Origin: Cloacibacterium caeni
Lineage (GTDB): Bacteria > Bacteroidota > Bacteroidia > Flavobacteriales > Weeksellaceae
Length of the DNA stretch: 64,000 nt
Assembly: GCF_907163105.1 (NCBI RefSeq)
Contig: NZ_OU015321.1
Coordinates: 2,061,001 to 2,125,000, forward strand
Reading direction: 5' to 3'
The notes under the pieces were generated by a model. It was not told where the DNA came from, did no database searches, and was given only the letters and a program-made list of their open reading frames with translations. The translations under genes were made by a program, and so were the position numbers. This document shows, piece by piece, positions 1 to 64,000 of the stretch. Numbering within the stretch: position 1 is the first letter of the stretch; each line of letters opens with the position of its first letter.

Positions 1-1255
1 CATGAACTCTGTTCCAATACAAGAAACCTGTAGTAACAGATCTATCTTTACTTATTTGTAGTTTGTAGCTTGCCCAATCCGTAATTTTAACATCAGCAGC
101 TATACTACCAATAAATCTTGTCAAATCTGATTGATACTTATTATTATTTACAATATAAGCAATATTGGTTAAGCTACTGGTAATTGGAATGTAGTTATCC
201 CATTGTCCTACCATACTTGTGGTACCAGAAGTAAAAATATTATATCCAGTAGGAGTAGAAGGATCATAGATAGGTGTATTCGGTAGTTGTCTCACTGCAC
301 TAAACATTGCACCTGAGATAGAGTTATACCCATTATTTAAACCCTTATATTGAGTTTCAGAGTAAGACAAACTAGATGATAATTTTAACCAATTGGTTAC
401 TTTTTGATCAGCATTCATTCTTACCGAGATTCTCTCCATTCCATTTGGCTTAATAACACCCTCTTGATTTGTATAACCAAAAGAAGCATAGTAATTACCA
501 TTACCTAAACCTCCTGTCATAGAAAGAAAATGATCCGTTTGAGTACCAGTCCTAAGAACTGCATCTTGCCAATCTGTATTGAAATCTGCACCCCTTGCCC
601 AAATTGAATTTACAGCCGCAGCCTTCTCATTTGAAATAGTTATAAAATCAGGGGTTTCTAGTAAATCAAACTTTTTAACAACATTCGCAATACTAAACTG
701 ATTGTTGTAAGTTACAGAAAATCTTCCTGATTTTCCTTTTTTAGTTGTAATTAATATTACACCATTTGCCGCTCTCGAACCATAAATTGCAGTAGCTGCT
801 CCATCTTTTAAGACAGTCATGGTTTCAATATCAGCAGGATTAATGTCTCCTAATGCATTTGCAGCAGTGTTTCCACCACCTGTATCTCCAGAAAAAATTG
901 GAACACCATCTACAACGTATAATGGAGAAGTTCCTGATGAAATAGAGTTAATCCCTCTAATTCTAACTGTAGGAGCTCTCCCAATTTCACCAGAGTTATT
1001 TACAACTTGTACCCCAGAAGAACGCCCCGCTAACTGAGCTTCAAATGTTGGAGTATTAAGGTTAGCAATGGCATCACCTTTTACAGTAGCAACAGATGAG
1101 GTTACATCAGATTTTTTCTGCGTACCGTAACCTACAACTACCACTTCTTCAATTTCTTTTTCTTTTGCCTCGTCTTTTTTTTGTTGAGCTTGAACAAATT
1201 GTCCGCCTATAAAAAAAAGTACACCAGCACTTAAAACTTTTAATTTCCCATTCAT
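1..1255 (-). CDS. SusC/RagA-family TonB-linked outer membrane protein, C-terminus cut by window edge
   Basis: Reading the minus strand from an ATG at 1255 gives about 418 residues with no stop before the window edge. A Sec signal peptide (first ~24 residues, ending QAQ) is followed directly by the SusC signature EVVVVGYGTQKK and a TonB plug domain containing YVVDGVP, AIYGSRAANGVILITTKKG. The usual N-terminal carboxypeptidase-regulatory-like domain of long SusC proteins is absent, so this is the short form. The family forms the outer-membrane barrel that imports glycans or peptides together with a SusD lipoprotein, which would lie outside this window. ATG at 1251 (one base off the frame) is excluded by frame. 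Substrate cannot be told from this part. Confidence 0.93.
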   Translation of the reverse strand, partial: MNGKLKVLSAGVLFFIGGQFVQAQQKKDEAKEKEIEEVVVVGYGTQKKSDVTSSVATVKGDAIANLNTPTFEAQLAGRSSGVQVVNNSGEIGRAPTVRIRGINSISSGTSPLYVVDGVPIFSGDTGGGNTAANALGDINPADIETMTVLKDGAATAIYGSRAANGVILITTKKGKSGRFSVTYNNQFSIANVVKKFDLLETPDFITISNEKAAAVNSIWARGADFNTDWQDAVLRTGTQTDHFLSMTGGLGNGNYYASFGYTNQEGVIKPNGMERISVRMNADQKVTNWLKLSSSLSYSETQYKGLNNGYNSISGAMFSAVRQLPNTPIYDPSTPTGYNIFTSGTTSMVGQWDNYIPITSSLTNIAYIVNNNKYQSDLTRFIGSIAADVKITDWASYKLQISKDRSVTTGFLYWNRVH

Positions 1256-1510
1256 ATTAACAATATTTAATATTATTGGAGGCAAAAATGTTAATTAATT
1301 TTAACATAACCAAATATTAAATATGTTAAATTTTATGCAATGACAATTAAATTTCATTAATTAAAAATTATCTTTTAAATCAAATCATTAATAAGTGTTT
1401 AATTTTAATTATTTTATAGTCAAAACATGATTACAATGGTTTTTTTTAAAAATTCATCAATAATAATAAATTTTATTTAGAATTATTATAAATAGAGTTC
1501 AGTTCATAAA
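1256..1510. other. AT-rich intergenic region upstream of the SusC gene
   Basis: This very AT-rich stretch separates the infB terminator from the SusC start. It should hold the SusC promoter, but I could not find a convincing TAnnTTTG box in the correct position. No open frame of interest is seen. Confidence 0.5.
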
Positions 1511-1534
1511 AAATCCCGATATTACTCGGGATTT
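1511..1534 (-). terminator. Intrinsic terminator of the rimP-nusA-infB operon
   Basis: AAATCCCGA (1511-1519) and TCGGGATTT (1526-1534) form a perfect 9-bp stem with a 6-nt loop. On the minus strand the stem is followed by a run of U residues (the A-run at 1508-1513 on the plus strand). It lies 16 bp past the infB stop codon. Confidence 0.85.
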
Positions 1535-1549
1535 GCTATTGTAAATAAA

Positions 1550-4420
1550 CTATTTAAGTTTTTTCTTTACTTCTATTTCTTCATAGACTTCTAAGATATC
1601 ACCTACTTCTATGTCATTATAGCCTTTAATGTTAAGACCACACTCATAACCCTTGGTAACTTCTTTTACATCGTCTTTGAAACGTTTTAGAGATTCTAAT
1701 TCACCATCGAATTTTACAATTCCATCGCGGAGAAGTCTAATTTTAGAATTACGGGTTACTTTTCCGTTTAGAACCATACAACCAGCAATAGTACCCACTT
1801 TAGAAATCTTGAATGTTTCTCTAATTTCAACATTACCTATTACTTGTTCTCTGATTTCTGGAGAAAGCATACCTTCCATCGCTTCTTTTACATCGTCTAT
1901 TGCTGCATAGATAATAGAATAAGTTCTGATTTCTATTTCTTCTCTGTCTGCCAATTCTTTTGCATTAGCACCAGCTCTTACATTAAATCCTATCATAATA
2001 GCATCTGATGCTGCAGCTAATAATACGTCTGATTCAGTGATTTGACCAACTCCTTTGTGAATAATATTCACGCTGATTTCGGCAGTAGAAAGTCTTTGTA
2101 ACTGATCAGAAAGTGCTTCTACAGAACCGTCCACGTCTCCTTTTAGGATAATGTTCAATTCTTTGAAATCACCTAGAGCAATTCTTCTTCCTAATTCATC
2201 TAAAGTAAGGTGTTTTTTAGTTCTGATAGTTTGTTCTCTCTGTAATTGTTCACGCTTGTTCGCAATAGATTTCGCTTCTCTTTCGTCTTCGTAAACTTTA
2301 AATTTATCACCAGCAGTTGGAGCACCATCTAAACCTAAAATCGTTACAGGAATGGAAGGACCTGCTTCAGTAAGCTGTCTTCCTCTTTCATCTAGCATAG
2401 CTTTAATCTTACCATGGTTTTTACCGGCTACTACATAATCTCCTACTCTAAGTGTACCAGCTTGTACCAATACAGTAGAAACATATCCTCTTCCTTTATC
2501 TAAAGATGCTTCAATGATTGCACCAGTTGCATTTTTATTAGGATTAGCTTTTAATTCTAACATTTCTGCTTGAAGCAATACTTTTTCTAATAATAAGTCT
2601 ACATTATTACCAAATTTTGCAGAAATTTCTTGTGCTTGTACATTTCCTCCCCATTCTTCAACTAGAATATTCATTCCAGAAAGTTGTTGACGAATATTGT
2701 CTGGATTAGCATTTGGTTTATCTACTTTATTGATGGCAATAATCATAGGAACACCTGCCGCTTGTGCGTGAGCAATTGCTTCTTTGGTTTGTGGCATTAC
2801 ATCATCATCCGCAGCTACTACAATAATTACGATGTCTGTAACCTGTGCTCCTCTCGCTCTCATCGCTGTAAAGGCTTCGTGACCTGGTGTATCTAAGAAT
2901 GTAATTTTTTGCCCTCCTTCTAATTTCACATTGTATGCACCGATATGCTGTGTAATACCTCCAGATTCACCAGCAATTACATTGGTTTTTCTGATGTAGT
3001 CTAATAATGAAGTTTTACCGTGGTCTACGTGTCCCATTACGGTCACAATAGGAGCTCTTGGTAATAAATCTTCTTCAGTATCTTGTACTTCTTCTTCAGA
3101 TTCTGCTTCTAAATCTGCATCTGCAAATTCTATTTTGTAACCAAATTCATCAGCCACTAAAGTAAGTGTATCTGCTTCTAATCTTTGGTTCATGGTAACC
3201 ATTACACCTAAAGAGAAACATGCAGAAATTACTTCTGTAGCACTTACATCCATTAAGGATGCCAACTCTGAAACAGTGATAAATTCAGTAACACGAAGTG
3301 TTCTGTCTGCTGCTTCTAGCTCTTGCTGCAATTCATCCTGCTCTCTACGGTAGGTTCTCTTTTCTTTTCTATATTTAGAACCTTTAGATTTACCTCCTTT
3401 ATTGGTGAGTTTTTCTAAAGTTTCTTTAATTTGATTTTTAATTTGCTCATCAGAAAGTTCTACAGGCATTACTTTTTCTCTGCCTTTATGACCGCCGCCT
3501 TTATAATTAGGGCTATGAGGTCTGTTTCTGTTTGCACCACCTTGGTTGTTGTTTCCACCGCCTTGGTTCGGACGATTGTTATTATCTCTGTTAAAAGGTT
3601 TTTTATCACCACCTTGTTGGTTGTTGTTACCACCTTGACCTTGTTGATTTTGACCTTGTGTAGGAGCTGGACCATTATTAATTCTCTTTCTCTGCTTCTT
3701 CTTATTTGGGTCTGGTTTAGAAGGTCTAGTTTGGAACTGAGAAAGGTCTATTTTTTCTGTAGAGACAATTTTCGGTCCATCTAGTTTTTGATAAACCGTT
3801 TTAATTTTTTCAGGCTCATCAAATTTCACAGAGGTAGTTTCTTCTTTTACTGGAGCTTTTGGTTGCTCTTTTTTCACTTCTGGCTTCGGAAGTTCTTTTT
3901 TCTCAAATTTCGGAGCTTCTTGCTTAGGTTTTTCTTCTTTTTTAGGAGAAGGTTTTGGTTTATTAGATTCTATTTTGCTTAAATCAATTTTATCCAAAAC
4001 TTTAAGTTCCACAGGTTCCTCTTTTTTAGGCTCTTCTTTTTTAATTTCTTCCTTTTTCGGTTCCTCTGGAGCGATTACTGGCTCTACAGCAGGAACCTCT
4101 GCCTTAGGTTTTTCTAATTCTATTTTACCCAAAACTCTAGCTTCACCGATAGATGGAGCTTTCGCTTTGATCACTTCTGGTTTTTTAGGTTCAATTTCTA
4201 ACTTTTCTTCTGGAACCTTAGAAATCACTACCTCATGAGAAGCTTTACGCTGTTCGCTATCTCTAGCAAACTCCGCTTCTAATGCTGCATATGCCGCTTC
4301 TTCTAATTGAGCGTTTGGATTGCTTTCTACTTCGAAGCCTCTTGATTGTAGAAACTCTACTAATCTAGACATCGAGATATTAAATTCCTTTACCGCTTTA
4401 TTTAATCTAATTTTTGGCAT
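1550..4420 (-). CDS. infB: Translation initiation factor IF-2
   Basis: The 956-residue protein is the GTPase that places fMet-tRNA on the 30S subunit. The N-terminal IF2_N domain is seen at about residues 1-55. Residues ~60-350 are a long low-complexity linker, first rich in KKEEPK-type repeats and then rich in Q, N and G. The G domain has G1 GHVDHGKT near residue 461, G3 DTPGH and G4 NKVD near 568, followed by the usual C-terminal domains II, III and IV. It is the last gene of the rimP-nusA-infB operon, 60 bp after nusA. The order rimP-nusA-infB is a widely conserved bacterial arrangement. Identification is certain; only the linker is poorly conserved. Confidence 0.98.
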
Positions 4421-4480
4421 TGATTGTAAATTGCTTTTAGGCTATTAAGCCAAATTATTTTTGTTATAAAATTAAAGATA

Positions 4481-5716
4481 TTAATCTTCGAATTCTGCTT
4501 TTAGAATTCTTTTTACTTCTTCTATCGTTTCTTCCTCTAAGTCTGTCATGTTTACTAACGCTTCTGTATCTTTATCTAATACACTTTTCGCTGTTTCTAA
4601 ACCTACTTTCTTAAACTCAGCAATAATCCAAGCTTCGATTTCATCATCGAATTCTGTTAATTCCACATCATCATCTGCTTGTTTTTCTCTGTAAACATCT
4701 ATTTCAAAACCAGATAACCAAGATGCCAATCTAATGTTTTGACCTTGTTTACCAATTACTTTAGAAATTTCTTCTACTGGCGTATAAACTAATGCGTAGT
4801 TTTCATCTTCATTGATTTCTACTTTATTAATCGTTACATTACCAAGTGCTCTCTTCACAAGAATTTCTGAATTTTTAGACCATTGAATAACGTCTATATT
4901 TTCATTTCTCAATTCTCTTACTACTCCATGAATTCTAGAACCTTTCACCCCTACACAAGCTCCTACTGGGTCTATTCTATCATCATAAGCATCTACCGCG
5001 ATTTTCGCTTTTTCACCAGGAATTCTCACTACTTTTTTCAAAATAATAGTACCATCTTGAATTTCCGGAATCTCAAGTTCTAATAACTTTTCTAGGAATT
5101 TAGGAGCAGTTCTAGAAACGATAATTTGAGGCTTAGAACCTTTGAAATCTACAGTCTCTATTATCGCTCTTACATTATCTCCTTTTCTGAAAAAGTCAGA
5201 AGGAATTTGGTTTTCTTTTGGTAAAATGTATTCATTACCTTCATCATCTAACAAAATTACATGTTTGTGACGAATATGATGTACTTCACCGATGGCCAAT
5301 TCTCCAATTCTATCTTTAAACTGCTCATAAAGCATTGCATTGTTATGCTCTTGCAATTTAGTTGCTAGAATTTGTTTAAGGGTTAAAATATTTCTTCTTC
5401 CTAGTTGTGCTACAGGAATTTCTTGAGTATATTCTTCACCTACTTCGAAAGTAGGGTCTATTTTTTTCGCTTCTGAAATTTCTATTTCTAAATCATCATC
5501 TTCTGACATTTCATCTTCCACAATTGTTTTATTTAGAAATATCTGAAAATCTCCTTTATCAGGGTTTACAATCACGTCAAAATGGTCATCAGAATCATAT
5601 CTTTTTCTCAAAAGAGTTTTCAATGAATCTTCAATGATGGCCATTAAATCAATCTTACTAATCCCTTTTTCGTCTTTAAAATCACCAAAGGATTCAATCA
5701 ACGCTAAATTGTCCAT
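4481..5716 (-). CDS. nusA: Transcription termination/antitermination protein NusA
   Basis: NusA binds RNA polymerase and nascent RNA and modulates pausing, termination and antitermination. The 411-residue protein shows the N-terminal RNAP-binding domain (about 1-130), an S1 domain (about 135-205), a KH1 domain with GVKGSRI near residue 255 and a KH2 domain with VIGKQGQNIRLAS near residue 325. It ends soon after with one short acidic helical segment and lacks the duplicated acidic repeats of the E. coli protein, which is normal for this phylum. The gene sits between rimP and infB. Confidence 0.97.
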   Translation of the reverse strand: MDNLALIESFGDFKDEKGISKIDLMAIIEDSLKTLLRKRYDSDDHFDVIVNPDKGDFQIFLNKTIVEDEMSEDDDLEIEISEAKKIDPTFEVGEEYTQEIPVAQLGRRNILTLKQILATKLQEHNNAMLYEQFKDRIGELAIGEVHHIRHKHVILLDDEGNEYILPKENQIPSDFFRKGDNVRAIIETVDFKGSKPQIIVSRTAPKFLEKLLELEIPEIQDGTIILKKVVRIPGEKAKIAVDAYDDRIDPVGACVGVKGSRIHGVVRELRNENIDVIQWSKNSEILVKRALGNVTINKVEINEDENYALVYTPVEEISKVIGKQGQNIRLASWLSGFEIDVYREKQADDDVELTEFDDEIEAWIIAEFKKVGLETAKSVLDKDTEALVNMTDLEEETIEEVKRILKAEFED

Positions 5717-5772
5717 TTTAATTTTTTTATATTAATTTTAATGTTATTTAAACCATTTTAGCCCTAAAAAGA

Positions 5773-6240
5773 CTAAAATTTAATGACTACAAGAGCCTTT
5801 TTTATCTCAGTGTAAGGAATTTCTTTATTTTCTACCACATCTTCTTTTCCTTTTCCTATTAATTTAGGCCTTCTGTATCTTAACACAATGGTTACTTTTT
5901 CATCATCTACCGCTACTACTTCACCTTGTATTTTCTCATCAGAATTCAGAAGTACTTCTATCTCTCTGCCCATATTTTTTTTGAACTGACGAGGAAGTTT
6001 CAACGGCTCACTTAATCCCGGACTCATGACTTGTAAAGAAAAATCATGTTCTTCTCTATCAAGATTAAATTCTATTGCTCTACTTGCATCAAGACAATCC
6101 TGAAGACTTAAACCTTCATCTCCATCTAAAATTACTGTTACATCATCTCCTGCAGAAATCTTTAAATCAACGAGATACAGGTCTTTTCTAGTTTCTAAAA
6201 ACTCATGAACGAGTTGCTCTACTTTTGCTCTAAAATCCAT
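5773..6240 (-). CDS. rimP: Ribosome maturation factor RimP
   Basis: RimP assists maturation of the 30S subunit. The protein begins MDFRAKVEQLVHEF and contains the family core with LSLQDCLDASRAIEF and EEHDFSLQVMSPGLSEPL, followed by the C-terminal SH3-like domain. The frame is open further upstream to 6363, but the start at 6240 gives 155 residues, the normal family length. A strong promoter (-7 box at 6316-6323) lies inside the upstream extension, so the longer form could not be fully transcribed. It is the first gene of the rimP-nusA-infB operon. Confidence 0.95.
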   Translation of the reverse strand: MDFRAKVEQLVHEFLETRKDLYLVDLKISAGDDVTVILDGDEGLSLQDCLDASRAIEFNLDREEHDFSLQVMSPGLSEPLKLPRQFKKNMGREIEVLLNSDEKIQGEVVAVDDEKVTIVLRYRRPKLIGKGKEDVVENKEIPYTEIKKALVVIKF

Positions 6241-6315
6241 AATCACATTTGAGGTTACGCTACGAAAAAAGGCTTTCTTTCGAAGCCTTCTCATTTCTTT
6301 TCCGTTAATCCGTGG

Positions 6316-6347
6316 CAAATATACATAATAATTTTCAATTTTACAAA
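6316..6347 (-). promoter_or_regulatory. Promoter of the rimP-nusA-infB operon
   Basis: On the minus strand a TTTG (6344-6347) is separated by 20 bp from TATATTTG (6316-6323), an excellent match to the Bacteroidota primary sigma consensus (TTG at -33, TAnnTTTG at -7). Transcription should begin near 6311, giving a leader of about 70 nt before rimP. Confidence 0.8.
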
Positions 6348-6399
6348 GATTGTTGGTTTTCAAAACATTAAGAATTTACCTTAGAACTCAAAAATTCAT

Positions 6400-6407
6400 T
6401 AACTTTG
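6400..6407 (+). promoter_or_regulatory. -7 box of the ugd promoter
   Basis: TAACTTTG matches TAnnTTTG and lies 24 bp before the ugd start codon. No good -33 TTG is seen at the expected distance. It is divergent from the rimP promoter. Confidence 0.55.
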
Positions 6408-6431
6408 CATGAATTTTAAAAATATAAAGCT

Positions 6432-7742
6432 TTGAATATTTCAATAGTAGGAACCGGATATGTAGGACTCGTAACTGGCACCACACTCGCCGAACTTGGT
6501 AACACAGTATATTGTGTAGACATTGATGAAAATAAAGTAGAAAGAATGAAAAAGGGTATCGTCCCTATTTACGAACCTGGCTTAGAGGAAATGTTTCACA
6601 GAAACATTCAAGCCAATCGTTTATTCTTTACTACAGACTTAAAAGAAGCATTAGACCAATCAGACGTCATCTATTTAGCACTACCTACACCTCCTGGTGG
6701 TGACGGAAGTGCAGATTTATCTTTCGTCTTAGGTGTAGCCAATCAAATTGGAGAAATGATGACGAGTTATAAAGTGATTGTAAACAAATCTACCGTTCCT
6801 GTAGGCACTGCAGACAAAGTAAGAGAAGTAATATCTGCTAAAACTCAAATCCCTTTTGATGTAGTTTCTAATCCAGAATTTCTTCGCGAAGGTTTTGCAG
6901 TAAAAGATTCTATGAATCCTTCTAGAGTAGTGGTAGGAAGTTCTTCTGAAAAAGCAAAAAACATTATGGCAAAAATTTATCAGCCATTTACCAACACTGG
7001 TGTTCCGATTATTTTCATGGATGAAAAATCTTCAGAATTAACCAAATATGCAGCCAATTCTTTCTTAGCAGTGAAAATTACGTTCATGAACGAAATCGCC
7101 AATTATTGCGAAAAAGTAGGCGCAGATGTAGATAAAGTTCGTCTTGGAATGGGTAGTGACGATAGAATTGGGCACCGTTTTCTTTTCCCAGGAATTGGTT
7201 ACGGAGGAAGTTGTTTTCCTAAAGATGTAAAAGCATTAATCAAATCTGGAAAAGAAGAAAATTTTGATTTTAAAATTTTAGAAGCCACAGAATACATCAA
7301 TAAAAAACAAAAAGTAATCTTAGTAGACGAAATCGAAAAATATTTCGGAGGAAATATAGAAGGCAAAAAGATTGCAATGTGGGGATTGGCTTTCAAAGCA
7401 AATACGGACGATATTAGAGAGGCCTCTTCTTTAGACAATATTGAACTTCTATTAGAAAAAGGAGCTCAAGTAGTAGCTTATGATGCCATCGCAGAAGAAA
7501 ATGTAAGAAAAATCTTAGGCAACAAAATAGAATATGCAAAAGACATGTATTCTGCTCTAGAAGATGCAGATTGCTTATTAATTGCCACAGAATGGAGTGA
7601 GTTCAAAAATCCTAATTTTGAATTAATGGCTTCTAAATTGAAAAATAAAGTGATTTTCGATGGTAGAAATATGTTCTCTATGGAACAAGCAGAAGGAAGT
7701 GGTTTCTTCTATAAATCTATCGGAAGAAAAACCGTGAGGTAA
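6432..7742 (+). CDS. ugd: UDP-glucose 6-dehydrogenase
   Basis: The enzyme oxidises UDP-glucose (or a related UDP-sugar) to the UDP-uronic acid using two NAD+. The 436-residue protein has the N-terminal NAD motif VGTGYVGLVTG at residues 6-16 and the catalytic-cysteine segment GYGGSCFPKDV, with the nucleophile at Cys261, followed by the C-terminal UDP-binding domain. The start codon is TTG at 6432, because only this frame begins directly at the Rossmann strand and an upstream ATG at 6409 is out of frame. It opens the polysaccharide locus. A relative such as UDP-ManNAc dehydrogenase is less likely from the CFPKDV context but is not excluded. Confidence 0.92.
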   Translation: MNISIVGTGYVGLVTGTTLAELGNTVYCVDIDENKVERMKKGIVPIYEPGLEEMFHRNIQANRLFFTTDLKEALDQSDVIYLALPTPPGGDGSADLSFVLGVANQIGEMMTSYKVIVNKSTVPVGTADKVREVISAKTQIPFDVVSNPEFLREGFAVKDSMNPSRVVVGSSSEKAKNIMAKIYQPFTNTGVPIIFMDEKSSELTKYAANSFLAVKITFMNEIANYCEKVGADVDKVRLGMGSDDRIGHRFLFPGIGYGGSCFPKDVKALIKSGKEENFDFKILEATEYINKKQKVILVDEIEKYFGGNIEGKKIAMWGLAFKANTDDIREASSLDNIELLLEKGAQVVAYDAIAEENVRKILGNKIEYAKDMYSALEDADCLLIATEWSEFKNPNFELMASKLKNKVIFDGRNMFSMEQAEGSGFFYKSIGRKTVR

Positions 7743-7822
7743 GAACCAAGTAAAAAGTAAAAAGATACAAGTAAAATATTAAAAAAGCTAATTGCTGACT
7801 GCTGAAATCCGATTGCAATAAT

Positions 7823-8905
7823 ATGAAAAACATCATCATTACTGGAGGAGCGGGATTTATTGGTTCACACGTAGTTCGTGAATTTGTAAAAAACAATCCA
7901 GAATATAATATCATTAACCTAGATGCTTTAACGTATGCTGGGAACCTCGAGAATTTAAAGGATATAGAAAACAAACCCAATTATTTTTTTGAAAAAGCAG
8001 ATATTACAAAACCTGAAGAACTCAGAAAAGTTTTTGAAAAACATCATCCTGATGCAGTCATTCATTTGGCTGCAGAGTCTCACGTAGACAGAAGCATCAC
8101 AGACCCGAATGCATTTATCAACACCAATGCTTTTGGAACGGCAAATCTTCTGAATTTATGTAAAGAATTTTGGACGCTCAATCCAGACCATCAACATGGG
8201 AATTTCCCTGAAGGAAAAAGAGAAAACCTTTTCTACCACGTTTCCACAGACGAAGTTTACGGAGCTCTTGGCGAAACAGGATTCTTTACCGAAGAAACTT
8301 CTTATGACCCGAAATCTCCTTATTCTGCCAGCAAAGCGGCTTCTGATCATTTGGTTCGTTCTTATGGTAACACCTACGGATTGCCTTTCGTGGTTTCCAA
8401 TTGCTCTAACAATTATGGCCCGAATCATTTTCCTGAAAAACTGATTCCGCTTTGTATTCACAATATTATCAACGAAAAACCGCTACCAATTTATGGCGAT
8501 GGAAAATACACCAGAGACTGGTTATATGTGGTAGACCACGCTAAAGCTATTCACCAAATCTTCCATGAAGCAAAAACTGGAGAAACCTACAATATTGGCG
8601 GTTGGAATGAATGGCAAAATATAGATTTGATTAAAGAACTCATCAAACAAATGGATGCAAAATTAGGAAAACCAGCAGGTTATAGCGAGAAATTGATTAC
8701 ATTCGTAAAAGATAGACCTGGTCACGATAAGCGTTATGCTATTGATGCAACAAAATTGAACAAAGATTTAGGCTGGAAACCAAGTGTAACTTTCGAAGAA
8801 GGATTATCAAAAACCATTGATTGGTTCTTAGAAAACGAAGAATGGCTAAATAATGTAACTTCTGGAGATTATCAAAAATATTATGCTTCGCAATATTCTA
8901 AATAA
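7823..8905 (+). CDS. rfbB: dTDP-glucose 4,6-dehydratase
   Basis: RfbB (RmlB) converts dTDP-glucose to dTDP-4-keto-6-deoxyglucose, the second step of dTDP-deoxysugar synthesis. The 360-residue protein has the NAD motif GGAGFIG at residues 8-14, the substrate motif HVSTDEVYG and the catalytic YSASK with Tyr167 and Lys171. It is followed by rfbA after an inserted GxxExxY gene. No rfbC or rfbD is present nearby, so the product is more likely used by the WecE aminotransferase encoded at 13987-15129 than for rhamnose. Confidence 0.97.
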   Translation: MKNIIITGGAGFIGSHVVREFVKNNPEYNIINLDALTYAGNLENLKDIENKPNYFFEKADITKPEELRKVFEKHHPDAVIHLAAESHVDRSITDPNAFINTNAFGTANLLNLCKEFWTLNPDHQHGNFPEGKRENLFYHVSTDEVYGALGETGFFTEETSYDPKSPYSASKAASDHLVRSYGNTYGLPFVVSNCSNNYGPNHFPEKLIPLCIHNIINEKPLPIYGDGKYTRDWLYVVDHAKAIHQIFHEAKTGETYNIGGWNEWQNIDLIKELIKQMDAKLGKPAGYSEKLITFVKDRPGHDKRYAIDATKLNKDLGWKPSVTFEEGLSKTIDWFLENEEWLNNVTSGDYQKYYASQYSK

Positions 8906-8916
8906 CTCGAATTAAA

Positions 8917-8931
8917 ACGAATTTCTCTAAT
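8917..8931 (+). repeat. Left arm of inverted repeat around the first GxxExxY gene
   Basis: ACGAATTTCTCTAAT here is the reverse complement, with a single-base length difference, of 9335-9350. The two arms bracket the GxxExxY gene almost exactly, 2 bp before its ATG on this side. Confidence 0.75.
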
Positions 8932-8933
8932 TA

Positions 8934-9314
8934 ATGGATGAAAAAATAATTTTTAAAGAAGAAAGCTATAAAATTATTGGGATTTGCATGAACATTCATT
9001 CTACTTTAGGAAATGGATTTTTAGAAGCTGTTTATTCGGAGGTATTAGAAAAAGAATTTATTAAAAATAATATCCCTTATCAGAGAGAGGTAAAACTTGA
9101 TTTATTTTTCAATGGCGAAAAATTAGATAAAAAATATAAAGCAGATTTTATTTGTTTTGATAACATAATATTAGAAATTAAAGCAGTTTCTTTCATTCAT
9201 GAAAATTTCACAAAACAAACATTAAACTACTTAAAAGCTACAGATAAAAAATTAGGACTGCTCATCAATTTCGGTGAAAAATCCTTGAAATATAAAAGAA
9301 TAATTAATTTATAA
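8934..9314 (+). CDS. GxxExxY protein (PD-(D/E)XK nuclease-like small protein)
   Basis: The 126-residue protein carries the family signature GFLEAVY (GxxExxY) near residue 29, preceded by the typical MNIHSTLGNG. A later segment, ADFICFDNIILEIKA, has the D...ExK spacing of the PD-(D/E)XK nuclease fold to which the family has been related. No activity has been established for the family that I know of. The gene is wedged between rfbB and rfbA, which normally form one unit, and is enclosed by the inverted repeats at 8917-8931 and 9335-9350. A second family member occurs at 59225-59629, also inside repeats. This suggests a mobile or repeat-associated gene rather than a polysaccharide enzyme. Confidence 0.9.
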   Translation: MDEKIIFKEESYKIIGICMNIHSTLGNGFLEAVYSEVLEKEFIKNNIPYQREVKLDLFFNGEKLDKKYKADFICFDNIILEIKAVSFIHENFTKQTLNYLKATDKKLGLLINFGEKSLKYKRIINL

Positions 9315-9334
9315 CTCAACGAAAAATTCGATAG

Positions 9335-9350
9335 ATTAGAGAAAATTCGT
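9335..9350 (+). repeat. Right arm of inverted repeat around the first GxxExxY gene
   Basis: ATTAGAGAAAATTCGT is the inverted counterpart of 8917-8931. It is followed by the partial tandem ATTCGTGCAATTCGTG (9345-9360), of a kind that looks like a dispersed intergenic repeat. Confidence 0.75.
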
Positions 9351-9368
9351 GCAATTCGTGTAAATATT

Positions 9369-10226
9369 ATGAAAGGAATTATCCTCGCGGGAGGCTCTGG
9401 AACCAGACTCTACCCATTAACCATTGCAGTGAGCAAGCAACTGATGCCTGTTTATGACAAACCCATGATTTATTATCCGCTTTCTGTATTGCTTTTGGCA
9501 GGGATTCGTGAGATTTTAATTATCACCACACCTCAAGATCAAGAAAGTTTCAAAAAATTATTGGGAGATGGTTCTTCTATTGGCTGTAAGTTTGAATATA
9601 AAGTTCAGCCTTCCCCAGATGGTTTAGCTCAAGCTTTTATTTTGGGAGAAGAATTTATTGGTGACGATTCTGTTGCTCTAGTTTTGGGAGATAATATATT
9701 CTACGGAAGTGGCTTACCTAAACTGTTAGAAAGCAAAACAGACGTAAAAGGCGGTTGCGTTTTCGCATATCAAGTTTCAGACCCAGAAAGATATGGTGTA
9801 GTAGAATTTGATGAAAATTATAAAGCTGTTTCTATTGAAGAAAAACCACAACACCCGAAATCTAATTACGCAGTTCCAGGTTTATATTTCTATGATAATC
9901 AAGTGGTAGAAATTGCCAAAAATCTAAAACCTTCACCAAGAGGAGAATTAGAAATTACCGATGTTAATAGAATTTATCTAGAAAAAGGAGAATTAGAAGT
10001 GGGCGTAATGTCTCGCGGAACAGCTTGGCTAGATACGGGAACTTTTGACTCGCTACACGAAGCTTCAGAATTTGTAAAAGTTCTAGAAAAAAGACAAGGT
10101 TTCAAGATTTCTTGCATAGAAGAAATTGCCTACAAAAAAGGCTTTATCAATAAAGAACAACTCTTAGCTGCTGCCGAAAAATATGGAAAAAGTGGCTATG
10201 GGGAGTATTTAAAAAAATTATTGTAA
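9369..10226 (+). CDS. rfbA: Glucose-1-phosphate thymidylyltransferase
   Basis: RfbA (RmlA) makes dTDP-glucose from dTTP and glucose-1-phosphate. The 285-residue protein shows the nucleotidyltransferase motif [11 protein letters not shown] at residues 8-18, [10 protein letters not shown], the metal-binding [11 protein letters not shown] and the later segment [20 protein letters not shown] typical of this enzyme. It supplies the substrate of RfbB upstream. Only the inserted GxxExxY gene separates the two. Confidence 0.97.
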
Positions 10227-10294
10227 AAAACTACCTGATTATAAGGCAGAGATAGGTTTATCTATTTTTTTACAACCATTAGGAAGATTTTCTA

Positions 10295-10302
10295 TATTTT
10301 TG
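10295..10302 (+). promoter_or_regulatory. Possible -7 box upstream of wzm
   Basis: TATTTTTG fits TAnnTTTG and lies 39 bp before the wzm ATG. The 115-bp gap after rfbA is consistent with a new transcript, but no -33 element is clear. Confidence 0.4.
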
Positions 10303-10341
10303 TAATTAAACTTCTTTTTGGTACATATTATTAAAACATAG

Positions 10342-11190
10342 ATGGAAAATAAAAACACAGAATGGACTAATGTCATTAGCTCCGAGCATTCTTTATTCAA
10401 ATTAAACTTAAAAGAAGTTTGGGACTACCGAGATTTGGTCTATATGTTTGTAAAAAGAGATTTTGTCTCTAGCTTTAAACAAACCATTTTGGGACCTCTT
10501 TGGTTTTTTATCAACCCTATTTTTACTACCGTAGTTTATCTTATTGTATTTGGCAACATTGCCAATTTATCTACAGATGGCGCCCCTAAAATTCTTTTTT
10601 ATCTCGCAGGAGTAACGCTTTGGAACTATTTTTCGAGTTCATTAGGTGGCACTTCTAACGTTTTCGTAGGAAATGCAGGGATTTTCGGAAAAGTCTATTT
10701 CCCAAGATTGGTAATGCCCATTACCATTGTAATTTCTAACCTTATGAGATTCGGTGTACAATTTCTACTATTTCTGGTTGTTTTCTTTTATTATTGGTAC
10801 AAAGGAGAGGTAACACCTAATTGGTGGGTTTTATTCACCCCGATATTTATTTTGATGATGTCTCTTTTTGCATTAGGTGTAGGGATGATTTTTTCTTCAT
10901 TAACCACCAAATACAGAGACCTCAGCATGTTGCTTACTTTTGGTATAAGCTTGTATATGTATGCTACACCAGTAATCTACCCTACCTCTATGCTATCTGC
11001 TAAAATACAGCCTTATGCTAAATACAATCCGCTAACTGGAATTTTTGAAGGCTTTAAATATGCTTGGATGGGCGTAGGTGAATTTAATCCTATTATGCTA
11101 GTTTATAGCACTATCATCATTCTGATACTTTTGGCGATAGGAACCGTAATTTTCAACAAAGTTGAAAAGGGGTTTATGGATACGGTGTAA
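10342..11190 (+). CDS. wzm: Polysaccharide ABC exporter, permease subunit
   Basis: The 282-residue protein is an ABC-2 type permease with six hydrophobic segments. Its start has the typical Wzm text with WDYRDLVYMFVKRDF and LGPLWFFINP. It should sit in the inner membrane and pair with the ATPase encoded at 11388-12656 to export a finished lipid-linked O-antigen chain. Presence of this pair and absence of Wzx/Wzy in the locus argue for the ABC-dependent route. Confidence 0.94.
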   Translation: MENKNTEWTNVISSEHSLFKLNLKEVWDYRDLVYMFVKRDFVSSFKQTILGPLWFFINPIFTTVVYLIVFGNIANLSTDGAPKILFYLAGVTLWNYFSSSLGGTSNVFVGNAGIFGKVYFPRLVMPITIVISNLMRFGVQFLLFLVVFFYYWYKGEVTPNWWVLFTPIFILMMSLFALGVGMIFSSLTTKYRDLSMLLTFGISLYMYATPVIYPTSMLSAKIQPYAKYNPLTGIFEGFKYAWMGVGEFNPIMLVYSTIIILILLAIGTVIFNKVEKGFMDTV

Positions 11191-11192
11191 AA

Positions 11193-11232
11193 AAGTGATG
11201 TGATAATGTGATAATTTGAAAATTTGATGATG
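11193..11232. repeat. Low-complexity intergenic repeat (GTGATAATGTGATAATTTG type)
   Basis: Immediately after the wzm stop a run of near-repeats GTGATG/TGATAATG/TGATAATTTG appears. The look of this block, unlike the coding DNA around it, suggests a dispersed intergenic repeat family. Confidence 0.6.
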
Positions 11233-11290
11233 AAGTAAAAGAATAAAAAAACAAAGTATTAAGAAATACTAATTACCAAATCATTCATAA

Positions 11291-11380
11291 GTTTATAACC
11301 TTTTAACTTTATAACCTCATAACCTCATAACTTTATAACTTTATAACCTCATAACTTTATAACCTTTTAACCTCTTAACT
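11291..11380. repeat. Tandem degenerate repeat, unit about 8-10 bp (TTTATAACCTCATAAC type)
   Basis: About eleven variants of TTATAACC, TCATAACC and TTTTAACC follow one another just upstream of the wzt start codon. The period is irregular (7-9 bp), there is no spacer, and copies differ only by T/C changes. It could vary in copy number by slippage and so alter the distance or mRNA leader between wzm and wzt. Confidence 0.75.
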
Positions 11381-11387
11381 TAAAAAA

Positions 11388-12656
11388 TTGAATAAAAACA
11401 TTGTCATAAAAGCAGAAAACATCTCTAAGCAATATCGTCTTGGGCAGGTAGGTACAGGAACCATTTCTCATGACCTGAATCGTTTTTGGCATAAAATAAG
11501 AGGCAAGGAAGATCCTTATCTAAAAATAGGCGAAACCAATGATAGAAGCACCAAAGGAGACAGCGATTACGTTTGGTCTCTGCGAGATATTAATTTTGAA
11601 ATAGAGCAAGGCGATGCCGTGGGAATTATTGGCAGAAATGGTGCCGGTAAATCTACCCTACTTAAATTACTAAGCCGTGTAACCAAACCTACTACAGGAA
11701 GCATTTATACCAAAGGCAGAATAGCCTCTTTGCTAGAAGTGGGCACAGGTTTTCACCCAGAAATGACGGGTAGAGAAAATATTTTCTTAAATGGTGCAAT
11801 TCTAGGAATGACCCGAAAAGAAATCACAAGAAAATTTGATGAAATTGTAGATTTTTCTGGCGTTGAAAGATATATAGACACCCCCGTAAAAAGATACTCT
11901 TCTGGGATGTATGTACGCTTGGCCTTTGCAGTAGCTGCACATCTAGAATCTGAAATCCTCATAGTAGATGAAGTACTGGCGGTAGGCGATGCAGAATTTC
12001 AAAAAAAATGTTTGGGCAAAATGGGTGATGTAAGCAAAGGTGAAGGTAGAACCGTGCTTTTTGTGAGTCATAATATGACAGCGGTGGAAACTTTATGTTC
12101 TAAAGCAATAACTTTAAAACAAGGCTTAATTCAAGAAATAGGAAGCCCAGAACTTTTAATTAAAAATTACTTAGCTAACAATATATCAAATAATAGAACA
12201 ATTAATTTTAATGAAATTGAAAATGCTCTAGGAAATGAATTTATAAAAATATCTTACGCATCTGTTGATAACACATCTACTGAAGATCCATCTGAATTTA
12301 TTGACGTTAGTTCTGATTTTAAGTTAGTTTTTGAAATTATTAATCAATCTAATTATGATGAGTTATCAATAGGTTTTGACTTAAAAAATACTAGAGGGGA
12401 TACAATTTTTGGAAGTGCGCAAATATTTAGCTTTGAAAAAAATAGAAAAATTAAAGTAGCTTGTAATATTCCTAAAAACCTCTTAAATGATGACACTTAT
12501 CAAATAATGTTATATGTACATACAACAGCGATGTCTTTATTATTTATTCAAGATGAATTGTTAACTTTTGAGATTAAAGACAAACAAAGAGAAAATGGAT
12601 ACTTAGGAAAAATAAATGGCTTCATAAGACCTGAACTATATTGGAACAAAATCTAA
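11388..12656 (+). CDS. wzt: Polysaccharide ABC exporter, ATP-binding subunit with C-terminal sugar-recognition domain
   Basis: The 422-residue protein starts at a TTG codon. The nucleotide-binding domain has Walker A GRNGAGKS near residue 82, the signature YSSGMYVRLAF and Walker B ILIVDEVLAVGD. Residues ~270-422 form an extra beta-rich domain like that of Wzt proteins, which recognises the non-reducing end of the chain before export. It works with the Wzm permease encoded upstream; the two genes are separated by the repeat-filled gap 11191-11387. Confidence 0.94.
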   Translation: MNKNIVIKAENISKQYRLGQVGTGTISHDLNRFWHKIRGKEDPYLKIGETNDRSTKGDSDYVWSLRDINFEIEQGDAVGIIGRNGAGKSTLLKLLSRVTKPTTGSIYTKGRIASLLEVGTGFHPEMTGRENIFLNGAILGMTRKEITRKFDEIVDFSGVERYIDTPVKRYSSGMYVRLAFAVAAHLESEILIVDEVLAVGDAEFQKKCLGKMGDVSKGEGRTVLFVSHNMTAVETLCSKAITLKQGLIQEIGSPELLIKNYLANNISNNRTINFNEIENALGNEFIKISYASVDNTSTEDPSEFIDVSSDFKLVFEIINQSNYDELSIGFDLKNTRGDTIFGSAQIFSFEKNRKIKVACNIPKNLLNDDTYQIMLYVHTTAMSLLFIQDELLTFEIKDKQRENGYLGKINGFIRPELYWNKI

Positions 12657-12657
12657 A

Positions 12658-13353
12658 ATGAAAAAAATAGCAATTCTGCAATCTAATTATATTCCTTGGA
12701 AAGGATATTTTGATATAATGGGTAGTGTAGATGAATTTATCATTTATGATGAAATGCAGTACACCAAAAATGATTGGAGAAATAGAAATAAAATAAAAAC
12801 AACAAATGGTTTAATTTGGTTAACCATACCTGTGAAGATAGAAAAACTAAATCAAAAAATAAACGAAACTAAAATTGCAGATAATAAATGGTACATCAAG
12901 CATAAAAATTCTTTACAAACAAACTATGGAAAAGCAACTAAATTCAAAGAATGTAAAGATTTTATTTTTAATATATATGAACAAGCATCAAGATTAGATT
13001 ATATATCAGAAATTAATTATACTTTTTTAAATGAAATAAACAAATTTTTAAAAATTAGCACAAAAATTAGCTTTTCTACAGATTACAATATTGGAGATGG
13101 AAAAACAGAGAGGCTTATAAATATCTGTAAACAATCAAATTCTAATATTTATCTTAGTGGTCCTTCAGCAAAAAATTATATTGATGAAGCATTGTTTACA
13201 AAAAACAATATCAATTTAGAATGGTTTGATTATATTGGCTATAAAGAATATGAACAATTATATCCTCCATTTGAACACGGTGTATCTATATTAGATTTAA
13301 TTTTCAATACGGGAGAAGACGCATATAAATATTTAAAATCAACTAGAAAATAA
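12658..13353 (+). CDS. WbqC-like family protein
   Basis: The 231-residue protein begins KIAILQSNYIPWKGYFDIM, followed by EFIIYDEMQYTKNDWRNRNKIK, hallmarks of the WbqC-like family found in O-antigen clusters. Its biochemical role is unsettled; members often occur beside aminosugar genes, as here with WecE. The gene follows wzt by 1 bp and its stop overlaps the next start (TAATG), so it belongs to the same transcript. Confidence 0.88.
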   Translation: MKKIAILQSNYIPWKGYFDIMGSVDEFIIYDEMQYTKNDWRNRNKIKTTNGLIWLTIPVKIEKLNQKINETKIADNKWYIKHKNSLQTNYGKATKFKECKDFIFNIYEQASRLDYISEINYTFLNEINKFLKISTKISFSTDYNIGDGKTERLINICKQSNSNIYLSGPSAKNYIDEALFTKNNINLEWFDYIGYKEYEQLYPPFEHGVSILDLIFNTGEDAYKYLKSTRK

Positions 13354-14000
13354 TGAAAACTTTAGGCATTATTGGCGCAGGTGATTTAGGTCAGCAAATC
13401 GCGGATTATGCGATTAATGATAACCATTATGATGGAGTAGTTTTTTTTGATGATTACTATGACAACAATACACAACAAAACAATAATAAAGTAGTTGGTA
13501 AATTAGTAGATATAGAAAAAGCTTTTAATGATAAAGTTTTTGATGAATTGATTATTGGCATCGGATACAAACATCTAGAATTTAAGAAAAAAATTTACGA
13601 ACAACTCAAAGATAAAATAACATTTGGAAAAATTATACATAGCTCCTCGATCATATCTGAAAGTGCTAATATTGAAGAAGGTTGCGTTATTTATCCAGGC
13701 TGTATAATAGACATTAATAGTGTTATAAAAGCAAATACAATAATTAATATTGGATGTACCATATCTCACGATTCAGAAGTAGGCAAGCATTGTTTTTTAT
13801 CCCCTAGAGTGGCCATTGCTGGTTTTGTAAAAATAAATGACGAATGCACATTGGGAATTAACTCTACAATTATTGATAACATTACAATAACATCAAAAAC
13901 TAAAATAGGAGCATCTGCACTTATTATAGAATCTATTACAGAAAATGGTTTATATATTGGTATTCCTGCAAAAAAATATTTAAAAAATGATTCCATTTAA
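13353..14000 (+). CDS. NeuD/PglD-family sugar N/O-acyltransferase
   Basis: The 215-residue protein has an N-terminal Rossmann-like domain (LGIIGAGDLGQQIADYAI) and a C-terminal left-handed beta-helix of hexapeptide repeats (ANIEEGCVIYPGCIIDINSVI, ISHDSEVGKHCFLSPRVAIAG), the architecture of PglD and NeuD. The histidine in ISHDS is at the place of the catalytic base of PglD-type enzymes. Its last 14 bp overlap wecE. The simplest model is acylation of the 4-amino group of the WecE product, giving dTDP-Fuc4NAc or a similar sugar. The acyl donor is unknown. Confidence 0.85.
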   Translation: MKTLGIIGAGDLGQQIADYAINDNHYDGVVFFDDYYDNNTQQNNNKVVGKLVDIEKAFNDKVFDELIIGIGYKHLEFKKKIYEQLKDKITFGKIIHSSSIISESANIEEGCVIYPGCIIDINSVIKANTIINIGCTISHDSEVGKHCFLSPRVAIAGFVKINDECTLGINSTIIDNITITSKTKIGASALIIESITENGLYIGIPAKKYLKNDSI

Positions 14001-15129
14001 CAAACCTTTTATCATTGGGAATGAATTAAAATACATAGAAGATGCTGTAAAAAGTGGAAAAATATCAGGAGATGGTATTTTCACAAAAAAGTGTCAAGAT
14101 TTTTTCCAAGCCAAATATTCTTTTCCTAAAGTATTATTAACAACCTCTTGCACAGATGCTTTAGAAATGGCAGCAATCCTTTGCGATATTAAAGAAGGAG
14201 ACGAAGTGATTGTTCCTAGCTACACGTTTGTATCTTCTGCAAATGCATTTGCACTAAGAGGTGCAAAAATAATTTTTGCGGATTCATATTCAGATAATCC
14301 CAATGTTGATCCTGAATCTATTGAAAAACTTATTACTCCAAAGACAAAGGCTATTGTACCCGTTCACTACGCTGGTATAGCTTGTGATATGGAAAAAATA
14401 TTGAATCTCGCAAAAATGCATAATTTATTTGTAATTGAAGATGCCGCACAAGCTATCGACAGTTATTATACCTTTTCTAACGGAACAAAAAAAGCCCTAG
14501 GCTCTATTGGGCATTTTGCAGCTTTCTCTTTTCACGAAACTAAAAATATTATAGCGGGAGAAGGAGGAATGCTTGTTATAAATCATCCTGAATATTTTGA
14601 AAGAGCTGAAATCATAAGAGAAAAAGGAACGAACAGAAGTGCTTTCTTTCGTGGTGAGGTTAATAAATATGGTTGGGTTGATATTGGCTCTTCTTTTTTA
14701 CCTTCCGAAATTATTGCTGCATTTTTATTTGCTCAGCTTGAGCATTTAGATACCATACAAGAGAAAAGAAAACAAATATGGGAAAATTATTATTACTCTC
14801 TTCAGGATTTAGACAATAATAAATTGATTAAGCTCCCCAAAATACCAAATTACGCTACTAATAATGGGCACATGTTTTATATTGTCTGTAATTCTTATGA
14901 GGAAAGAAGCTCTCTAATTAATCACATGAAAAGCAAAGAAATACATCCTGTTTTTCATTATTTAAGTCTTAATAAAAGCGAGTACTACCTTAAAAATAAT
15001 GACCTTTTTGAAATGCCAAATTCAGATAAATTTACAGATTGCTTATTAAGACTTCCATTTTATTATGAGCTCTCTGCAGAAGAACAGTATAAAATAATAG
15101 ACACAATAAAAGAATATGCCAAAAATTAA
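13987..15129 (+). CDS. wecE: dTDP-4-amino-4,6-dideoxygalactose transaminase
   Basis: This PLP-dependent enzyme of the DegT/DnrJ/EryC1 family transfers an amino group to dTDP-4-keto-6-deoxyglucose, giving dTDP-Fuc4N. The 380-residue sequence follows E. coli WecE closely along its length: IPFNKPFIIGNELKYIEDAV, DEVIVPSYTFVSSANAFALR, VPVHYAGIACDMEKI, EDAAQAI, FSFHETKN with the PLP lysine at Lys186, and EKGTNRSAFFRGEVNKY. RfbA and RfbB, encoded upstream, provide its substrate. The gene overlaps both neighbours by 14 bp. Confidence 0.93.
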   Translation: MIPFNKPFIIGNELKYIEDAVKSGKISGDGIFTKKCQDFFQAKYSFPKVLLTTSCTDALEMAAILCDIKEGDEVIVPSYTFVSSANAFALRGAKIIFADSYSDNPNVDPESIEKLITPKTKAIVPVHYAGIACDMEKILNLAKMHNLFVIEDAAQAIDSYYTFSNGTKKALGSIGHFAAFSFHETKNIIAGEGGMLVINHPEYFERAEIIREKGTNRSAFFRGEVNKYGWVDIGSSFLPSEIIAAFLFAQLEHLDTIQEKRKQIWENYYYSLQDLDNNKLIKLPKIPNYATNNGHMFYIVCNSYEERSSLINHMKSKEIHPVFHYLSLNKSEYYLKNNDLFEMPNSDKFTDCLLRLPFYYELSAEEQYKIIDTIKEYAKN

Positions 15130-16279
15130 AATCCTATTTGTAGTCGCTGGCTTCTATAGAGCTGGCGCAGAAAGATTTGCATACGAAATAGACAAATTTC
15201 TTAATAAAGAAAAATTTGAAATAAGCATTTTTTGCTTAGAGAAAAGAAATGATATAAGTCCACTATGGAAAATTAGATATTATGAAAACCTGCATAAAGA
15301 GTTAGGCACAAAAATTATTTATGCAGATAATTATATTGTTGATAAAAGAGAATACAATCTAATTAATAGAATATTGAGAAAAATAAATCTAAAATCTAAA
15401 ATAACATCTAGTTGGAAAAAAGAACTCAATTCTTTTATGAATCAGTACGACGTTATTCATTGGATGGGCGAGTATATTTATATCAACTCTATAGATGATG
15501 ATATAAGAGAGAAAAGTCTTATACACATGATGACGTCAAGATTTCAAAAAAGAGACTTATATGACAAATTCAATCATAGTTTACATTACAATTTTTGCAC
15601 CCCATTCAAAGAGCATGAACTAAAATATGAACTAGAACAATTTGAAAACTATGATTTTGTACATGTTCCTTTACTGATGGAAACAAATAAGGACGATAAA
15701 AAATGGGTTTTTACAAATTCCAAAATAAAAAAAATCGGAATTTTCACAAGATTAAACCCATTTAAGCCATTAGACCCTTTCTTTTATTCTTTTCAAATTT
15801 TATTAGACAAACTTCCAAATACAGAATTGCATATTTTCGGAAATGGTAATCCTTTAAATTATGGAATAATGGATATGATAGAAAGACTTGGTATTGAAGA
15901 TAAAATTTTCTTTAGAGGTCATTCAGAAGATATTACTAAAACAGTTATTAGCGAAGAAATAAACTTATCTTGGTTTCATGGCTATAATAATGACAGACCT
16001 GCTGGCTATGCTGGATTAGACATATGTTCAACTGGAACACCACTAATTTGTTGGGACTTTTGCCCTAAACCCAACAATATACAAGATCCTATAATATACC
16101 CTCATTATAAAAACATTAAAGAATTTGTTTCAAAATCTATTGAGATATTAACAAACGAAAATGAAGCAAATAATCTTTCTTTGTTACAATCTGATGATAT
16201 ATTAAAAAATAGAAATACACAAGATAAAATTTTTATTATAGAGAATGAATACCAAAGAATATATAAAAATACAAAGTAA
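15116..16279 (+). CDS. GT-B fold (GT4-like) glycosyltransferase
   Basis: The 387-residue protein begins IKILFVVAGFYRAGAERFAYEID, with the RAGAE segment typical of the acceptor side of GT4 enzymes. The C-terminal half contains KKIGIFTRLNPFKPLDPF and LHIFGNGNPL, then a divergent donor-binding region with RPAGYAGLDICSTGTPLICWD. It overlaps wecE by 14 bp, so it may be the transferase for the amino sugar made by that enzyme, but this is inference. It ends the first transcript block of the locus. Confidence 0.82.
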   Translation: MPKIKILFVVAGFYRAGAERFAYEIDKFLNKEKFEISIFCLEKRNDISPLWKIRYYENLHKELGTKIIYADNYIVDKREYNLINRILRKINLKSKITSSWKKELNSFMNQYDVIHWMGEYIYINSIDDDIREKSLIHMMTSRFQKRDLYDKFNHSLHYNFCTPFKEHELKYELEQFENYDFVHVPLLMETNKDDKKWVFTNSKIKKIGIFTRLNPFKPLDPFFYSFQILLDKLPNTELHIFGNGNPLNYGIMDMIERLGIEDKIFFRGHSEDITKTVISEEINLSWFHGYNNDRPAGYAGLDICSTGTPLICWDFCPKPNNIQDPIIYPHYKNIKEFVSKSIEILTNENEANNLSLLQSDDILKNRNTQDKIFIIENEYQRIYKNTK

Positions 16280-16434
16280 CATTTCTATTAAATTTAATCC
16301 AATATACACAATGTGTGCTAAAGAATAATATAGTGACCTTTTAAAGCTAATAAAAATACTTTGCATGGTGAAATTTAAATGATTATTAGATACATTATAT
16401 TACAAAACTAAATTTTTACAATAAAAGAGAAAAA

Positions 16435-16458
16435 AAACTCCCCATAATTGGGGAGTTT
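16435..16458 (-). terminator. Intrinsic terminator downstream of the HTH gene
   Basis: AAACTCCCC (16435-16443) pairs with GGGGAGTTT (16450-16458) around a 6-nt loop. The A-run on its left makes a U-tract for minus-strand transcription from 16464-17024. It may also stop plus-strand transcripts from the glycosyltransferase at 15116-16279. Confidence 0.85.
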
Positions 16459-16463
16459 CTTAT

Positions 16464-17024
16464 TTAAAATTTCAGGGGAATGCTATTGCTTTTTATATGG
16501 GGCAAGCCAACCAGTTTTATTTTCTTAGGCCAAAGTTGTAGGGTGGCGTGGTGCAGCTTTCGTTTGACCTTGAGGTGTTGGATGTATTTTTTTAATTCTT
16601 TAGGACTATGTTTATTTTCACCCCTTGGGAAATAGGTCAGTCTTTTGGCCAGTCGGTCTACATCTATTATTCTGCTTCTCGGTCTTGGCGTGTTATATCT
16701 TTTTATAAATTCATTAAGCGGAACAACTTTATCTTTTTCGCCTTCTGGAACTTCGGGTTCATCTACAGAACGTATCATAAAATTTTTAGGATAGTAAATC
16801 TTACCCCCAAAGCGAATAAATCTTATTTCACCGTTTTTTCTGCGGCGTTGCAAGGTTCTTTCAGAGACCTTTAGCTTATCCATCATTGAGACATTGTCAT
16901 AAAACAATAAATCTTCATCAGAAGGTCTGTCTAGAACAGATTCTGCTTTTTTTAAAGGGTTTACTACTTCTGCAAGTACCTCTAGGGCTTTTTGTAATTC
17001 TTGTCCGCTAATTAAATACGTCAT
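16464..17024 (-). CDS. Helix-turn-helix protein of unknown function
   Basis: The 186-residue protein contains a short winged HTH of the excisionase/HTH_17 type at about residues 43-85 (SMMDKLKVSERTLQRRRKNGEIRFIRFGGKIYYP). It is followed by a basic C-terminal part (KRYNTPRPRSR, KELKKYIQHLKVKRKLHH) that I do not recognise. Such proteins are common on mobile elements of Bacteroidota, where they act as directionality factors or regulators, but no integrase is nearby. It is the only minus-strand gene in the first part of the polysaccharide locus. It faces the repeat-rich region 17025-17659, which could hold its binding sites. Confidence 0.75.
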   Translation of the reverse strand: MTYLISGQELQKALEVLAEVVNPLKKAESVLDRPSDEDLLFYDNVSMMDKLKVSERTLQRRRKNGEIRFIRFGGKIYYPKNFMIRSVDEPEVPEGEKDKVVPLNEFIKRYNTPRPRSRIIDVDRLAKRLTYFPRGENKHSPKELKKYIQHLKVKRKLHHATLQLWPKKIKLVGLPHIKSNSIPLKF

Positions 17025-17306
17025 AAATAAGAATTTTATAAAAATATAGATAAGTTATTAGCTTTGGTTTACCCCTTTTTTTCTTTGTAAATCAGAGGGA
17101 TAGACCAAAAGTGTATTTCAAAATTAGTGAATAAATTTTTAAAAAAAATATTTTTTTTAGTTGTTTTAATATAAAATTGTAAACTTTTTTACTAAAAAAA
17201 TTATATAACATTAATATTTTGAGTTACTTAAAATTAAAAAAATGTAAACTTTTTTAGTTCATATTGTTAACAAATTAATTATTGTTTGGAATAAGTTTCT
17301 TTTGAA

Positions 17307-17328
17307 TCAAAGTGCAGTCAAAGTGCAG
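17307..17328 (+). repeat. Two tandem 11-bp repeats (TCAAAGTGCAG)
   Basis: TCAAAGTGCAG occurs twice with no spacer. The 11-bp unit is about one helical turn, so a protein could bind both copies on the same DNA face. Confidence 0.85.
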
Positions 17329-17398
17329 TTTTGTTCGGAAAAAGTACCCGTTTTCCGAAGCAGACTCGAACCTGATTCGAACCTGATTCGAACAAAAC
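17328..17398. repeat. Nested inverted repeats
   Basis: GTTTTGTTCG (17328-17337) is inverted at 17389-17398 (CGAACAAAAC). Inside it TTCGGAAAA (17334-17342) and TTTTCCGAA (17351-17359) form a hairpin with an 8-nt loop. The two pairings share bases at 17334-17337, so they are alternative structures. Confidence 0.75.
17366..17393 (+). repeat. Two and a half tandem 11-bp repeats (TCGAACCTGAT)
   Basis: TCGAACCTGAT occurs at 17366-17376 and 17377-17387, followed by a partial copy TCGAAC. The reverse strand reads GGTTCGA repeatedly, resembling a tRNA T-arm, but no tRNA body is attached. The unit length equals that of the repeats at 17307-17328. Confidence 0.8.
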
Positions 17399-17409
17399 CC
17401 TATTTTGAG

Positions 17410-17434
17410 GGGTAGAAAATCCCAATTTCTACCC
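17410..17434 (+). terminator. Terminator-like hairpin
   Basis: GGGTAGAAA (17410-17418) and TTTCTACCC (17426-17434) form a 9-bp stem with a 7-nt loop, followed by a T-rich stretch. No gene ends immediately before it, so it may insulate the DUF6266 promoter or be part of a repeat element. Confidence 0.5.
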
Positions 17435-17555
17435 TGTTTATTTTTTAATTCTTAGAAATTTTCTCTACAAAATCAATCTCCTCACTCCAGCCAAAACGCC
17501 ACTTCAAGACAATACTTGCTATACCTAGACAATACCCGACAAAAGCAGACAAGTG

Positions 17556-17587
17556 TTTGATTTACAATATTTTACGATTTATATTTG
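17556..17587 (+). promoter_or_regulatory. Promoter of the DUF6266 gene
   Basis: TTTG (17556-17559), 20 bp, then TATATTTG (17580-17587): the same spacing and -7 box as at rimP. The predicted leader is about 65 nt. Confidence 0.8.
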
Positions 17588-17659
17588 TACTCGTAATAGC
17601 GCTGCAGAGCTAATACAAGTGACTCAAATTTTTTGTATAACCCCTAAAAATAATTAACA

Positions 17660-18295
17660 ATGGGTAAAATCAAGACAGGAATCCTCGGAGGATTCCAAGG
17701 GAAAGTAGGAACGGTAATCGGTTCCACATGGAGAGGTGAAAGCATTATGAGAGCTTTACCTAAAACAGCGGCGAAAGCGCCTACTGAATCGCAAAGAATT
17801 CAGAGATTAAAATTTAAAGCAGTGAGTGAATTCCTTAATCCGTTAAGAACCACCCTAAGTACTTACTTTGGAAATGACACGGGAGTGAAAAGCAAGTACA
17901 ATATGGCCACTTCTTACCACATTACCAATGCGGTAGAGATTACAGAACAAGGAACTCAAATTCTCTATCCTAGAGTATTGGTAGCCAAAGGAACACTCTT
18001 TGGGTTTCAGAATCTTACCACTACACCGTCAGAAACGGTAATCACACTGAATTGGGAAGACAATACCGTTTTCGGTAATGCCAAAGCAGAAGACACCGTA
18101 AATGTGGTGTGCTACATCGAAGAGGTGAATACCTTTTATGTCTTCGAAAGCATAGCAAACAGAGATGGACTTACCGCCAATGTTACGCTTCCGCAGAATT
18201 TCTTAGGGTATAATGTAGAAGTCTATGCATTCTTGTATGACACAGTTTCTAAAACCTCCAGTAATTCTGTTTATCTAGGGAACATTGCTTTCTAA
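17660..18295 (+). CDS. DUF6266 family protein
   Basis: The 211-residue protein begins MGKIKTGILGGFQGKVGTVIG, a hallmark of the DUF6266 family of Bacteroidota, whose function is unknown. There is no signal peptide or membrane segment, and the sequence looks like a soluble beta-rich protein. It has its own strong promoter and terminator, so it is a stand-alone transcript placed inside the polysaccharide locus. Its base composition is less AT-biased than that of the flanking glycosyltransferases. The glycine-rich N-terminus recalls a DNA- or capsid-associated tail, but this is only an impression. Confidence 0.88.
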   Translation: MGKIKTGILGGFQGKVGTVIGSTWRGESIMRALPKTAAKAPTESQRIQRLKFKAVSEFLNPLRTTLSTYFGNDTGVKSKYNMATSYHITNAVEITEQGTQILYPRVLVAKGTLFGFQNLTTTPSETVITLNWEDNTVFGNAKAEDTVNVVCYIEEVNTFYVFESIANRDGLTANVTLPQNFLGYNVEVYAFLYDTVSKTSSNSVYLGNIAF

Positions 18296-18315
18296 TCAGT
18301 AAATTTTGTGTGTTA

Positions 18316-18351
18316 AAACAACTCTCTAAAAACTTAAATAGAGAGTTGTTT
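18316..18351 (+). terminator. Terminator of the DUF6266 gene
   Basis: AAACAACTCTCTA (18316-18328) pairs perfectly with TAGAGAGTTGTTT (18339-18351), a 13-bp stem with a 10-nt loop and a T-rich tail. Confidence 0.9.
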
Positions 18352-18496
18352 TTGTTTACTTAAATAAACATAGATAGAAAACAAACACTCACATATCATG
18401 TTCTTTACATGTAATAATTTAAATAAAATAGTTATTTTTGATACCATTAAATGAGAAAAGTTCATTTTATACGATAACTAAAAAAAACACAAAAAT

Positions 18497-19264
18497 TTGG
18501 AGCACTTACTTACGATAATTATTTCTACCTATGATGAAGGGATATTAGAACTAAAAAAAGCAATTAAAATTGAAAATCCATCCATTAAATATTTAATTGT
18601 TTTTCAAAATCCTAAGCATATTAGAATTCCTGATTTTTTAAACAGAAAAGACATCGATATTATTGATTCTAAGACCAAAGGCTTATCTGTAAGTAGAAAT
18701 ATTGGAATAGAAAACTGTAAAACTCCTTATGCATTACTCTCAGATGACGATGTAGAATATATAGAAGAAGGCCTAGACCAAGTATTAGAAATTATACAAA
18801 AAGAAAAAATAGACTTTGCTACATTTAAAATAAAAACCTATGATGGCGAACCAGAGTATAATGATTACAGCTCTGAAAAAGAAGAAATTAAAAACATTCA
18901 ACATTACATTTCATCTATAGAAATTTTGGTAAATCTTCAAATTTTAAAATTGAAAAAAATAAAATTTGATGAGCGGTTTGGGCTGGGAACATTTTTAATG
19001 AGAGGAGAAGAAGAAATACTCATTCATGATTTACAAAAGAAGAACTCCATAGGTTTTTACTTCCCTATTTATATTGTAAAACACCCTTTTTTAAGCACTG
19101 GGAAAATAAAATTAAAAGAATGGAAGAATTATTTTATAAAAGGAGCCTTCCATCAAAGAATAGAGAAAACCAACTATACCCTGCCACCTACAAATAAGTT
19201 AAGAGATTTAAAAAATAGTTTTTTCTATATTCTCGGAAAAATATATATAAAATATACAAAATGA
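18497..19264 (+). CDS. Divergent GT2-like glycosyltransferase
   Basis: The 255-residue protein starts at TTG. It has the GT-A opening HLLTIIISTYDEG, the motif GLSVSRNIGIENCKTPYALLSDDDVEY with a DDD metal-binding site, and FDERFGLGTF of GT2-type enzymes. It is shorter and more divergent than its neighbours. The stop overlaps the next start (ATGA). Donor and acceptor are unknown; the context indicates polysaccharide assembly. Confidence 0.8.
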   Translation: MEHLLTIIISTYDEGILELKKAIKIENPSIKYLIVFQNPKHIRIPDFLNRKDIDIIDSKTKGLSVSRNIGIENCKTPYALLSDDDVEYIEEGLDQVLEIIQKEKIDFATFKIKTYDGEPEYNDYSSEKEEIKNIQHYISSIEILVNLQILKLKKIKFDERFGLGTFLMRGEEEILIHDLQKKNSIGFYFPIYIVKHPFLSTGKIKLKEWKNYFIKGAFHQRIEKTNYTLPPTNKLRDLKNSFFYILGKIYIKYTK

Positions 19265-20154
19265 ATGACTCGCTAGTCTCCATCGTTATTCCTAACTACA
19301 ATAGAGCAAACTTAATCGGAGAAACACTAGACTCTATTATACAACAAACCTATGAAGATTGGGAATGTATGATAGTAGATGACCGATCCACTGACGGATC
19401 TATAGAAATAATAAAAAATTATTCAAATAAAGACCCTCGGTTTTTGCTTATAGAGCGTCCTCAAGAATACTCAAAAGGGGCTAATGCATGCAGAAATATT
19501 GGGAAATCTCTAGCTCATGGGAAATACATCATTTTTTTTGATAGTGATGATATCATGTTGCCTAATCATATAGAAGAAAAAGTGAGGCTCATCTGCTCTA
19601 AAAATTATGATTATGCCATTGCTAAATGTGAATATTTTAATAATCCTGAAAATAAAAATCCTATTCACTATAGAGGTTTATTCACCACTCCCATTACAGC
19701 AGAAAATTTTATTACCAAAAAAATAAATTGGCTTACTCTTGACCCTATTATTAAGACAGAAATCGCAAAAAAAATAGATTTTACAGAAAAAAGAGCATCC
19801 GCAGAGGAATACAATTTTTTTTGTAAATTAGTCCTTACTACAGAAAATGCAATAGCTACAAATAAAGTTTTAACAAAAAGAAGGTATCATGAAGGCTCTT
19901 ACCAAGTAAATCTAGATAGTTTAGAAAAAATTTTAGAAAATAATTTCTATTTTTTATATGACACTTATTTTGAAATTTTAAACCATCATCCCAGTAAGGC
20001 TTCTAAAAAATATTTATTAGAAAATATTATGACTATTTTATACCGTAAAAAAATTAAACCCGACTACAACAAATATTCTCTTTATCTAGAAATCATTAAA
20101 GTATTTGGGATTTTAAAAGGTTTAAATAAAATCGGTATATTAATGTCAAAATAA
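19261..20154 (+). CDS. Family 2 glycosyltransferase
   Basis: The 297-residue protein has a clear GT2 fold: LVSIVIPNYNRANLIGETLDSI, VDDRSTDGS, GANACRNIGKSLAHGKYIIFFDSDD. The DSDD sequence is the metal-binding motif. It is translationally coupled to the preceding transferase through a 4-bp overlap. It probably adds one sugar of the surface polysaccharide in the cytoplasm. Confidence 0.92.
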   Translation: MNDSLVSIVIPNYNRANLIGETLDSIIQQTYEDWECMIVDDRSTDGSIEIIKNYSNKDPRFLLIERPQEYSKGANACRNIGKSLAHGKYIIFFDSDDIMLPNHIEEKVRLICSKNYDYAIAKCEYFNNPENKNPIHYRGLFTTPITAENFITKKINWLTLDPIIKTEIAKKIDFTEKRASAEEYNFFCKLVLTTENAIATNKVLTKRRYHEGSYQVNLDSLEKILENNFYFLYDTYFEILNHHPSKASKKYLLENIMTILYRKKIKPDYNKYSLYLEIIKVFGILKGLNKIGILMSK

Positions 20155-20186
20155 ATAAAACGTAAGGCGTAAAATAAAAACACTAA

Positions 20187-20990
20187 ATGATTCCAAAAAA
20201 AATACATTACTTCTGGTTCGGAAGAGGTGAAAAGTCTCCTCTTGTAAAGCATTGTATAGAAAGTTGGCAAAAAATACAACCAGATTTTGAAATCATAGAA
20301 TGGACAGAAGATAACTTTGATGTAAACCAATGCGAATTCTCCCAAAAAGCCTACGAAAATAAAAAATGGGCTTACGTTTCTGATTTTGCAAGAGCTAAAA
20401 TCCTCTTAGAACATGGTGGTTTTTACCTAGATACAGACATGGAGCTGAAACTTCCGCTCAATGAATTTTTAGAAAATCAAGCTATTTGTGGCTTTGAAAT
20501 GAAGGGAATTCCTTATTCTGCATTTTGGGCGGTAGAAAAAAATCATGAATTAGCAAAAGACATTCTACAATATTATTTAGATAAAAATACTTTTGAAGAA
20601 ATTCCGAACACCCATATTTTCTCTGATTTATTGGTCAAAAAATATGGAGCTGATGCTGAAAAAGACGTATTTCAGGAATTGAAATTCGGAATAAAACTTT
20701 ATCCTTCCACTTATTTTTCTCTAGATTTACCGAAGAATTATATTGCACATCATTTTTCTGGTTCTTGGCATGGAGCATGGAGCGAAGAAAAAAACACCTA
20801 TAAAAATCTAGTCAATACGTATGGTTTGATGAAACTTTTCTCTGAAATTCCAGACGGAAAGGCCAATGTAAAAAACGTAGTGTACAATCATCAAAAAATG
20901 GAAATTGACCAAATTTTAAATCAAATTCCGCTTTCTTATTTAGTGAAATATATCAAGAATCAAATTTTTAAAAAACTAAAAATCAAATGA
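20187..20990 (+). CDS. GT32-type glycosyltransferase (DXD sugar-binding)
   Basis: The 267-residue protein begins IPKKIHYFWFGRG and has WAYVSDFARAKILLEHGGFYLDTDME, the DXD-containing motif of the OCH1/GT32 family. A later AHHFSGSWH is also typical. Family members transfer various sugars during capsule, O-antigen or glycan synthesis. Its last 4 bp overlap the following gene. Confidence 0.92.
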   Translation: MIPKKIHYFWFGRGEKSPLVKHCIESWQKIQPDFEIIEWTEDNFDVNQCEFSQKAYENKKWAYVSDFARAKILLEHGGFYLDTDMELKLPLNEFLENQAICGFEMKGIPYSAFWAVEKNHELAKDILQYYLDKNTFEEIPNTHIFSDLLVKKYGADAEKDVFQELKFGIKLYPSTYFSLDLPKNYIAHHFSGSWHGAWSEEKNTYKNLVNTYGLMKLFSEIPDGKANVKNVVYNHQKMEIDQILNQIPLSYLVKYIKNQIFKKLKIK

Positions 20991-21664
20991 TTGTAGGAAA
21001 CGGACTCATTGCGAATTTATTTAAAAATGAAGACAGAGAAAATGTAGTTTTCTTTGCAAGTGGCGTTTCTAACTCTCTAGAAACAGAAAAATCTGTGTTT
21101 CTGCGAGAAGAAAACCTTCTGAGAAAACACCTAACAGAAAATCCTGAAAAAATATTCATCTACTTTTCTACTTGTAGTATTTATGATTCTTCTAAAAACG
21201 CAAGTCTCTACGTAAATCATAAACTAAAAATGGAAAGATTGGTAGAAGAATTGGCACATAAATATGTAATTCTCCGCGTAAGTAACGCAGTAGGAAAAGG
21301 CGGAAACCCTAATCTTTTGATGAATTATTTAGTAAATTCTGTGAAAGAAGAAAAAATCATCAATGTGCATACTTTGGCTACCAGAAATCTTATTGATGCT
21401 GATGATATTAAAAACATCACGTTAGAATTAATTGATCAAGGAAGATTGAACCAAATCATTAATGTAGCTTATTTGGAGAATTTCTCAACCTTAGAAATTT
21501 TAGAAATTTTAGAAAAATTCTACTCTAAAAATGCCAAAACAGAACTATACAAAAGCGGACAAACGTATAAAATCTCTATTCCAGAAGTAGAGCCATATTT
21601 TGTTGAAAATCAATTAACCAACAAAGAAAATTATCTGCTGAGAATTCTAGAAAGATATTACTAA
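20987..21664 (+). CDS. NAD-dependent epimerase/dehydratase-like protein
   Basis: The 225-residue protein is a short-chain extended-type Rossmann protein: MIVGNGLIANLF at the start, a STCSIY strand and a YVNHK active-site segment, then ILRVSNAVGKGGNPNLL. It is about 80-100 residues shorter than ordinary epimerases and its glycine motif (GNGLIA) is degenerate, so it may reduce or epimerise a sugar nucleotide or may have lost a domain. It overlaps the preceding gene and converges with the minus-strand GT2 gene, sharing 4 bp. Confidence 0.72.
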   Translation: MIVGNGLIANLFKNEDRENVVFFASGVSNSLETEKSVFLREENLLRKHLTENPEKIFIYFSTCSIYDSSKNASLYVNHKLKMERLVEELAHKYVILRVSNAVGKGGNPNLLMNYLVNSVKEEKIINVHTLATRNLIDADDIKNITLELIDQGRLNQIINVAYLENFSTLEILEILEKFYSKNAKTELYKSGQTYKISIPEVEPYFVENQLTNKENYLLRILERYY

Positions 21665-22659
21665 CTCCCAAATCTTTTTCTGAAAATTTTATAACCTAAA
21701 TCTGTCGGTAGATTTTGCAAGAAGTTCTTCTTTTTAGTTTCCTTAGAAAATTCAGAACTCCAATAATCTGCAAAAGCTAGAGAAGCTATTTTTTTGTAGG
21801 CATCATAACTGTACTTCCAGAGTTGCTCATTTTTCTGCGCCTTCCAATTCATGAGAAGCGTCAAATTTTTATAATCAATAATGTACGATAAAATTTGTTT
21901 TTTGCGCTCAGTATTTTTCTCTTTTTGGTAATGCTTTTCAAAAATTTGTGCAATCGTAATCCAGTTATCAAAATGTTTTTTCTTTCGGTTATGAATCACA
22001 GAATCTTGATGAAGATAGTAGATATACGTGTAATCTTGCAGAAAACAAACCGATTCTAAAACCAAGGCTGTTTCAAAACTTTGGAGTGAATCTTGCGCAA
22101 AAAGTCCCGGTGTAAAGTACAATTGATTTTGCTTCAAAAAATCTAGAAGGATTAGCTTATTCCAAGACGGAACCGGAAATTTACCTTGAACAAAGAGGTC
22201 AAAAATCTGTTTATTTCCTTCTATTTTTTTCTCAGTAATTACTAGTTTGAAGGCATCGGTTTCTTCTCGAGTATCTAATTTTATGGTTTTTACATTTCCG
22301 CAAACCATTTGTACTTGTTCACGTTCGGCAATTTCTACCATTTTCGAGATGCAATCTGGCGTAATTTCGTCATCTGAATCTAGAAAGAAAATATATTTTC
22401 CTTGAGCGTTATCAATTCCTACATTTCTCACGACTGAAAGCCCAGAATTTTTCTTATTTTTTAAAATTTTGAAATTCAAATGAAGATTTTTCTGAACAAA
22501 ATCTTCTACTAAAAGCATACTGTCATCATTTCCTAAATCATCCACCAAAAGTATTTCTAAATTCTGATACGTTTGGCTCACTACCGATTTCAAGCAATTA
22601 ATAATATAATTTTCGCATTGATAAATGGGTATAGAAATGGTAACTAAAGGAAGATTCAT
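21661..22659 (-). CDS. Family 2 glycosyltransferase on the opposite strand
   Basis: The protein starts MNLPLVTISIPIYQCENYI, then VDDLGNDDS, SGLSVVRNVGIDNAQGKYIFFLDSDDE, a complete GT2 domain with the DSDD motif. I chose the ATG at 22659, giving 332 residues, because the GT2 fold begins right there. The frame is open to an ATG at 22695, which would add 12 residues of no recognisable type. It is the only minus-strand transferase in a run of plus-strand ones and lies tail-to-tail with the epimerase-like gene. Confidence 0.9.
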   Translation of the reverse strand: MNLPLVTISIPIYQCENYIINCLKSVVSQTYQNLEILLVDDLGNDDSMLLVEDFVQKNLHLNFKILKNKKNSGLSVVRNVGIDNAQGKYIFFLDSDDEITPDCISKMVEIAEREQVQMVCGNVKTIKLDTREETDAFKLVITEKKIEGNKQIFDLFVQGKFPVPSWNKLILLDFLKQNQLYFTPGLFAQDSLQSFETALVLESVCFLQDYTYIYYLHQDSVIHNRKKKHFDNWITIAQIFEKHYQKEKNTERKKQILSYIIDYKNLTLLMNWKAQKNEQLWKYSYDAYKKIASLAFADYWSSEFSKETKKKNFLQNLPTDLGYKIFRKRFGS

Positions 22660-22719
22660 AGAGAAACTTTGTGTAAAACATTTGTTGTTTAGCAAAAATA
22701 GAATTATTTTGATAAATTT

Positions 22720-23274
22720 GTGAATAAAACACGCTTAAATTTGGTTTATAAACTTTTACAGTATTTTTTGAGAAAAAAAATCTTCTCAGAACTTAGAAAA
22801 AATGAAAAATCTACTATTCCTAATTCTACAAAAATTGGGAATTACACCAATTGTATTATTTCGCCTGATGCTTATATTTATTTTGGCAATAAAATAGACA
22901 TTAGAAACAATTGTAATTTTGTAATAGGTAAAAAAGCAGAATTAAAAATTGGAGACGCAGTATTTATGAATAATTCTTGTTCTATTAATTGTTTAGAAAA
23001 AATAGAAATTGGAGAGAATACTCTTTTTGGAGAAGCTGTAAAAATCTATGACCATAATCACCAATACTCATCCGAAAAAGTAGAACAGCAGCAATTTAAT
23101 ACCTCACCCATAAAAATTGGCAAAAACTGTTGGCTAGGAAGCAACGTAATTGTCTTAAAAGGTGTAGAAATTGGCGACAATTCTATCATTGGAGCTGGGT
23201 GCATTATTTATAAAAACATTCCTGCTAGTTCAGTTGTAATCAATCAACAAGAACTGGTAATAAAACCGCTGTAA
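22720..23274 (+). CDS. Hexapeptide-repeat acyltransferase (WcaF/maltose acetyltransferase type)
   Basis: The 184-residue protein has left-handed beta-helix repeats and the acetyltransferase motif IYDHNHQYSSE with the catalytic histidine, then IKIGKNCWLGSNVIVLKGVEIGDNSIIGAGC. It probably O-acetylates a sugar of the polysaccharide. The start is uncertain: GTG at 22720 is used here, but a -7-like box TAAATTTG overlaps it and TTG at 22741 is an in-frame alternative. The next gene follows after 2 bp. Confidence 0.85.
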   Translation: MNKTRLNLVYKLLQYFLRKKIFSELRKNEKSTIPNSTKIGNYTNCIISPDAYIYFGNKIDIRNNCNFVIGKKAELKIGDAVFMNNSCSINCLEKIEIGENTLFGEAVKIYDHNHQYSSEKVEQQQFNTSPIKIGKNCWLGSNVIVLKGVEIGDNSIIGAGCIIYKNIPASSVVINQQELVIKPL

Positions 23275-23276
23275 CA

Positions 23277-24083
23277 ATGAAGTTCTCTGTTCTTATCGCT
23301 CATTACAACAATTACGGATACTTCAAACAATGCTATGTAAGTTTGAAGAATCAAACCTATCAAAATTTTGAAATTATTCTGGTAGATGATTGTTCTACAG
23401 ACGGCTCTTTTGAAAAGATTATAGAACTCACTAAAAATGATGATAAAATAAAAACCTATAAAAACGAAGAAAATAAAGGTGTTGGTTTTACCAAAAGAAG
23501 ATGTGTAGAACTTTCTTCTGGAGAAATATGTGGCTTTGTAGATCCTGATGATGCGCTAAAAGAAGACGCTATAGAGTTTTCTGTAAAAGCTCACAATAAC
23601 GATTGCATTGCTACCTATTCTCAATTTTATTTGTGTGATGAAAACTTAAAAATTAAGAAAATTTTCAAAAAAACCACAAAAGTAAAAAACAACAATCCTT
23701 TGTTTTTTAATATACATTTTGAAGTAGCGCATTTTTTTACTTTTAAAAAAGAAGCATACTTAAGAACAGAAGGGATAAATCCCAATTACAAAGTGGCGGA
23801 AGATATTGATTATATTCTAAAATTATATGAAATTGGTAGTTTTCAATTTATAAAAAAACCACTTTATTTATACCGCATTCATAAAACAGGGCTTTCTCAC
23901 GATGAAACAAAAACCTATATAAAAAATGAGACTTGGCATACTGTACTACTAAATGCTGCCAAAAGAAGAAATATTAGTAAGCTATTTGGAAAAAAAATTG
24001 ATGATATAGAAAATTTACCCAAATTTATATTCCAAAAAGAGAATACACTTCTAAAAAAAATAAAAAGAAAACTCAAATGGTAA
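23277..24083 (+). CDS. Family 2 glycosyltransferase
   Basis: The 268-residue protein has FSVLIAHYNNYGYFKQCYVSL, VDDCSTDGSF, NKGVGFTKRRCVELSSGEICGFVDPDD, a standard GT2 domain with DPDD at the metal site. It is tightly packed with its neighbours: 2 bp after the acyltransferase gene and 7 bp overlap with the next gene. Confidence 0.92.
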   Translation: MKFSVLIAHYNNYGYFKQCYVSLKNQTYQNFEIILVDDCSTDGSFEKIIELTKNDDKIKTYKNEENKGVGFTKRRCVELSSGEICGFVDPDDALKEDAIEFSVKAHNNDCIATYSQFYLCDENLKIKKIFKKTTKVKNNNPLFFNIHFEVAHFFTFKKEAYLRTEGINPNYKVAEDIDYILKLYEIGSFQFIKKPLYLYRIHKTGLSHDETKTYIKNETWHTVLLNAAKRRNISKLFGKKIDDIENLPKFIFQKENTLLKKIKRKLKW

Positions 24084-25096
24084 ATATCTTCATCAAATCT
24101 TTTAACCGCCCATTTTACTTAGACCGTTGTTTGCAAAGCATAGAAAACTTTGTAGAAGGGGATTTTTGTGTAAAAGTGCTTGATGATGGAACACCAGAAA
24201 CCTATCTTTCTAAAATCAAAGAAAAGCATCCAAAAATAGAAATCATAAAATCTGAAAATTATCAAAATAAAATTGCTGCGATTGCAGAAAACTTACAATC
24301 TGGAAAGGAAATTGACGGCTTCACTATTCCTACCAATTTGTGGTATAAAGCTGCCAAAAATGCTTCGGATTACTTTATGATGATAGAAGATGATGTTTGG
24401 TTTAACCACAAAATAAACGTGAATGACTTACAAGAAGCTTGTCAAAAAAATCAAATTTCACTGCTAAAGTTAGGTTGGCTAGGCAACAAAAAGGATGATG
24501 AATTTGTAGAAATTTCAGAAATAACAGAAGAAATTCTTCGAGTAGAACCGAAAAACTTACTCCTTTTTCCAGAATTTTTTAACGATTTATTCTTTTATAA
24601 TAAATTCAAGTTTTTTACCATTCTTTACAAATTAGGAATCGTAGATAATGCCACAAAACAAAAATATTGGGCGCTCAATTCTATTTTGATGGGATTTTGG
24701 CAAAAAGAATATTGGCTACACATTTGGAAAAACGCCAAAGAAAAGGTAGACGAAAAACAACAGCTCAGAAACGCTTCTAATTACTACCGAAAACATCAAG
24801 ACAATCCTAATTTTATCGCAAGATTAGAAAAAGAAGCACTGAAAACCACTTTCCAATCTTCGGCAACCAATTCTTACCATAAATACGGTGATGATTTTGA
24901 TGTGAATTACTTTAATCATCTCATTAATCAAGCTTGGCTCAATGGTAGTTTTGATGAAATGCAAAATTTCCCCAAAGATTTTTCTTTAGAATATTTTGAG
25001 AAATTTTTGGACCAAAAGGTAGATAAAACCGCATTTAGAAATTGGGTTTCAACATTTAAAAATCAATATAAAAATTTAGGTTGTGAAGTAGAATAA
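24077..25096 (+). CDS. GT2-like glycosyltransferase, divergent
   Basis: The 339-residue protein starts VNIFIKSFNRPFYLDRCLQSI and has VLDDGTPETY and FMMIEDDVWF, giving the shape of a GT-A transferase with an EDD metal site, but the middle part is unlike ordinary GT2 enzymes. The C-terminal third contains NSYHKYGDDFDVNYFN of no known role. It overlaps both neighbours by a few bases. It could act on the same polymer as the surrounding transferases. Confidence 0.75.
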   Translation: MVNIFIKSFNRPFYLDRCLQSIENFVEGDFCVKVLDDGTPETYLSKIKEKHPKIEIIKSENYQNKIAAIAENLQSGKEIDGFTIPTNLWYKAAKNASDYFMMIEDDVWFNHKINVNDLQEACQKNQISLLKLGWLGNKKDDEFVEISEITEEILRVEPKNLLLFPEFFNDLFFYNKFKFFTILYKLGIVDNATKQKYWALNSILMGFWQKEYWLHIWKNAKEKVDEKQQLRNASNYYRKHQDNPNFIARLEKEALKTTFQSSATNSYHKYGDDFDVNYFNHLINQAWLNGSFDEMQNFPKDFSLEYFEKFLDQKVDKTAFRNWVSTFKNQYKNLGCEVE

Positions 25097-26268
25097 TGGA
25101 TAATCAAAAAAAAATAAAAGTTCTTTTTAGGCTTCGCTCATTAGAAATGGGCGGAGTTCCTAGAGTGGTCCTTGATTTATTGAGAAATTTGCCCAAGGAT
25201 AAATTTGATTTTACCTTGATGCTCAATTTGCATCAAGGCGAATTGGTTACCGAAATCCCGAAAGACATTAAACTCATCGTGGTAGAAAAAGGCCGTGAAC
25301 AAATGTCGAAAAATCCTTTTATCCAAAAAATGCAACTCGGATTAAGAAGGCTAAAACTAGAAATTTATGACAAATTTCCTTCCGTTTTATATGCTTTAAA
25401 AGTCAAAGAAGATTTTGACATAGAAGTTTCGCCAGGTTATGCAGAATTCGAAATGGTACTGAATTCTCCCAACAAAAAATCTAAAAAAATTGGTTGGTTT
25501 CACACTGATGTAAGTTTTGATCCAGACCAAAAAAGAGTCATGAAACGCATCAATCTGATGAAAAAATTTGACTGGATGATTTTCGGAGCAGCACAAACCA
25601 GACAAGTGATAGAAGATTTGTACGGTGTTTCTTACCCCAAAAGTTCTGTAATTTATAATGTTATCAAATTGTCTGAAGTAAGAAAAAAAGCAGAAGAATT
25701 TCAAGCAGATTTTGAGATAAGACCTACTTTTATTTCTATTGGAAGATTACACCACAGAAAAGGTTATGCCGAACTGATGTGTGTTCATAAGAGACTTTTA
25801 GACGAAAATTTGATGCATTCCATCGCTGTTATTGGTGGTGGAAATGAGATGGAAAATTTGAGAAATGAAGCAAAAGAATTGGGTGTAGAAAAAACATTTT
25901 TACTTTTAGATTCCCAAAAAAATCCTTGGCCTTATGTAAAAACAGCAGATTATTTTGTATTGCCTTCTAAATCTGAAAGTTACCCTCTTACAATTGGTGA
26001 AGTAATGGGATTGCACAAACCAATTATTTCTACCAACGTTGGCGGAATTCCAGAAATGATAGATGATGGAAAAGACGGAATTTTAGTTAACTTTGATGAA
26101 AATGAAATTTTCGAAGCCATGAAAAGGTTTCTTACAGAACCCGAATTGGTCAAAAAAATTATAGAAGGAACTCAATCTGTCGATGAAAAATTTGATGAAA
26201 ATAAAATCTATCAACAAGTAACCGAAGTTTTTGAACAGCAATATCTAGCTAAAAACTCAACTGTATAA
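25096..26268 (+). CDS. Family 4 glycosyltransferase
   Basis: The 390-residue GT-B protein begins KVLFRLRSLEMGGVPRVVLDLL and has FISIGRLHHRKGYAELM, VIGGGNEMENL and the nucleotide-sugar motif FVLPSKSESYPLTIGEVMGLHKPIISTNVGGIPEMI with the E-x7-E pattern of GT4 retaining enzymes. A paralogue lies at 27187-28335, with a GT2 gene between them. The start overlaps the preceding stop (TAATG). Confidence 0.92.
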   Translation: MDNQKKIKVLFRLRSLEMGGVPRVVLDLLRNLPKDKFDFTLMLNLHQGELVTEIPKDIKLIVVEKGREQMSKNPFIQKMQLGLRRLKLEIYDKFPSVLYALKVKEDFDIEVSPGYAEFEMVLNSPNKKSKKIGWFHTDVSFDPDQKRVMKRINLMKKFDWMIFGAAQTRQVIEDLYGVSYPKSSVIYNVIKLSEVRKKAEEFQADFEIRPTFISIGRLHHRKGYAELMCVHKRLLDENLMHSIAVIGGGNEMENLRNEAKELGVEKTFLLLDSQKNPWPYVKTADYFVLPSKSESYPLTIGEVMGLHKPIISTNVGGIPEMIDDGKDGILVNFDENEIFEAMKRFLTEPELVKKIIEGTQSVDEKFDENKIYQQVTEVFEQQYLAKNSTV

Positions 26269-26273
26269 AGAGA

Positions 26274-27185
26274 ATGAATTTTAAAGAAAAAATCACCGTA
26301 ATCACCCCTACTTTTAACAGAGCTCATACTTTAAACCGAGTTTATGATTCACTTCTTAGACAAAGTTTTAAAGACTTTAAATGGGTAATTATGGATGATG
26401 GATCTACTGATCATACGGAAGAAGTTGTCGGAAATTTTATTAATGAGAATCAAATAAAAATTGAATATTATAAAAATCCTAATCATAAAAAATTCTATAC
26501 TGTTTTCAAGGCAATTCAAAATGTGACTACTCCATATTTCACGATTATTGATTCTGATGACGCATATCTTGATGATGCTTTGGAAATTTTAATTAGAGAA
26601 GCAGACCAGTTGAACCCCAATAAATTTATTTCAGTGATAGGACACTCGGTTAACCAAAATGGAAAATTGGTTGGGACTTTATTCCCTTTCGATTTTGATG
26701 GTTCTATTCTGCAAATGAGATACAAATACAAAGTAAGAGGAGATAAAAATGGACTTTTTATTACGAAACCGTATCTTGAATTTTTAGAAAATTTTGATTT
26801 TGAAAAGTATAAAAATAAATATGCACCTCAAAGAATTTTTTTCCAAATATATGATGCCATCGGTCTAAAAACCCGCTTTATCAATAAAGCTGTAAGAATT
26901 TATTATTATGACCTTTCTGACACTCAATCTATGAGTAATGATAGGATAAAGCCGTCCTCATACGAGGGGTTGGCAGAAGGTCATCTTTCTTTTTTAAATT
27001 CTTATGGAAATCAATTGTTATCTTATCCAAAAGCATTATTGAGAAACTTAATTGGTTACCAAACCTATGCTATAAAAAGTGGAAGAAAAATTTCTTCTAT
27101 ATTTACAAAAATTAAAAATCCTTGGATAAAAATTTTAGGAATTATAACACTCCCTTTTTCAATAATTTATCAAAAATTAAAATAA
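26274..27185 (+). CDS. Family 2 glycosyltransferase
   Basis: The 303-residue protein has KITVITPTFNRAHTLNRVYDSLLRQSF, MDDGSTDHTEE and YFTIIDSDDAYLDDALE, a canonical GT2 domain. Its C-terminal half (residues ~200-303) is the type found in transferases of flavobacterial capsule clusters. It lies 5 bp after one GT4 gene and 1 bp before its paralogue. Confidence 0.92.
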   Translation: MNFKEKITVITPTFNRAHTLNRVYDSLLRQSFKDFKWVIMDDGSTDHTEEVVGNFINENQIKIEYYKNPNHKKFYTVFKAIQNVTTPYFTIIDSDDAYLDDALEILIREADQLNPNKFISVIGHSVNQNGKLVGTLFPFDFDGSILQMRYKYKVRGDKNGLFITKPYLEFLENFDFEKYKNKYAPQRIFFQIYDAIGLKTRFINKAVRIYYYDLSDTQSMSNDRIKPSSYEGLAEGHLSFLNSYGNQLLSYPKALLRNLIGYQTYAIKSGRKISSIFTKIKNPWIKILGIITLPFSIIYQKLK

Positions 27186-27186
27186 T

Positions 27187-28335
27187 TTGGAAAAGAAAAA
27201 AATCCTCATCAGAATTGGATCTCTGCGTCACGGTGGCGCAGAAAAAGTTTTGGTGACTTTTCTTAAAAATCTTCCGAAAGATCAATACGAAATCGATTTA
27301 CTGCTGAATTTATACTCTGGGAAATATCTTACAGAAGTTCCTGCTTGGATTAATGTACTTTACTTGAACAAAGGTGAAATGATTACCACCAATAGAATTC
27401 AGGATATTCCGAAGAAAGCATATCGTGTTTTGTATCAAAAATTATTACAGAAATTTCCGAAAATTCTCTATTCTACGATTCTAAAAAACAAAAAATATGA
27501 TGTAGAATTTGCTGCCATTCACGGAATGAGAGACGACATTCTGAATTCTCCTATCAAATCTTCTAAAAAAATCGTTTGGATTCACAATGACTTAAGAAAG
27601 ACAGAATTTCACCATTATACCGACCAAGAAATTTGCAAGTTTTTTGGTTTTGATAAAATCATGGTGATTTCTGAACACATCCAAAAAGATTTCGAAAGTT
27701 TAGCCCAAAACGAAGTCGAAAAATCTAAAATTGTGAGGATTTATAATCCTTTGGATACTGAAGAAATCTTATTAAAGAGCCAAGAGCCAAGAATCAAGAA
27801 TCAAGACCAACAACCAACCTTTGTTTCGGTGGGAACTGTTTTTCCACAAAAAGGCTTTGATAGATTGTTGAAAGTTCACAAAAAATTGCTTGATGAAGGG
27901 TTTAATCATCGCATTCAAATCATTGGAGATGGTTATGATTTTGAAAATATTAAGAATTTAAAAAAGGAATTAGGAGTTAACGAAACCGCAGAAATGCTGG
28001 GCTTTACAGACAATCCTTACCCTTCTATTAAAGCAGCAGATTTTTACATATTGAGCTCTAGATACGAAGGTTTCCCTACTGTTTTATTTGAAGCCATCAC
28101 TTTGAAAAAAAACATCATTGCTACTGATGTTTCAGGAGTTCAAGAAATGTTAGAAAACGGAAAATTAGGTCTTATTGTAGAGAATTCTGAACAAGGAATT
28201 TACGAAGGCATGAAAAAAGCATTGACTGAACCTGAATTTTTTGAACAATATCAAGAAAATCTGAAAGACTATAAAATGCCGTTCAACCTAGAAAATTCTG
28301 TGAATAAAATTATGGAAATTATTGACTACTACTAA
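27187..28335 (+). CDS. Family 4 glycosyltransferase with a repeat-derived linker
   Basis: The 382-residue protein uses TTG as start. It has RIGSLRHGGAEKVLVTFLKNL, FVSVGTVFPQKGFDRLL, QIIGDGYDFENI and FYILSSRYEGFPTVLFEAITLKKNIIATDVSGVQEML, the GT4 signature. It resembles the transferase at 25096-26268 along its length, so the two are likely an old duplication. Between the two Rossmann domains (about residues 197-210) the linker KSQEPRIKNQDQQPT is encoded by a simple-sequence repeat of intergenic type, described separately. Confidence 0.92.
   Translation: MEKKKILIRIGSLRHGGAEKVLVTFLKNLPKDQYEIDLLLNLYSGKYLTEVPAWINVLYLNKGEMITTNRIQDIPKKAYRVLYQKLLQKFPKILYSTILKNKKYDVEFAAIHGMRDDILNSPIKSSKKIVWIHNDLRKTEFHHYTDQEICKFFGFDKIMVISEHIQKDFESLAQNEVEKSKIVRIYNPLDTEEILLKSQEPRIKNQDQQPTFVSVGTVFPQKGFDRLLKVHKKLLDEGFNHRIQIIGDGYDFENIKNLKKELGVNETAEMLGFTDNPYPSIKAADFYILSSRYEGFPTVLFEAITLKKNIIATDVSGVQEMLENGKLGLIVENSEQGIYEGMKKALTEPEFFEQYQENLKDYKMPFNLENSVNKIMEIIDYY
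27774..27818 (+). repeat. Simple repeat (GAGCCAAGAGCCAAGAATCAAG type) inside a GT4 gene
   Basis: The coding DNA switches to near-tandem copies of AGAGCCA, AGAATCA and AGACCAACA. This low-complexity text resembles an intergenic repeat and sits exactly at the linker joining the two domains of the enzyme. The paralogue at 25096-26268 has an unrelated linker of nearly the same length. Confidence 0.7.
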
Positions 28336-28350
28336 ATCTCGCAGATTGTG

Positions 28351-28392
28351 CTGATTAAGCAGATTTTTAATCAGCAAAATCTGCTTAATCAG
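28351..28392. repeat. Perfect 17-bp inverted repeat
   Basis: CTGATTAAGCAGATTTT (28351-28367) and its exact reverse complement (28376-28392) enclose an 8-nt loop. The flanks CTCGC and GCGAG extend the symmetry with interruptions. It follows the last GT4 gene and abuts the promoter of the next gene. It could work as a transcription terminator and is probably a dispersed palindromic repeat. Confidence 0.85.
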
Positions 28393-28404
28393 CGAGAGTT
28401 TTTA

Positions 28405-28412
28405 TACATTTG
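28405..28412 (+). promoter_or_regulatory. -7 box of the serine-acetyltransferase-like gene (leaderless)
   Basis: TACATTTG fits TAnnTTTG and ends 4 nt before the ATG at 28417, so the transcript should begin at or next to the start codon. Confidence 0.65.
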
Positions 28413-28416
28413 CCGT

Positions 28417-28971
28417 ATGTCAGAGAAAACAATCATCCAAAAAGATTTTTACAGAGAAAGCGGAAAATGGCTTTCAACAGGTGAAATTTGGGCAAAATGC
28501 ATCAATCCTAATTTGCATTACGTTTATCTTTTGAGAAAATGCCAACAACATTCCAAGAAATCGGTTTTGGGAATTTTTTGGAGATTCGTTTTGCGCCATC
28601 ATCAGATTAAATATGGTTTTCAAATTTATCCAGAAACACAAATTGGCGAAGGTTTTTATCTAGGACATTGGGGAACGGTGGTGATTAATCCAAAAGTAAA
28701 AATTGGCAAAAACTGCAATATCATGCAAGGAGTAACCATCGCACAAGCGAACCGAGGGAAACATGAAGGCGTTCCAGAAATTGGAAACGAGGTCTGGATT
28801 GGCACAAATGCTGTCATCGTTGGAAAAATAAAAGTTGGAAATAATGTCTTAATCGCTCCAAATGTTTATCTCAACACAGATGTTCCCGACAATTCTGTAG
28901 TAGTAGGAAATCCTGCTCAAATTATATCAAAACTTAATGCTACTGAAGATTATATCAATCATAAAGTATAA
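28417..28971 (+). CDS. Serine acetyltransferase-like hexapeptide acyltransferase
   Basis: The 184-residue protein (MSEKTIIQKDFYRES) has an N-terminal helical part and a left-handed beta-helix with YPETQIGEGFYLGHWGTVVINPKVKIGKNC, QGVTIAQANRGKHEGVPEIGNEVWIGTNAVIVG, close to the catalytic domain of CysE. It is shorter than true CysE and lies at the end of a polysaccharide locus, where such proteins usually O-acetylate sugars. An upstream in-frame ATG at 28348 would run through the inverted repeat and the promoter, so I rejected it. Confidence 0.85.
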   Translation: MSEKTIIQKDFYRESGKWLSTGEIWAKCINPNLHYVYLLRKCQQHSKKSVLGIFWRFVLRHHQIKYGFQIYPETQIGEGFYLGHWGTVVINPKVKIGKNCNIMQGVTIAQANRGKHEGVPEIGNEVWIGTNAVIVGKIKVGNNVLIAPNVYLNTDVPDNSVVVGNPAQIISKLNATEDYINHKV

Positions 28972-29076
28972 ATTTGCACCACAAACTAGACTGTTAAAAA
29001 GTCTTAAAGTCCTTATTTTGGAATAAAAATTGATGCTATCTATCGGAATTTAGATGCATTTAGAAATTTTTTATTC

Positions 29077-29084
29077 TACATTTG
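29077..29084 (+). promoter_or_regulatory. -7 box of the carbonic anhydrase-SulP cluster
   Basis: TACATTTG lies 13 bp before the ATG at 29098, predicting a very short leader. The -33 region is not obvious. Confidence 0.65.
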
Positions 29085-29097
29085 TAAATGAAAAATT

Positions 29098-29775
29098 ATG
29101 GGTAAAAGCTACGAAACTATTTTCGAAAATAATAGAAAATGGGTTGAAGAAAAACTCGGTCAAGATGCTGATTTTTTTAAAAAATTAGCAGAAGGACAAA
29201 GTCCAGAATATCTTTACATAGGTTGCAGCGACAGTCGTGCAACCGCCGAAGAATTAATGGGCATGAAACCCGGCGAAGTTTTTGTGCATAGAAATATTGC
29301 CAACTTGGTGAATACCCTTGATATGAGTTCTACTGCAGTCATTCAGTATGCAGTACAACATTTAAAGGTAAAACATATTATTGTGTGCGGTCATTATGGT
29401 TGCGGTGGTGTAAAAGCAGCAATGACGCCTCAAGATTTTGGATTAATGAATCCTTGGCTCAGAACCATAAGAGATGTTTATAGATTGCACCAAGAAGAAT
29501 TAGACGCCATAAAAGACGAGCAATTACGCTATGATAGATTGATTGAACTCAATGTTCAAGAGCAATGCATCAACGTTATTAAAATGGCTTCGGTTCAAGA
29601 AAGATATATTTTAGACCATTATCCTATTGTTCACGGTTGGGTTTTCGACCTAAAAACAGGGAAGTTAATTGACTTAAATATAGATTTCGAAGAAATATTG
29701 AAAAATATTCAAAAAGTTTATGACCTAACCAATTCTGATTGGGTGATGAGCAGAAAAAATAATAAAAACTTCTAA
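29098..29775 (+). CDS. Beta-carbonic anhydrase
   Basis: The enzyme interconverts CO2 and bicarbonate. The 225-residue protein has the zinc and active-site residues of the beta class: Cys43, Asp45 and Arg47 in GCSDSR, and His99 and Cys102 in GHYGCGG. It is close in length and sequence to E. coli Can. It is cytoplasmic, with no signal peptide. It is followed after 13 bp by a small exported protein and then by a SulP transporter. Confidence 0.96.
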   Translation: MGKSYETIFENNRKWVEEKLGQDADFFKKLAEGQSPEYLYIGCSDSRATAEELMGMKPGEVFVHRNIANLVNTLDMSSTAVIQYAVQHLKVKHIIVCGHYGCGGVKAAMTPQDFGLMNPWLRTIRDVYRLHQEELDAIKDEQLRYDRLIELNVQEQCINVIKMASVQERYILDHYPIVHGWVFDLKTGKLIDLNIDFEEILKNIQKVYDLTNSDWVMSRKNNKNF

Positions 29776-29788
29776 GAAAGTTTACGAT

Positions 29789-30082
29789 ATGAAGTATTTG
29801 AGCATTTTTGTTCTGGCAGTTTTCATCAATTTTACAGCTTTACCAAGTATCGCTGTGATATTTGATTGGGAAATTCCTACGCTCAATAATAATATTTCAG
29901 AAGAAGAGGTTAAAAATAATCTCGCCAATTATAACGAAAAGTTTCCGCCAAAACCTTATAATTTCAAAGATTTTATAGGCGTTTTCTTTTCTGATAAAAA
30001 AATCAGCAAATACATTCTTAAGGACGATTCTATTCATCTAAGTCCTTTTAAATCGATATTTTCTCCGCCTCCAGAAGTTTAA
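29789..30082 (+). CDS. Small exported or membrane-anchored protein of unknown function
   Basis: The 97-residue protein has an N-terminal hydrophobic segment (KYLSIFVLAVFINFTALPSIAVIF) that could be a signal peptide or anchor, followed by a charged part and a proline-rich end SIFSPPPEV. I do not recognise the family with certainty. Its position 13 bp after a carbonic anhydrase gene and before a SulP gene suggests that it belongs to the same system, perhaps as an accessory membrane protein. Confidence 0.7.
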   Translation: MKYLSIFVLAVFINFTALPSIAVIFDWEIPTLNNNISEEEVKNNLANYNEKFPPKPYNFKDFIGVFFSDKKISKYILKDDSIHLSPFKSIFSPPPEV

Positions 30083-30229
30083 TTTTTAAAATTTCATAGG
30101 AAAATTATGCCCTTTTTTCAAAAAAATGGGCTGTTCCTTGACGCTTTTTAACAAATTAAATTTTCAAACATTAGAATTGATTACTCATCTCTAAGTAATT
30201 GATTGTAAACACATATCGACATTCATACA

Positions 30230-31819
30230 ATGAAAAAAACAAACACTTTATTCGGCGGAATAAAAGAAAATATTCCTTCGGGAATTGTAGTATTTCTCGT
30301 AGCATTGCCACTTTGTTTAGGTATTGCATTAGCATCTGGCGCACCACCACTTTCTGGGGTTTTAGCAGGAATTGTAGGCGGACTCGTGATAGGATTCATC
30401 AGCAACTCTCCTATTTCCGTTTCTGGACCAGCTGCAGGTTTAGCAGCCATCGTTTTAGGAGCCATAACCGATTTAGGAAGCTTCGAACTATTTTTAACTG
30501 CAGGTTTAATTGCAGGTTTTATACAATTGGCACTTGGTTTTCTAAGAGCAGGAAGTATTTCTAACTATTTCCCCAATAACGTTATCGAAGGAATGTTAGC
30601 GGGAATTGGAGTCATTATTATTTTAAAACAAATTCCTCACGCTCTAGGTTACGACAAAGATTTTGAAGGAAACCTTCAGATTTTTGATGGTTTTAATTTA
30701 TCAGAATATTTATCAGGATTAGCAAATGCCATCACACCTGGAGCGGTTTTAGTGACGATTATTTCCCTAGCTATTCTTATTACTTGGGAAAAAGTAAATT
30801 TCCTCAAAAAAATTAAACTTTTGCCAGGAGCTTTAGTAGCGGTAATTGTTGGGATTTTATTCAATGAAGTTTTCAGAGGAAGCGCCCTAGAAATTTCTAG
30901 TGAACATTTGGTAACACTTCCGGTTCCTCAATCGGTAGAAGATTTTAAAAACTTAATTACCTTTCCAGATTTCTCAGGATTTCTTAATCCGCAAGTTTGG
31001 ATTATTGGTGCAACTATCGCAGTAGTAGCTTCCATAGAAACATTATTATGTATAGAAGCTGCAGATAGAATAGACGTACACAAAAGAATAACAGATACTA
31101 ACTTAGAATTAAAAGCACAAGGTATTGGCAACTTAGTTTCTTCATTTATTGGAGGTTTACCTATGACTTCGGTGGTAGTAAGAACTTCTGCAAATGCTAA
31201 TGCTGGTGCAACAAGTAAAATTTCGGCTATTGTTCATGGTTTTTTATTGTTAGTATCTGTTTTATCTATTCCATTTTTATTGAACAAAATTCCTTTGGCG
31301 ACTTTAGCAGCAGTTTTATTAATGGTAGGTTATAAATTAGCAAGCCCTGCAAAACTTAGCCATTTCTGGAGCAAAGGAAAATATCAATTTATCCCTTTCA
31401 TCGCTACTATTATTGCGGTGGTAGCATTAGATTTATTAAAAGGAGTAGGAATTGGTTTAGCCATCAGTATTCTGTTCTTGTTGCTCGGAAATATGAAACG
31501 TGCTTATTATTTGAGCAGAGAAGATCTAGAAAGTGCTGATGAAATCACCATAGATTTGGCAGAAGAAGTTTCATTCTTAAACAAAGCAGCCATCAAAAAA
31601 ACGCTTAAAAATATTAAACCCAACTCTAAAGTGATAATTAATGCTAAGAAAACTTCTTATGTCTCTGATGATATTATAGACTTAATCTCAGATTTTGCCA
31701 ATGTAAGAGCCAGAGAAGAAGATATAGAAGTGGTTTTAGAAGGTTTCAAAACTTCTTACAAAGAATACGAAAACGACCAACATTCACACATTACCATCTC
31801 ACACAGAAGAGTAATTTAA
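30230..31819 (+). CDS. SulP-family anion transporter (probable bicarbonate or sulfate uptake)
   Basis: The 529-residue protein has the SulP signature near its start (IPSGIVVFLVALPLCLGIALASG and PISVSGPAAGLAAI) and about eleven to twelve membrane segments. Residues ~430-529 form a soluble cytoplasmic domain in the position of a STAS domain. The family carries sulfate, bicarbonate and other anions. Flanking by two beta-carbonic anhydrases strongly favours bicarbonate, as in known SulP-carbonic anhydrase pairs. A hairpin at 31856-31895 follows it. Confidence 0.93.
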   Translation: MKKTNTLFGGIKENIPSGIVVFLVALPLCLGIALASGAPPLSGVLAGIVGGLVIGFISNSPISVSGPAAGLAAIVLGAITDLGSFELFLTAGLIAGFIQLALGFLRAGSISNYFPNNVIEGMLAGIGVIIILKQIPHALGYDKDFEGNLQIFDGFNLSEYLSGLANAITPGAVLVTIISLAILITWEKVNFLKKIKLLPGALVAVIVGILFNEVFRGSALEISSEHLVTLPVPQSVEDFKNLITFPDFSGFLNPQVWIIGATIAVVASIETLLCIEAADRIDVHKRITDTNLELKAQGIGNLVSSFIGGLPMTSVVVRTSANANAGATSKISAIVHGFLLLVSVLSIPFLLNKIPLATLAAVLLMVGYKLASPAKLSHFWSKGKYQFIPFIATIIAVVALDLLKGVGIGLAISILFLLLGNMKRAYYLSREDLESADEITIDLAEEVSFLNKAAIKKTLKNIKPNSKVIINAKKTSYVSDDIIDLISDFANVRAREEDIEVVLEGFKTSYKEYENDQHSHITISHRRVI

Positions 31820-31855
31820 AATCATAACTTCATACCTATTAAATTAACATTGTTT

Positions 31856-31895
31856 CCTTTTCGGAACCAACCTTCAGTGTTCCGAAAAGGTTTTT
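31856..31895 (+). terminator. Terminator between the SulP gene and the second carbonic anhydrase
   Basis: CCTTTTCGGAAC (31856-31867) pairs perfectly with GTTCCGAAAAGG (31879-31890), followed by TTTTT. Located 20 bp before the next ATG, it may partly uncouple expression of the second carbonic anhydrase. Confidence 0.85.
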
Positions 31896-31914
31896 AAAAA
31901 AATTAGAAAAAATT

Positions 31915-32550
31915 ATGAAAGCACATACATTAGAAACTCAAGCAACCATTACTCCAGAAAAAGCACTTATTTTTTTACAAGAAGGAAACCAAAGATTTGT
32001 AAATAATCTTAAAGTAAACAGAAACCTTTTAGAGCAAGTAAATGATACTAGAGAAGGACAATGGCCTTTTGCAACAGTACTCAGTTGTATCGACAGTAGA
32101 ACTTCTGCGGAACTTATTTTCGACCAAGGTTTGGGAGATATTTTCAGCATCAGAATTGCAGGAAATTTTGCTAATCAAGATATTTTAGGCTCTATGGAAT
32201 TTGCTTGTAATGTAGCAGGTTCTAAATTGGTAGTGGTTTTAGGACATACCAAATGTGGTGCTCTAAAAGGTGGATTAGATGCTCCTCAAATTGAAGGGCT
32301 TGGAATGGATAATCTTAATCACCTTATCTATCATTTCGAATCTTGCATCCACGAAATCATCAAAGAAGGAGAAGAACGTTCTTCTAAAAATGATGATTTA
32401 TTAGATAGATTAACGCTTTGCAATATCAAAAAAACCATCGAAGATATTCGTCACCAAAGTTCTACTTTAAGAAATTTAGAGAAAGAAGGAAAGATAAAAA
32501 TTGTAGGTGCAAATTACGATGTTGAAACTGGAGTTGTAACATGGCTCTAG
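31915..32550 (+). CDS. Beta-carbonic anhydrase, second copy
   Basis: The 211-residue protein has Cys58, Asp60 and Arg62 in SCIDSR and His111 and Cys114 in GHTKCGA, a complete beta-class site. It differs clearly from the enzyme encoded at 29098-29775 and belongs to another subgroup, so the pair is not a recent duplication. It is predicted to be cytoplasmic. Together with the SulP protein it suggests active bicarbonate supply. Confidence 0.95.
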   Translation: MKAHTLETQATITPEKALIFLQEGNQRFVNNLKVNRNLLEQVNDTREGQWPFATVLSCIDSRTSAELIFDQGLGDIFSIRIAGNFANQDILGSMEFACNVAGSKLVVVLGHTKCGALKGGLDAPQIEGLGMDNLNHLIYHFESCIHEIIKEGEERSSKNDDLLDRLTLCNIKKTIEDIRHQSSTLRNLEKEGKIKIVGANYDVETGVVTWL

Positions 32551-32626
32551 TTTTTGCGACTAACATATAACACAAGCGAGAATTTCTTCATATAACTTTG
32601 ATTTTTAATTAACACTTTCTCGCTAT

Positions 32627-32651
32627 AGCCCCTTAATTAGGGGCTTTTTTT
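32627..32651 (+). terminator. Terminator of the carbonic anhydrase-SulP cluster
   Basis: AGCCCCT (32627-32633) and AGGGGCT (32639-32645) form a 7-bp stem with a 5-nt loop and a seven-T tail. Confidence 0.92.
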
Positions 32652-32652
32652 G

Positions 32653-32660
32653 TACTTTTG
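32653..32660 (+). promoter_or_regulatory. -7 box of the PAP2-like gene
   Basis: TACTTTTG fits TAnnTTTG and lies 17 bp before the TTG start at 32678, immediately after the preceding terminator. Confidence 0.6.
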
Positions 32661-32677
32661 ATGAAATTTTCACCCTC

Positions 32678-33547
32678 TTGAAAAACATATCTATAATTTG
32701 GTTGCCCATTCTTTTCTATTTCTGCGGAATAGAATTGGTAGTACTTTTTACACAACCAAGCCTTTTTCTAGACCTCAATTTTTTTGGAGTTCGGGTTTTA
32801 TTTTTAATTATTTTTTTAGCATTTCTCTTTTTGAAAAATAAAATTTCTTCCAAAATTTTTTACTTAGCCGAAGGAATTACAATTTATGCTTTGATGACTT
32901 TTTTATACAAAGAAACTGCTGTTTTAAATACTTTAATTTTTCCAAAAGTTGATGGATTTTTATCTCATTTAGACCAAAAAATATTCGGCTTTCAGCCTTC
33001 AGTAATATTTTCTGAAACTTTTGATTCTTGGTATTTCAGTGAATTATTTTACTTTGGATATTTTTCATATTACCTATTACCATTGGCTACTTTTTTGATT
33101 ATTTATCTCAAAATTCCACAGAAAATAGAACAATTTAGCTTCATTTTAATCACTTCATTTTTACTGTATTATTTCACTTTTATATTGATTCCAGCAGAAG
33201 GGCCGCAATTTTATTTTCCGTTTCCAGAAAATACGATTGAAGCCAAAGGAATTTTCGGGAATATGGTCAAACTCATTCAAAAAAATGGCGAAGTTCCCAC
33301 TGCTGCTTTCCCAAGTTCCCATGTAGGGATTTCTTGGATAGTTATTTTTTGGTTGTATCAAAATTTCAAGAAATCAGTAAAATATTTCATTCCATTTGTT
33401 GTCCTATTGATGTTTTCTACGGTTTACATTAAGGCACATTATTTTGTAGATGTGGTTGCTGGATTTATTTCTGCGCCGATTGTATTTTTTCTTACCTTTA
33501 AGTTTTACAAATTTTTAAACCATAAATTGGATGTCCGTTTCGATTAA
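32678..33547 (+). CDS. PAP2-superfamily membrane phosphatase/phosphotransferase
   Basis: The 289-residue membrane protein starts at TTG and has about six hydrophobic segments. The PAP2 active-site motifs are seen as PTAAFPSSHVG and KAHYFVDVVAG, with the histidines that form and break the phospho-enzyme. It resembles inositol-phosphorylceramide-synthase-like PAP2 proteins more than small undecaprenyl phosphatases. Its last 17 bp overlap the next gene, so the two act together or are at least co-translated. Confidence 0.88.
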   Translation: MKNISIIWLPILFYFCGIELVVLFTQPSLFLDLNFFGVRVLFLIIFLAFLFLKNKISSKIFYLAEGITIYALMTFLYKETAVLNTLIFPKVDGFLSHLDQKIFGFQPSVIFSETFDSWYFSELFYFGYFSYYLLPLATFLIIYLKIPQKIEQFSFILITSFLLYYFTFILIPAEGPQFYFPFPENTIEAKGIFGNMVKLIQKNGEVPTAAFPSSHVGISWIVIFWLYQNFKKSVKYFIPFVVLLMFSTVYIKAHYFVDVVAGFISAPIVFFLTFKFYKFLNHKLDVRFD

Positions 33548-34655
33548 AGAAGTTAAGACCAGAGAAGACTTAAAAACGTTTATTTATCTTCCCGAAAAAA
33601 CTCATAAAAACCATAAAAATTGGCTTCATCCGTTGTATATGGATGATGAAAAATTCTTTGACAAAGACAAAAATTCACTCTTTAAGCATAATGAAGCGAC
33701 ACTTTTCCTTGCATACGAAAACGGAAAAGCTGTTGGCAGAATTATGGGTGTAATTCCTACAGATTACAATAAATTTCATGGGAAAAATAACGCCAGATTT
33801 TCTTTTTTTGAATGTTTTGATAATAAAGAAGTTTTCAATGCTTTAATTACTGCAGTGGAAACTTGGGCAAAATCTAAAAACTGCACAGAAATCATCGGAC
33901 CAATGGCATTTTCAGACAAAGAACCTCAAGGTTTTCTTACCAAAGGTTTCGAAGAAAAAGCAATGCTGGTTACCAATCACAGTTTTCCGTTTATGGTAGA
34001 TTTCATCAAAGAAAATCATTACGAAAACTTTGTAGATTTAGTACAATATGACGTTCCGATTACTGCACAAATACTGAACAGATATAAAAATTTCAACGAA
34101 AGAGTTTCTAAAAATTTAAAGATAAAAACGGTAGAATTTACCTCAACAAAAGCTGTGAAACCTTATGTAAAACCTGTTTTTGACCTCATCAACAAAACCT
34201 ACACCGAAATTTACGGCTTCACAAAACTCACCGAAAACGAAATGACGGAATTTGCCGAACGTTTTCTACCGCTTCTCAATCCAAAACTCATCAAAATGAT
34301 TACCGATGAAAACGGCGAATTGCTAGCTTTCATCATTGCAATGGCAGATTTAAGCGAGGCGATAAAAAATTCACGTGGTAGAATTTTACCTTTTGGTTGG
34401 GCAAGAATTTTATGGGCAATGAAAACTTCAAAAAGGCTTCAACTTTTGTTGGGCGCGATTCATCCCAATTATCAAAACAAAGGTCTGGATGCAGTTTTGG
34501 CGACAATGCTTTTCGGTTCTGCATTGAAATTAGGATTCAAAACAGTAGATTCTCATCTCATTATGAAAGACAACCTGAAAATGCGTGGCGAAATTGAGAA
34601 ATTAGAAGGTTTTAATTTGTATAAAGAGTATTGTATTTTTAGGAAGAAACTATGA
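33531..34655 (+). CDS. GNAT-like acyltransferase (YghO-type) protein
   Basis: The 374-residue protein has a beginning typical of the YghO-like group (VKTREDLKTFIYLPEKTHKNHKNWLHPLYMDDEKFFD), then FLAYENGKAVGRIMGV of a GNAT fold, GPMAFSDKEPQGFLTKGFEE and a second GNAT-like half ending near LLGAIHPNYQNKGLDAVL. The function is not established, and acylation of a lipid or amino group is likely. Overlap with the PAP2-like gene points to lipid metabolism. Confidence 0.75.
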   Translation: MSVSIKEVKTREDLKTFIYLPEKTHKNHKNWLHPLYMDDEKFFDKDKNSLFKHNEATLFLAYENGKAVGRIMGVIPTDYNKFHGKNNARFSFFECFDNKEVFNALITAVETWAKSKNCTEIIGPMAFSDKEPQGFLTKGFEEKAMLVTNHSFPFMVDFIKENHYENFVDLVQYDVPITAQILNRYKNFNERVSKNLKIKTVEFTSTKAVKPYVKPVFDLINKTYTEIYGFTKLTENEMTEFAERFLPLLNPKLIKMITDENGELLAFIIAMADLSEAIKNSRGRILPFGWARILWAMKTSKRLQLLLGAIHPNYQNKGLDAVLATMLFGSALKLGFKTVDSHLIMKDNLKMRGEIEKLEGFNLYKEYCIFRKKL

Positions 34656-34659
34656 AAAT

Positions 34660-34723
34660 GTAAAGTTGTGAAGTTGCAAAATCGTAAAACTGTTAAATTA
34701 AAAAAACAACTTTACGACTTTAC
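34660..34723. repeat. Imperfect inverted repeat between convergent genes
   Basis: The 17-bp arm at 34660-34676 and the arm at 34707-34723 match at 15 of 17 positions as inverted copies. TCGTAAAAC and ATCGATTTTACA further extend the pattern. Short inverted GTAAAATCG/CGATTTTAC arms also occur at 46599-46652, so this looks like one family of intergenic repeats. It may terminate both converging transcripts. Confidence 0.65.
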
Positions 34724-34745
34724 AAATCATCGATTTTACAAAAAA

Positions 34746-35309
34746 TTACTTCCCGTTAAAAGTATTCATAGTATTATTCATTCCGGCGAAAACGAATGAT
34801 AGACACGCTTTTGCAAAAATATCTATTCTATCTTGTAAAGTTTTGAGTTCTTCTTCATTCCATTTCCCGAGAACATAATCTACTTGTTTTCCTTCGGAAA
34901 AATCTGCAGAAATCCCGAAACGCAATCTTGCGTAATCTTGTGTTTGTAAAACTTCTTGAATATTTTTTAAACCGTTATGACCAGCATCAGAACCTTTTTT
35001 TCTTAATCTTAAAGTGCCAAAAGGAAGTGCCAAATCATCCGTAATTACCAATACATTTTCTAACGGAATATTTTCTTTTTGCATCCAAAATCTTACTGCA
35101 TTTCCAGAAAGATTCATGTAGGTATCTGGTTTAAGAACAAAAACTTTTCTGCCTTTGTATTTTCCTTCAGAAATCCAACCGAAATTGCCAGATTTAAAGG
35201 GAGCTTCTAAAGTTTGTGCAATTTTTTCGGCTACTTTAAAACCAATATTATGACGCGTTTCTGCGTATTCTTCACCTTTGTTTCCTAAACCTACGATTAA
35301 GTATTTCAT
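34746..35309 (-). CDS. pth: Peptidyl-tRNA hydrolase
   Basis: The 187-residue enzyme cleaves peptidyl-tRNA released from stalled ribosomes. It has [25 protein letters not shown] with the catalytic histidine at His21, [14 protein letters not shown] and [25 protein letters not shown], all hallmarks of the bacterial Pth family. It is transcribed alone, from a promoter just upstream. Confidence 0.97.
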
Positions 35310-35327
35310 GAATATTTATTGATTTTG

Positions 35328-35335
35328 CAAAGATA
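35328..35335 (-). promoter_or_regulatory. -7 box of pth
   Basis: TATCTTTG on the minus strand lies 18 nt before the pth ATG and fits TAnnTTTG. Confidence 0.65.
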
Positions 35336-35345
35336 ATTTTTTGAA

Positions 35346-35378
35346 AATAAAAATCTCAACCTTTATATAAGATTGAGA
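35346..35378 (-). terminator. Terminator of the lipoprotein gene
   Basis: On the minus strand TCTCAATC and GGTTGAGA form a stem with one wobble pair, followed by a T-rich tail. It lies 22 bp past the lipoprotein stop codon. Confidence 0.7.
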
Positions 35379-35400
35379 CGAAATTTTGTTTTTATAAATT

Positions 35401-36288
35401 TTATAAACTCATATACTCAAAAGTGCTTTTCTCGCCTGAAACCGTCATAGAAGTAGCATAATTTTGTGAGTCATAAGTATAAGAAACCGTTTCTGTAGTA
35501 GTGGTTCCCATCATAGATTCTGTCATCTCTACTTTGGTAAAATTATTAGACATTCCATAAACGCCTAATCCTTTCTCAGAGATAGAAAACTCGTTATAAT
35601 TATTTCCTAAGGTAGAAGTTGGCGAAATCTTATTATCATAACCCGAATAATTGGTCGTCACAATAACATCTGGAATTGGTCCTAAACTCAGCTTAGTCGT
35701 AAACACCATTTTAGTAAGGTTTTTTCCTGAGTAAGTATATTCAAAAATTCCAGTTTGGGTAGAAATTCCTGCCATAGAATATTCTTGAGTAACTTTAGCA
35801 ACCTGGTTTGCAGCATTATAGACATAAGTGCTCACTTTTTGGGTAGTGTTAATCAGAGTTCCACTTAATTTGGTTACTTCTGTAGCTTCTACTTTAGCAA
35901 TATTTCCTGTTGCGTTATAACTCACAATAGAGGTAATGGTAATATCTTCAGAGGTTTCTGCATCCACCAAAACACTTACCACTTTAGAAATTTTACCATT
36001 ATTGTAAGAGATGGTAGAAGTATAAGAATTATCAGAAGTAGTGATTTTAGAAATTGCTTTATTAGCGTAAGTAAAACTGAAAGAAAAAGGATCGCCATTA
36101 TCATCAAAAGTATTGATTTTTGCCAAAACTTTAGTTCCGGTAGTTCCTGTTCCGCCACCACTTCCTGTTCCACCTCCATTTCCGTTACCGCCACCTGTAG
36201 AATCTAAACCTAAGAAAGAAGATGTTTCTGGCGCACAAGAAATAATAAATAAAGAAACTAAGGCCAGCCAAAAATGTTTGATTTTCAT
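35401..36288 (-). CDS. Putative lipoprotein with YD-like repeats
   Basis: The 295-residue protein begins with a lipoprotein signal peptide (ALVSLFIISC, lipidated at the cysteine) and then a long flexible G/T/N-rich linker (residues ~30-50). The rest consists of repeated beta-strand text such as FSFTYANKAISKITT, TISYNNGKISKV and STYVYNAANQVAKV, reminiscent of YD/RHS-type repeats. It is probably displayed at the outer membrane. The function is unknown. Confidence 0.82.
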   Translation of the reverse strand: MKIKHFWLALVSLFIISCAPETSSFLGLDSTGGGNGNGGGTGSGGGTGTTGTKVLAKINTFDDNGDPFSFSFTYANKAISKITTSDNSYTSTISYNNGKISKVVSVLVDAETSEDITITSIVSYNATGNIAKVEATEVTKLSGTLINTTQKVSTYVYNAANQVAKVTQEYSMAGISTQTGIFEYTYSGKNLTKMVFTTKLSLGPIPDVIVTTNYSGYDNKISPTSTLGNNYNEFSISEKGLGVYGMSNNFTKVEMTESMMGTTTTETVSYTYDSQNYATSMTVSGEKSTFEYMSL

Positions 36289-36303
36289 GATTTTTATTTT
36301 TTA

Positions 36304-36311
36304 CAAAAGTA
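36304..36311 (-). promoter_or_regulatory. -7 box of the lipoprotein gene
   Basis: TACTTTTG on the minus strand, 15 nt before the lipoprotein ATG, fits TAnnTTTG. Confidence 0.6.
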
Positions 36312-36318
36312 CAATTTT

Positions 36319-39300
36319 CTAACTTAAAATTTTGGTCAATAGAACATTTACCTCATCTACATTTTTCACACCATCTTTTCTCATCATGAGTTGATTACCT
36401 TCTTTACCAGATTTTTCCTTGAGTTGAGCTTCTCTAGAATTTTGACTAAGATAAGCAATAATATTTCTGAATTTTTCACTTTGATAGAATTTATCTTGCG
36501 GATTATCTGGAAAATACCCGAGGAAAATTCCGTTTTTCATTACAATTCTGTCAAAACCAATTTCCGCAGCCAACCATTTCAATTCTACCGATTTTAATAA
36601 ATTAACGGCTTCTTTCGGTAAATTCCCGAATCTATCAACCAATTCATTTTCAAATTTCTGCAACTCTTCTTTGGTTGGGATTTCTGCTAATTTTTGGTAT
36701 AATGAAAGTCTTTCTTCCGTAGAATTCACGTAAGAATCTGGCAACATCAACTCAAAATCGGTATCAATATTGACTTCTTTATTTGATTTAAATAATTTCT
36801 TACGGTCTTCTTCATTTTCAAATAAATCTTGGAAGTCATCTTCATTTTGCAATTCTTCCAAGGCTTCTTGCATTAATTTTTGATAGGTTTCAAAGCCCAT
36901 TTCATTGATAAAACCACTTTGTTCTGCTCCCAGTAAATCTCCAGCTCCTCTGATTTCTAAATCTTTCATCGCAATTTGGAAACCGCTTCCTAAATCCGAA
37001 AACTGCTCTATCGCTTCGAGACGTTTTCTGGCATCCGAAGTCATCATATCAAACGGTGGCGTAATGAGATAACAAAACGCTTTTCGGTTGCTTCGCCCAA
37101 CTCTTCCACGCATTTGGTGCAAATCTGCCATCCCAAATTTCTGCGCATCATTTATAAAAATCGTGTTCGCATTCGGAACATCTACTCCAGATTCTACAAT
37201 CGTGGTAGAAACCAAAACATCATATTTTCCTTCCATAAAATCGAGAATTCTGGCTTCCAATTCTTTTCCGTCCATTTGTCCGTGGCCTGTAATGACTCTC
37301 GCATCTGGAACCAAACGCTGAATTAATCCTGCAATATCTTTCAGATTTTCAATTCTATTATTGATGAAATAAACCTGTCCGTCTCTTTGAATTTCGTAAG
37401 AAATCGCATCTCGAAGAATTTCTTCATTAAATCCAATAATTTGTGTGTCAACTGGTTGTCGATTTGGCGGTGGTGTTTTTATCACCGATAAATCTCTTGC
37501 TGCCATCAAAGAAAACTGAAGCGTTCTTGGAATTGGCGTTGCTGTTAAAGTCAAAGTGTCAATATTTGCTTTTAACGTTTTGAGTTTATCTTTTACATTT
37601 ACGCCGAATTTATGTTCTTCGTCAATAATCAATAATCCTAAATCTTTGAAAACGATATCTTTTCCCACCAATTGATGCGTTCCGATGACGATATCAATTT
37701 TACCATTTTTGAGTCCTTCTTTGGTTTCATTTTTTTGTTTTGCAGAACGAAATCTATTCAAATACGAAATATTTACAGGAAAATCTTTCAATCTTTCCTT
37801 GAAACTTCGGTAATGTTGAAATGCCAAAATCGTAGTAGGAACCAAAACCGCGACTTGTTTTCCATCAGTTGCCGCTTTGAACGCCGCTCTAATTGCCACT
37901 TCCGTTTTTCCGAAACCAACGTCTCCACAAATCAATCTGTCCATTACGCCATCATTTTCCATATCCATTTTCACATCGTTGGTTGCTTTTTCTTGATCTG
38001 GAGTGTCTTCATAAATGAAACTCGCCTCTAATTCGTTCTGCAAATAAGAATCTGGCGAAAACGAAAACCCTTTTGCCGTTTTTCTCTGAGCATATAATTT
38101 GATGAGGTCAAATGCAATTTGTTTAACTTTTGCTTTGGTTTTTTGCTTTAAAGTTTTCCAAGTTGGAGAACCGAGTTTATTGAGAACGATTTCTCTTCCA
38201 TCTGGTCCGTTATATTTTGAAATTTTATGAAGCGAATGGATGGAGACGTAGAGCAAATCGTTGTTTTTATACGTCAATTTGAAACATTCCTGCGTTTTTC
38301 CGTCATTGGTAACTTTCACCAATCCCATAAATTTTCCAATTCCGTGGTCGATATGTGTAATGTAATCTCCCACTTTCAAAGACATTAAATCTTTCAGCGT
38401 TAATTGCTCAGATTTGGCAAAAGAATTTTTGGCTTTATATCTTTGATAACGGTCAAAAATCTGATGGTCTGTATACACAGAAACTTTCAGTTCATAATCT
38501 ACAAAGCCTTCATGAAGCTCAGATTTGAAAGATTTAAACGGTAAATCGTGATTTAGCTCCTCAAAAATATTTTCTAACCTTTCCTTTTGTTTTTCCCCTG
38601 AAAAAGAAATCCAAGTTTCATAACCTTCCTCTTTTTTTTCTTTTAAATCTTCGGCGAGAAGCTCAAAATTTTTGTGGAAAGTGGGTTGTGAAGTTTGATT
38701 GAGATTTATCGTTTTAGTTTTGTCATTCTGAGCGGAACGAAGTGAAGCCGAAGAATCTATTTTATTTTTAAGAGATTCTTCATTTCGCTTTGCTTCATTC
38801 AGAATGACAGATGAAAAATCTATACTTTTAAATTTTTCTAAATCTCTTAGAAAAACATCATCAGAAACGAAAAGAATTTCTGGTTTTTGGTGCTTGATTT
38901 CTTTGCTTAACGTTTCAAATTTTCGCTCTGCTTTCTCGTAGAAATCTTTCAGTTTTTTTACCGTGAGATAAGCATTTTTAGTCACAATAAAACTATCTTT
39001 TGGCAATAAATCCAATAGAGAAACTTTGCTTCCCGAAACCGCAAAATTCATATTAGAAACCAATTCAAACTCGCTGACTTTCCCTGTGGAAAGTTGAGTT
39101 TCGATGTCAAATTCCTTAATGCTTTCTACTTCATTTCCGAAAAAAGTAATTCTGAAAGGTTTTTCGTAAGCGTAAGAAAAAACGTCAACAATTCCGCCTC
39201 TCACAGAAAATTCTCCAGGTTCAGAAACGAAATCGGTATAATTAAAATTGAACTGATTCAACAATTCTTCAGTAAAATCAAAATCCAGTTGGTCGCCAAC

Positions 39301-39744
39301 TTTTATCGTGTGAGAAATCGCTTTGAAATCTTCCTTTTTCAAAACTTTTTCTGAAAGCGAAGAAGCGGTGGCAACGATAATTTTTTTCTTTTTATCAAAA
39401 TTCAAACGATTGAGAACTTCGGTTCGTAAAACGATGTTTGCATTTTGGGTCTTCTCGACTTGATAAGGTTCTAAATGCGTTTCAGGAAAATACAAAACGT
39501 TTTCTTCGCCTATCATTTCCTCTAATTCCGAAGTGATATAATTAGAAGATTCTTTATCGTCAATGATAAAAAGAACATCTTTTTTCTGTGTAAGAAATAA
39601 TTCTGCCACCAAAATAGACGGAACAGAACCAGCAAAACCCTTCACAGAAATATGTTGGCTTTGGTCTAAATTCTCAAAAATTTCTTTTCCAAAATTCTTT
39701 CTTAAAAACTCAGGAATAAGCGTTTGACTAATATTTTTCAGCAT
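36319..39744 (-). CDS. mfd: Transcription-repair coupling factor
   Basis: Mfd removes RNA polymerase stalled at DNA lesions and recruits UvrA. The 1141-residue protein has the UvrB-like N-terminal domains (1-~400), the RNAP-interacting CarD-like domain (VGDYITHIDHGIGKFMGLVKV near 445-470), the helicase domains with Walker A GDVGFGKT near residue 608 and DEEH, motif VI HQMRGRVGRSNR, and the C-terminal TRCF domain. About 29 residues near 313-341 (SVILNEAKRNEESL...SSASLRSAQNDK) are encoded by a palindromic repeat that is typical of intergenic DNA. The frame is intact across it, so the protein is probably functional. Confidence 0.97.
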   Translation of the reverse strand: MLKNISQTLIPEFLRKNFGKEIFENLDQSQHISVKGFAGSVPSILVAELFLTQKKDVLFIIDDKESSNYITSELEEMIGEENVLYFPETHLEPYQVEKTQNANIVLRTEVLNRLNFDKKKKIIVATASSLSEKVLKKEDFKAISHTIKVGDQLDFDFTEELLNQFNFNYTDFVSEPGEFSVRGGIVDVFSYAYEKPFRITFFGNEVESIKEFDIETQLSTGKVSEFELVSNMNFAVSGSKVSLLDLLPKDSFIVTKNAYLTVKKLKDFYEKAERKFETLSKEIKHQKPEILFVSDDVFLRDLEKFKSIDFSSVILNEAKRNEESLKNKIDSSASLRSAQNDKTKTINLNQTSQPTFHKNFELLAEDLKEKKEEGYETWISFSGEKQKERLENIFEELNHDLPFKSFKSELHEGFVDYELKVSVYTDHQIFDRYQRYKAKNSFAKSEQLTLKDLMSLKVGDYITHIDHGIGKFMGLVKVTNDGKTQECFKLTYKNNDLLYVSIHSLHKISKYNGPDGREIVLNKLGSPTWKTLKQKTKAKVKQIAFDLIKLYAQRKTAKGFSFSPDSYLQNELEASFIYEDTPDQEKATNDVKMDMENDGVMDRLICGDVGFGKTEVAIRAAFKAATDGKQVAVLVPTTILAFQHYRSFKERLKDFPVNISYLNRFRSAKQKNETKEGLKNGKIDIVIGTHQLVGKDIVFKDLGLLIIDEEHKFGVNVKDKLKTLKANIDTLTLTATPIPRTLQFSLMAARDLSVIKTPPPNRQPVDTQIIGFNEEILRDAISYEIQRDGQVYFINNRIENLKDIAGLIQRLVPDARVITGHGQMDGKELEARILDFMEGKYDVLVSTTIVESGVDVPNANTIFINDAQKFGMADLHQMRGRVGRSNRKAFCYLITPPFDMMTSDARKRLEAIEQFSDLGSGFQIAMKDLEIRGAGDLLGAEQSGFINEMGFETYQKLMQEALEELQNEDDFQDLFENEEDRKKLFKSNKEVNIDTDFELMLPDSYVNSTEERLSLYQKLAEIPTKEELQKFENELVDRFGNLPKEAVNLLKSVELKWLAAEIGFDRIVMKNGIFLGYFPDNPQDKFYQSEKFRNIIAYLSQNSREAQLKEKSGKEGNQLMMRKDGVKNVDEVNVLLTKILS
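38722..38808. repeat. 87-bp imperfect palindromic repeat inserted in frame in mfd
   Basis: The left arm (38722-38758, starting GTCATTCTGAGCGGAACGAA) and right arm (38773-38808, ending ATTCAGAATGAC) are inverted copies with an imperfect middle, separated by a 14-nt loop. Length is 87 bp, exactly 29 codons. GTCATTCTGA...AGAATCT palindromes of this kind are familiar to me as dispersed intergenic elements in Bacteroidota. Here the element is read through as protein. Confidence 0.88.
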
Positions 39745-39806
39745 TGTAATATCGTAAAATTGTAATTTTTTTCATCGTTTTTCAAAAATTGATAAAACGA
39801 CAAAAG

Positions 39807-39830
39807 CGATTTCGGGTTGCTCCGAAATCG
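39807..39830. repeat. Hairpin in the mfd leader
   Basis: CGATTTCGG (39807-39815) and CCGAAATCG (39822-39830) form a perfect 9-bp stem with a 6-nt loop in the predicted 5' leader of mfd. There is no U-tract, so it is more likely a palindromic repeat or an mRNA-stability element than a terminator. Confidence 0.7.
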
Positions 39831-39840
39831 TTTGACGGTG

Positions 39841-39848
39841 CAAAGATA
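39841..39848 (-). promoter_or_regulatory. -7 box of mfd
   Basis: TATCTTTG on the minus strand fits TAnnTTTG. It predicts a leader of about 90 nt containing the hairpin at 39807-39830. Confidence 0.6.
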
Positions 39849-39868
39849 GTTTTTTCAAAACTTATTTT

Positions 39869-39876
39869 TAACTTTG
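39869..39876 (+). promoter_or_regulatory. -7 box of the GH3 gene (leaderless)
   Basis: TAACTTTG ends exactly 4 nt before the ATG at 39881 (spacer GCAA), predicting a leaderless mRNA. It is divergent from the mfd promoter. Confidence 0.65.
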
Positions 39877-39880
39877 GCAA

Positions 39881-41401
39881 ATGATAAATTTCTTAAAGAA
39901 AAGCATCGCCAAAATTTGGGCGAAAAACCATGTTGCCAAAACAAAAGACTTCAAAAATAACGCCGAAGTTCTTCAGGAAAAATTGTTATTAGACTTGGTC
40001 AAAAAATCCGAAAAAACACTTTTCGGACTTCAGCATAACTTTTCGGAAATAAAATCGGTAGAAGATTTTCAAAAAAATGTGAAAATCTCTGACTACGAAG
40101 ACCTAAAACCTTTTGTAGAAAAAGTAAAACACGGAGACAAAAATATTCTTTGGCCAGAAAAACCAGAATATTTCGCCAAAACTTCTGGAACCACTTCTGG
40201 AACGAAATATATTCCTTTGACCAAAGAAGGAATGGACTATCAGGTAAAAGCGGCGCAATCTGCACTTTTCCATTATATCGCTCAAAAAAACAATGCTGAT
40301 TTTGTAAACGGAAAAATGATTTTCTTGCAAGGTTCACCAGAACTGGAAGATATTAACGATATAAAAACGGGCCGACTTTCTGGAATTGTTGCCCATCACA
40401 TCCCAAAATATTTGCAAAAAAACAGATTGCCGAGCTACGAAACCAATTGCATAGAAGATTGGGAAACTAAAGTGGACAAAATTGTAGAAGAAACCGAAAA
40501 GGAGAACATGACGCTGATTTCGGGAATTCCACCTTGGTTAATTATGTATTTTGAAAAACTCATTGAAAGAAATGGCAAAAAAATAAAACAATTATTTCCG
40601 AATCTTCAACTCATTGTAACAGGCGGTGTAAACTACGAACCTTACCGTGAAAAAATGGAAGAATTATTGGGCGGAAAAGTAGATATTATCCAAACATTCC
40701 CTGCAAGTGAAGGATTTTTTGCTTTTCAAGATAATTATGAAAAAGAAGGACTTTTGCTACAATCGAACCACGGAATTTTCTATGAATTTATTCCGCTAGA
40801 ACAATACGGACGCTTCGACTCCGCTCAGCAACCACTTTTTGAAAGATTGACGTTAAAAGATGTTGAACTCAATAAAGATTATGCGTTGATTTTGACGACA
40901 AATTCTGGACTTTGGGCTTATTCTATTGGTGATGTGGTACGTTTTATTTCTAAAAATCCACATAGAATTTTAGTTTCTGGAAGAACCAAACATTTCACCT
41001 CTGCTTTTGGCGAACACGTGATTGCTTTTGAAGTGGAAGAAGCAATGAAGGCAACAGTAGAGAAATTCCCAGCACAAATTACGGAGTTTCACCTCGCTCC
41101 ACAGGTAAATCCCGAAAATGGAGAATTGCCTTATCACGAATGGTTTATAGAATTTGAAAAAGAGCCAGAAAATTTAGAAGATTTCCTTCAAAACCTTGAT
41201 GCAGAAATGCGCAAAAGAAACACGTATTATGATGATTTAATCGCTGGAAATATTTTGCAAGTTTTGAAAATCACCAAATTGCAGAAAAACGCCTTTCAAG
41301 AATATGCAAAATCTGAAGGAAAACTAGGCGGACAAAATAAAATTCCGAGATTGGCAAATGACAGAAAGATTGGGGAGTTTTTAAAGAATTTTAAAATCTA
41401 G
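39881..41401 (+). CDS. GH3-family acyl-adenylate-forming protein
   Basis: The 506-residue protein belongs to the GH3 (auxin-responsive promoter) family of acyl-acid-amido synthetases. It shows YFAKTSGTTSGTKYIPLTKEG, the ATP-binding loop, LIVTGGVNYEPYREKMEELLGG, TFPASEGFFAFQ and LILTTNSGLWAYSIGDVVRF. Bacterial members are common in Bacteroidota but their substrates are unknown. Residues ~311-320 (GRFDSAQQPLF) are coded by a short segment that looks like an intergenic repeat, described separately. Confidence 0.9.
   Translation: MINFLKKSIAKIWAKNHVAKTKDFKNNAEVLQEKLLLDLVKKSEKTLFGLQHNFSEIKSVEDFQKNVKISDYEDLKPFVEKVKHGDKNILWPEKPEYFAKTSGTTSGTKYIPLTKEGMDYQVKAAQSALFHYIAQKNNADFVNGKMIFLQGSPELEDINDIKTGRLSGIVAHHIPKYLQKNRLPSYETNCIEDWETKVDKIVEETEKENMTLISGIPPWLIMYFEKLIERNGKKIKQLFPNLQLIVTGGVNYEPYREKMEELLGGKVDIIQTFPASEGFFAFQDNYEKEGLLLQSNHGIFYEFIPLEQYGRFDSAQQPLFERLTLKDVELNKDYALILTTNSGLWAYSIGDVVRFISKNPHRILVSGRTKHFTSAFGEHVIAFEVEEAMKATVEKFPAQITEFHLAPQVNPENGELPYHEWFIEFEKEPENLEDFLQNLDAEMRKRNTYYDDLIAGNILQVLKITKLQKNAFQEYAKSEGKLGGQNKIPRLANDRKIGEFLKNFKI
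40811..40835 (+). repeat. Short repeat-like segment (TTCGACTCCGCTCAGCAACC) inside the GH3 gene
   Basis: This GC-richer string stands out from AT-rich coding DNA. TTCGACTCCGCTCAG motifs are familiar as part of dispersed intergenic repeats in Bacteroidota. It is read in frame as RFDSAQQP between EFIPLEQYG and the conserved LTLKDVELNK. Confidence 0.5.
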
Positions 41402-41422
41402 ATTTTGGATGAAATAATTTTT

Positions 41423-41430
41423 TATCTTTG
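41423..41430 (+). promoter_or_regulatory. -7 box of the toxin-antitoxin operon
   Basis: TATCTTTG, 17 nt before the antitoxin ATG at 41448, fits TAnnTTTG. Confidence 0.55.
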
Positions 41431-41447
41431 ATTAATATTTTGTGGAA

Positions 41448-41687
41448 ATGAATTTAGATTTTAACATAGAAAGCAAAAAATTGGCACTTATTCAATGGTT
41501 AACTTCATTGAACGATGTTTCTATGATTGATAAAATTCTAGAACTCAAAAATAAAGAAAGTAAAGATTGGTGGGACGAAACTTCTGATGAAGAAAAAGAA
41601 TCTATTGAAAAAGGATTAGAAGATGCCAATTCTGGAAAATTAAAACCACATTCTGAAATAAGAAAAAAATATGAAAAGTGGCTATAA
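41448..41687 (+). CDS. Antitoxin of a RelE/ParE-type toxin-antitoxin pair
   Basis: The 79-residue acidic protein (MNLDFNIESKKLALIQWL) has the end DWWDETSDEEKESIEKGLEDANSGKLKPHSEIRKKYEKWL, typical of small Bacteroidota antitoxins in front of ParE genes. The ATG at 41448 is preferred to GTG at 41442, which lies almost on the predicted transcription start. The last 17 bp overlap the toxin gene, the usual arrangement for coupling. It should bind and neutralise the toxin and repress the operon. Confidence 0.82.
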   Translation: MNLDFNIESKKLALIQWLTSLNDVSMIDKILELKNKESKDWWDETSDEEKESIEKGLEDANSGKLKPHSEIRKKYEKWL

Positions 41688-41970
41688 AATTTTTTGGACA
41701 GAACATGCAGCCTCTGAATTAGAAAAAACCATTCAATATTTACAAACAGAATTTTCTGATAAAGAAATTTCAAAACTTTTAATAAAATTAGAAGAAACTT
41801 TAGAGCTAATTTCTATCAATCCTAAAATATTTCCCATTTCTGACAAAAAAGGAATTCACAAAGCAATCTTGCTTAAATACAATTCTATCTATTACAGAGA
41901 AATAAACAATTCTGTAGAAATTTTATCCTTCTTTTCTAACAGACAAAATCCTAAGAAAAGAAAAATCTAA
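41671..41970 (+). CDS. RelE/ParE-family toxin
   Basis: The 99-residue basic protein has KIFWTEHAASELEKTIQYLQ, LELISINPKIFPISDKKGIHKAILLKYNSIYYREINNSVEILSFFSNRQNP, the fold pattern of the RelE/ParE superfamily. Such toxins cleave mRNA on the ribosome or poison gyrase, and the sequence alone does not decide which. It is the second gene of the operon with the antitoxin encoded at 41448. Confidence 0.88.
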   Translation: MKSGYKIFWTEHAASELEKTIQYLQTEFSDKEISKLLIKLEETLELISINPKIFPISDKKGIHKAILLKYNSIYYREINNSVEILSFFSNRQNPKKRKI

Positions 41971-42306
41971 CTACTCACTTACAAACTTCAGTCCTACGAT
42001 TGAAATAATTAAAGTTGACACAAAAAAGATGCGCCAAAAAGTGGCTGGTTCGTTAAAGAAAAAGATCCCCATCAAAACGCTTCCTACCGCTCCAATTCCT
42101 GTCCAAACTGCGTAAGCTGTTCCGATTGGCAAACCGTTTTCGCCAGCAATAGCTTTGTACATCAGAAACATAGAAAGAAAAAGGCAAACTGCAAAACCAG
42201 ACCACCAATAGAGGTTTTCTTTGCCTGTGGTTTCTTGTGCTTTTCCTAAACAAAACGCAAATGCAGTTTCGAATAATCCTGCGATGATGAGTATTAACCA
42301 ATTCAT
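41971..42306 (-). CDS. Small multidrug resistance (SMR) exporter, SugE-like
   Basis: The 111-residue protein (MNWLILIIAGLFETAFAFCLGKA) has four membrane segments, the essential glutamate at Glu13 and the end IGTAYAVWTGIGAVGSVLMGIFFFNEP typical of SugE/Gdx-type members, some of which export guanidinium. The start at 42306 gives the normal family length; an ATG further upstream at 42366 would include the promoter. It ends directly against the toxin gene and diverges from the MFS gene. Confidence 0.92.
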   Translation of the reverse strand: MNWLILIIAGLFETAFAFCLGKAQETTGKENLYWWSGFAVCLFLSMFLMYKAIAGENGLPIGTAYAVWTGIGAVGSVLMGIFFFNEPATFWRIFFVSTLIISIVGLKFVSE

Positions 42307-42310
42307 AGCA

Positions 42311-42318
42311 CAAATATA
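42311..42318 (-). promoter_or_regulatory. -7 box of the SMR gene (leaderless)
   Basis: TATATTTG on the minus strand ends 4 nt before the SMR ATG at 42306, predicting a leaderless transcript. Confidence 0.7.
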
Positions 42319-42353
42319 GACTTTAACTATTAAAAAAATATTTCTAATTCCTT

Positions 42354-42361
42354 TATATTTG
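42354..42361 (+). promoter_or_regulatory. -7 box of the MFS gene (leaderless)
   Basis: TATATTTG ends 4 nt before the MFS ATG at 42366. The divergent SMR promoter box lies only 35 bp away, so the two promoters share upstream sequence. Confidence 0.7.
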
Positions 42362-42365
42362 CTCA

Positions 42366-43601
42366 ATGATTTCTCTTGAGCCCATTAAAACTCTAAAAAA
42401 TAAAGAGTTCCGAAACCTACTTACCGGAAGATTTTTTCTAATTCTAGCGTTTAGAATGCTTGCAACGTTATTAGGATGGTGGGTTTATCAGCTCACCAAA
42501 GACCCTTTTTCTATTGGTTTGATAGGACTTTCGGAAGTTATTCCTGCAGTTTCTACAGCTTTGTACGCTGGTCATGTTATCGACATGAACGAGAAAAAAA
42601 GAATGCTTCTCTTATGTACTTCGGGATATTTTTTGCTCATTGCGTTGTTATTAATCCCTGCATTTTACGCATCTAATCTTCATTTTACAGGTCACGAAAT
42701 CACGTATTACATCTACGGAATTATATTTTTCACAGGAATTTGTAGGGCTTTCATCGGCCCGATTGTTCCAGTAATGATTCCCAAAATTGTGGGACAAGAA
42801 AAATTAGCAAACGCCATTACCTTAAATCAAGCTACCTTTCTTACCGCATCAGTTTCGGGACACGCAATTGGCGGATTTCTCATCGCTTTAATTACTATAA
42901 AATGGACTCTTGTCGTTATTTTATTTTTAATTTTATTGGCATCCTTATTTTTCCTTCAAATCAAAAAACAACAGTCAGAATATCATAAAAAGGAGTTGCA
43001 AGTTTGGGCTTCTATGAAAGAAGGAATCACTTACATTTATAGAACGAAAGAAATTCTAGGAGCATTGTGTTTAGATATGTTTGCCGTACTTTTTGGCGGT
43101 GCTGTTGCCATGATTCCTGTTTTCGCAAGTGATATTTTAAAAGTTGGAGCTGATGGTTTCGGACTTCTCAACGCAGCATCAGATATTGGCTCAATGATGA
43201 TTATTGTAACGCTTTCTTTCATTCCATTAAGAAAAAATCAGGGCAAAATTTTAATCGGTGTAGTAGCTGGATTTGGTTTGTGCATCATTGGTTTCGGCTT
43301 GTCAAAACTCTATTGGTTGTCTTTCTTATTCCTTATGTTGAGCGGAATTTTTGACGGAATTTCAGTCGTGATTAGAGGAACCATCGTACAGTTGAAAACT
43401 CCAGATCACATCAGAGGAAGAGTGATGAGTGCAAATTCAATCTTCATTATGTCTAGCAATGAAATGGGACAATTTGAAAGCGGTGTTGCTGCAAAACTTT
43501 TAGGCGTGGTAAAATCAGTCGTTTTTGGCGGAACCATGACCGTTCTCATTGCACTTTTTGTAGGGAAATTTGTTCCAAAATTGAGAAAAATGGAATATTA
43601 A
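42366..43601 (+). CDS. MFS transporter
   Basis: The 411-residue integral membrane protein has about eleven to twelve hydrophobic segments and the MFS-3-type text FRNLLTGRFFLILAFRMLATLLGWWVYQLTKDPFSIGLIGLSEVIPAV, followed by AGHVIDMNEKKRMLLL. The group (enterobactin-exporter EntS-like) pumps out small molecules. No substrate can be assigned. It is divergent from the SMR exporter gene. Confidence 0.92.
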   Translation: MISLEPIKTLKNKEFRNLLTGRFFLILAFRMLATLLGWWVYQLTKDPFSIGLIGLSEVIPAVSTALYAGHVIDMNEKKRMLLLCTSGYFLLIALLLIPAFYASNLHFTGHEITYYIYGIIFFTGICRAFIGPIVPVMIPKIVGQEKLANAITLNQATFLTASVSGHAIGGFLIALITIKWTLVVILFLILLASLFFLQIKKQQSEYHKKELQVWASMKEGITYIYRTKEILGALCLDMFAVLFGGAVAMIPVFASDILKVGADGFGLLNAASDIGSMMIIVTLSFIPLRKNQGKILIGVVAGFGLCIIGFGLSKLYWLSFLFLMLSGIFDGISVVIRGTIVQLKTPDHIRGRVMSANSIFIMSSNEMGQFESGVAAKLLGVVKSVVFGGTMTVLIALFVGKFVPKLRKMEY

Positions 43602-43612
43602 AAAAACTAAAT

Positions 43613-44887
43613 ATGGCTAAAATACTAATAACTGGCAATGGATTTGACTTACACCATAAGCTTCCAACAAAATATCAAGATTTCTTAGAAATCATGTTAA
43701 AAATTGAAGCAATAAAAGAAAAAGAAAATTATTGCTTTGATGACTTATTCACAGACATTAAACAAAAAGAAGATTTAGAAAAATTTTTTAAAATTGAAAA
43801 TCTCAAATTCAAGAAAGAACATATTCTATCACTTAAAGAAAGCTTAAAAAATAACATCTGGTTTCAATATTTTAAAGAAGAATATATGATTGAAACATGG
43901 ATAGATTTTGAATCTAAAATAGAAAAAGCAATAAATTTTGCTATCCTTTTTATTAAAAAAACTAGTGCTGAACTTACTCAAAATCCTAAAACAAGTTTGC
44001 CTGTATATTATTATAATATAATAAACAATAGTATTGAAGCTATAAATAGTTTAAGAAAATTAAAAATAATTTTATCAGATAATATTGATAGTCCAATCAA
44101 CACTATAGAATTAAGGAAAGAATTTCTAATTTATAAATACAATTATTATATTAACATTAACGAAGATGCTATATTAAATCATTTAAAACAACAATTAGAC
44201 GATTTTAAAAACATTTTTAATTATTATTTTGACTTAATAATTAATTCATTTTTAGAAAATCCAAAATCAGAAAACAAAGCTTGCAATCTGCTAAATAGTA
44301 TTGATTACTATTACACATTTAATTATACTGATACTTTTAAGAAATTATATAAAAATTCAAAAATTAAGAATAATATTTTCAATGTACATGGTAAATCTTT
44401 CCTTGAAAAGCAGATTACAACATCATCAGAAGAACATTCAATAGTTTTAGGATTTAATGATATTGATGAAACCATACTCAATAAAAAGTTTTATTTTCCT
44501 TTTACTAAATACTACCAAAAATTAAAGAACAATACTGATTATAAATTTATTAAAGATTTAGATTTATCTAACAAGTCATCCTATATTTATATTTGGGGAC
44601 ATTCTCTTGATAAATCTGATAAGGACTATGTTGATGAAATTTTTGAATTTTTATTAGATAAAAATTTAAGTTCTAGTTATGAAAGAAAGTTATTTATTAT
44701 CTATCATGATGTGATTTCAAAATCAAATATGTTGTTAAACTTGTTAAGCATTAGAGGCAAAAAAGATGTTGAACATTGTATGAGAAGTAATAAATTAGAG
44801 TTTATAAAATCTGATTACCAAAACTTGAATGAATATTTTAATAAACATGAAAAAGCACCTATTTCTATGAACCCAGGCTTTTATTAA
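43613..44887 (+). CDS. AbiH-family phage abortive-infection protein
   Basis: The 424-residue protein starts with AKILITGNGFDLHHKLPTKYQDFLEI, the signature of the AbiH family (bacteriophage abortive infection, first described in Lactococcus). Later conserved parts are YYTFNYTDTFKKLYKN near residue 235 and IFNVHGKS, IYIWGHSLDKSDKDYVDEIFE, which resemble the ligand-binding elements of Sir2-like folds. AbiH acts alone against some phages by an unknown mechanism. The gene is markedly more AT-rich and richer in N, I and K than the neighbouring housekeeping genes, suggesting acquisition. It lies 11 bp after the MFS gene and just before dnaB. Confidence 0.88.
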   Translation: MAKILITGNGFDLHHKLPTKYQDFLEIMLKIEAIKEKENYCFDDLFTDIKQKEDLEKFFKIENLKFKKEHILSLKESLKNNIWFQYFKEEYMIETWIDFESKIEKAINFAILFIKKTSAELTQNPKTSLPVYYYNIINNSIEAINSLRKLKIILSDNIDSPINTIELRKEFLIYKYNYYININEDAILNHLKQQLDDFKNIFNYYFDLIINSFLENPKSENKACNLLNSIDYYYTFNYTDTFKKLYKNSKIKNNIFNVHGKSFLEKQITTSSEEHSIVLGFNDIDETILNKKFYFPFTKYYQKLKNNTDYKFIKDLDLSNKSSYIYIWGHSLDKSDKDYVDEIFEFLLDKNLSSSYERKLFIIYHDVISKSNMLLNLLSIRGKKDVEHCMRSNKLEFIKSDYQNLNEYFNKHEKAPISMNPGFY

Positions 44888-45015
44888 ATTATTAAATATC
44901 AATAAGTCAAAAACTTATCAACATTCGGAATTTCGCTTCATCTTCCATTAACAAAGCATTTGAAGATTATTATCCGCAAAACGCAGATTTAACCTCAAAA
45001 AAATTTTAAAAATTC

Positions 45016-45023
45016 TATCTTTG
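45016..45023 (+). promoter_or_regulatory. -7 box of dnaB (leaderless)
   Basis: TATCTTTG ends 4 nt before the dnaB ATG at 45028 (spacer TGCA). Confidence 0.65.
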
Positions 45024-45027
45024 TGCA

Positions 45028-46593
45028 ATGGCACAGAAGGAAACATTATCAAGTTTAACACATGGTAATTTCGCGAAGGAACTTTCTATTTCAGCAGGCA
45101 AAATGCCGCCTAATGCAGTTGAATTCGAGAAATTGGTTATTGGTACTTTTTTGATTGACAAAAAAGGATTAGATTATTCTATAGATTTATTAACTCCCGA
45201 GGTTTTTTACGACCCGAGACATCAAGTAATTTTTTCTGCAATCTTAAAATTGTACGAAAAAAACGAGCCTGTAGACTTAATGACTGTAATCCAAGAGCTC
45301 AAAAAAGAAGAAAAACTAGGTTTTGCTGGAGGTGACCATTACATTATTGACCTTACTATGGGCGTTTCTTCGAGCGCTCACATAGAATATCACGTTCGTG
45401 TAATTCTAGAAAAATTCATTCTCAGAAGTTTGATTAATGTTTCTGCGAATGTAATTGACAGTTCTTACAAAGAATCTACAGACGTTTTTGAATTGCTAGA
45501 CAAAGCAGAACAATCGTTTTTCGAAATTACCAATGGAACCATCAAAAAAGGTTTTGACACCGCCAATTCCTTGGTAAAAGAAGCCATTGATAAAATTAAA
45601 TCCTTAAAAGACAAAGAAGGACTTTCTGGTATTCCATCAGGATTTAGAGATGTAGACAAAGAAACAGGAGGATGGCAAAGTTCTGACTTAATCATCATCG
45701 CGGCGCGTCCTGCAATGGGAAAAACCGCTTTCCTACTTTCTATGGCGAGAAACATCACTGTAGAACACAATATTCCGATGGCGCTATTCTCTCTGGAGAT
45801 GGCATCAGTACAGCTTATCACAAGGATGATTGCCTCAGAAACGGGAATTTCTTCTGAAAAATTGAGAAAAGGACAAATGTCTGAAGAAGAATGGCAAAGA
45901 CTATTTTCAAACGTTGCCGCTCTTGAAAACGCACCGCTTTATATAGACGAAACACCTGCGCTTTCGGTGTTTGATTTCCGTGCAAAATGCAGAAGATTGG
46001 TAATGCAACATGGCGTAAGAATCATCATGGTGGATTATTTACAGTTGATGACCGCAAATTCTGGAGGAAAAGGCGGCGGAAACAGAGAGCAAGAAATTGC
46101 AACGATTTCTCGTTCATTAAAGGCGATTGCAAAAGAATTAAACGTTCCTGTTATTGCACTTTCTCAGTTATCCAGAACCGTAGAAACCCGTCCAAATAAG
46201 AGACCTCAACTTTCGGATTTGAGAGAATCTGGAGCAATTGAGCAAGATGCAGATATCGTTTCTTTCATCTACAGACCAGAATATTATAAAATTGACACTT
46301 GGGAAGACGAAACTCCTTCTGCGAACCAAGCAGAACTTATCATTGCGAAGCACAGAAACGGTTCTATTGCAGATGTAAGATTAAGTTTCCACGGAAGTTT
46401 AGCCAAATTCTCAGATTTAGACGTTTTCGGAAGCTATCATTCTTCTGGTTTTGCGCAACAGGATGAACCAAGCGGTTTTGATAAATTGCGAGTTTCAATA
46501 GATCCAGGTGCAGCATTTGGCTTACCAGATAACGGAAATATTTCTGGCTCTGCCATGAATGACGATGACGATGATGCTGAAATGCCGTTCTAA
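45028..46593 (+). CDS. dnaB: Replicative DNA helicase DnaB
   Basis: DnaB unwinds DNA at the replication fork as a ring hexamer. The 521-residue protein has the N-terminal DnaB_N domain (FEKLVIGTFLIDKKGLDYS, about 30-130), the helicase domain with Walker A ARPAMGKT near residue 230, Walker B IIMVDYLQLM and AIEQDADIV, followed by an acidic flexible tail (NDDDDDAEMPF). No intein is present. The chromosomal gene type and the leaderless promoter fit a housekeeping gene. Confidence 0.98.
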   Translation: MAQKETLSSLTHGNFAKELSISAGKMPPNAVEFEKLVIGTFLIDKKGLDYSIDLLTPEVFYDPRHQVIFSAILKLYEKNEPVDLMTVIQELKKEEKLGFAGGDHYIIDLTMGVSSSAHIEYHVRVILEKFILRSLINVSANVIDSSYKESTDVFELLDKAEQSFFEITNGTIKKGFDTANSLVKEAIDKIKSLKDKEGLSGIPSGFRDVDKETGGWQSSDLIIIAARPAMGKTAFLLSMARNITVEHNIPMALFSLEMASVQLITRMIASETGISSEKLRKGQMSEEEWQRLFSNVAALENAPLYIDETPALSVFDFRAKCRRLVMQHGVRIIMVDYLQLMTANSGGKGGGNREQEIATISRSLKAIAKELNVPVIALSQLSRTVETRPNKRPQLSDLRESGAIEQDADIVSFIYRPEYYKIDTWEDETPSANQAELIIAKHRNGSIADVRLSFHGSLAKFSDLDVFGSYHSSGFAQQDEPSGFDKLRVSIDPGAAFGLPDNGNISGSAMNDDDDDAEMPF

Positions 46594-46598
46594 AAAAT

Positions 46599-46652
46599 GT
46601 AAAATCGAAGATTCTTAAAATTGTAAAAATATATTTTTGCTTACGATTTTAC
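46599..46652. repeat. Inverted repeat between dnaB and rnhA
   Basis: GTAAAATCG (46599-46607) is inverted at 46644-46652 (CGATTTTAC), and an inner AAAAATATATTTTT palindrome lies between. It belongs to the same kind of intergenic repeat as 34660-34723. Confidence 0.6.
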
Positions 46653-46680
46653 GAATTTTCAGTTTCACGAATTTACTTAC

Positions 46681-47157
46681 ATGAAAATCGAAATTTACAC
46701 AGACGGCGCTTGTAGTGGCAATCCTGGAAAAGGTGGCTATGGAATTCTCATGCGTGTTCCTGAAAAAAAATATCAAAAAACTTTTTCCGAAGGTTTCCGT
46801 TTGACCACCAATAATAGAATGGAACTTCTCGCGGTGATTGAAGCACTTGAAAAGTTGAAAAATCCCGAAGAAAACGTTCATGTTTTCACTGATTCTAAAT
46901 ATGTAGCCGATGCCATTAACCAAAATTGGATTTTTGGTTGGATAAAAAAAGGGTTTAAAAATGTAAAAAATCCTGATTTGTGGCAAAGATTTATTCCGCT
47001 TTTTAGGAAACATACAATAGAATTTCATTGGATAAAAGGTCATGCTGGTCATCCCGAAAATGAAATCTGCGACCAACTCGCAGTAAAAGCTTCTCAATCA
47101 TCGAATTTAAAAATAGATGCTTTTTTTGAAAATCAAAAAGAGGGCGGATTGTTTTAA
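46681..47157 (+). CDS. rnhA: Ribonuclease HI
   Basis: The enzyme degrades RNA in RNA-DNA hybrids. The 158-residue protein has the DEDD active site: Asp8 in YTDGACSGNPGKGGYG, Glu48 in NNRMELLA, Asp71 in FTDSKYV and Asp131 in KGHAGHPENEICDQLA. It is cytoplasmic and of normal length. It lies 87 bp after dnaB, separated by an inverted repeat. Confidence 0.97.
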   Translation: MKIEIYTDGACSGNPGKGGYGILMRVPEKKYQKTFSEGFRLTTNNRMELLAVIEALEKLKNPEENVHVFTDSKYVADAINQNWIFGWIKKGFKNVKNPDLWQRFIPLFRKHTIEFHWIKGHAGHPENEICDQLAVKASQSSNLKIDAFFENQKEGGLF

Positions 47158-47219
47158 ATCTGAATAAAGTTTATAGTCAATTTCTTTAGCAGAATCCTCC
47201 CTATTCTTTTCAAAATCCT

Positions 47220-47227
47220 TACATTTG
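47220..47227 (+). promoter_or_regulatory. -7 box of the nadB-nadC operon
   Basis: TACATTTG fits TAnnTTTG and lies 46 nt before the nadB ATG. Confidence 0.6.
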
Positions 47228-47273
47228 AAATGTAGTTTTACAGACTTTCTAATTTCAAATCTCAATTTTTAAA

Positions 47274-48848
47274 ATGATAAAAACAGATGTATTGGTAATT
47301 GGCTCAGGAATTTCGGGACTTTCTTACGCCATTAAAATTTCTGAAAAATTACCAGATGCTAAAATCACCATCGTCACCAAAGCTGAGGAAGACGAAACCA
47401 ACACCAAATATGCTCAAGGTGGTTTAGCAGTAGTAATGGATTTAGACACTGATAATTTCCAGAAACATATTGATGATACAATGCGTGCTGGAGATTACGA
47501 AAACAATAGAGAAGTGGTAGAAATGGTCATCAAAGAAGGACCAGACCGTTTCAAAGAAATTGTAGAATGGGGCGTAAATTTTGACAAAAAAGAAGACGGC
47601 GAATTTAAACTCGGAAGAGAAGGTGGTCACACCGAATTTAGAATTGTTCACCATAAAGATATTACAGGTGCCGAAATAGAACGTGCACTTCTTGCTTATT
47701 GCAACAAATCCCCCAACATTCAAATCCTTGATTATCATTATGTTATTGATTTAATCACACAACACCACATTCCCAATAAAAACTTTGATTTAGAAAATAT
47801 TTCTTGTTATGGAGCGTACGTTCTTGACCAAAAAAATAAGAAAATTAAGAAAATTACCGCAAAAGTAACCTTGGTAGCAACTGGAGGAGCTGGTCACGTT
47901 TATAAAAACACCACGAATCCAAAAATTGCAACTGGAGACGGAATTGCTTTTGTTCACAGAGCTCGCGGTAAAGTTTCTAACATGCAATACATTCAGTTTC
48001 ACCCTACTGCAATGTATTCTAAACGAGACGGAATGCTGTTTCTCATTTCGGAAGCAGTTCGTGGTGACGGCGCAAAACTCAGAACCAAAAATGGCGAAAA
48101 ATTCATGCATAAATATGATGAGCGAGAAGAATTAGCTTCGCGTGATATTGTAGCAAGAGCCATTGACAACGAAATGAAAATTTCTGGTGATGAATATGTA
48201 GGCCTTGATTGTAGAGAAATGGATAAAGAAAAATTTATAGAACATTTTCCTAATATTTATCAAAAATGCATGGATGAAGGAATTGATCCATTTAAACAAC
48301 TGATTCCTGTGGTTCCTGCAAGTCATTATTTAATGGGCGGAATCGTGGTAGATAAAGAGGGACAATCTTCTATCAAAAATCTATTTGCAGTGGGAGAATG
48401 TACCAATTCTGGATTGCACGGCGCGAATCGTCTCGCTTCTAATTCACTTTTGGAAGGTTTGGTTTATGGCCATAATGCTGCGATGAAATCTGTAGAATTG
48501 CTTCACAAAGACGAATTTAATTACTTCGACCTCGAAAACGTGCCAGAATGGAATGAAGAAGGCATGAAAGTAATGGAAGAAAAAGTACTCATCACTTATC
48601 TCAGAAAACAACTTCAAGAAATGATGAGTGATTTGGTAAGCATTGTAAGAAGCAACGAAAGATTGCAACTTGCTCAAAAAAAACAAAGAGAAATCTACGA
48701 AGCGGTTACAGAATTGTATAATTATTCAGTAATTTCGCCAGAATTATCAGAATTAAGAAATCTGGTGAATGTTTCTTACCTTATTATTAAGCATTCTTTG
48801 GCGATGAAAGAAAACAAAGGTGCTTTTTACAATAAAGATTTTGCTTAA
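47274..48848 (+). CDS. nadB: L-aspartate oxidase
   Basis: NadB oxidises L-aspartate to iminoaspartate, the first step of de novo NAD synthesis. The 524-residue protein has the FAD motif VIGSGISGLSYAI at residues 8-20, KYAQGGLAVVM, DPFKQLIPVVPASHYLMGGIVVD with the active-site segment, and ANRLASNSLLEGLVYG. The next gene encodes NadC; nadA must be elsewhere. It is co-transcribed with nadC (36 bp gap). Confidence 0.96.
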   Translation: MIKTDVLVIGSGISGLSYAIKISEKLPDAKITIVTKAEEDETNTKYAQGGLAVVMDLDTDNFQKHIDDTMRAGDYENNREVVEMVIKEGPDRFKEIVEWGVNFDKKEDGEFKLGREGGHTEFRIVHHKDITGAEIERALLAYCNKSPNIQILDYHYVIDLITQHHIPNKNFDLENISCYGAYVLDQKNKKIKKITAKVTLVATGGAGHVYKNTTNPKIATGDGIAFVHRARGKVSNMQYIQFHPTAMYSKRDGMLFLISEAVRGDGAKLRTKNGEKFMHKYDEREELASRDIVARAIDNEMKISGDEYVGLDCREMDKEKFIEHFPNIYQKCMDEGIDPFKQLIPVVPASHYLMGGIVVDKEGQSSIKNLFAVGECTNSGLHGANRLASNSLLEGLVYGHNAAMKSVELLHKDEFNYFDLENVPEWNEEGMKVMEEKVLITYLRKQLQEMMSDLVSIVRSNERLQLAQKKQREIYEAVTELYNYSVISPELSELRNLVNVSYLIIKHSLAMKENKGAFYNKDFA

Positions 48849-48884
48849 TGATTCATCACAGATAAAAACTTGAAATTTACATCT

Positions 48885-49757
48885 ATGAAACGTCCACATT
48901 ACGTAACCGATAAAGCCTTAAAACAATTTATAAAATCTGCTTTAGAAGAAGATATTCAAAGCGGTGACCACTCTACCCTTTCTACCATTCCTAAAGAATT
49001 GGTACAAAGTGCTAAACTTTTGGTAAAAGAAGACTGTATTTTGGCTGGTGTAGAATTAGCAGAAATTATTTTTAAAACTTTTGACAAAGATTTAAAAGTA
49101 GAGGTTTTTATTAAAGATGGAGAAAACGCAAAAGTTGGCGACATTGCTTTCATCGTTACAGGAAGTGCGCGTTCTATCCTTTCTACAGAAAGATTAGTGC
49201 TAAATTGCATGCAAAGAATGAGCGGAATTGCTACTTTAACTCATGAATGGGACTCTAGACTTTTAGGAACCAAAACCAAATTGCTTGACACGAGAAAAAC
49301 TACTCCAAATTTCAGAATTTGTGAAAAATGGGCGGTAGCAATTGGCGGCGGAACCAATCACAGATACGGATTGTATGATATGATTATGCTAAAAGACAAT
49401 CACATAGATTACAACGGAAGCATTACCAATGCAGTGAAAATGACGCAAGACTACCTCAAAAAAAATAAATTAAAACTAAAGGTAGAAGTAGAAACCAGAA
49501 ATCTAGCCGAAGTAGAAGAAGCTGCAAAACTTGCAGGAAAAGGAATTGATAGAATTATGCTAGATAATATGGATGTAAAAACCATGACAGAAGCGGTAAA
49601 AATAATTGCAGGAAAGTGTGAGACCGAAGCTTCAGGAGGAATTTCAAGAGACCAACTAAACGAAATCGCAAGAACAGGTGTCACTTATATTTCTGCAGGA
49701 GCACTTACCCATTCCGCAGAAAATATAGATTTAAGTTTAAAAGCCATAAAAAATTAA
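48885..49757 (+). CDS. nadC: Nicotinate-nucleotide pyrophosphorylase (carboxylating)
   Basis: NadC makes nicotinate mononucleotide from quinolinate and PRPP. The 290-residue protein starts MKRPHYVTDKALKQFI and contains MQRMSGIATLTH, LLDTRKTTPNFRICEKWAVAIGGGTNHRYGLYDMIMLKDNHI and ASGGISRDQLNEIARTGVTYISAGALTHS. I prefer the ATG at 48885; an in-frame TTG at 48870 would add five residues. It follows nadB in one operon and is followed by a terminator. Confidence 0.96.
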   Translation: MKRPHYVTDKALKQFIKSALEEDIQSGDHSTLSTIPKELVQSAKLLVKEDCILAGVELAEIIFKTFDKDLKVEVFIKDGENAKVGDIAFIVTGSARSILSTERLVLNCMQRMSGIATLTHEWDSRLLGTKTKLLDTRKTTPNFRICEKWAVAIGGGTNHRYGLYDMIMLKDNHIDYNGSITNAVKMTQDYLKKNKLKLKVEVETRNLAEVEEAAKLAGKGIDRIMLDNMDVKTMTEAVKIIAGKCETEASGGISRDQLNEIARTGVTYISAGALTHSAENIDLSLKAIKN

Positions 49758-49764
49758 AAATAAT

Positions 49765-49791
49765 AAAAATACGCTAATAGCGTGTTTTTTT
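49765..49791 (+). terminator. Terminator of nadB-nadC
   Basis: ACGC and GCGT around TAATA, extended by A-rich and T-rich flanks (one T-G pair), form a hairpin followed by a run of T. Confidence 0.7.
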
Positions 49792-49931
49792 GTATCAAAT
49801 TGAAAATCAAAAGTTTCATTGTGGATAAAAAATTATGGATTTCATAAAATTTTAACACTATGTTAATTTTAGTTAAAAAAAAAAATGTATTTTGCATAGC
49901 GATAAAACAATGTTTGAAATAATATAACTTT

Positions 49932-52550
49932 ATGAAAATCAACTATTTAGGAAAGTCAAGACTTTCTGTGGTTATTGTATTAAGTGCTGCTAGTGTAGCA
50001 TTTGCGCAAAAAACTAAAGATTCTATCAACTCAAAAGACATAGAACAAGTAGTTCTTACTGGGGTGGCAGATATCGCTAAGGACAGAAAAACTCCAGTTG
50101 CTGTTTCTACTATTAAAGAAGCACAAATTGTAGAAAAATTGGGTAACCAAGAATTCCCAGAAGTCCTAAACACTACTCCTTCTGTGTATGCAACTAAATC
50201 TGGTGGAGGTTTTGGAGACTCTAAAATTAACATTAGAGGTTTTGCTCAAGAAAACGTAGCGGTAATGATCAATGGGGTTCCTGTAAACGATATGGAAAAC
50301 GGAGCTGTATATTGGTCAAACTGGGCTGGTCTATCAGATGTAACTTCTGCTATGCAAGTACAGAGAGGTCTAGGTTCATCTAAATTAGCTATTGCTTCTG
50401 TAGGTGGTACTATTAACGTAGTAACTAGAGCTGCTGACAAAAAACAAGGAGGAATTGTTTCTATAGGTGTTGCTAATGACGATTACTTAAAAACTCTATT
50501 TGCTTACAATAGCGGTAAAATGTCTACAGGATGGTCTACTTCTTTCCTTTTAAGTAGAACTGCTGGTAACATGTATGCTAATGGTACAGAATTCGAAGGA
50601 TATAATTATTATTGGGCATTAGGTTACCAAAACGGTAAACATGATTTCCAATTTACCATTACTGGTGCTCCACAATGGCACAACCAAAGATCATCTTTCA
50701 TTACTATCGCTAACTATATTAAATATGGTGGTGTAAATGGTGGTGATCCAAACAGAAAATATAACGCAGATTGGGGACTTCTAAATGGAGAGGAATACTC
50801 TATGAGAAGAAACTACTACCACAAACCAGTAATGTCTTTAAACTGGGACTGGAACATTTCTTCTGCTTCTAAACTTAATACAGTAGTATACGCTTCTTTT
50901 GGTAGAGGTGGTGGTACTGGAGACACTGGTTCAGTGGGAGGTAAAAACTTCTCAAACGCAGCTTGGAGACTTCCTGATGGAACGGCTAACTTTGACGCAA
51001 TTTATGCAGCAAATGCAGCTTCTACACCTACAGCTGGTGTGTTAGTAAGAAGAGCTTCTATCAACTCTCACAACTGGTTTGGTATCATTTCTAGTTTTAA
51101 CCAAAAAATTAATGACAACTTAAAACTTACCGCAGGTATTGATGGTAGATATTACTATGGTTACCACTACCAAGTAGTAAGTGATTTCTTAGGAGCTACT
51201 GGCTTCAGAGATACTACTAACAAAAATGCTATTTCTACAAGTAACCCAACTGGTCAAAGAATTATCGTAAATTCTCATGATGCTACTCCTACTTGGAATC
51301 CTTTTGGAGGAAAAATTGATCCAGAAGCAGATATGATTTCTTACTGGAATGATGGAGAAGTACTTTGGTATGGTGGTTTCGGTCAGTTAGAATATTCTAA
51401 TGATAATTTATCAGCATTTGTACAAGGTGCAGTTTCTAACCAAGGTTTCCAAAGAATTGACCACTTTATCGTAGATGGTGTTTCTTTATTAAACGGAACA
51501 TTAGCATCTCCAACTAACCAACCTACTGCTAAAAACCCAGCACTTAATACTAAAACTGGTTTCAAAAATTTAGTTGGTTACAATATTAAAGGGGGAATCA
51601 ACTATAATATTAATGATCACCATAACGTTTTTGGAAACATCGGTTACTATTCTAAGCAACCTTTCTTAAACGCTGTTTATCCTAACAATAAAAACTTCTT
51701 AAACCCAAATCTTACCAATGAAAAGATTTTTGGTGCTGAATTAGGATACGGTTTCCGTTCATCTGCTGTAAACCTTAACGTGAACGTTTATAGAACTTCT
51801 TGGAAAGATAGATTCTTAAGAAGAGGTAATTTAAATATTCCAGATCCAAACAACCCAGGAGTAACATTTACTAACGCATATGCTAACATTGCTGGAATTA
51901 CTGAAATTCACAGAGGTGTAGAAGTAGATGGTAGCGTAAAAGTAAACCAATATTTATCTTTCACAGGTATGGTTTCTGTAGGAGATTGGTATTATGAAGG
52001 AAATGCAACTGGTACTTACTTCACTGAAACAAACGAAGAAATCGCTGGAACTAGCTTTGCTGGAACCACACTTTACTTAGACAAAGTAAAAGTAGGAGGA
52101 TCTGCTCAGAATACTTATGCTGCAGGTTTCGTTCTTGAACCAGCTAAAAACTTCAAATTAGATGGAACATACAGATATGTTAACAATCTATACGCTAACG
52201 TAAACCCTATCAACTTCCAAAGTCAAGCTGCTGGAAACTTAGGTGCTCTTAAACTTCCTAGTTTTGGACTTTTTGATTTAGGTGCATCTTACAAGGTAAA
52301 CCTTAATGCTAAGCAATACTTTACTCTAAGAGCAAACGTTTATAACGTTTTTGATAAAGTTTACATTGCAGAATCTAACACTAACTACCAGAGCAACCTT
52401 TCTGCAGCTGATTACGCAGCTTATGGTTCTTCTGCTCCTTCTTACACAAGCTATGTACAAGCAGGAGAATGGAACGGTGTTTCTCAACAAAACCAAGTTT
52501 TCTTTGGATTTGGTAGAACTTGGGCTGCAACATTCTCATTCAACTTCTAA
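49932..52550 (+). CDS. TonB-dependent outer-membrane receptor
   Basis: The 872-residue protein has a signal peptide (SRLSVVIVLSAASVAFAQ), then a plug domain (EQVVLTGVADIAKDRKTPVAVSTIKE, KINIRGFAQENVAVMINGVPVNDMENG, SVGGTINVVTR) and a 22-strand barrel that ends in aromatic FSFNF. It imports an unknown substrate with TonB energy. Unlike the SusC-like protein encoded at 1-1255 it has no SusC signature. It contains an uncommon glycine/asparagine-rich barrel loop region (about 330-400). It is a single-gene transcript with a terminator. Confidence 0.93.
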   Translation: MKINYLGKSRLSVVIVLSAASVAFAQKTKDSINSKDIEQVVLTGVADIAKDRKTPVAVSTIKEAQIVEKLGNQEFPEVLNTTPSVYATKSGGGFGDSKINIRGFAQENVAVMINGVPVNDMENGAVYWSNWAGLSDVTSAMQVQRGLGSSKLAIASVGGTINVVTRAADKKQGGIVSIGVANDDYLKTLFAYNSGKMSTGWSTSFLLSRTAGNMYANGTEFEGYNYYWALGYQNGKHDFQFTITGAPQWHNQRSSFITIANYIKYGGVNGGDPNRKYNADWGLLNGEEYSMRRNYYHKPVMSLNWDWNISSASKLNTVVYASFGRGGGTGDTGSVGGKNFSNAAWRLPDGTANFDAIYAANAASTPTAGVLVRRASINSHNWFGIISSFNQKINDNLKLTAGIDGRYYYGYHYQVVSDFLGATGFRDTTNKNAISTSNPTGQRIIVNSHDATPTWNPFGGKIDPEADMISYWNDGEVLWYGGFGQLEYSNDNLSAFVQGAVSNQGFQRIDHFIVDGVSLLNGTLASPTNQPTAKNPALNTKTGFKNLVGYNIKGGINYNINDHHNVFGNIGYYSKQPFLNAVYPNNKNFLNPNLTNEKIFGAELGYGFRSSAVNLNVNVYRTSWKDRFLRRGNLNIPDPNNPGVTFTNAYANIAGITEIHRGVEVDGSVKVNQYLSFTGMVSVGDWYYEGNATGTYFTETNEEIAGTSFAGTTLYLDKVKVGGSAQNTYAAGFVLEPAKNFKLDGTYRYVNNLYANVNPINFQSQAAGNLGALKLPSFGLFDLGASYKVNLNAKQYFTLRANVYNVFDKVYIAESNTNYQSNLSAADYAAYGSSAPSYTSYVQAGEWNGVSQQNQVFFGFGRTWAATFSFNF

Positions 52551-52577
52551 AAACAATTTTAGATTTTATAAATCACG

Positions 52578-52606
52578 AATCCCGGCTATATTTGCCGGGA
52601 TTTTTT
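52578..52606 (+). terminator. Terminator of the TonB receptor gene
   Basis: AATCCCGGC (52578-52586) pairs with GCCGGGATT (52594-52602), followed by T residues. The T-run merges into the -7 box of the next gene. Confidence 0.92.
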
Positions 52607-52613
52607 ATATTTG
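52606..52613 (+). promoter_or_regulatory. -7 box of the membrane-protein gene
   Basis: TATATTTG starts in the terminator's T-run and lies 15 nt before the ATG at 52629, an unusually compact terminator-promoter junction. Confidence 0.65.
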
Positions 52614-52628
52614 TAACAAATAAAAAAT

Positions 52629-53066
52629 ATGGATACATTTAACATTATTAGAGAAGCTCACAAAGGTTTCGGTTATTTAATTTTAGTAGCAGCATTAGTT
52701 TTCATCGTAGCATTATTGTTGGCTATGTTTGGTTATTCTGGTAAAATCAGCAAGCTATTAAAAAAATCTACCCTTTTTACCATGATTTTGTTTCACCTAC
52801 AATTTTTAATCGGGATTGCAATGCTTGTTTTTTCTCCAGGACTAAAAGCAGCATTAGAAAAAGGAACATTAATGAGCAATTCGTACAATAGAGTAACTTT
52901 CGTAGAGCATCCTTTTTCTATGCTCGTGGCAGCTATTTTATTGACCATTATCAACAAATATTTAAAAAAGAACGAAACCTTAGCACCAAAAGTAGTTTTC
53001 ATGGGAGTTCTGGCATTGCTATTATTTGGCTACGCTTTCCCTTGGGCTAAAGTTTTCGGAGTATAA
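52629..53066 (+). CDS. Four-helix membrane protein (cytochrome b-like)
   Basis: The 145-residue protein has four hydrophobic helices. Histidines in REAHKGFGYL, LFHLQFLIG and VEHPFSML lie within or next to helices, positions where haem ligands occur in small flavobacterial proteins often annotated as cytochrome b. Haem binding is inferred, not shown. No partner gene is adjacent. Confidence 0.7.
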   Translation: MDTFNIIREAHKGFGYLILVAALVFIVALLLAMFGYSGKISKLLKKSTLFTMILFHLQFLIGIAMLVFSPGLKAALEKGTLMSNSYNRVTFVEHPFSMLVAAILLTIINKYLKKNETLAPKVVFMGVLALLLFGYAFPWAKVFGV

Positions 53067-53122
53067 AAAAGGAAAGGTGTAAAATTGATTTAAATCATTT
53101 TATCGCAAAAGATAATTTTTAC

Positions 53123-53130
53123 TATCTTTG
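53123..53130 (+). promoter_or_regulatory. -7 box of asd
   Basis: TATCTTTG fits TAnnTTTG and lies 130 nt before the asd ATG, so asd would have a long AT-rich leader. No riboswitch fold was recognised in it. Confidence 0.5.
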
Positions 53131-53260
53131 TAAAAAATTTAGATAAATTTTCCATTAAACAATTTTCAAAAGGATTATTTATAACGAATTTTATTAAATA
53201 TTAGATTTAAGCAATATTTTACACCTTTAACTTTTTAAAAAATTTAAAACAATTTCAATT

Positions 53261-54268
53261 ATGAAAATCGCAGTAGTAGGCGCAACCGGAATGGTAGGCC
53301 AAGTTATGTTGAAAGTTTTGGAAGAAAGAAATCTTCCTATTACAGAATTAATTCCTGTAGCATCAGAAAAATCTGTAGGAAAGAAAATCACTTTCAAGAG
53401 TAAACAGTATGACATCGTTTCTATGGAAACTGCGATTTCTATGAAACCTGAAATTGCTATTTTTTCTGCAGGAGGTTCTACTTCGCTAGAATACGCTCCT
53501 AAATTTGCAGAAGTAGGTTGCACTGTGATAGACAACTCTTCGGCTTGGAGAATGGACCCTACCAAAAAATTAGTGGTTCCAGAAATTAACGCTCACGTTT
53601 TAACCAAAGAAGATAAAATCATCGCAAACCCTAATTGCTCTACCATTCAAATGGTGATGGTTCTTAATCCTCTTCATTTAAAATACAAAGTAAAAAGAGT
53701 AATCGTTTCTACTTACCAATCGGTTTCTGGAACAGGAAAAGCTGCTGTAGACCAATTGAACGCAGAAATTGCAAATGCTGTAAATCCTGGTTCAGTAGAA
53801 GTAAACGCTGTTTATCCTTACCAAATTTTCAAAAATGCATTGCCACAATGTGACGTTTTTGATGCAGATGATTACACTAAAGAAGAGCTTAAACTCATCA
53901 AGGAACCTAAAAAAATCATGGGAGATGATTCTATTAAAATTACAGCAACTGCGGTGAGAATTCCTGTACAAGGTGGTCACTCAGAAAGCGTAAACATAGA
54001 ATTCGAAAATGATTTTGATTTAGAAGAAGTTAAAAACATTCTAGCCAATACTTCTGGAGTAGTTCTTCAGGATGATGTAGAAAATAAAGTTTATCCTATG
54101 TGTTTCTACTCTGAAGGAAAAGACGAAGTTTTCGTAGGAAGAATAAGAAGAGACCTTTCTCAACCCAATACACTGAACTGCTGGATTGTAGCAGACAATC
54201 TGAGAAAAGGTGCCGCAACGAACGCGGTACAAATCGCAGAATATCTCATTGCAAACCAATTAGTATAA
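53261..54268 (+). CDS. asd: Aspartate-semialdehyde dehydrogenase
   Basis: The enzyme reduces aspartyl phosphate on the way to lysine, diaminopimelate, threonine and methionine. The 335-residue protein has the NADP motif VGATGMVGQVM at residues 5-15, the catalytic Cys126 in NPNCSTIQMV and the substrate motif VQGGHSESVNIEF. It is monocistronic with its own terminator. Confidence 0.97.
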   Translation: MKIAVVGATGMVGQVMLKVLEERNLPITELIPVASEKSVGKKITFKSKQYDIVSMETAISMKPEIAIFSAGGSTSLEYAPKFAEVGCTVIDNSSAWRMDPTKKLVVPEINAHVLTKEDKIIANPNCSTIQMVMVLNPLHLKYKVKRVIVSTYQSVSGTGKAAVDQLNAEIANAVNPGSVEVNAVYPYQIFKNALPQCDVFDADDYTKEELKLIKEPKKIMGDDSIKITATAVRIPVQGGHSESVNIEFENDFDLEEVKNILANTSGVVLQDDVENKVYPMCFYSEGKDEVFVGRIRRDLSQPNTLNCWIVADNLRKGAATNAVQIAEYLIANQLV

Positions 54269-54274
54269 AATAAC

Positions 54275-54298
54275 ATCCCGCGAAAAGCGGGATTTTTT
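54275..54298 (+). terminator. Terminator of asd
   Basis: ATCCCGC (54275-54281) and GCGGGAT (54287-54293) with a GAAAA loop and a six-T tail. Confidence 0.92.
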
Positions 54299-54330
54299 GT
54301 TAGAACCTTCAAACTTTTAAAATTAAATAC

Positions 54331-55338
54331 ATGGAAGTCGCTACCATCAATAAAAACAAACAAAAATTCACTTTCCAGAGAAATGTAGCCATAGTAGGTG
54401 TCATTTTATTCATCGGAAAGCTGATTGCATGGCATCTCACCAATTCTGATGCTGTTTTTTCAGATGCTATGGAAAGTATTGTGAATATTATTTCGGCTTT
54501 CATGGGATTATATTCTTTGTATTTGGCAGCTCAACCGAAAGACGAAAACCATCCTTACGGTCATGGAAAAGTAGAGTTTGTAACTTCTGGAGTGGAAGGC
54601 TCGCTGATTATTTTTGCAGGAATTATGATTATTGTAGAAGCTGTAGACAGTTTGCTTCATGGCAATACTTTAAAAAAATTAGATTATGGAATTCTTATTG
54701 TTTTAGCAACTGCCATTATCAATTATTTGATGGGATACTTCTCCATCAAAAAAGGAGAAAGAGAAAATTCAGTGGTTCTTATTTCTTCAGGAAAACATCT
54801 TCAATCAGACACTTGGACAACTTTGGGCGTAGTCATCAGTTTAGTTCTAGTGTATTTTACTAAAATTTATTGGATAGATGCAGCCGTAGCTTTAGTTTTT
54901 GGTTCTTACATCATCATTGTAGGGTACAAAATTGTAAGAAAATCACTCAGTGGAATTATGGATGAAGCAGATCCAGATTTATTGAAAGCTGTAGTAGAAG
55001 TTCTCTCCAAAAACCGAAAAAAAGAATGGATTGACATTCATAACATGAAAATCCAACAATACGGAAGTGGTTTACATATCGACGCTCACATTACGCTTCC
55101 TTGGTACGATACGCTTAGAGAATCTCACCAAGAAATGGAAAACATCATCAAAACTCTGGTTGCTGAAACAGAAAGACATGTGGAATTTAATTTTCACATG
55201 GATGATTGCAAACCGCATTCTTGCGAAATTTGTCAACTAGAATGTGCGCACAGAATTCATGCTTTTAAAAAGAAAATAGAATGGACTCCAGAAAGCGTTT
55301 CTCAAGTTTCGAAACATTGTCTAGACAACAATCCTTAA
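54331..55338 (+). CDS. Cation diffusion facilitator (CDF) family transporter
   Basis: The 335-residue protein has about six membrane segments, HPYGHGK and LQSDTWT metal-site motifs and a cytoplasmic C-terminal domain with YGSGLHIDAHITLPWYDTL and EFNFHMDDCKPHSCEICQLEC. It exports zinc, iron or another divalent cation in exchange for protons. The C-terminal part has a cysteine/histidine-rich extension (residues ~295-310), which could sense metal. Its last 4 bp overlap the convergent XrtF-associated gene. Confidence 0.93.
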   Translation: MEVATINKNKQKFTFQRNVAIVGVILFIGKLIAWHLTNSDAVFSDAMESIVNIISAFMGLYSLYLAAQPKDENHPYGHGKVEFVTSGVEGSLIIFAGIMIIVEAVDSLLHGNTLKKLDYGILIVLATAIINYLMGYFSIKKGERENSVVLISSGKHLQSDTWTTLGVVISLVLVYFTKIYWIDAAVALVFGSYIIIVGYKIVRKSLSGIMDEADPDLLKAVVEVLSKNRKKEWIDIHNMKIQQYGSGLHIDAHITLPWYDTLRESHQEMENIIKTLVAETERHVEFNFHMDDCKPHSCEICQLECAHRIHAFKKKIEWTPESVSQVSKHCLDNNP

Positions 55339-55781
55339 TTTTTTCCAAGTTTTTTTCTGTAATAAAAAATAGGAATAATCAACAGTAAAATTACCGGTTG
55401 AATGACAAATCTTCTCACTGAAAACGTGAAAAGATAACCTACTTCCATTTTTGAATACAAACACCAGAGATAAATCGGGAAGAAAAATAAAAACGCTATC
55501 GTCATTAAAGCAATAGCTTGCAAAGTCCATTTTTTATTTAAAAACATAAAATGAACTACAACTGCCGAGAAAAATAAATTCAACAAAAATCTTAGCAAAT
55601 GACTTGTTATTAATTTCACCGAATCAAAATCTGGAATTGTTGCCACTTTATAATCTCCTTTGAAAAAAGCTAAAAATGGGTCGTAGAAAATTTTATCTTC
55701 TAAAAAACGTACAGAAATTAATCCTAAAATTCCTACAAAAACAAACAGCCAGTTAAGAATTTTTCTCATGGGTAATGACAA
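55335..55781 (-). CDS. Exosortase F system-associated membrane protein
   Basis: The 148-residue protein has four hydrophobic helices and text (RKILNWLFVFVGILGLISVRFLEDKIFYDPFLAFF) typical of the XrtF-associated family of flavobacteria. It overlaps the xrtF gene by 29 bp. Its role is unknown, presumably helping the exosortase. Confidence 0.85.
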   Translation of the reverse strand: MSLPMRKILNWLFVFVGILGLISVRFLEDKIFYDPFLAFFKGDYKVATIPDFDSVKLITSHLLRFLLNLFFSAVVVHFMFLNKKWTLQAIALMTIAFLFFFPIYLWCLYSKMEVGYLFTFSVRRFVIQPVILLLIIPIFYYRKKLGKN

Positions 55782-56289
55782 ATTTATTAATCCAAATTAA
55801 CCATAAAACCACTACTCCACCATAAATAATCGCAGGAAAAAAATAATCATGTGCAGGTTTAGTTAAAGCAGGAAAATCTACCACAATCACATTCAGCACA
55901 TAAATTCTAAACAGATTTAAAATATAGAGCAAAACAATTCCTGCAAAAGCGAAATAAAACGTTTTTACGCCTTTATAAAAAGCAAAAACAAACGCCAAAA
56001 ACATGATCATCACCGAAACCGCATTACAACCTTCTACCATTCTGGTTGCCACTTTTCCATTGATATAAAACTGAACAGTTTCATGACTTGGAAAATCTTT
56101 AGTAACGGTTTCATAACCTGTAAAATTGAGCAAGAAAGCACTTTGGTCAGAAATAATTTTAGTAAAGCCATCAACATTTCCAGAAAATTGGTTCAAATAC
56201 CATTGATACAGGAGAAATAGCAATAGCCAAATCCCCAAAAATCTAAGCAAAACCCACAATATTTCTTTGAAATCTTTCATCTTCATCAA
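55753..56289 (-). CDS. xrtF: Exosortase family protein XrtF
   Basis: Exosortases are membrane transpeptidase-like proteins that process C-terminal sorting signals. The 178-residue protein has several membrane helices and the family catalytic residues Cys88 in VEGCNA, Arg128 in NLFRIYVLN and His147 in KPAHDYFFP. The XrtF type is typical of flavobacteria, and its substrates are not defined. A start two codons downstream at 56286 is also possible. It is followed by its associated protein. Confidence 0.9.
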   Translation of the reverse strand: MMKMKDFKEILWVLLRFLGIWLLLFLLYQWYLNQFSGNVDGFTKIISDQSAFLLNFTGYETVTKDFPSHETVQFYINGKVATRMVEGCNAVSVMIMFLAFVFAFYKGVKTFYFAFAGIVLLYILNLFRIYVLNVIVVDFPALTKPAHDYFFPAIIYGGVVVLWLIWINKFVITHEKNS

Positions 56290-56484
56290 AAATAGTAATT
56301 TTTAAAATGAAAATCTTAAAATCTAGGATTTAATTCAAGTAAAATTGTTAAACAATTGTTTTAAAATTTCGTTATTCTCATTAGTTAATCGCTTATAATA
56401 AATACTTTACATTATTTTAAATTAAAGTTTGATTATTGAGCAAAAATTTTATATTAGTCGCCTAATTATTAAAAATCAAAGACT

Positions 56485-58035
56485 ATGAAGATTAACTACT
56501 TGAAAATTCTGGGAGCAATGGCTGTTATGTCCTTAGCTTCTTGTTCTACCAACGAAGAACTCAACCCAAATGCTACAGAAGAATTGGCTCAACAAAAACT
56601 TCTCACGCAAAAACAAATCAATAACATTATCAAAACTTCTTTGGCTCAAAAAGGAGATTTTTTCTGGAAAGACACAGACGCACTTACTATTTACAGTGCT
56701 TTAACGTATAGTGATTACATTTTAACCATCGGTTATGGAACTTCTAGCACTGACTATGCAAGAACCAACGCTAGAGCAACTCAAGATATTAAAGAAAATA
56801 TTTTAAGTATCATCAAAACCTCTGAAAGTAGCACTAATTCTAGAAATGTAAACGACCTTCTTATTCATGATGATGCAACACTCAATTTCATCGACGTAAA
56901 AGTAAAAGATTACGCTACGGTAAAAAAACTGATGTCTATGAAAGGCATAAGATACATAGAACCATCTAATTACAAATTTACGGAAGTTAGCACAAATACT
57001 GCTGGTTCCTTAGAGCAGGTAGAAAGCAGCGGAAGTTCTAGCTCTGGTTCTGGTTGCGGATATGATATTGCCGCTTTAAACGCTGCAGATTACACCGTTA
57101 CTACACCCAATGCAAAAGTTCCTTGGAATTTTTCTAAACATGGCATTACTTCAGCTTGGGCTAATTCCACAGGAAGAGGAGTAGGAATTGCCATCGTAGA
57201 TACTGGACTTTCGCCAGAACAATCTTTATTGAACGCAGATTTTAACAATGGAGCTTCTACAGGAAGAACGTTAAGCAAAAATGGAACTTTTGTAAATTCT
57301 GATTCTTCTACAGACACTGTAACAGATGGCGTAAATGACGGTTGTGGTCACGGAACTTCTATGGCTGCTGTAGCTGCATCTCCAAGAAACGACAGAGGCT
57401 TACCTGTGGGCGTTGCTTACAACTCTAATCTTATTACTTATAGAGCAACTGGAGACGTAGTTTTAGACAGTTACAGAGATCAAAGAGGAGTTACCAATGC
57501 GCTGAAAGCTATTGCCAATAGAACAGATGTAAAAATTGTTTCTATGTCTATTGGTCATGCATTTTCTGTTGGAAGTATTTCAGATGCTATTAAAACGGTT
57601 TATTCTAAAGGAAAACTCATTATTTCCGCAGCGGGAACTTCTACCAGTTTCACGACTTGGTATGGTGTAATTTTCCCAGCAAATATGGCAGAAGTAGTAG
57701 CTGCAACAGGAATTACAGACGCTTCTACTTACCAAGCTTGTGATGTTTGCCACACTGGTTCTCAGGTAGACTTTACCATTATCATGCAAAGATCTGCCAA
57801 TCCAGACATTACCGTTCCTGTGTTAAGTTATTACAACGGACAAACAGATTTCGTAGGAGGTTCATCAGTTGCTACTGCGATGACCTCTGGAATCGCTGCT
57901 CTTGTTTGGGCTAAAAATCCAACTTGGACCAGAGATCAAGTCCTTGCCAAAATGAAGGCTTCGTCTCAATTCCCTACTACTAGAAATTCTAAATTCGGTC
58001 ATGGAATTCTCTACGCCAATGTAGCAGTAAAATAA
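56485..58035 (+). CDS. Subtilisin-like (S8) serine peptidase, lipoprotein
   Basis: The 516-residue protein has a lipoprotein signal (GAMAVMSLASC), a pro-region (about 30-180, possibly inhibitory), a serine-rich linker (SSGSSSSGSGC) and an S8 catalytic domain with Asp239 in IVDTG, His289 in GHGTSMAAV and Ser461 in GGSSVATAM. The oxyanion Asn is likely near the FPANMAEVVAATG strand. It has no C-terminal sorting domain. It is probably anchored in the outer membrane or periplasm. It is divergent from xrtF. Confidence 0.92.
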   Translation: MKINYLKILGAMAVMSLASCSTNEELNPNATEELAQQKLLTQKQINNIIKTSLAQKGDFFWKDTDALTIYSALTYSDYILTIGYGTSSTDYARTNARATQDIKENILSIIKTSESSTNSRNVNDLLIHDDATLNFIDVKVKDYATVKKLMSMKGIRYIEPSNYKFTEVSTNTAGSLEQVESSGSSSSGSGCGYDIAALNAADYTVTTPNAKVPWNFSKHGITSAWANSTGRGVGIAIVDTGLSPEQSLLNADFNNGASTGRTLSKNGTFVNSDSSTDTVTDGVNDGCGHGTSMAAVAASPRNDRGLPVGVAYNSNLITYRATGDVVLDSYRDQRGVTNALKAIANRTDVKIVSMSIGHAFSVGSISDAIKTVYSKGKLIISAAGTSTSFTTWYGVIFPANMAEVVAATGITDASTYQACDVCHTGSQVDFTIIMQRSANPDITVPVLSYYNGQTDFVGGSSVATAMTSGIAALVWAKNPTWTRDQVLAKMKASSQFPTTRNSKFGHGILYANVAVK

Positions 58036-58066
58036 AAACACTAAAACAAAACTATGAATAGAGAAT

Positions 58067-58096
58067 CTCAACAAGCAATTGTTGGGGTTTTCTTTT
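58067..58096 (+). terminator. Terminator of the S8 peptidase gene
   Basis: CTCAACAA and TTGTTGGG (one T-G pair) around GCAA, followed by a T-rich tail. Confidence 0.75.
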
Positions 58097-58122
58097 ATAG
58101 AGCCATTTAGATTTTAAATCCT

Positions 58123-58130
58123 TATTTTTG
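58123..58130 (+). promoter_or_regulatory. -7 box of the AmgK-like gene (near-leaderless)
   Basis: TATTTTTG fits TAnnTTTG and ends 5 nt before the ATG at 58136. Confidence 0.55.
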
Positions 58131-58135
58131 TACTC

Positions 58136-59158
58136 ATGAATATTTCTGAAGCACAACTTTTTTTCGAAGAATTTTTAGGCGAAAAGGCAACCGCATTTTT
58201 GGCATTGCCTCAAAGTGGTTCTGCGCGAATGAATTTCATTGGAAAATCCTCGAATGAAACTTACGTGATTACTTACAACGAAAATCTTCTAGAAAACGAA
58301 GCGTTTTTCTATTTCACACAGGTTTTTTCAGATTTAAACTTGAACACGCCTCAGATTTTTAAAATCAACGAAGAAAGAAAACTTTATATTCAGGAATTTT
58401 TGGGTGAAAAAACACTTTCTGAAATCATCGCTCTAGAAGGTGAATCTGAAAGAGTAAAATCTTTGGTCAAACAAACATTAAAACATTTATTTGAACTTCA
58501 AGAAAAGACCCAAAACAAAATAGATTTTTCTAAAACTTTCGAGTACGAAAAGTATGACGAACTGCCCATTACACATGATTTGTACTACTTCAAAAATTAT
58601 TTGATAGACATTCTAGAGTTGCCTTATCATAAATCTACTTTACTGAAAGAATTCAAAAAAATTGTAGAAAAAATAGAAAATCTAGCCCCAAAATCCTTGA
58701 TGATAAGAGATTTTCAGGCAAGAAATATTTTGGTAAATGATCAAGACGAAGTTTTTTTCATAGATTATCAAGCGGCAATGAAAGGACCTGCTCTTTACGA
58801 TGTGGTTTCTTTTCTCTTCCAAGCTAAAGCCAATTTTTCTGAAAATTTCAAAAATGAAATGCTAGAATATTACTTCTCTTTTCGTCCTTCAGAAAAAAGA
58901 AATGAATTAGAAAAATCTTTGAAATATTGTAAAATGATTCGTTTTATTCAGGTTTTAGGAGCCTATGGTTTTAGAGGACTTATTCAGAGAAAACCGCATT
59001 TTATCGCAAGTTTAGAACAGGGAATTCAGAATTTAGTAGAGTTCACCAAAACGGAACCTGAGATGAATGAATATCCAGAGCTAAAAAATTTAATTCTACA
59101 ACTGAACACAGCGGAAACTAAAAATAAAATTCAAAAATTAATTCATCTTAACCATTAA
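58136..59158 (+). CDS. amgK: AmgK-like anomeric sugar kinase (aminoglycoside phosphotransferase fold)
   Basis: The 340-residue protein has the aminoglycoside-phosphotransferase fold. Catalytic motifs are MIRDFQARNILV with Asp192 and Asn197, and FIDYQAAMKGPALYDVVSFL with Asp210, close to those of AmgK, which phosphorylates MurNAc/GlcNAc at C1 in cell-wall recycling. The downstream MurU-like gene (60359-61078) supports this. The first repeat A (59148-59203) overlaps its last codons and supplies LNH-stop, so the natural C-terminus may have been trimmed or extended by the repeat. An ordinary choline/ethanolamine kinase-like enzyme is the main alternative. Confidence 0.78.
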   Translation: MNISEAQLFFEEFLGEKATAFLALPQSGSARMNFIGKSSNETYVITYNENLLENEAFFYFTQVFSDLNLNTPQIFKINEERKLYIQEFLGEKTLSEIIALEGESERVKSLVKQTLKHLFELQEKTQNKIDFSKTFEYEKYDELPITHDLYYFKNYLIDILELPYHKSTLLKEFKKIVEKIENLAPKSLMIRDFQARNILVNDQDEVFFIDYQAAMKGPALYDVVSFLFQAKANFSENFKNEMLEYYFSFRPSEKRNELEKSLKYCKMIRFIQVLGAYGFRGLIQRKPHFIASLEQGIQNLVEFTKTEPEMNEYPELKNLILQLNTAETKNKIQKLIHLNH

Positions 59159-59203
59159 GATTTTGAAATTTCAAAATTAATTAAGAAATTAAGAATATTA
59201 AGT
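59148..59203 (+). repeat. Direct repeat A, copy 1
   Basis: This 56-bp sequence (starting TTAACCATTAAGATTTTG) is identical to 59745-59800. Its ACCATTAAG end is inverted in repeat B (CTTAATGGT). It overlaps the 3' end of the AmgK-like gene. Confidence 0.92.
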
Positions 59204-59224
59204 TTAAAAACTAAAGTTTTTAAA

Positions 59225-59629
59225 ATGACAAAAAAGAAAGTAACTCAATTATCATATGAAATAATAGGACTTGCCATAAAAGTTCATAAAGAACTTGGCG
59301 CTGGTTTATTAGAAAGTATATATGAGGATTGTTTAAAATATGAGTTAGAAAAAAATGGCTATGACGTGAAACAACAGTTAACTGTTCCTATTATTTATGA
59401 TAATAAAATTATGGAAACTAAATTAGTTGTTGATTTGTTGGTAAATGACACTATTGTTGTTGAATTAAAAGCAATTGAAGAAACATTACCAATTCATGAA
59501 GCACAACTTCTAACATACATGAAAGTTCTAAAAAAACCACAAGGATTATTGATAAATTTTTTCTCCAAAAACATCACAAAATCCATGAAGCCTTTTGTTA
59601 ATGAATATTTTAACATGCTTCTAGATTGA
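59225..59629 (+). CDS. GxxExxY protein, second copy
   Basis: The 134-residue protein has the signature GLLESIY (GxxExxY) after IKVHKELGAG, and TKLVVDLLVNDTIVVELKAIEE, with the D...ExK pattern of PD-(D/E)XK nucleases. It is a divergent homologue of the protein encoded at 8934-9314. It lies between the AmgK-like and RapZ-domain genes, flanked by repeats A (59148-59203) and B (59658-59703), inside a unit that is duplicated without the gene at 59745-59908. Confidence 0.9.
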   Translation: MTKKKVTQLSYEIIGLAIKVHKELGAGLLESIYEDCLKYELEKNGYDVKQQLTVPIIYDNKIMETKLVVDLLVNDTIVVELKAIEETLPIHEAQLLTYMKVLKKPQGLLINFFSKNITKSMKPFVNEYFNMLLD

Positions 59630-59657
59630 TTTTTGATAAATCAAAAATCCTTAATTA

Positions 59658-59703
59658 TCTTAATACCTTAATAAATACTTAATGGTAAAAAATAAAAATC
59701 TTA
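59658..59703 (+). repeat. Direct repeat B, copy 1
   Basis: This 46-bp sequence (starting TCTTAATACCTTAATAAA) is identical to 59863-59908. Its CTTAATGGT is the inverse of the start of repeat A, so A and B are the ends of an imperfect palindrome. Confidence 0.92.
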
Positions 59704-59713
59704 TTTTTAAAAA

Positions 59714-59755
59714 ATGCATAAGCTTAAAATAGAAACTAAACGAATTAACCATTAA
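59714..59755 (+). pseudogene. Decayed copy of the start of the RapZ-domain gene
   Basis: After repeat B copy 1 comes ATGCATAAGCTT..., which matches the first 24 bases of the RapZ-domain gene at 59919 in 18 positions. It runs into repeat A copy 2, which gives it a stop codon after 13 codons. It is best read as a remnant of a duplication. Confidence 0.6.
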
Positions 59756-59800
59756 GATTTTGAAATTTCAAAATTAATTAAGAAATTAAGAATATTAAGT
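59745..59800 (+). repeat. Direct repeat A, copy 2
   Basis: Identical over 56 bp to 59148-59203. Confidence 0.92.
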
Positions 59801-59862
59801 AAAAATAATGGAGTTGCAATTACTTAAAAATGTTTTTTTGATTTATCAAAAAAACTTAATTT

Positions 59863-59908
59863 TCTTAATACCTTAATAAATACTTAATGGTAAAAAATAA
59901 AAATCTTA
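59863..59908 (+). repeat. Direct repeat B, copy 2
   Basis: Identical over 46 bp to 59658-59703. It ends 10 bp before the RapZ-domain start codon, so it forms the leader of that gene. Confidence 0.92.
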
Positions 59909-59918
59909 ATTTTAAAAA

Positions 59919-60329
59919 ATGAATAAACTAAACATAGACATTTACAGTTTTTCTTATAAAAAAGGCGGAATACCAGTAGACAACAGCGGAAATGGCGGCG
60001 GTTTTGTATTCGATTGTAGAGGAATTCTCAATCCGGGAAGAATAGAAGAATACAAACCTCAAACTGGTAATGACAAAGGCGTTCAAGAATTTCTAGAAAC
60101 TAAAACTGAAATGCCTCAATTTATAGACCTCATCAAAAATTTAGTAAGCATTACCATAAATGATTACATCGCTCGTGGTTTTGACCATTTGCAAATTGCT
60201 TTTGGTTGTACTGGTGGTCAACACAGAAGCGTGTATTGTGCCATTAAACTAGGCGAATTTTTGCAGGAAAAATATCCTGAATTGGTAAATGTTGCAGTAA
60301 CGCATAACGAACAGCCACAACTTAATTAA
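59919..60329 (+). CDS. Stand-alone RapZ C-terminal domain protein
   Basis: The 136-residue protein corresponds to the C-terminal half of RapZ: FVFDCRGILNPGRIEEYKPQTGNDKGVQEFLE and the conserved GCTGGQHRS at residues 96-104. The N-terminal P-loop ATPase half is missing. In E. coli the C-terminal domain of RapZ senses glucosamine-6-phosphate and binds RNA. Its position between a putative AmgK gene and a putative MurU gene suggests an amino-sugar-responsive regulator of cell-wall recycling. Confidence 0.88.
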   Translation: MNKLNIDIYSFSYKKGGIPVDNSGNGGGFVFDCRGILNPGRIEEYKPQTGNDKGVQEFLETKTEMPQFIDLIKNLVSITINDYIARGFDHLQIAFGCTGGQHRSVYCAIKLGEFLQEKYPELVNVAVTHNEQPQLN

Positions 60330-60358
60330 CATCTTAAAATCTGCAATATTCATTCTAC

Positions 60359-61078
60359 ATGATTAAGAAAGCCCTCATTTTCGCAGCAGGAAAAGGAACT
60401 CGGTTAAAACCTTTTACAGATAGCCATCCTAAAGCTTTGGCTTTGGTGAATGATGTTCCGTTGCTGGAAAGAAATATAAAATATCTGCAAAGTTTTGGAG
60501 TTACAGAATTTGTTATTAATGTGCATCATTTCGGAGAACAAATTGTAGAATTCTTAGAGAAAAACAATCATTTTGGAGCCAAAATTGATATTTCTGACGA
60601 AAAAGATGAACTTCTAGAAACTGGAGGAGGCTTGCTTTTTGCTCAAAAATATCTGGAAAACGAAGAGAACTTCCTGATTATGAACGCTGATATTCTTACC
60701 GATTTGAACATTCATGAATTGGTAAAATTTCACGAAACGCATCTTCCATTAGCTACTTTAGCGGTTTCGGACAGAAATTCTTCTCGAAAACTTTTCTTCA
60801 ATTCAGAAATGGTTTTAAAAGGTTGGATGAACAAGAATTCTGGGGAAACCAAAATGGCAGAATTCAATAACGAATTTAAAGAATTGGCTTTCAGCGGAAT
60901 ACATTGTATTAATTCTTCTATCTTTGACAAAATAAAAAGAAGAGGAAAATTTTCTATCATGGAAGAATATTTGGATTTAATGTTTGAAAATAACATCTTA
61001 GGATTTCAGCACGAAGCTAGATTAATAGATGTAGGAAGACCAGAATCTGTGATAGAAGCGGAAAAATATTTTAAATAA
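60359..61078 (+). CDS. murU: MurU-like sugar-1-phosphate nucleotidyltransferase
   Basis: The 239-residue protein has ALIFAAGKGTRLKPFTDSHPKAL at residues 5-27, FVINVHHFGEQI, LLETGGGLLFA and FLIMNADILTD, very like MurU, which makes UDP-MurNAc from MurNAc-1-phosphate. It lacks a C-terminal acyltransferase domain, as MurU does. With the AmgK-like kinase it would bypass de novo MurNAc synthesis. The mannose-1-phosphate guanylyltransferase-like relatives are the alternative. Confidence 0.8.
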   Translation: MIKKALIFAAGKGTRLKPFTDSHPKALALVNDVPLLERNIKYLQSFGVTEFVINVHHFGEQIVEFLEKNNHFGAKIDISDEKDELLETGGGLLFAQKYLENEENFLIMNADILTDLNIHELVKFHETHLPLATLAVSDRNSSRKLFFNSEMVLKGWMNKNSGETKMAEFNNEFKELAFSGIHCINSSIFDKIKRRGKFSIMEEYLDLMFENNILGFQHEARLIDVGRPESVIEAEKYFK

Positions 61079-61082
61079 ATGA

Positions 61083-61188
61083 ACCATTAAGTTTTCAAAT
61101 AAATTTTGAAAATCATTAAGAAATTAAGTTCATTAAGAGGGTTTTTACTCTCAAATTAATGGTAAAATAAAACTAAATTTTAAAAAAA
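61083..61188. repeat. Third, diverged copy of the A/B palindromic repeat
   Basis: ACCATTAAG, GAAATTAAG, CATTAAG and TTAATGGTAAAATAAAA follow one another, matching the order of motifs in repeats A and B without exact identity. It fills the gap between the MurU-like and LOG genes. Confidence 0.7.
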
Positions 61189-61908
61189 ATGCTAGACGAT
61201 AACGCATCAGAAGATAAAAGATTACAAGAAAGTTTAAGACAAAAAACTTGGGACGAAACCGTAACCAAAGATTCTTGGATGGTTTTCAAAGTGATGTCTG
61301 AATTTGTAGATGGCTACGAAAAATTAGCCAAAATAGGACCTTGTGTTTCTATTTTCGGTTCTGCAAGGTTAAAACCAGAAGATCCTTATTATCAAATGGC
61401 GGTAGATATTGCCAGAAAAATTACAGAAATTGGCTTCGGTGTTATTACAGGAGGCGGTCCTGGAATTATGGAAGCAGGAAACAAAGGAGCGAGAGAAGGC
61501 AACGGAAAATCCATTGGATTAAACATAGAATTGCCATTTGAACAAAATTTTAATCCTTTTATAGATAAACCTTACTCGATTAATTTTGATTACTTTTTCG
61601 TAAGAAAAGTGATGTTTGTGAAGTATTCTCAAGGCTTTATTGTTTTACCAGGAGGTTTCGGAACACTGGATGAACTTTCGGAAGCGTTAACATTAATTCA
61701 GACGCATAAAATCGGCAGATTCCCAATTGTTTTGGTGGGAACAGAATTTTGGAGCGGACTTTTGGATTGGTTTACCGGAACTTTACTGAAAAATCATTTG
61801 ATTAAAGAAGAAGATTTAAGTCTTTTCCGAGTAGTAGATACAGCAGATGAAGCCGTGGCTCACATTAAAGCTTTCTACGATAAATACTCTGTAAGTGTAA
61901 ATTTCTAG
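61189..61908 (+). CDS. LOG-family (TIGR00730) nucleotide monophosphate phosphoribohydrolase-like protein
   Basis: The 239-residue protein has the Rossmann-like fold of the LOG family: CVSIFGSARLKPEDPYY, GVITGGGPGIMEAGNKGAREG and the motif PGGFGTLDELSEALTLIQ. Members cleave nucleoside monophosphates (cytokinin riboside 5'-phosphate in some species) or act as nucleotide nucleosidases. Its place after the AmgK-MurU-like genes does not clearly link it to cell-wall recycling. Confidence 0.9.
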   Translation: MLDDNASEDKRLQESLRQKTWDETVTKDSWMVFKVMSEFVDGYEKLAKIGPCVSIFGSARLKPEDPYYQMAVDIARKITEIGFGVITGGGPGIMEAGNKGAREGNGKSIGLNIELPFEQNFNPFIDKPYSINFDYFFVRKVMFVKYSQGFIVLPGGFGTLDELSEALTLIQTHKIGRFPIVLVGTEFWSGLLDWFTGTLLKNHLIKEEDLSLFRVVDTADEAVAHIKAFYDKYSVSVNF

Positions 61909-61938
61909 AATTTGGCATAAGATTTGACATTTTTTATA

Positions 61939-61946
61939 TACATTTG
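61939..61946 (+). promoter_or_regulatory. -7 box of the DUF6702 gene
   Basis: TACATTTG fits TAnnTTTG and lies 41 nt before the preferred ATG at 61988. Confidence 0.6.
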
Positions 61947-61987
61947 AAAAAAATACAACTTTGAAAAAAGTATTAAATAAGAAAAAA

Positions 61988-62458
61988 ATGAAAAAATTTA
62001 TAGGAATTATCGCAATAGGTTTAATCACAATGCTGATGAGTTTTACACTCTCAGATTTTTATTCTTCTATGACCAAGGTAGATTATGTAGAAGGCAGTAA
62101 AACGCTAAAATTCACTACAAAATTAAACTCTGGACACATAGCAGAAGTTTTAAAAATTAATCCTAATACAACTGCTTTTGAAGCGGAAGTGAAAAGATAT
62201 GTAAATGACCATTTTGACGTGTATGTAAACGGTCAAAACAAAGCGCTTACGTTTACCGGAAGTCAAGTGAATGGAGAAAGTGTTTGGGTATATTTCGAAG
62301 CGAATGGCGTTTCTGATATTTCTAGCTTAAAAATTAAGAATAACATTTTACTAGAAGCTTATCCTAAACAACTCAACTTGGTAAACATTGCTTATAAAGG
62401 TTCTCAAAAAAACATGACCTTTATGCGAGGAAAAGAAGTAAACGAAGTTTCTTTCTAA
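61988..62458 (+). CDS. DUF6702 family exported protein
   Basis: The 156-residue protein has a signal peptide (KKFIGIIAIGLITMLMSFT) and a beta-rich domain with KVDYVEGSKTLKFTTKLNSG, DHFDVYVNGQNKALTFTGSQVNGESVWVYFEA, matching the DUF6702 family of Bacteroidota. I chose the ATG at 61988 because the signal peptide begins there; an in-frame TTG at 61961 would add nine residues. Function is unknown, probably periplasmic. Confidence 0.85.
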   Translation: MKKFIGIIAIGLITMLMSFTLSDFYSSMTKVDYVEGSKTLKFTTKLNSGHIAEVLKINPNTTAFEAEVKRYVNDHFDVYVNGQNKALTFTGSQVNGESVWVYFEANGVSDISSLKIKNNILLEAYPKQLNLVNIAYKGSQKNMTFMRGKEVNEVSF

Positions 62459-62481
62459 CAAAAATTTTTAAACATAAAAGT

Positions 62482-62513
62482 AAAAGCCTTACAGATTTTG
62501 TAAGGCTTTTTTT
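62482..62513 (+). terminator. Terminator of the DUF6702 gene
   Basis: AAAAGCCTTACA (62482-62493) pairs perfectly with TGTAAGGCTTTT (62499-62510) followed by more T residues. Confidence 0.93.
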
Positions 62514-62644
62514 ACGACTATAATTGTACGAAATATTTTATTGTAGTTATTGTGCTTTTGGAGCAAAATCTTTAGGCTAAAAACACCTTTCTTTTTCACA
62601 GAATAGAATACATTATTTTATGATTACATCATTAATCTTCACAC

Positions 62645-62678
62645 AAAAAAACAGCTTCATTTCTGAAGCTGTTTTTTT
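62645..62678 (-). terminator. Terminator of the DUF5689 gene
   Basis: ACAGCTTCA and TGAAGCTGT with a 4-nt loop, A-rich on the left and T-rich on the right, form a hairpin usable in both directions. It lies 20 bp past the stop codon of the gene at 62698. Confidence 0.88.
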
Positions 62679-62697
62679 ATTATTTATTGGAATTTAA

Positions 62698-64000
62698 TTA
62701 CTTCATCCCTTTTACTGAGAAGTTGTCTAATTCCCAAGTAGTAGAAGCACCGTCTACTGACGTATACTTAAATGCTACTACTAAATCCTTTCCTTTGAAA
62801 TCAGTTACATCTATTTTACTTGATCCTATAAATCTTCCGAAAGAATTTAAGTCACCATCTAAACGAGCTGTTTTCTGAGTCCAAACCGTTGTATCAACAT
62901 TGCCTGTATAGTTTTCAGTTACATATACTTCAAGCGATGGAACACCAGAGGCAGAATTATATCTTCCATCCGTCTGAAAATACATGAAAACTCCTGAAAA
63001 ATCTGAAGGTACAGTTATTTTTTTAGAGATTAACCAATCAACATTAGCTGAACGACCTCCATCAATATAAGCACTTGGACTTGGATTTCCATAGTTTGTG
63101 GTAGTCCACTGTTGGGTTCCTGAACCGTTTACTGTAGTCCAATTTGAAAGATTTGAAAATTCATCATTAAAAATATCTCTGAAAGAAGGAGACAATGTCC
63201 CGTCACATCTATTTCCATCTAAATCTAAACCTAACCTATTTGTAATGATTAATTCATATGTGGTATTATATTTTTTAAGGATTCCATAAACATCACCTTT
63301 ACCTGTATCCATAATATCATTTGCAAATGTTGCAAAACTTTCTGTATAAAGATTGATTTTGTTGCTTGAACAATCCTCCAAAGTTCTACTTCCATAAAAT
63401 ATATGTCCTAAATCTTCTTTAACAAGTTGCAAATCTTTAATTTTAATCCATCTGCCTACATCTGCATCAGTAAGACCCGCGATTGTTTTTTCTGTAGCTA
63501 CAACTTCTGTGAAATCTGTAGTAGGGAAGAAATGCTTATAAACATCGTTAGCAAGAACTCTACCTACATTTCCGTTAAACAAACCACCTAATTGTACTTC
63601 TTTATTTACAGAACCTACATATAAATCCTTAAGATTAATTAACACTTGTTTTCCTACAAAGAATCTAGGGTCTGCATAAAGAGAAGCCATATCTATGTTT
63701 ACTCTAATACCACCTGTTTTATCTTCTACATAAATGTATTTAAACAAGTTTCCTGTTTTATCATTAGCAGTAACTTGCGCTTTAAGGTAAGCATTATCTG
63801 GAATTTGAGCTAATGTACCAGAGAAATAAGCTTTTACTTCAGCAATAGTTTTCATTGCTTTTCCTTCTGTACTGAAAGAACAAGAAGGTGTAGAGCCATC
63901 TAATCTTGCCCCATTCATTTTAAGATCCGAAACTCTATTGATATAGAATTGGTAAGTAGAATTATATCTACTTAAAACCCCCACAAAGGTACCATTACCA
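62698..64000 (-). CDS. DUF5689-repeat surface protein with C-terminal choice-of-anchor-type domain, N-terminus cut
   Basis: The frame is open to the window edge, so the beginning lies outside. The visible ~434 residues hold part of one repeat (GTFVGVLSRYNSTYQFYINRVSDLKMNG), a complete DUF5689 unit (AEVKAYFSGTLAQIPDNAYLKAQVTAND to YGILKKYNTTYELIITNRLGLDLDG) and a jelly-roll-like end (FSNLSNWTTVNGSGTQQWTTTN to TTWELDNFSVKG) of the choice-of-anchor J type. Such proteins are exported and surface-attached in Bacteroidota. The GTG at 63984 is an internal codon, not a start. Confidence 0.85.
   Translation of the reverse strand, partial: GNGTFVGVLSRYNSTYQFYINRVSDLKMNGARLDGSTPSCSFSTEGKAMKTIAEVKAYFSGTLAQIPDNAYLKAQVTANDKTGNLFKYIYVEDKTGGIRVNIDMASLYADPRFFVGKQVLINLKDLYVGSVNKEVQLGGLFNGNVGRVLANDVYKHFFPTTDFTEVVATEKTIAGLTDADVGRWIKIKDLQLVKEDLGHIFYGSRTLEDCSSNKINLYTESFATFANDIMDTGKGDVYGILKKYNTTYELIITNRLGLDLDGNRCDGTLSPSFRDIFNDEFSNLSNWTTVNGSGTQQWTTTNYGNPSPSAYIDGGRSANVDWLISKKITVPSDFSGVFMYFQTDGRYNSASGVPSLEVYVTENYTGNVDTTVWTQKTARLDGDLNSFGRFIGSSKIDVTDFKGKDLVVAFKYTSVDGASTTWELDNFSVKGMK

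Follow-up and report, generated by a model that had tools for sequence, protein, structure and literature searches.

A GxxExxY nuclease-family gene within inverted word-repeat arms in Cloacibacterium caeni and the gene-less copies of its unit

Why do two identical pairs of repeats stand between an amgK-like sugar kinase gene and a rapZ C-terminal-domain gene in Cloacibacterium caeni, one pair enclosing a small gene and the other only a short spacer and a hairpin? In the window, i.e., the whole stretch of 64,000 nucleotides that was analysed, amgK is followed by unit 1 and by a copy of the start of rapZ-C; unit 2 comes next, ahead of rapZ-C and murU, and the locus closes with a third unit, again gene-less, and a gene of the LOG family. 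All features located below are on the forward strand. The amgK-like gene (APH family, 58136..59158) has its last codons and stop inside the left arm A of unit 1 (59148..59203, overlap AAC CAT TAA), which is made of ATTAAG words and an 18-nt inner palindrome. Arm A is followed by the gene of a GxxExxY protein of 134 aa (59225..59629), an inner hairpin (59630..59647) and the right arm B (59658..59703), which consists of CTTAAT words and is the inverse of arm A, so that every unit makes up one large palindrome. Exact repeats of arm A (59745..59800) and arm B (59863..59908) form unit 2, which contains no gene; between them lie a short spacer and an inner hairpin (59835..59852) whose 18 nt match those of the unit 1 hairpin perfectly in inverted orientation. 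The downstream gene (59919..60329) encodes a stand-alone RapZ C-terminal domain, and the third gene-less ATTAAG unit, partly deleted, lies between murU and the LOG-family gene (61083..61163). The rapZ-C start copy between units 1 and 2, recognised by sequence comparison (59714..59755), forms an open mini-ORF of 13 codons (MHKLKIETKRINH) that runs to a stop codon inside the next arm; like amgK, it terminates on the TAA of an ATTAAG arm.

An earlier note on this DNA had described two full-identity copies of both arms and a degraded copy of the rapZ-C start, and direct comparison agrees with it in every detail. The longest exact match is 56 nt for A (59148-59203 = 59745-59800) and 46 nt for B (59658-59703 = 59863-59908), and the remnant at 59714 is identical to the rapZ-C start at 59919 at 18/24 positions. 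A and B are not due to chance, because no exact repeat was longer than 16 nt when the 2001-nt region was simulated 200 times with a first-order Markov model. The gene calls of the note were also right, as shown by profile matches to TIGR04256 and PF13366 for the GxxExxY protein and to PF22740 for the RapZ-domain protein.

The comparison of the amgK/rapZ-C place in seven genomes of the genus showed two units in G000, three in G002 and five in G001, with the gene in one unit of each, while no unit was present in G005 and G006, where amgK runs into the rapZ-C start; relatives differ in unit number. The GxxExxY gene is absent from this place in G003 and G004. An assembly artefact is an unlikely source of the two units, since two congeneric assemblies hold three and five of them there. 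All units of G001 and G002 other than the last carry the rapZ start element, which is a diverged one in unit 1 of G001, and the view that the palindromic unit was duplicated along with a copy of the rapZ start is supported. Of the third unit, after murU, G002 has an intact copy and G001 a shortened one, and none is present in G005 and G006. The note had further suggested that the repeats are recent or kept alike by recombination; the latter does not hold as a general rule of concerted evolution because units differ by 0.091 on average within genomes and by 0.083 between genomes. In G000 itself, a local exchange, or selection acting on the arms, would still fit the exact identity.

Beyond the genus, the order amgK–GxxExxY–rapZ-C was present in 30 fetched Weeksellaceae loci, 27 of them distinct, including those of Chryseobacterium, Kaistella, Halpernia and Frigoriflavimonas. 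The proposal that the GxxExxY gene was gained together with the duplication therefore fails, and it is the gene-less units that are derived copies: the gene is old at this place and they came later. Among 26 further rapZ-C loci, seven had no amgK in the stretch, four had a GxxExxY match (one truncated) and 15 had no match, of which two retained solo remnants and 13 no unit. In G005 and G006, the empty junction is more probably the result of a loss than a site that was never filled. Empty sites were also found in G003 and G006 at a second junction, which across the congeners holds a GxxExxY unit, a remnant, other cargo or nothing; loss is likelier at the first junction. No target-site duplication was seen in the empty and filled junctions read at these two places, which differ by small changes such that an old duplication could have been lost. 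At a permease/ABC ATPase junction, GCAGAT-type arms surround a small membrane-protein-like ORF in G001 (L150, contig C1), and G000 has a CGCAAAG GxxExxY unit there.

Are such arms a property of this site or of the GxxExxY gene? We drew 95 GxxExxY loci from genomes of the genus and from 60 of the family, leaving out low-scoring or broken matches at the bottom of the list, and each upstream flank was compared with the reverse complement of its own downstream flank and ranked against cross pairs. Three loci were dropped from this flank test for ORF length (L011, L054 and L091, the first of which shows arms by eye); of the 92 remaining, 63 ranked in the top 5% of cross pairs and 30 in the top 1%, and 29 failed. 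The arms are repeats of a word of 6–9 nt, inverted on the opposite side of the gene. Among the 53 genes of at least 120 aa in the window, which served as a control, three passed, i.e., both GxxExxY genes and one of the 51 others. The second GxxExxY gene of the window (8934..9314), identified by profile match and flank test, has CACGAAT-type arms at 8905..8931 and 9335..9361, located by the flank test.

In a set of 80 relatives of the window protein, 71 carried at least two ATTAAG-type words on each side in inverted orientation, against a background of 2.5% per side. Only 16/80 passed the flank test, a low rate which is due to all of them sharing one word. Three loci of this set come from the same genomes as other loci of the analysis (L160/L104, L161/L083, L210/L107), L212 and L221 have identical proteins, and L175, L181, L200 and L225 were kept for the word count and dropped from the neighbourhood, strand, upstream-stop and one-locus-per-neighbourhood counts. 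Across the phylum, GxxExxY genes were matched in 122/247 genomes; 14/26 loci passed the flank test and 12/26 failed, after four of 30 (L241, L250, L251 and L253) had been dropped. Among the plasmid loci (four of eight matches), the one of Bernardetia (Bacteroidota) has arms on both sides and that of Gemmatirosa a complete palindrome downstream. On a plasmid of Sphingomonas parapaucimobilis (L367), fabD and fabG are separated by an inserted GxxExxY gene that has CGCGAAG words on its upstream side only, and on a plasmid of Fusobacteria bacterium ZRK30 (L368) the GxxExxY gene is flanked by direct, not inverted, repeats.

The word differs between loci and follows the protein. The words include ATTAAG, CGCAAAG, CACAGAG and CACGAAT, and on a tree of 89 proteins, with 14 word labels set by hand before the tree was built, 18 word changes were required as compared to a shuffled mean of 62.2, and none of 200 shuffles was as low. 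A label-free test on 3874 pairs of loci from different genomes with no shared neighbour gene gave the same picture, the arms being alike in 57.7% of the 52 pairs at 70-85% protein identity, in 16.0% of the 156 pairs at 60-70% and in 0.5-0.8% below 50%. When one locus per neighbourhood was taken (63 loci, six draws), arms matched in 75–87% of pairs at ≥70% identity, the high-identity pairs being mostly of the ATTAAG clade, whose scanned relatives were picked by protein and not by arms; the proportion was 36-52% at 60-70% and ≤3.5% below 60%, and the Mantel r was 0.59-0.64 against a permuted maximum of 0.17. At one junction, CACGAAT arms occur with a CACGAAT-clade protein in G000, G005 and G004 (L018, L037 and L042), and CACAGAT arms with a CACAGAT-clade protein in G002 (L045). 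Word and protein clade thus differ together between congeners at a single junction, which argues that the arms go with the protein and not with the site. The notion of the earlier note that the repeats are the leader of rapZ was not sustained, the arms belonging with the GxxExxY clade and recurring with it at other sites. Sequence comparison shows each clade to have its own arm word, and gene and arms form one unit that has long been inherited at one place and is present together at many unrelated places.

The protein encoded within the arms is a confident family member, with 138.5 bits against TIGR04256 (cut-off 35) and 132 against PF13366 (cut-off 22). The residues E30, D70, E80, K82, Q94 and Y98 are invariant in an alignment of 22 relatives, and the acidic and ExK active-site residues of the PD-(D/E)XK nuclease family are present. 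Matches to Cas4 profiles were weak: PADLOC Cas4b matched L010 at E 5.8e-5 and Cas4 matched the window protein at 7.6e-4, and L017 gave no match. The best match in a sequence search of solved structures was PDB chain 4ic1_A, a Cas4, at E 0.037; this was rejected as proof of kinship because of that value and because most other matches were S100 proteins. The genome of the window encodes ten GxxExxY genes, each with its own repeat words nearby.

Arms without a gene occur both alone and in tandem arrays. With a CGCAAAG unit as the query, arm-only matches turned up in each of the seven congeners, even in G006, whose genome lacks a GxxExxY gene. The median count of CGCAAAGN{1,2}CGCAA was 12.5 in the 12 genomes with a fetched CGCAAAG-clade gene and 1 in the other 48 (p 1.7e-4, kinship ignored), with high counts lacking the cognate gene in G014 (36) and G002 (21) and further exceptions in G060 (14) and G006 (8). 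For ATTAAG abundance and gene presence, p was 0.0014 (kinship ignored and the copies of one genome belonging to a MITE of insertion-sequence type), and solo ATTAAG units were few in most genomes. Tandem arrays are present in G025 and G002. Those of G025 (L330 and L331) consist of units of about 215 nt in which CGCAAAG words are combined with an CCCGCGGATTTCACGGATGACGCAGAT arm. Halpernia humi (G041; L270-L286) gave 20 ATTAAG matches; where the match was long enough for its left end to be read, in 16 of 16 cases, it is part of a repeat bounded by AGAGCCTGTTTAAA. A MITE of insertion-sequence type has captured an ATTAAG unit there and spread. These 20 copies were rejected as proof of unit movement because they sit inside that MITE.

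Similar arms were also found around genes of another family. TIGR02436 (S23, four-helix bundle) genes occur in 51/60 genomes, and 38/63 of their loci in the same taxonomic family (L122-L145 and L290-L329, with L308 dropped from 64) passed the flank test; their arms are inverted arrays of words of about 8 nt, such as TTAGAAGT, GGTTGTC, AAAGAATA and CAAGAATC. To our knowledge, TIGR02436 proteins are not known as nucleases. More than anything else, these arms hint at an architecture that extends beyond one enzyme; they also count against a purely nuclease-based cause, i.e., the nuclease may not be what makes the arms.

The closest known arrangement is that of REP sequences and RAYT genes (REPINs, TIRtrons). 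In two reports (PMC2817692, PMC3733652), RAYT genes are described as having two flanking inverted repeats, co-evolution of gene and repeat, gene-less copies and arrays elsewhere in the genome, and more copies where the cognate gene is present; the GxxExxY loci share the flanking inverted repeats, the co-evolution and the gene-less copies and arrays. However, GxxExxY is of the PD-(D/E)XK type and RAYT is a HUH/Y1 transposase; no HUH/Y1 domain was found, the only Pfam and NCBIfam matches of the window gene being PF13366 and TIGR04256. The GTAG or related tetranucleotide head of REPs is absent from the window units, which start at TTAACCATTAAG, and the GxxExxY arms consist of an arrayed word of 6-9 nt, which is AT-rich here, and enclose genes that are embedded in operons on the same strand. 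With an unrelated enzyme and no REP head, the GxxExxY units resemble the REP/RAYT system without being members of it.

Other likenesses are more distant. The intervening sequence of 23S rRNA has a terminal inverted repeat with a small S23 (TIGR02436) ORF in its loop and is described, in PMC4990558, as a selfish element; yet its four-helix protein is unrelated, and it lies in rRNA and is removed by RNase III, whereas GxxExxY loci lie at junctions of protein genes. MITEs are also short gene-less inverted-repeat units, but the GxxExxY units have no insertion-sequence relative, no target-site duplication was identified for them and words are repeated within their arms. Cas4 nucleases share the weak profile match over the active site, whereas GxxExxY proteins are of about 130 aa and have their own arms, and no CRISPR locus was seen in the loci examined. 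No account of GxxExxY arms was found in the portions of the literature returned by searches on GxxExxY, TIGR04256 or PF13366, on word arms and on Bacteroidetes and Chryseobacterium repeats; a full-text search gave the GxxExxY name in only two papers, neither of which, as listed, deals with them.

These results suggest, from sequence comparison, a gene-plus-repeat unit of a previously undescribed kind, inherited and moving together. The explanation that we favour, with moderate confidence, is that the predicted nuclease recognises its own word and drives the copying of the unit, the solo units being its satellites. Unit 1 is a PD-(D/E)XK gene in the loop of an ATTAAG-word palindrome, and its protein would cut DNA at the arms and so drive the copying or exchange of units; by analogy, the solo units would stand to the nuclease as REPs stand to RAYTs. 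The parent unit of the window is old and vertically kept between amgK and rapZ-C; on this reading, the solo units arose beside it by a tandem duplication that took with it some 30 nt from the start of rapZ, after which the unit number came to vary between species. The GxxExxY genes may depend on read-through transcription of host operons. In its favour are the flank test, the agreement of word and protein clade, the varying content of the second junction, the higher CGCAAAG counts with a cognate gene, the invariant nuclease residues, the low dN/dS and the same-strand bias given below. Several findings count against this explanation: the loci are long-lived, 29/92 failed the flank test, solo ATTAAG units are few, CGCAAAG matches occur without the cognate gene, and the Fusobacteria locus has direct repeats. 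No movement of units was observed in the congener and family loci compared. A broader reading, held only tentatively, is that GxxExxY proteins are small Cas4-like nucleases which form, with cognate word-array palindromes, a widespread nuclease/satellite-repeat system, the word being a specificity code diversified by clade, and that TIGR02436 (S23) genes make up a second system, parallel to it, in which the architecture is shared and the words differ.

The most serious alternative, which we regard as unlikely though well short of negligible, is that the cassette is kept by the host: the arms would serve, as an operator or as an RNA structure, to regulate or protect the transcript of a nuclease gene embedded in an operon, gene and arms would be transferred as one DNA piece, and the protein would not copy the arms. 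The median dN/dS of the GxxExxY gene was 0.054 over 57 pairs at the amgK/rapZ-C place, which means strong purifying selection, and the 27 distinct loci at this one operon junction fit a kept cassette, as does the distribution of 168 long-lived loci over 51-66 neighbourhoods. GxxExxY genes are also biased to the strand of their neighbours, being co-oriented in 176/182 adjacent pairs compared with 70/84 other pairs, and in 135/152 compared with 186/251 in the set of relatives of the window protein; the stop codon of the upstream gene is often inside the arm itself. RNA folding relative to shuffles gave a z of -5.9 for the whole of unit 2 and -3.7 for the third, solo unit. However, the CGCAAAG solo unit L335 of another genome folded no better than shuffles (z -0.95), the stretch ending there before the arm end, and a host-kept cassette leaves unexplained the gene-less units between unrelated genes, the tandem arrays and the higher word counts in genomes with the cognate gene.

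It is improbable that the arms are a mutational by-product, with word arrays and their inverse arising from slippage and template switching in AT-rich DNA and the GxxExxY adjacency from break repair or hitch-hiking. The words are indeed short and tandem, the arms within one locus often resemble each other more closely than they do those of different loci, and the comparable arms of TIGR02436 genes are made of many different words. But word and protein clade agree across unrelated neighbourhoods, other genes of the window lack such arms, and the GC-rich hosts Gemmatirosa and Sphingomonas show GC-rich versions of the same word type. The origin proposed in the earlier note, a local duplication of the rapZ leader coupled to the gain of GxxExxY, is very unlikely: the duplication with the rapZ start copy is real, but the many GxxExxY loci at this junction in several genera needed no duplication, and congeners have three and five units. 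The reading as an insertion-sequence MITE in which ATTAAG repeats are present by chance, as the AGAGCCTGTTTAAA-ended repeat of Halpernia humi might suggest, has almost nothing to recommend it here, because the window units and other loci were seen without such ends and the Halpernia repeat captured an ATTAAG unit.

If the arms and the nuclease are not partners, the link between word and protein clade would still need another explanation. If they are partners, as the favoured reading of nuclease-driven unit copying holds, they would offer a cause for a large, so far unexplained share of the intergenic repeats of Bacteroidota, and about ten word/protein pairs may serve for testing how a small nuclease reads DNA.
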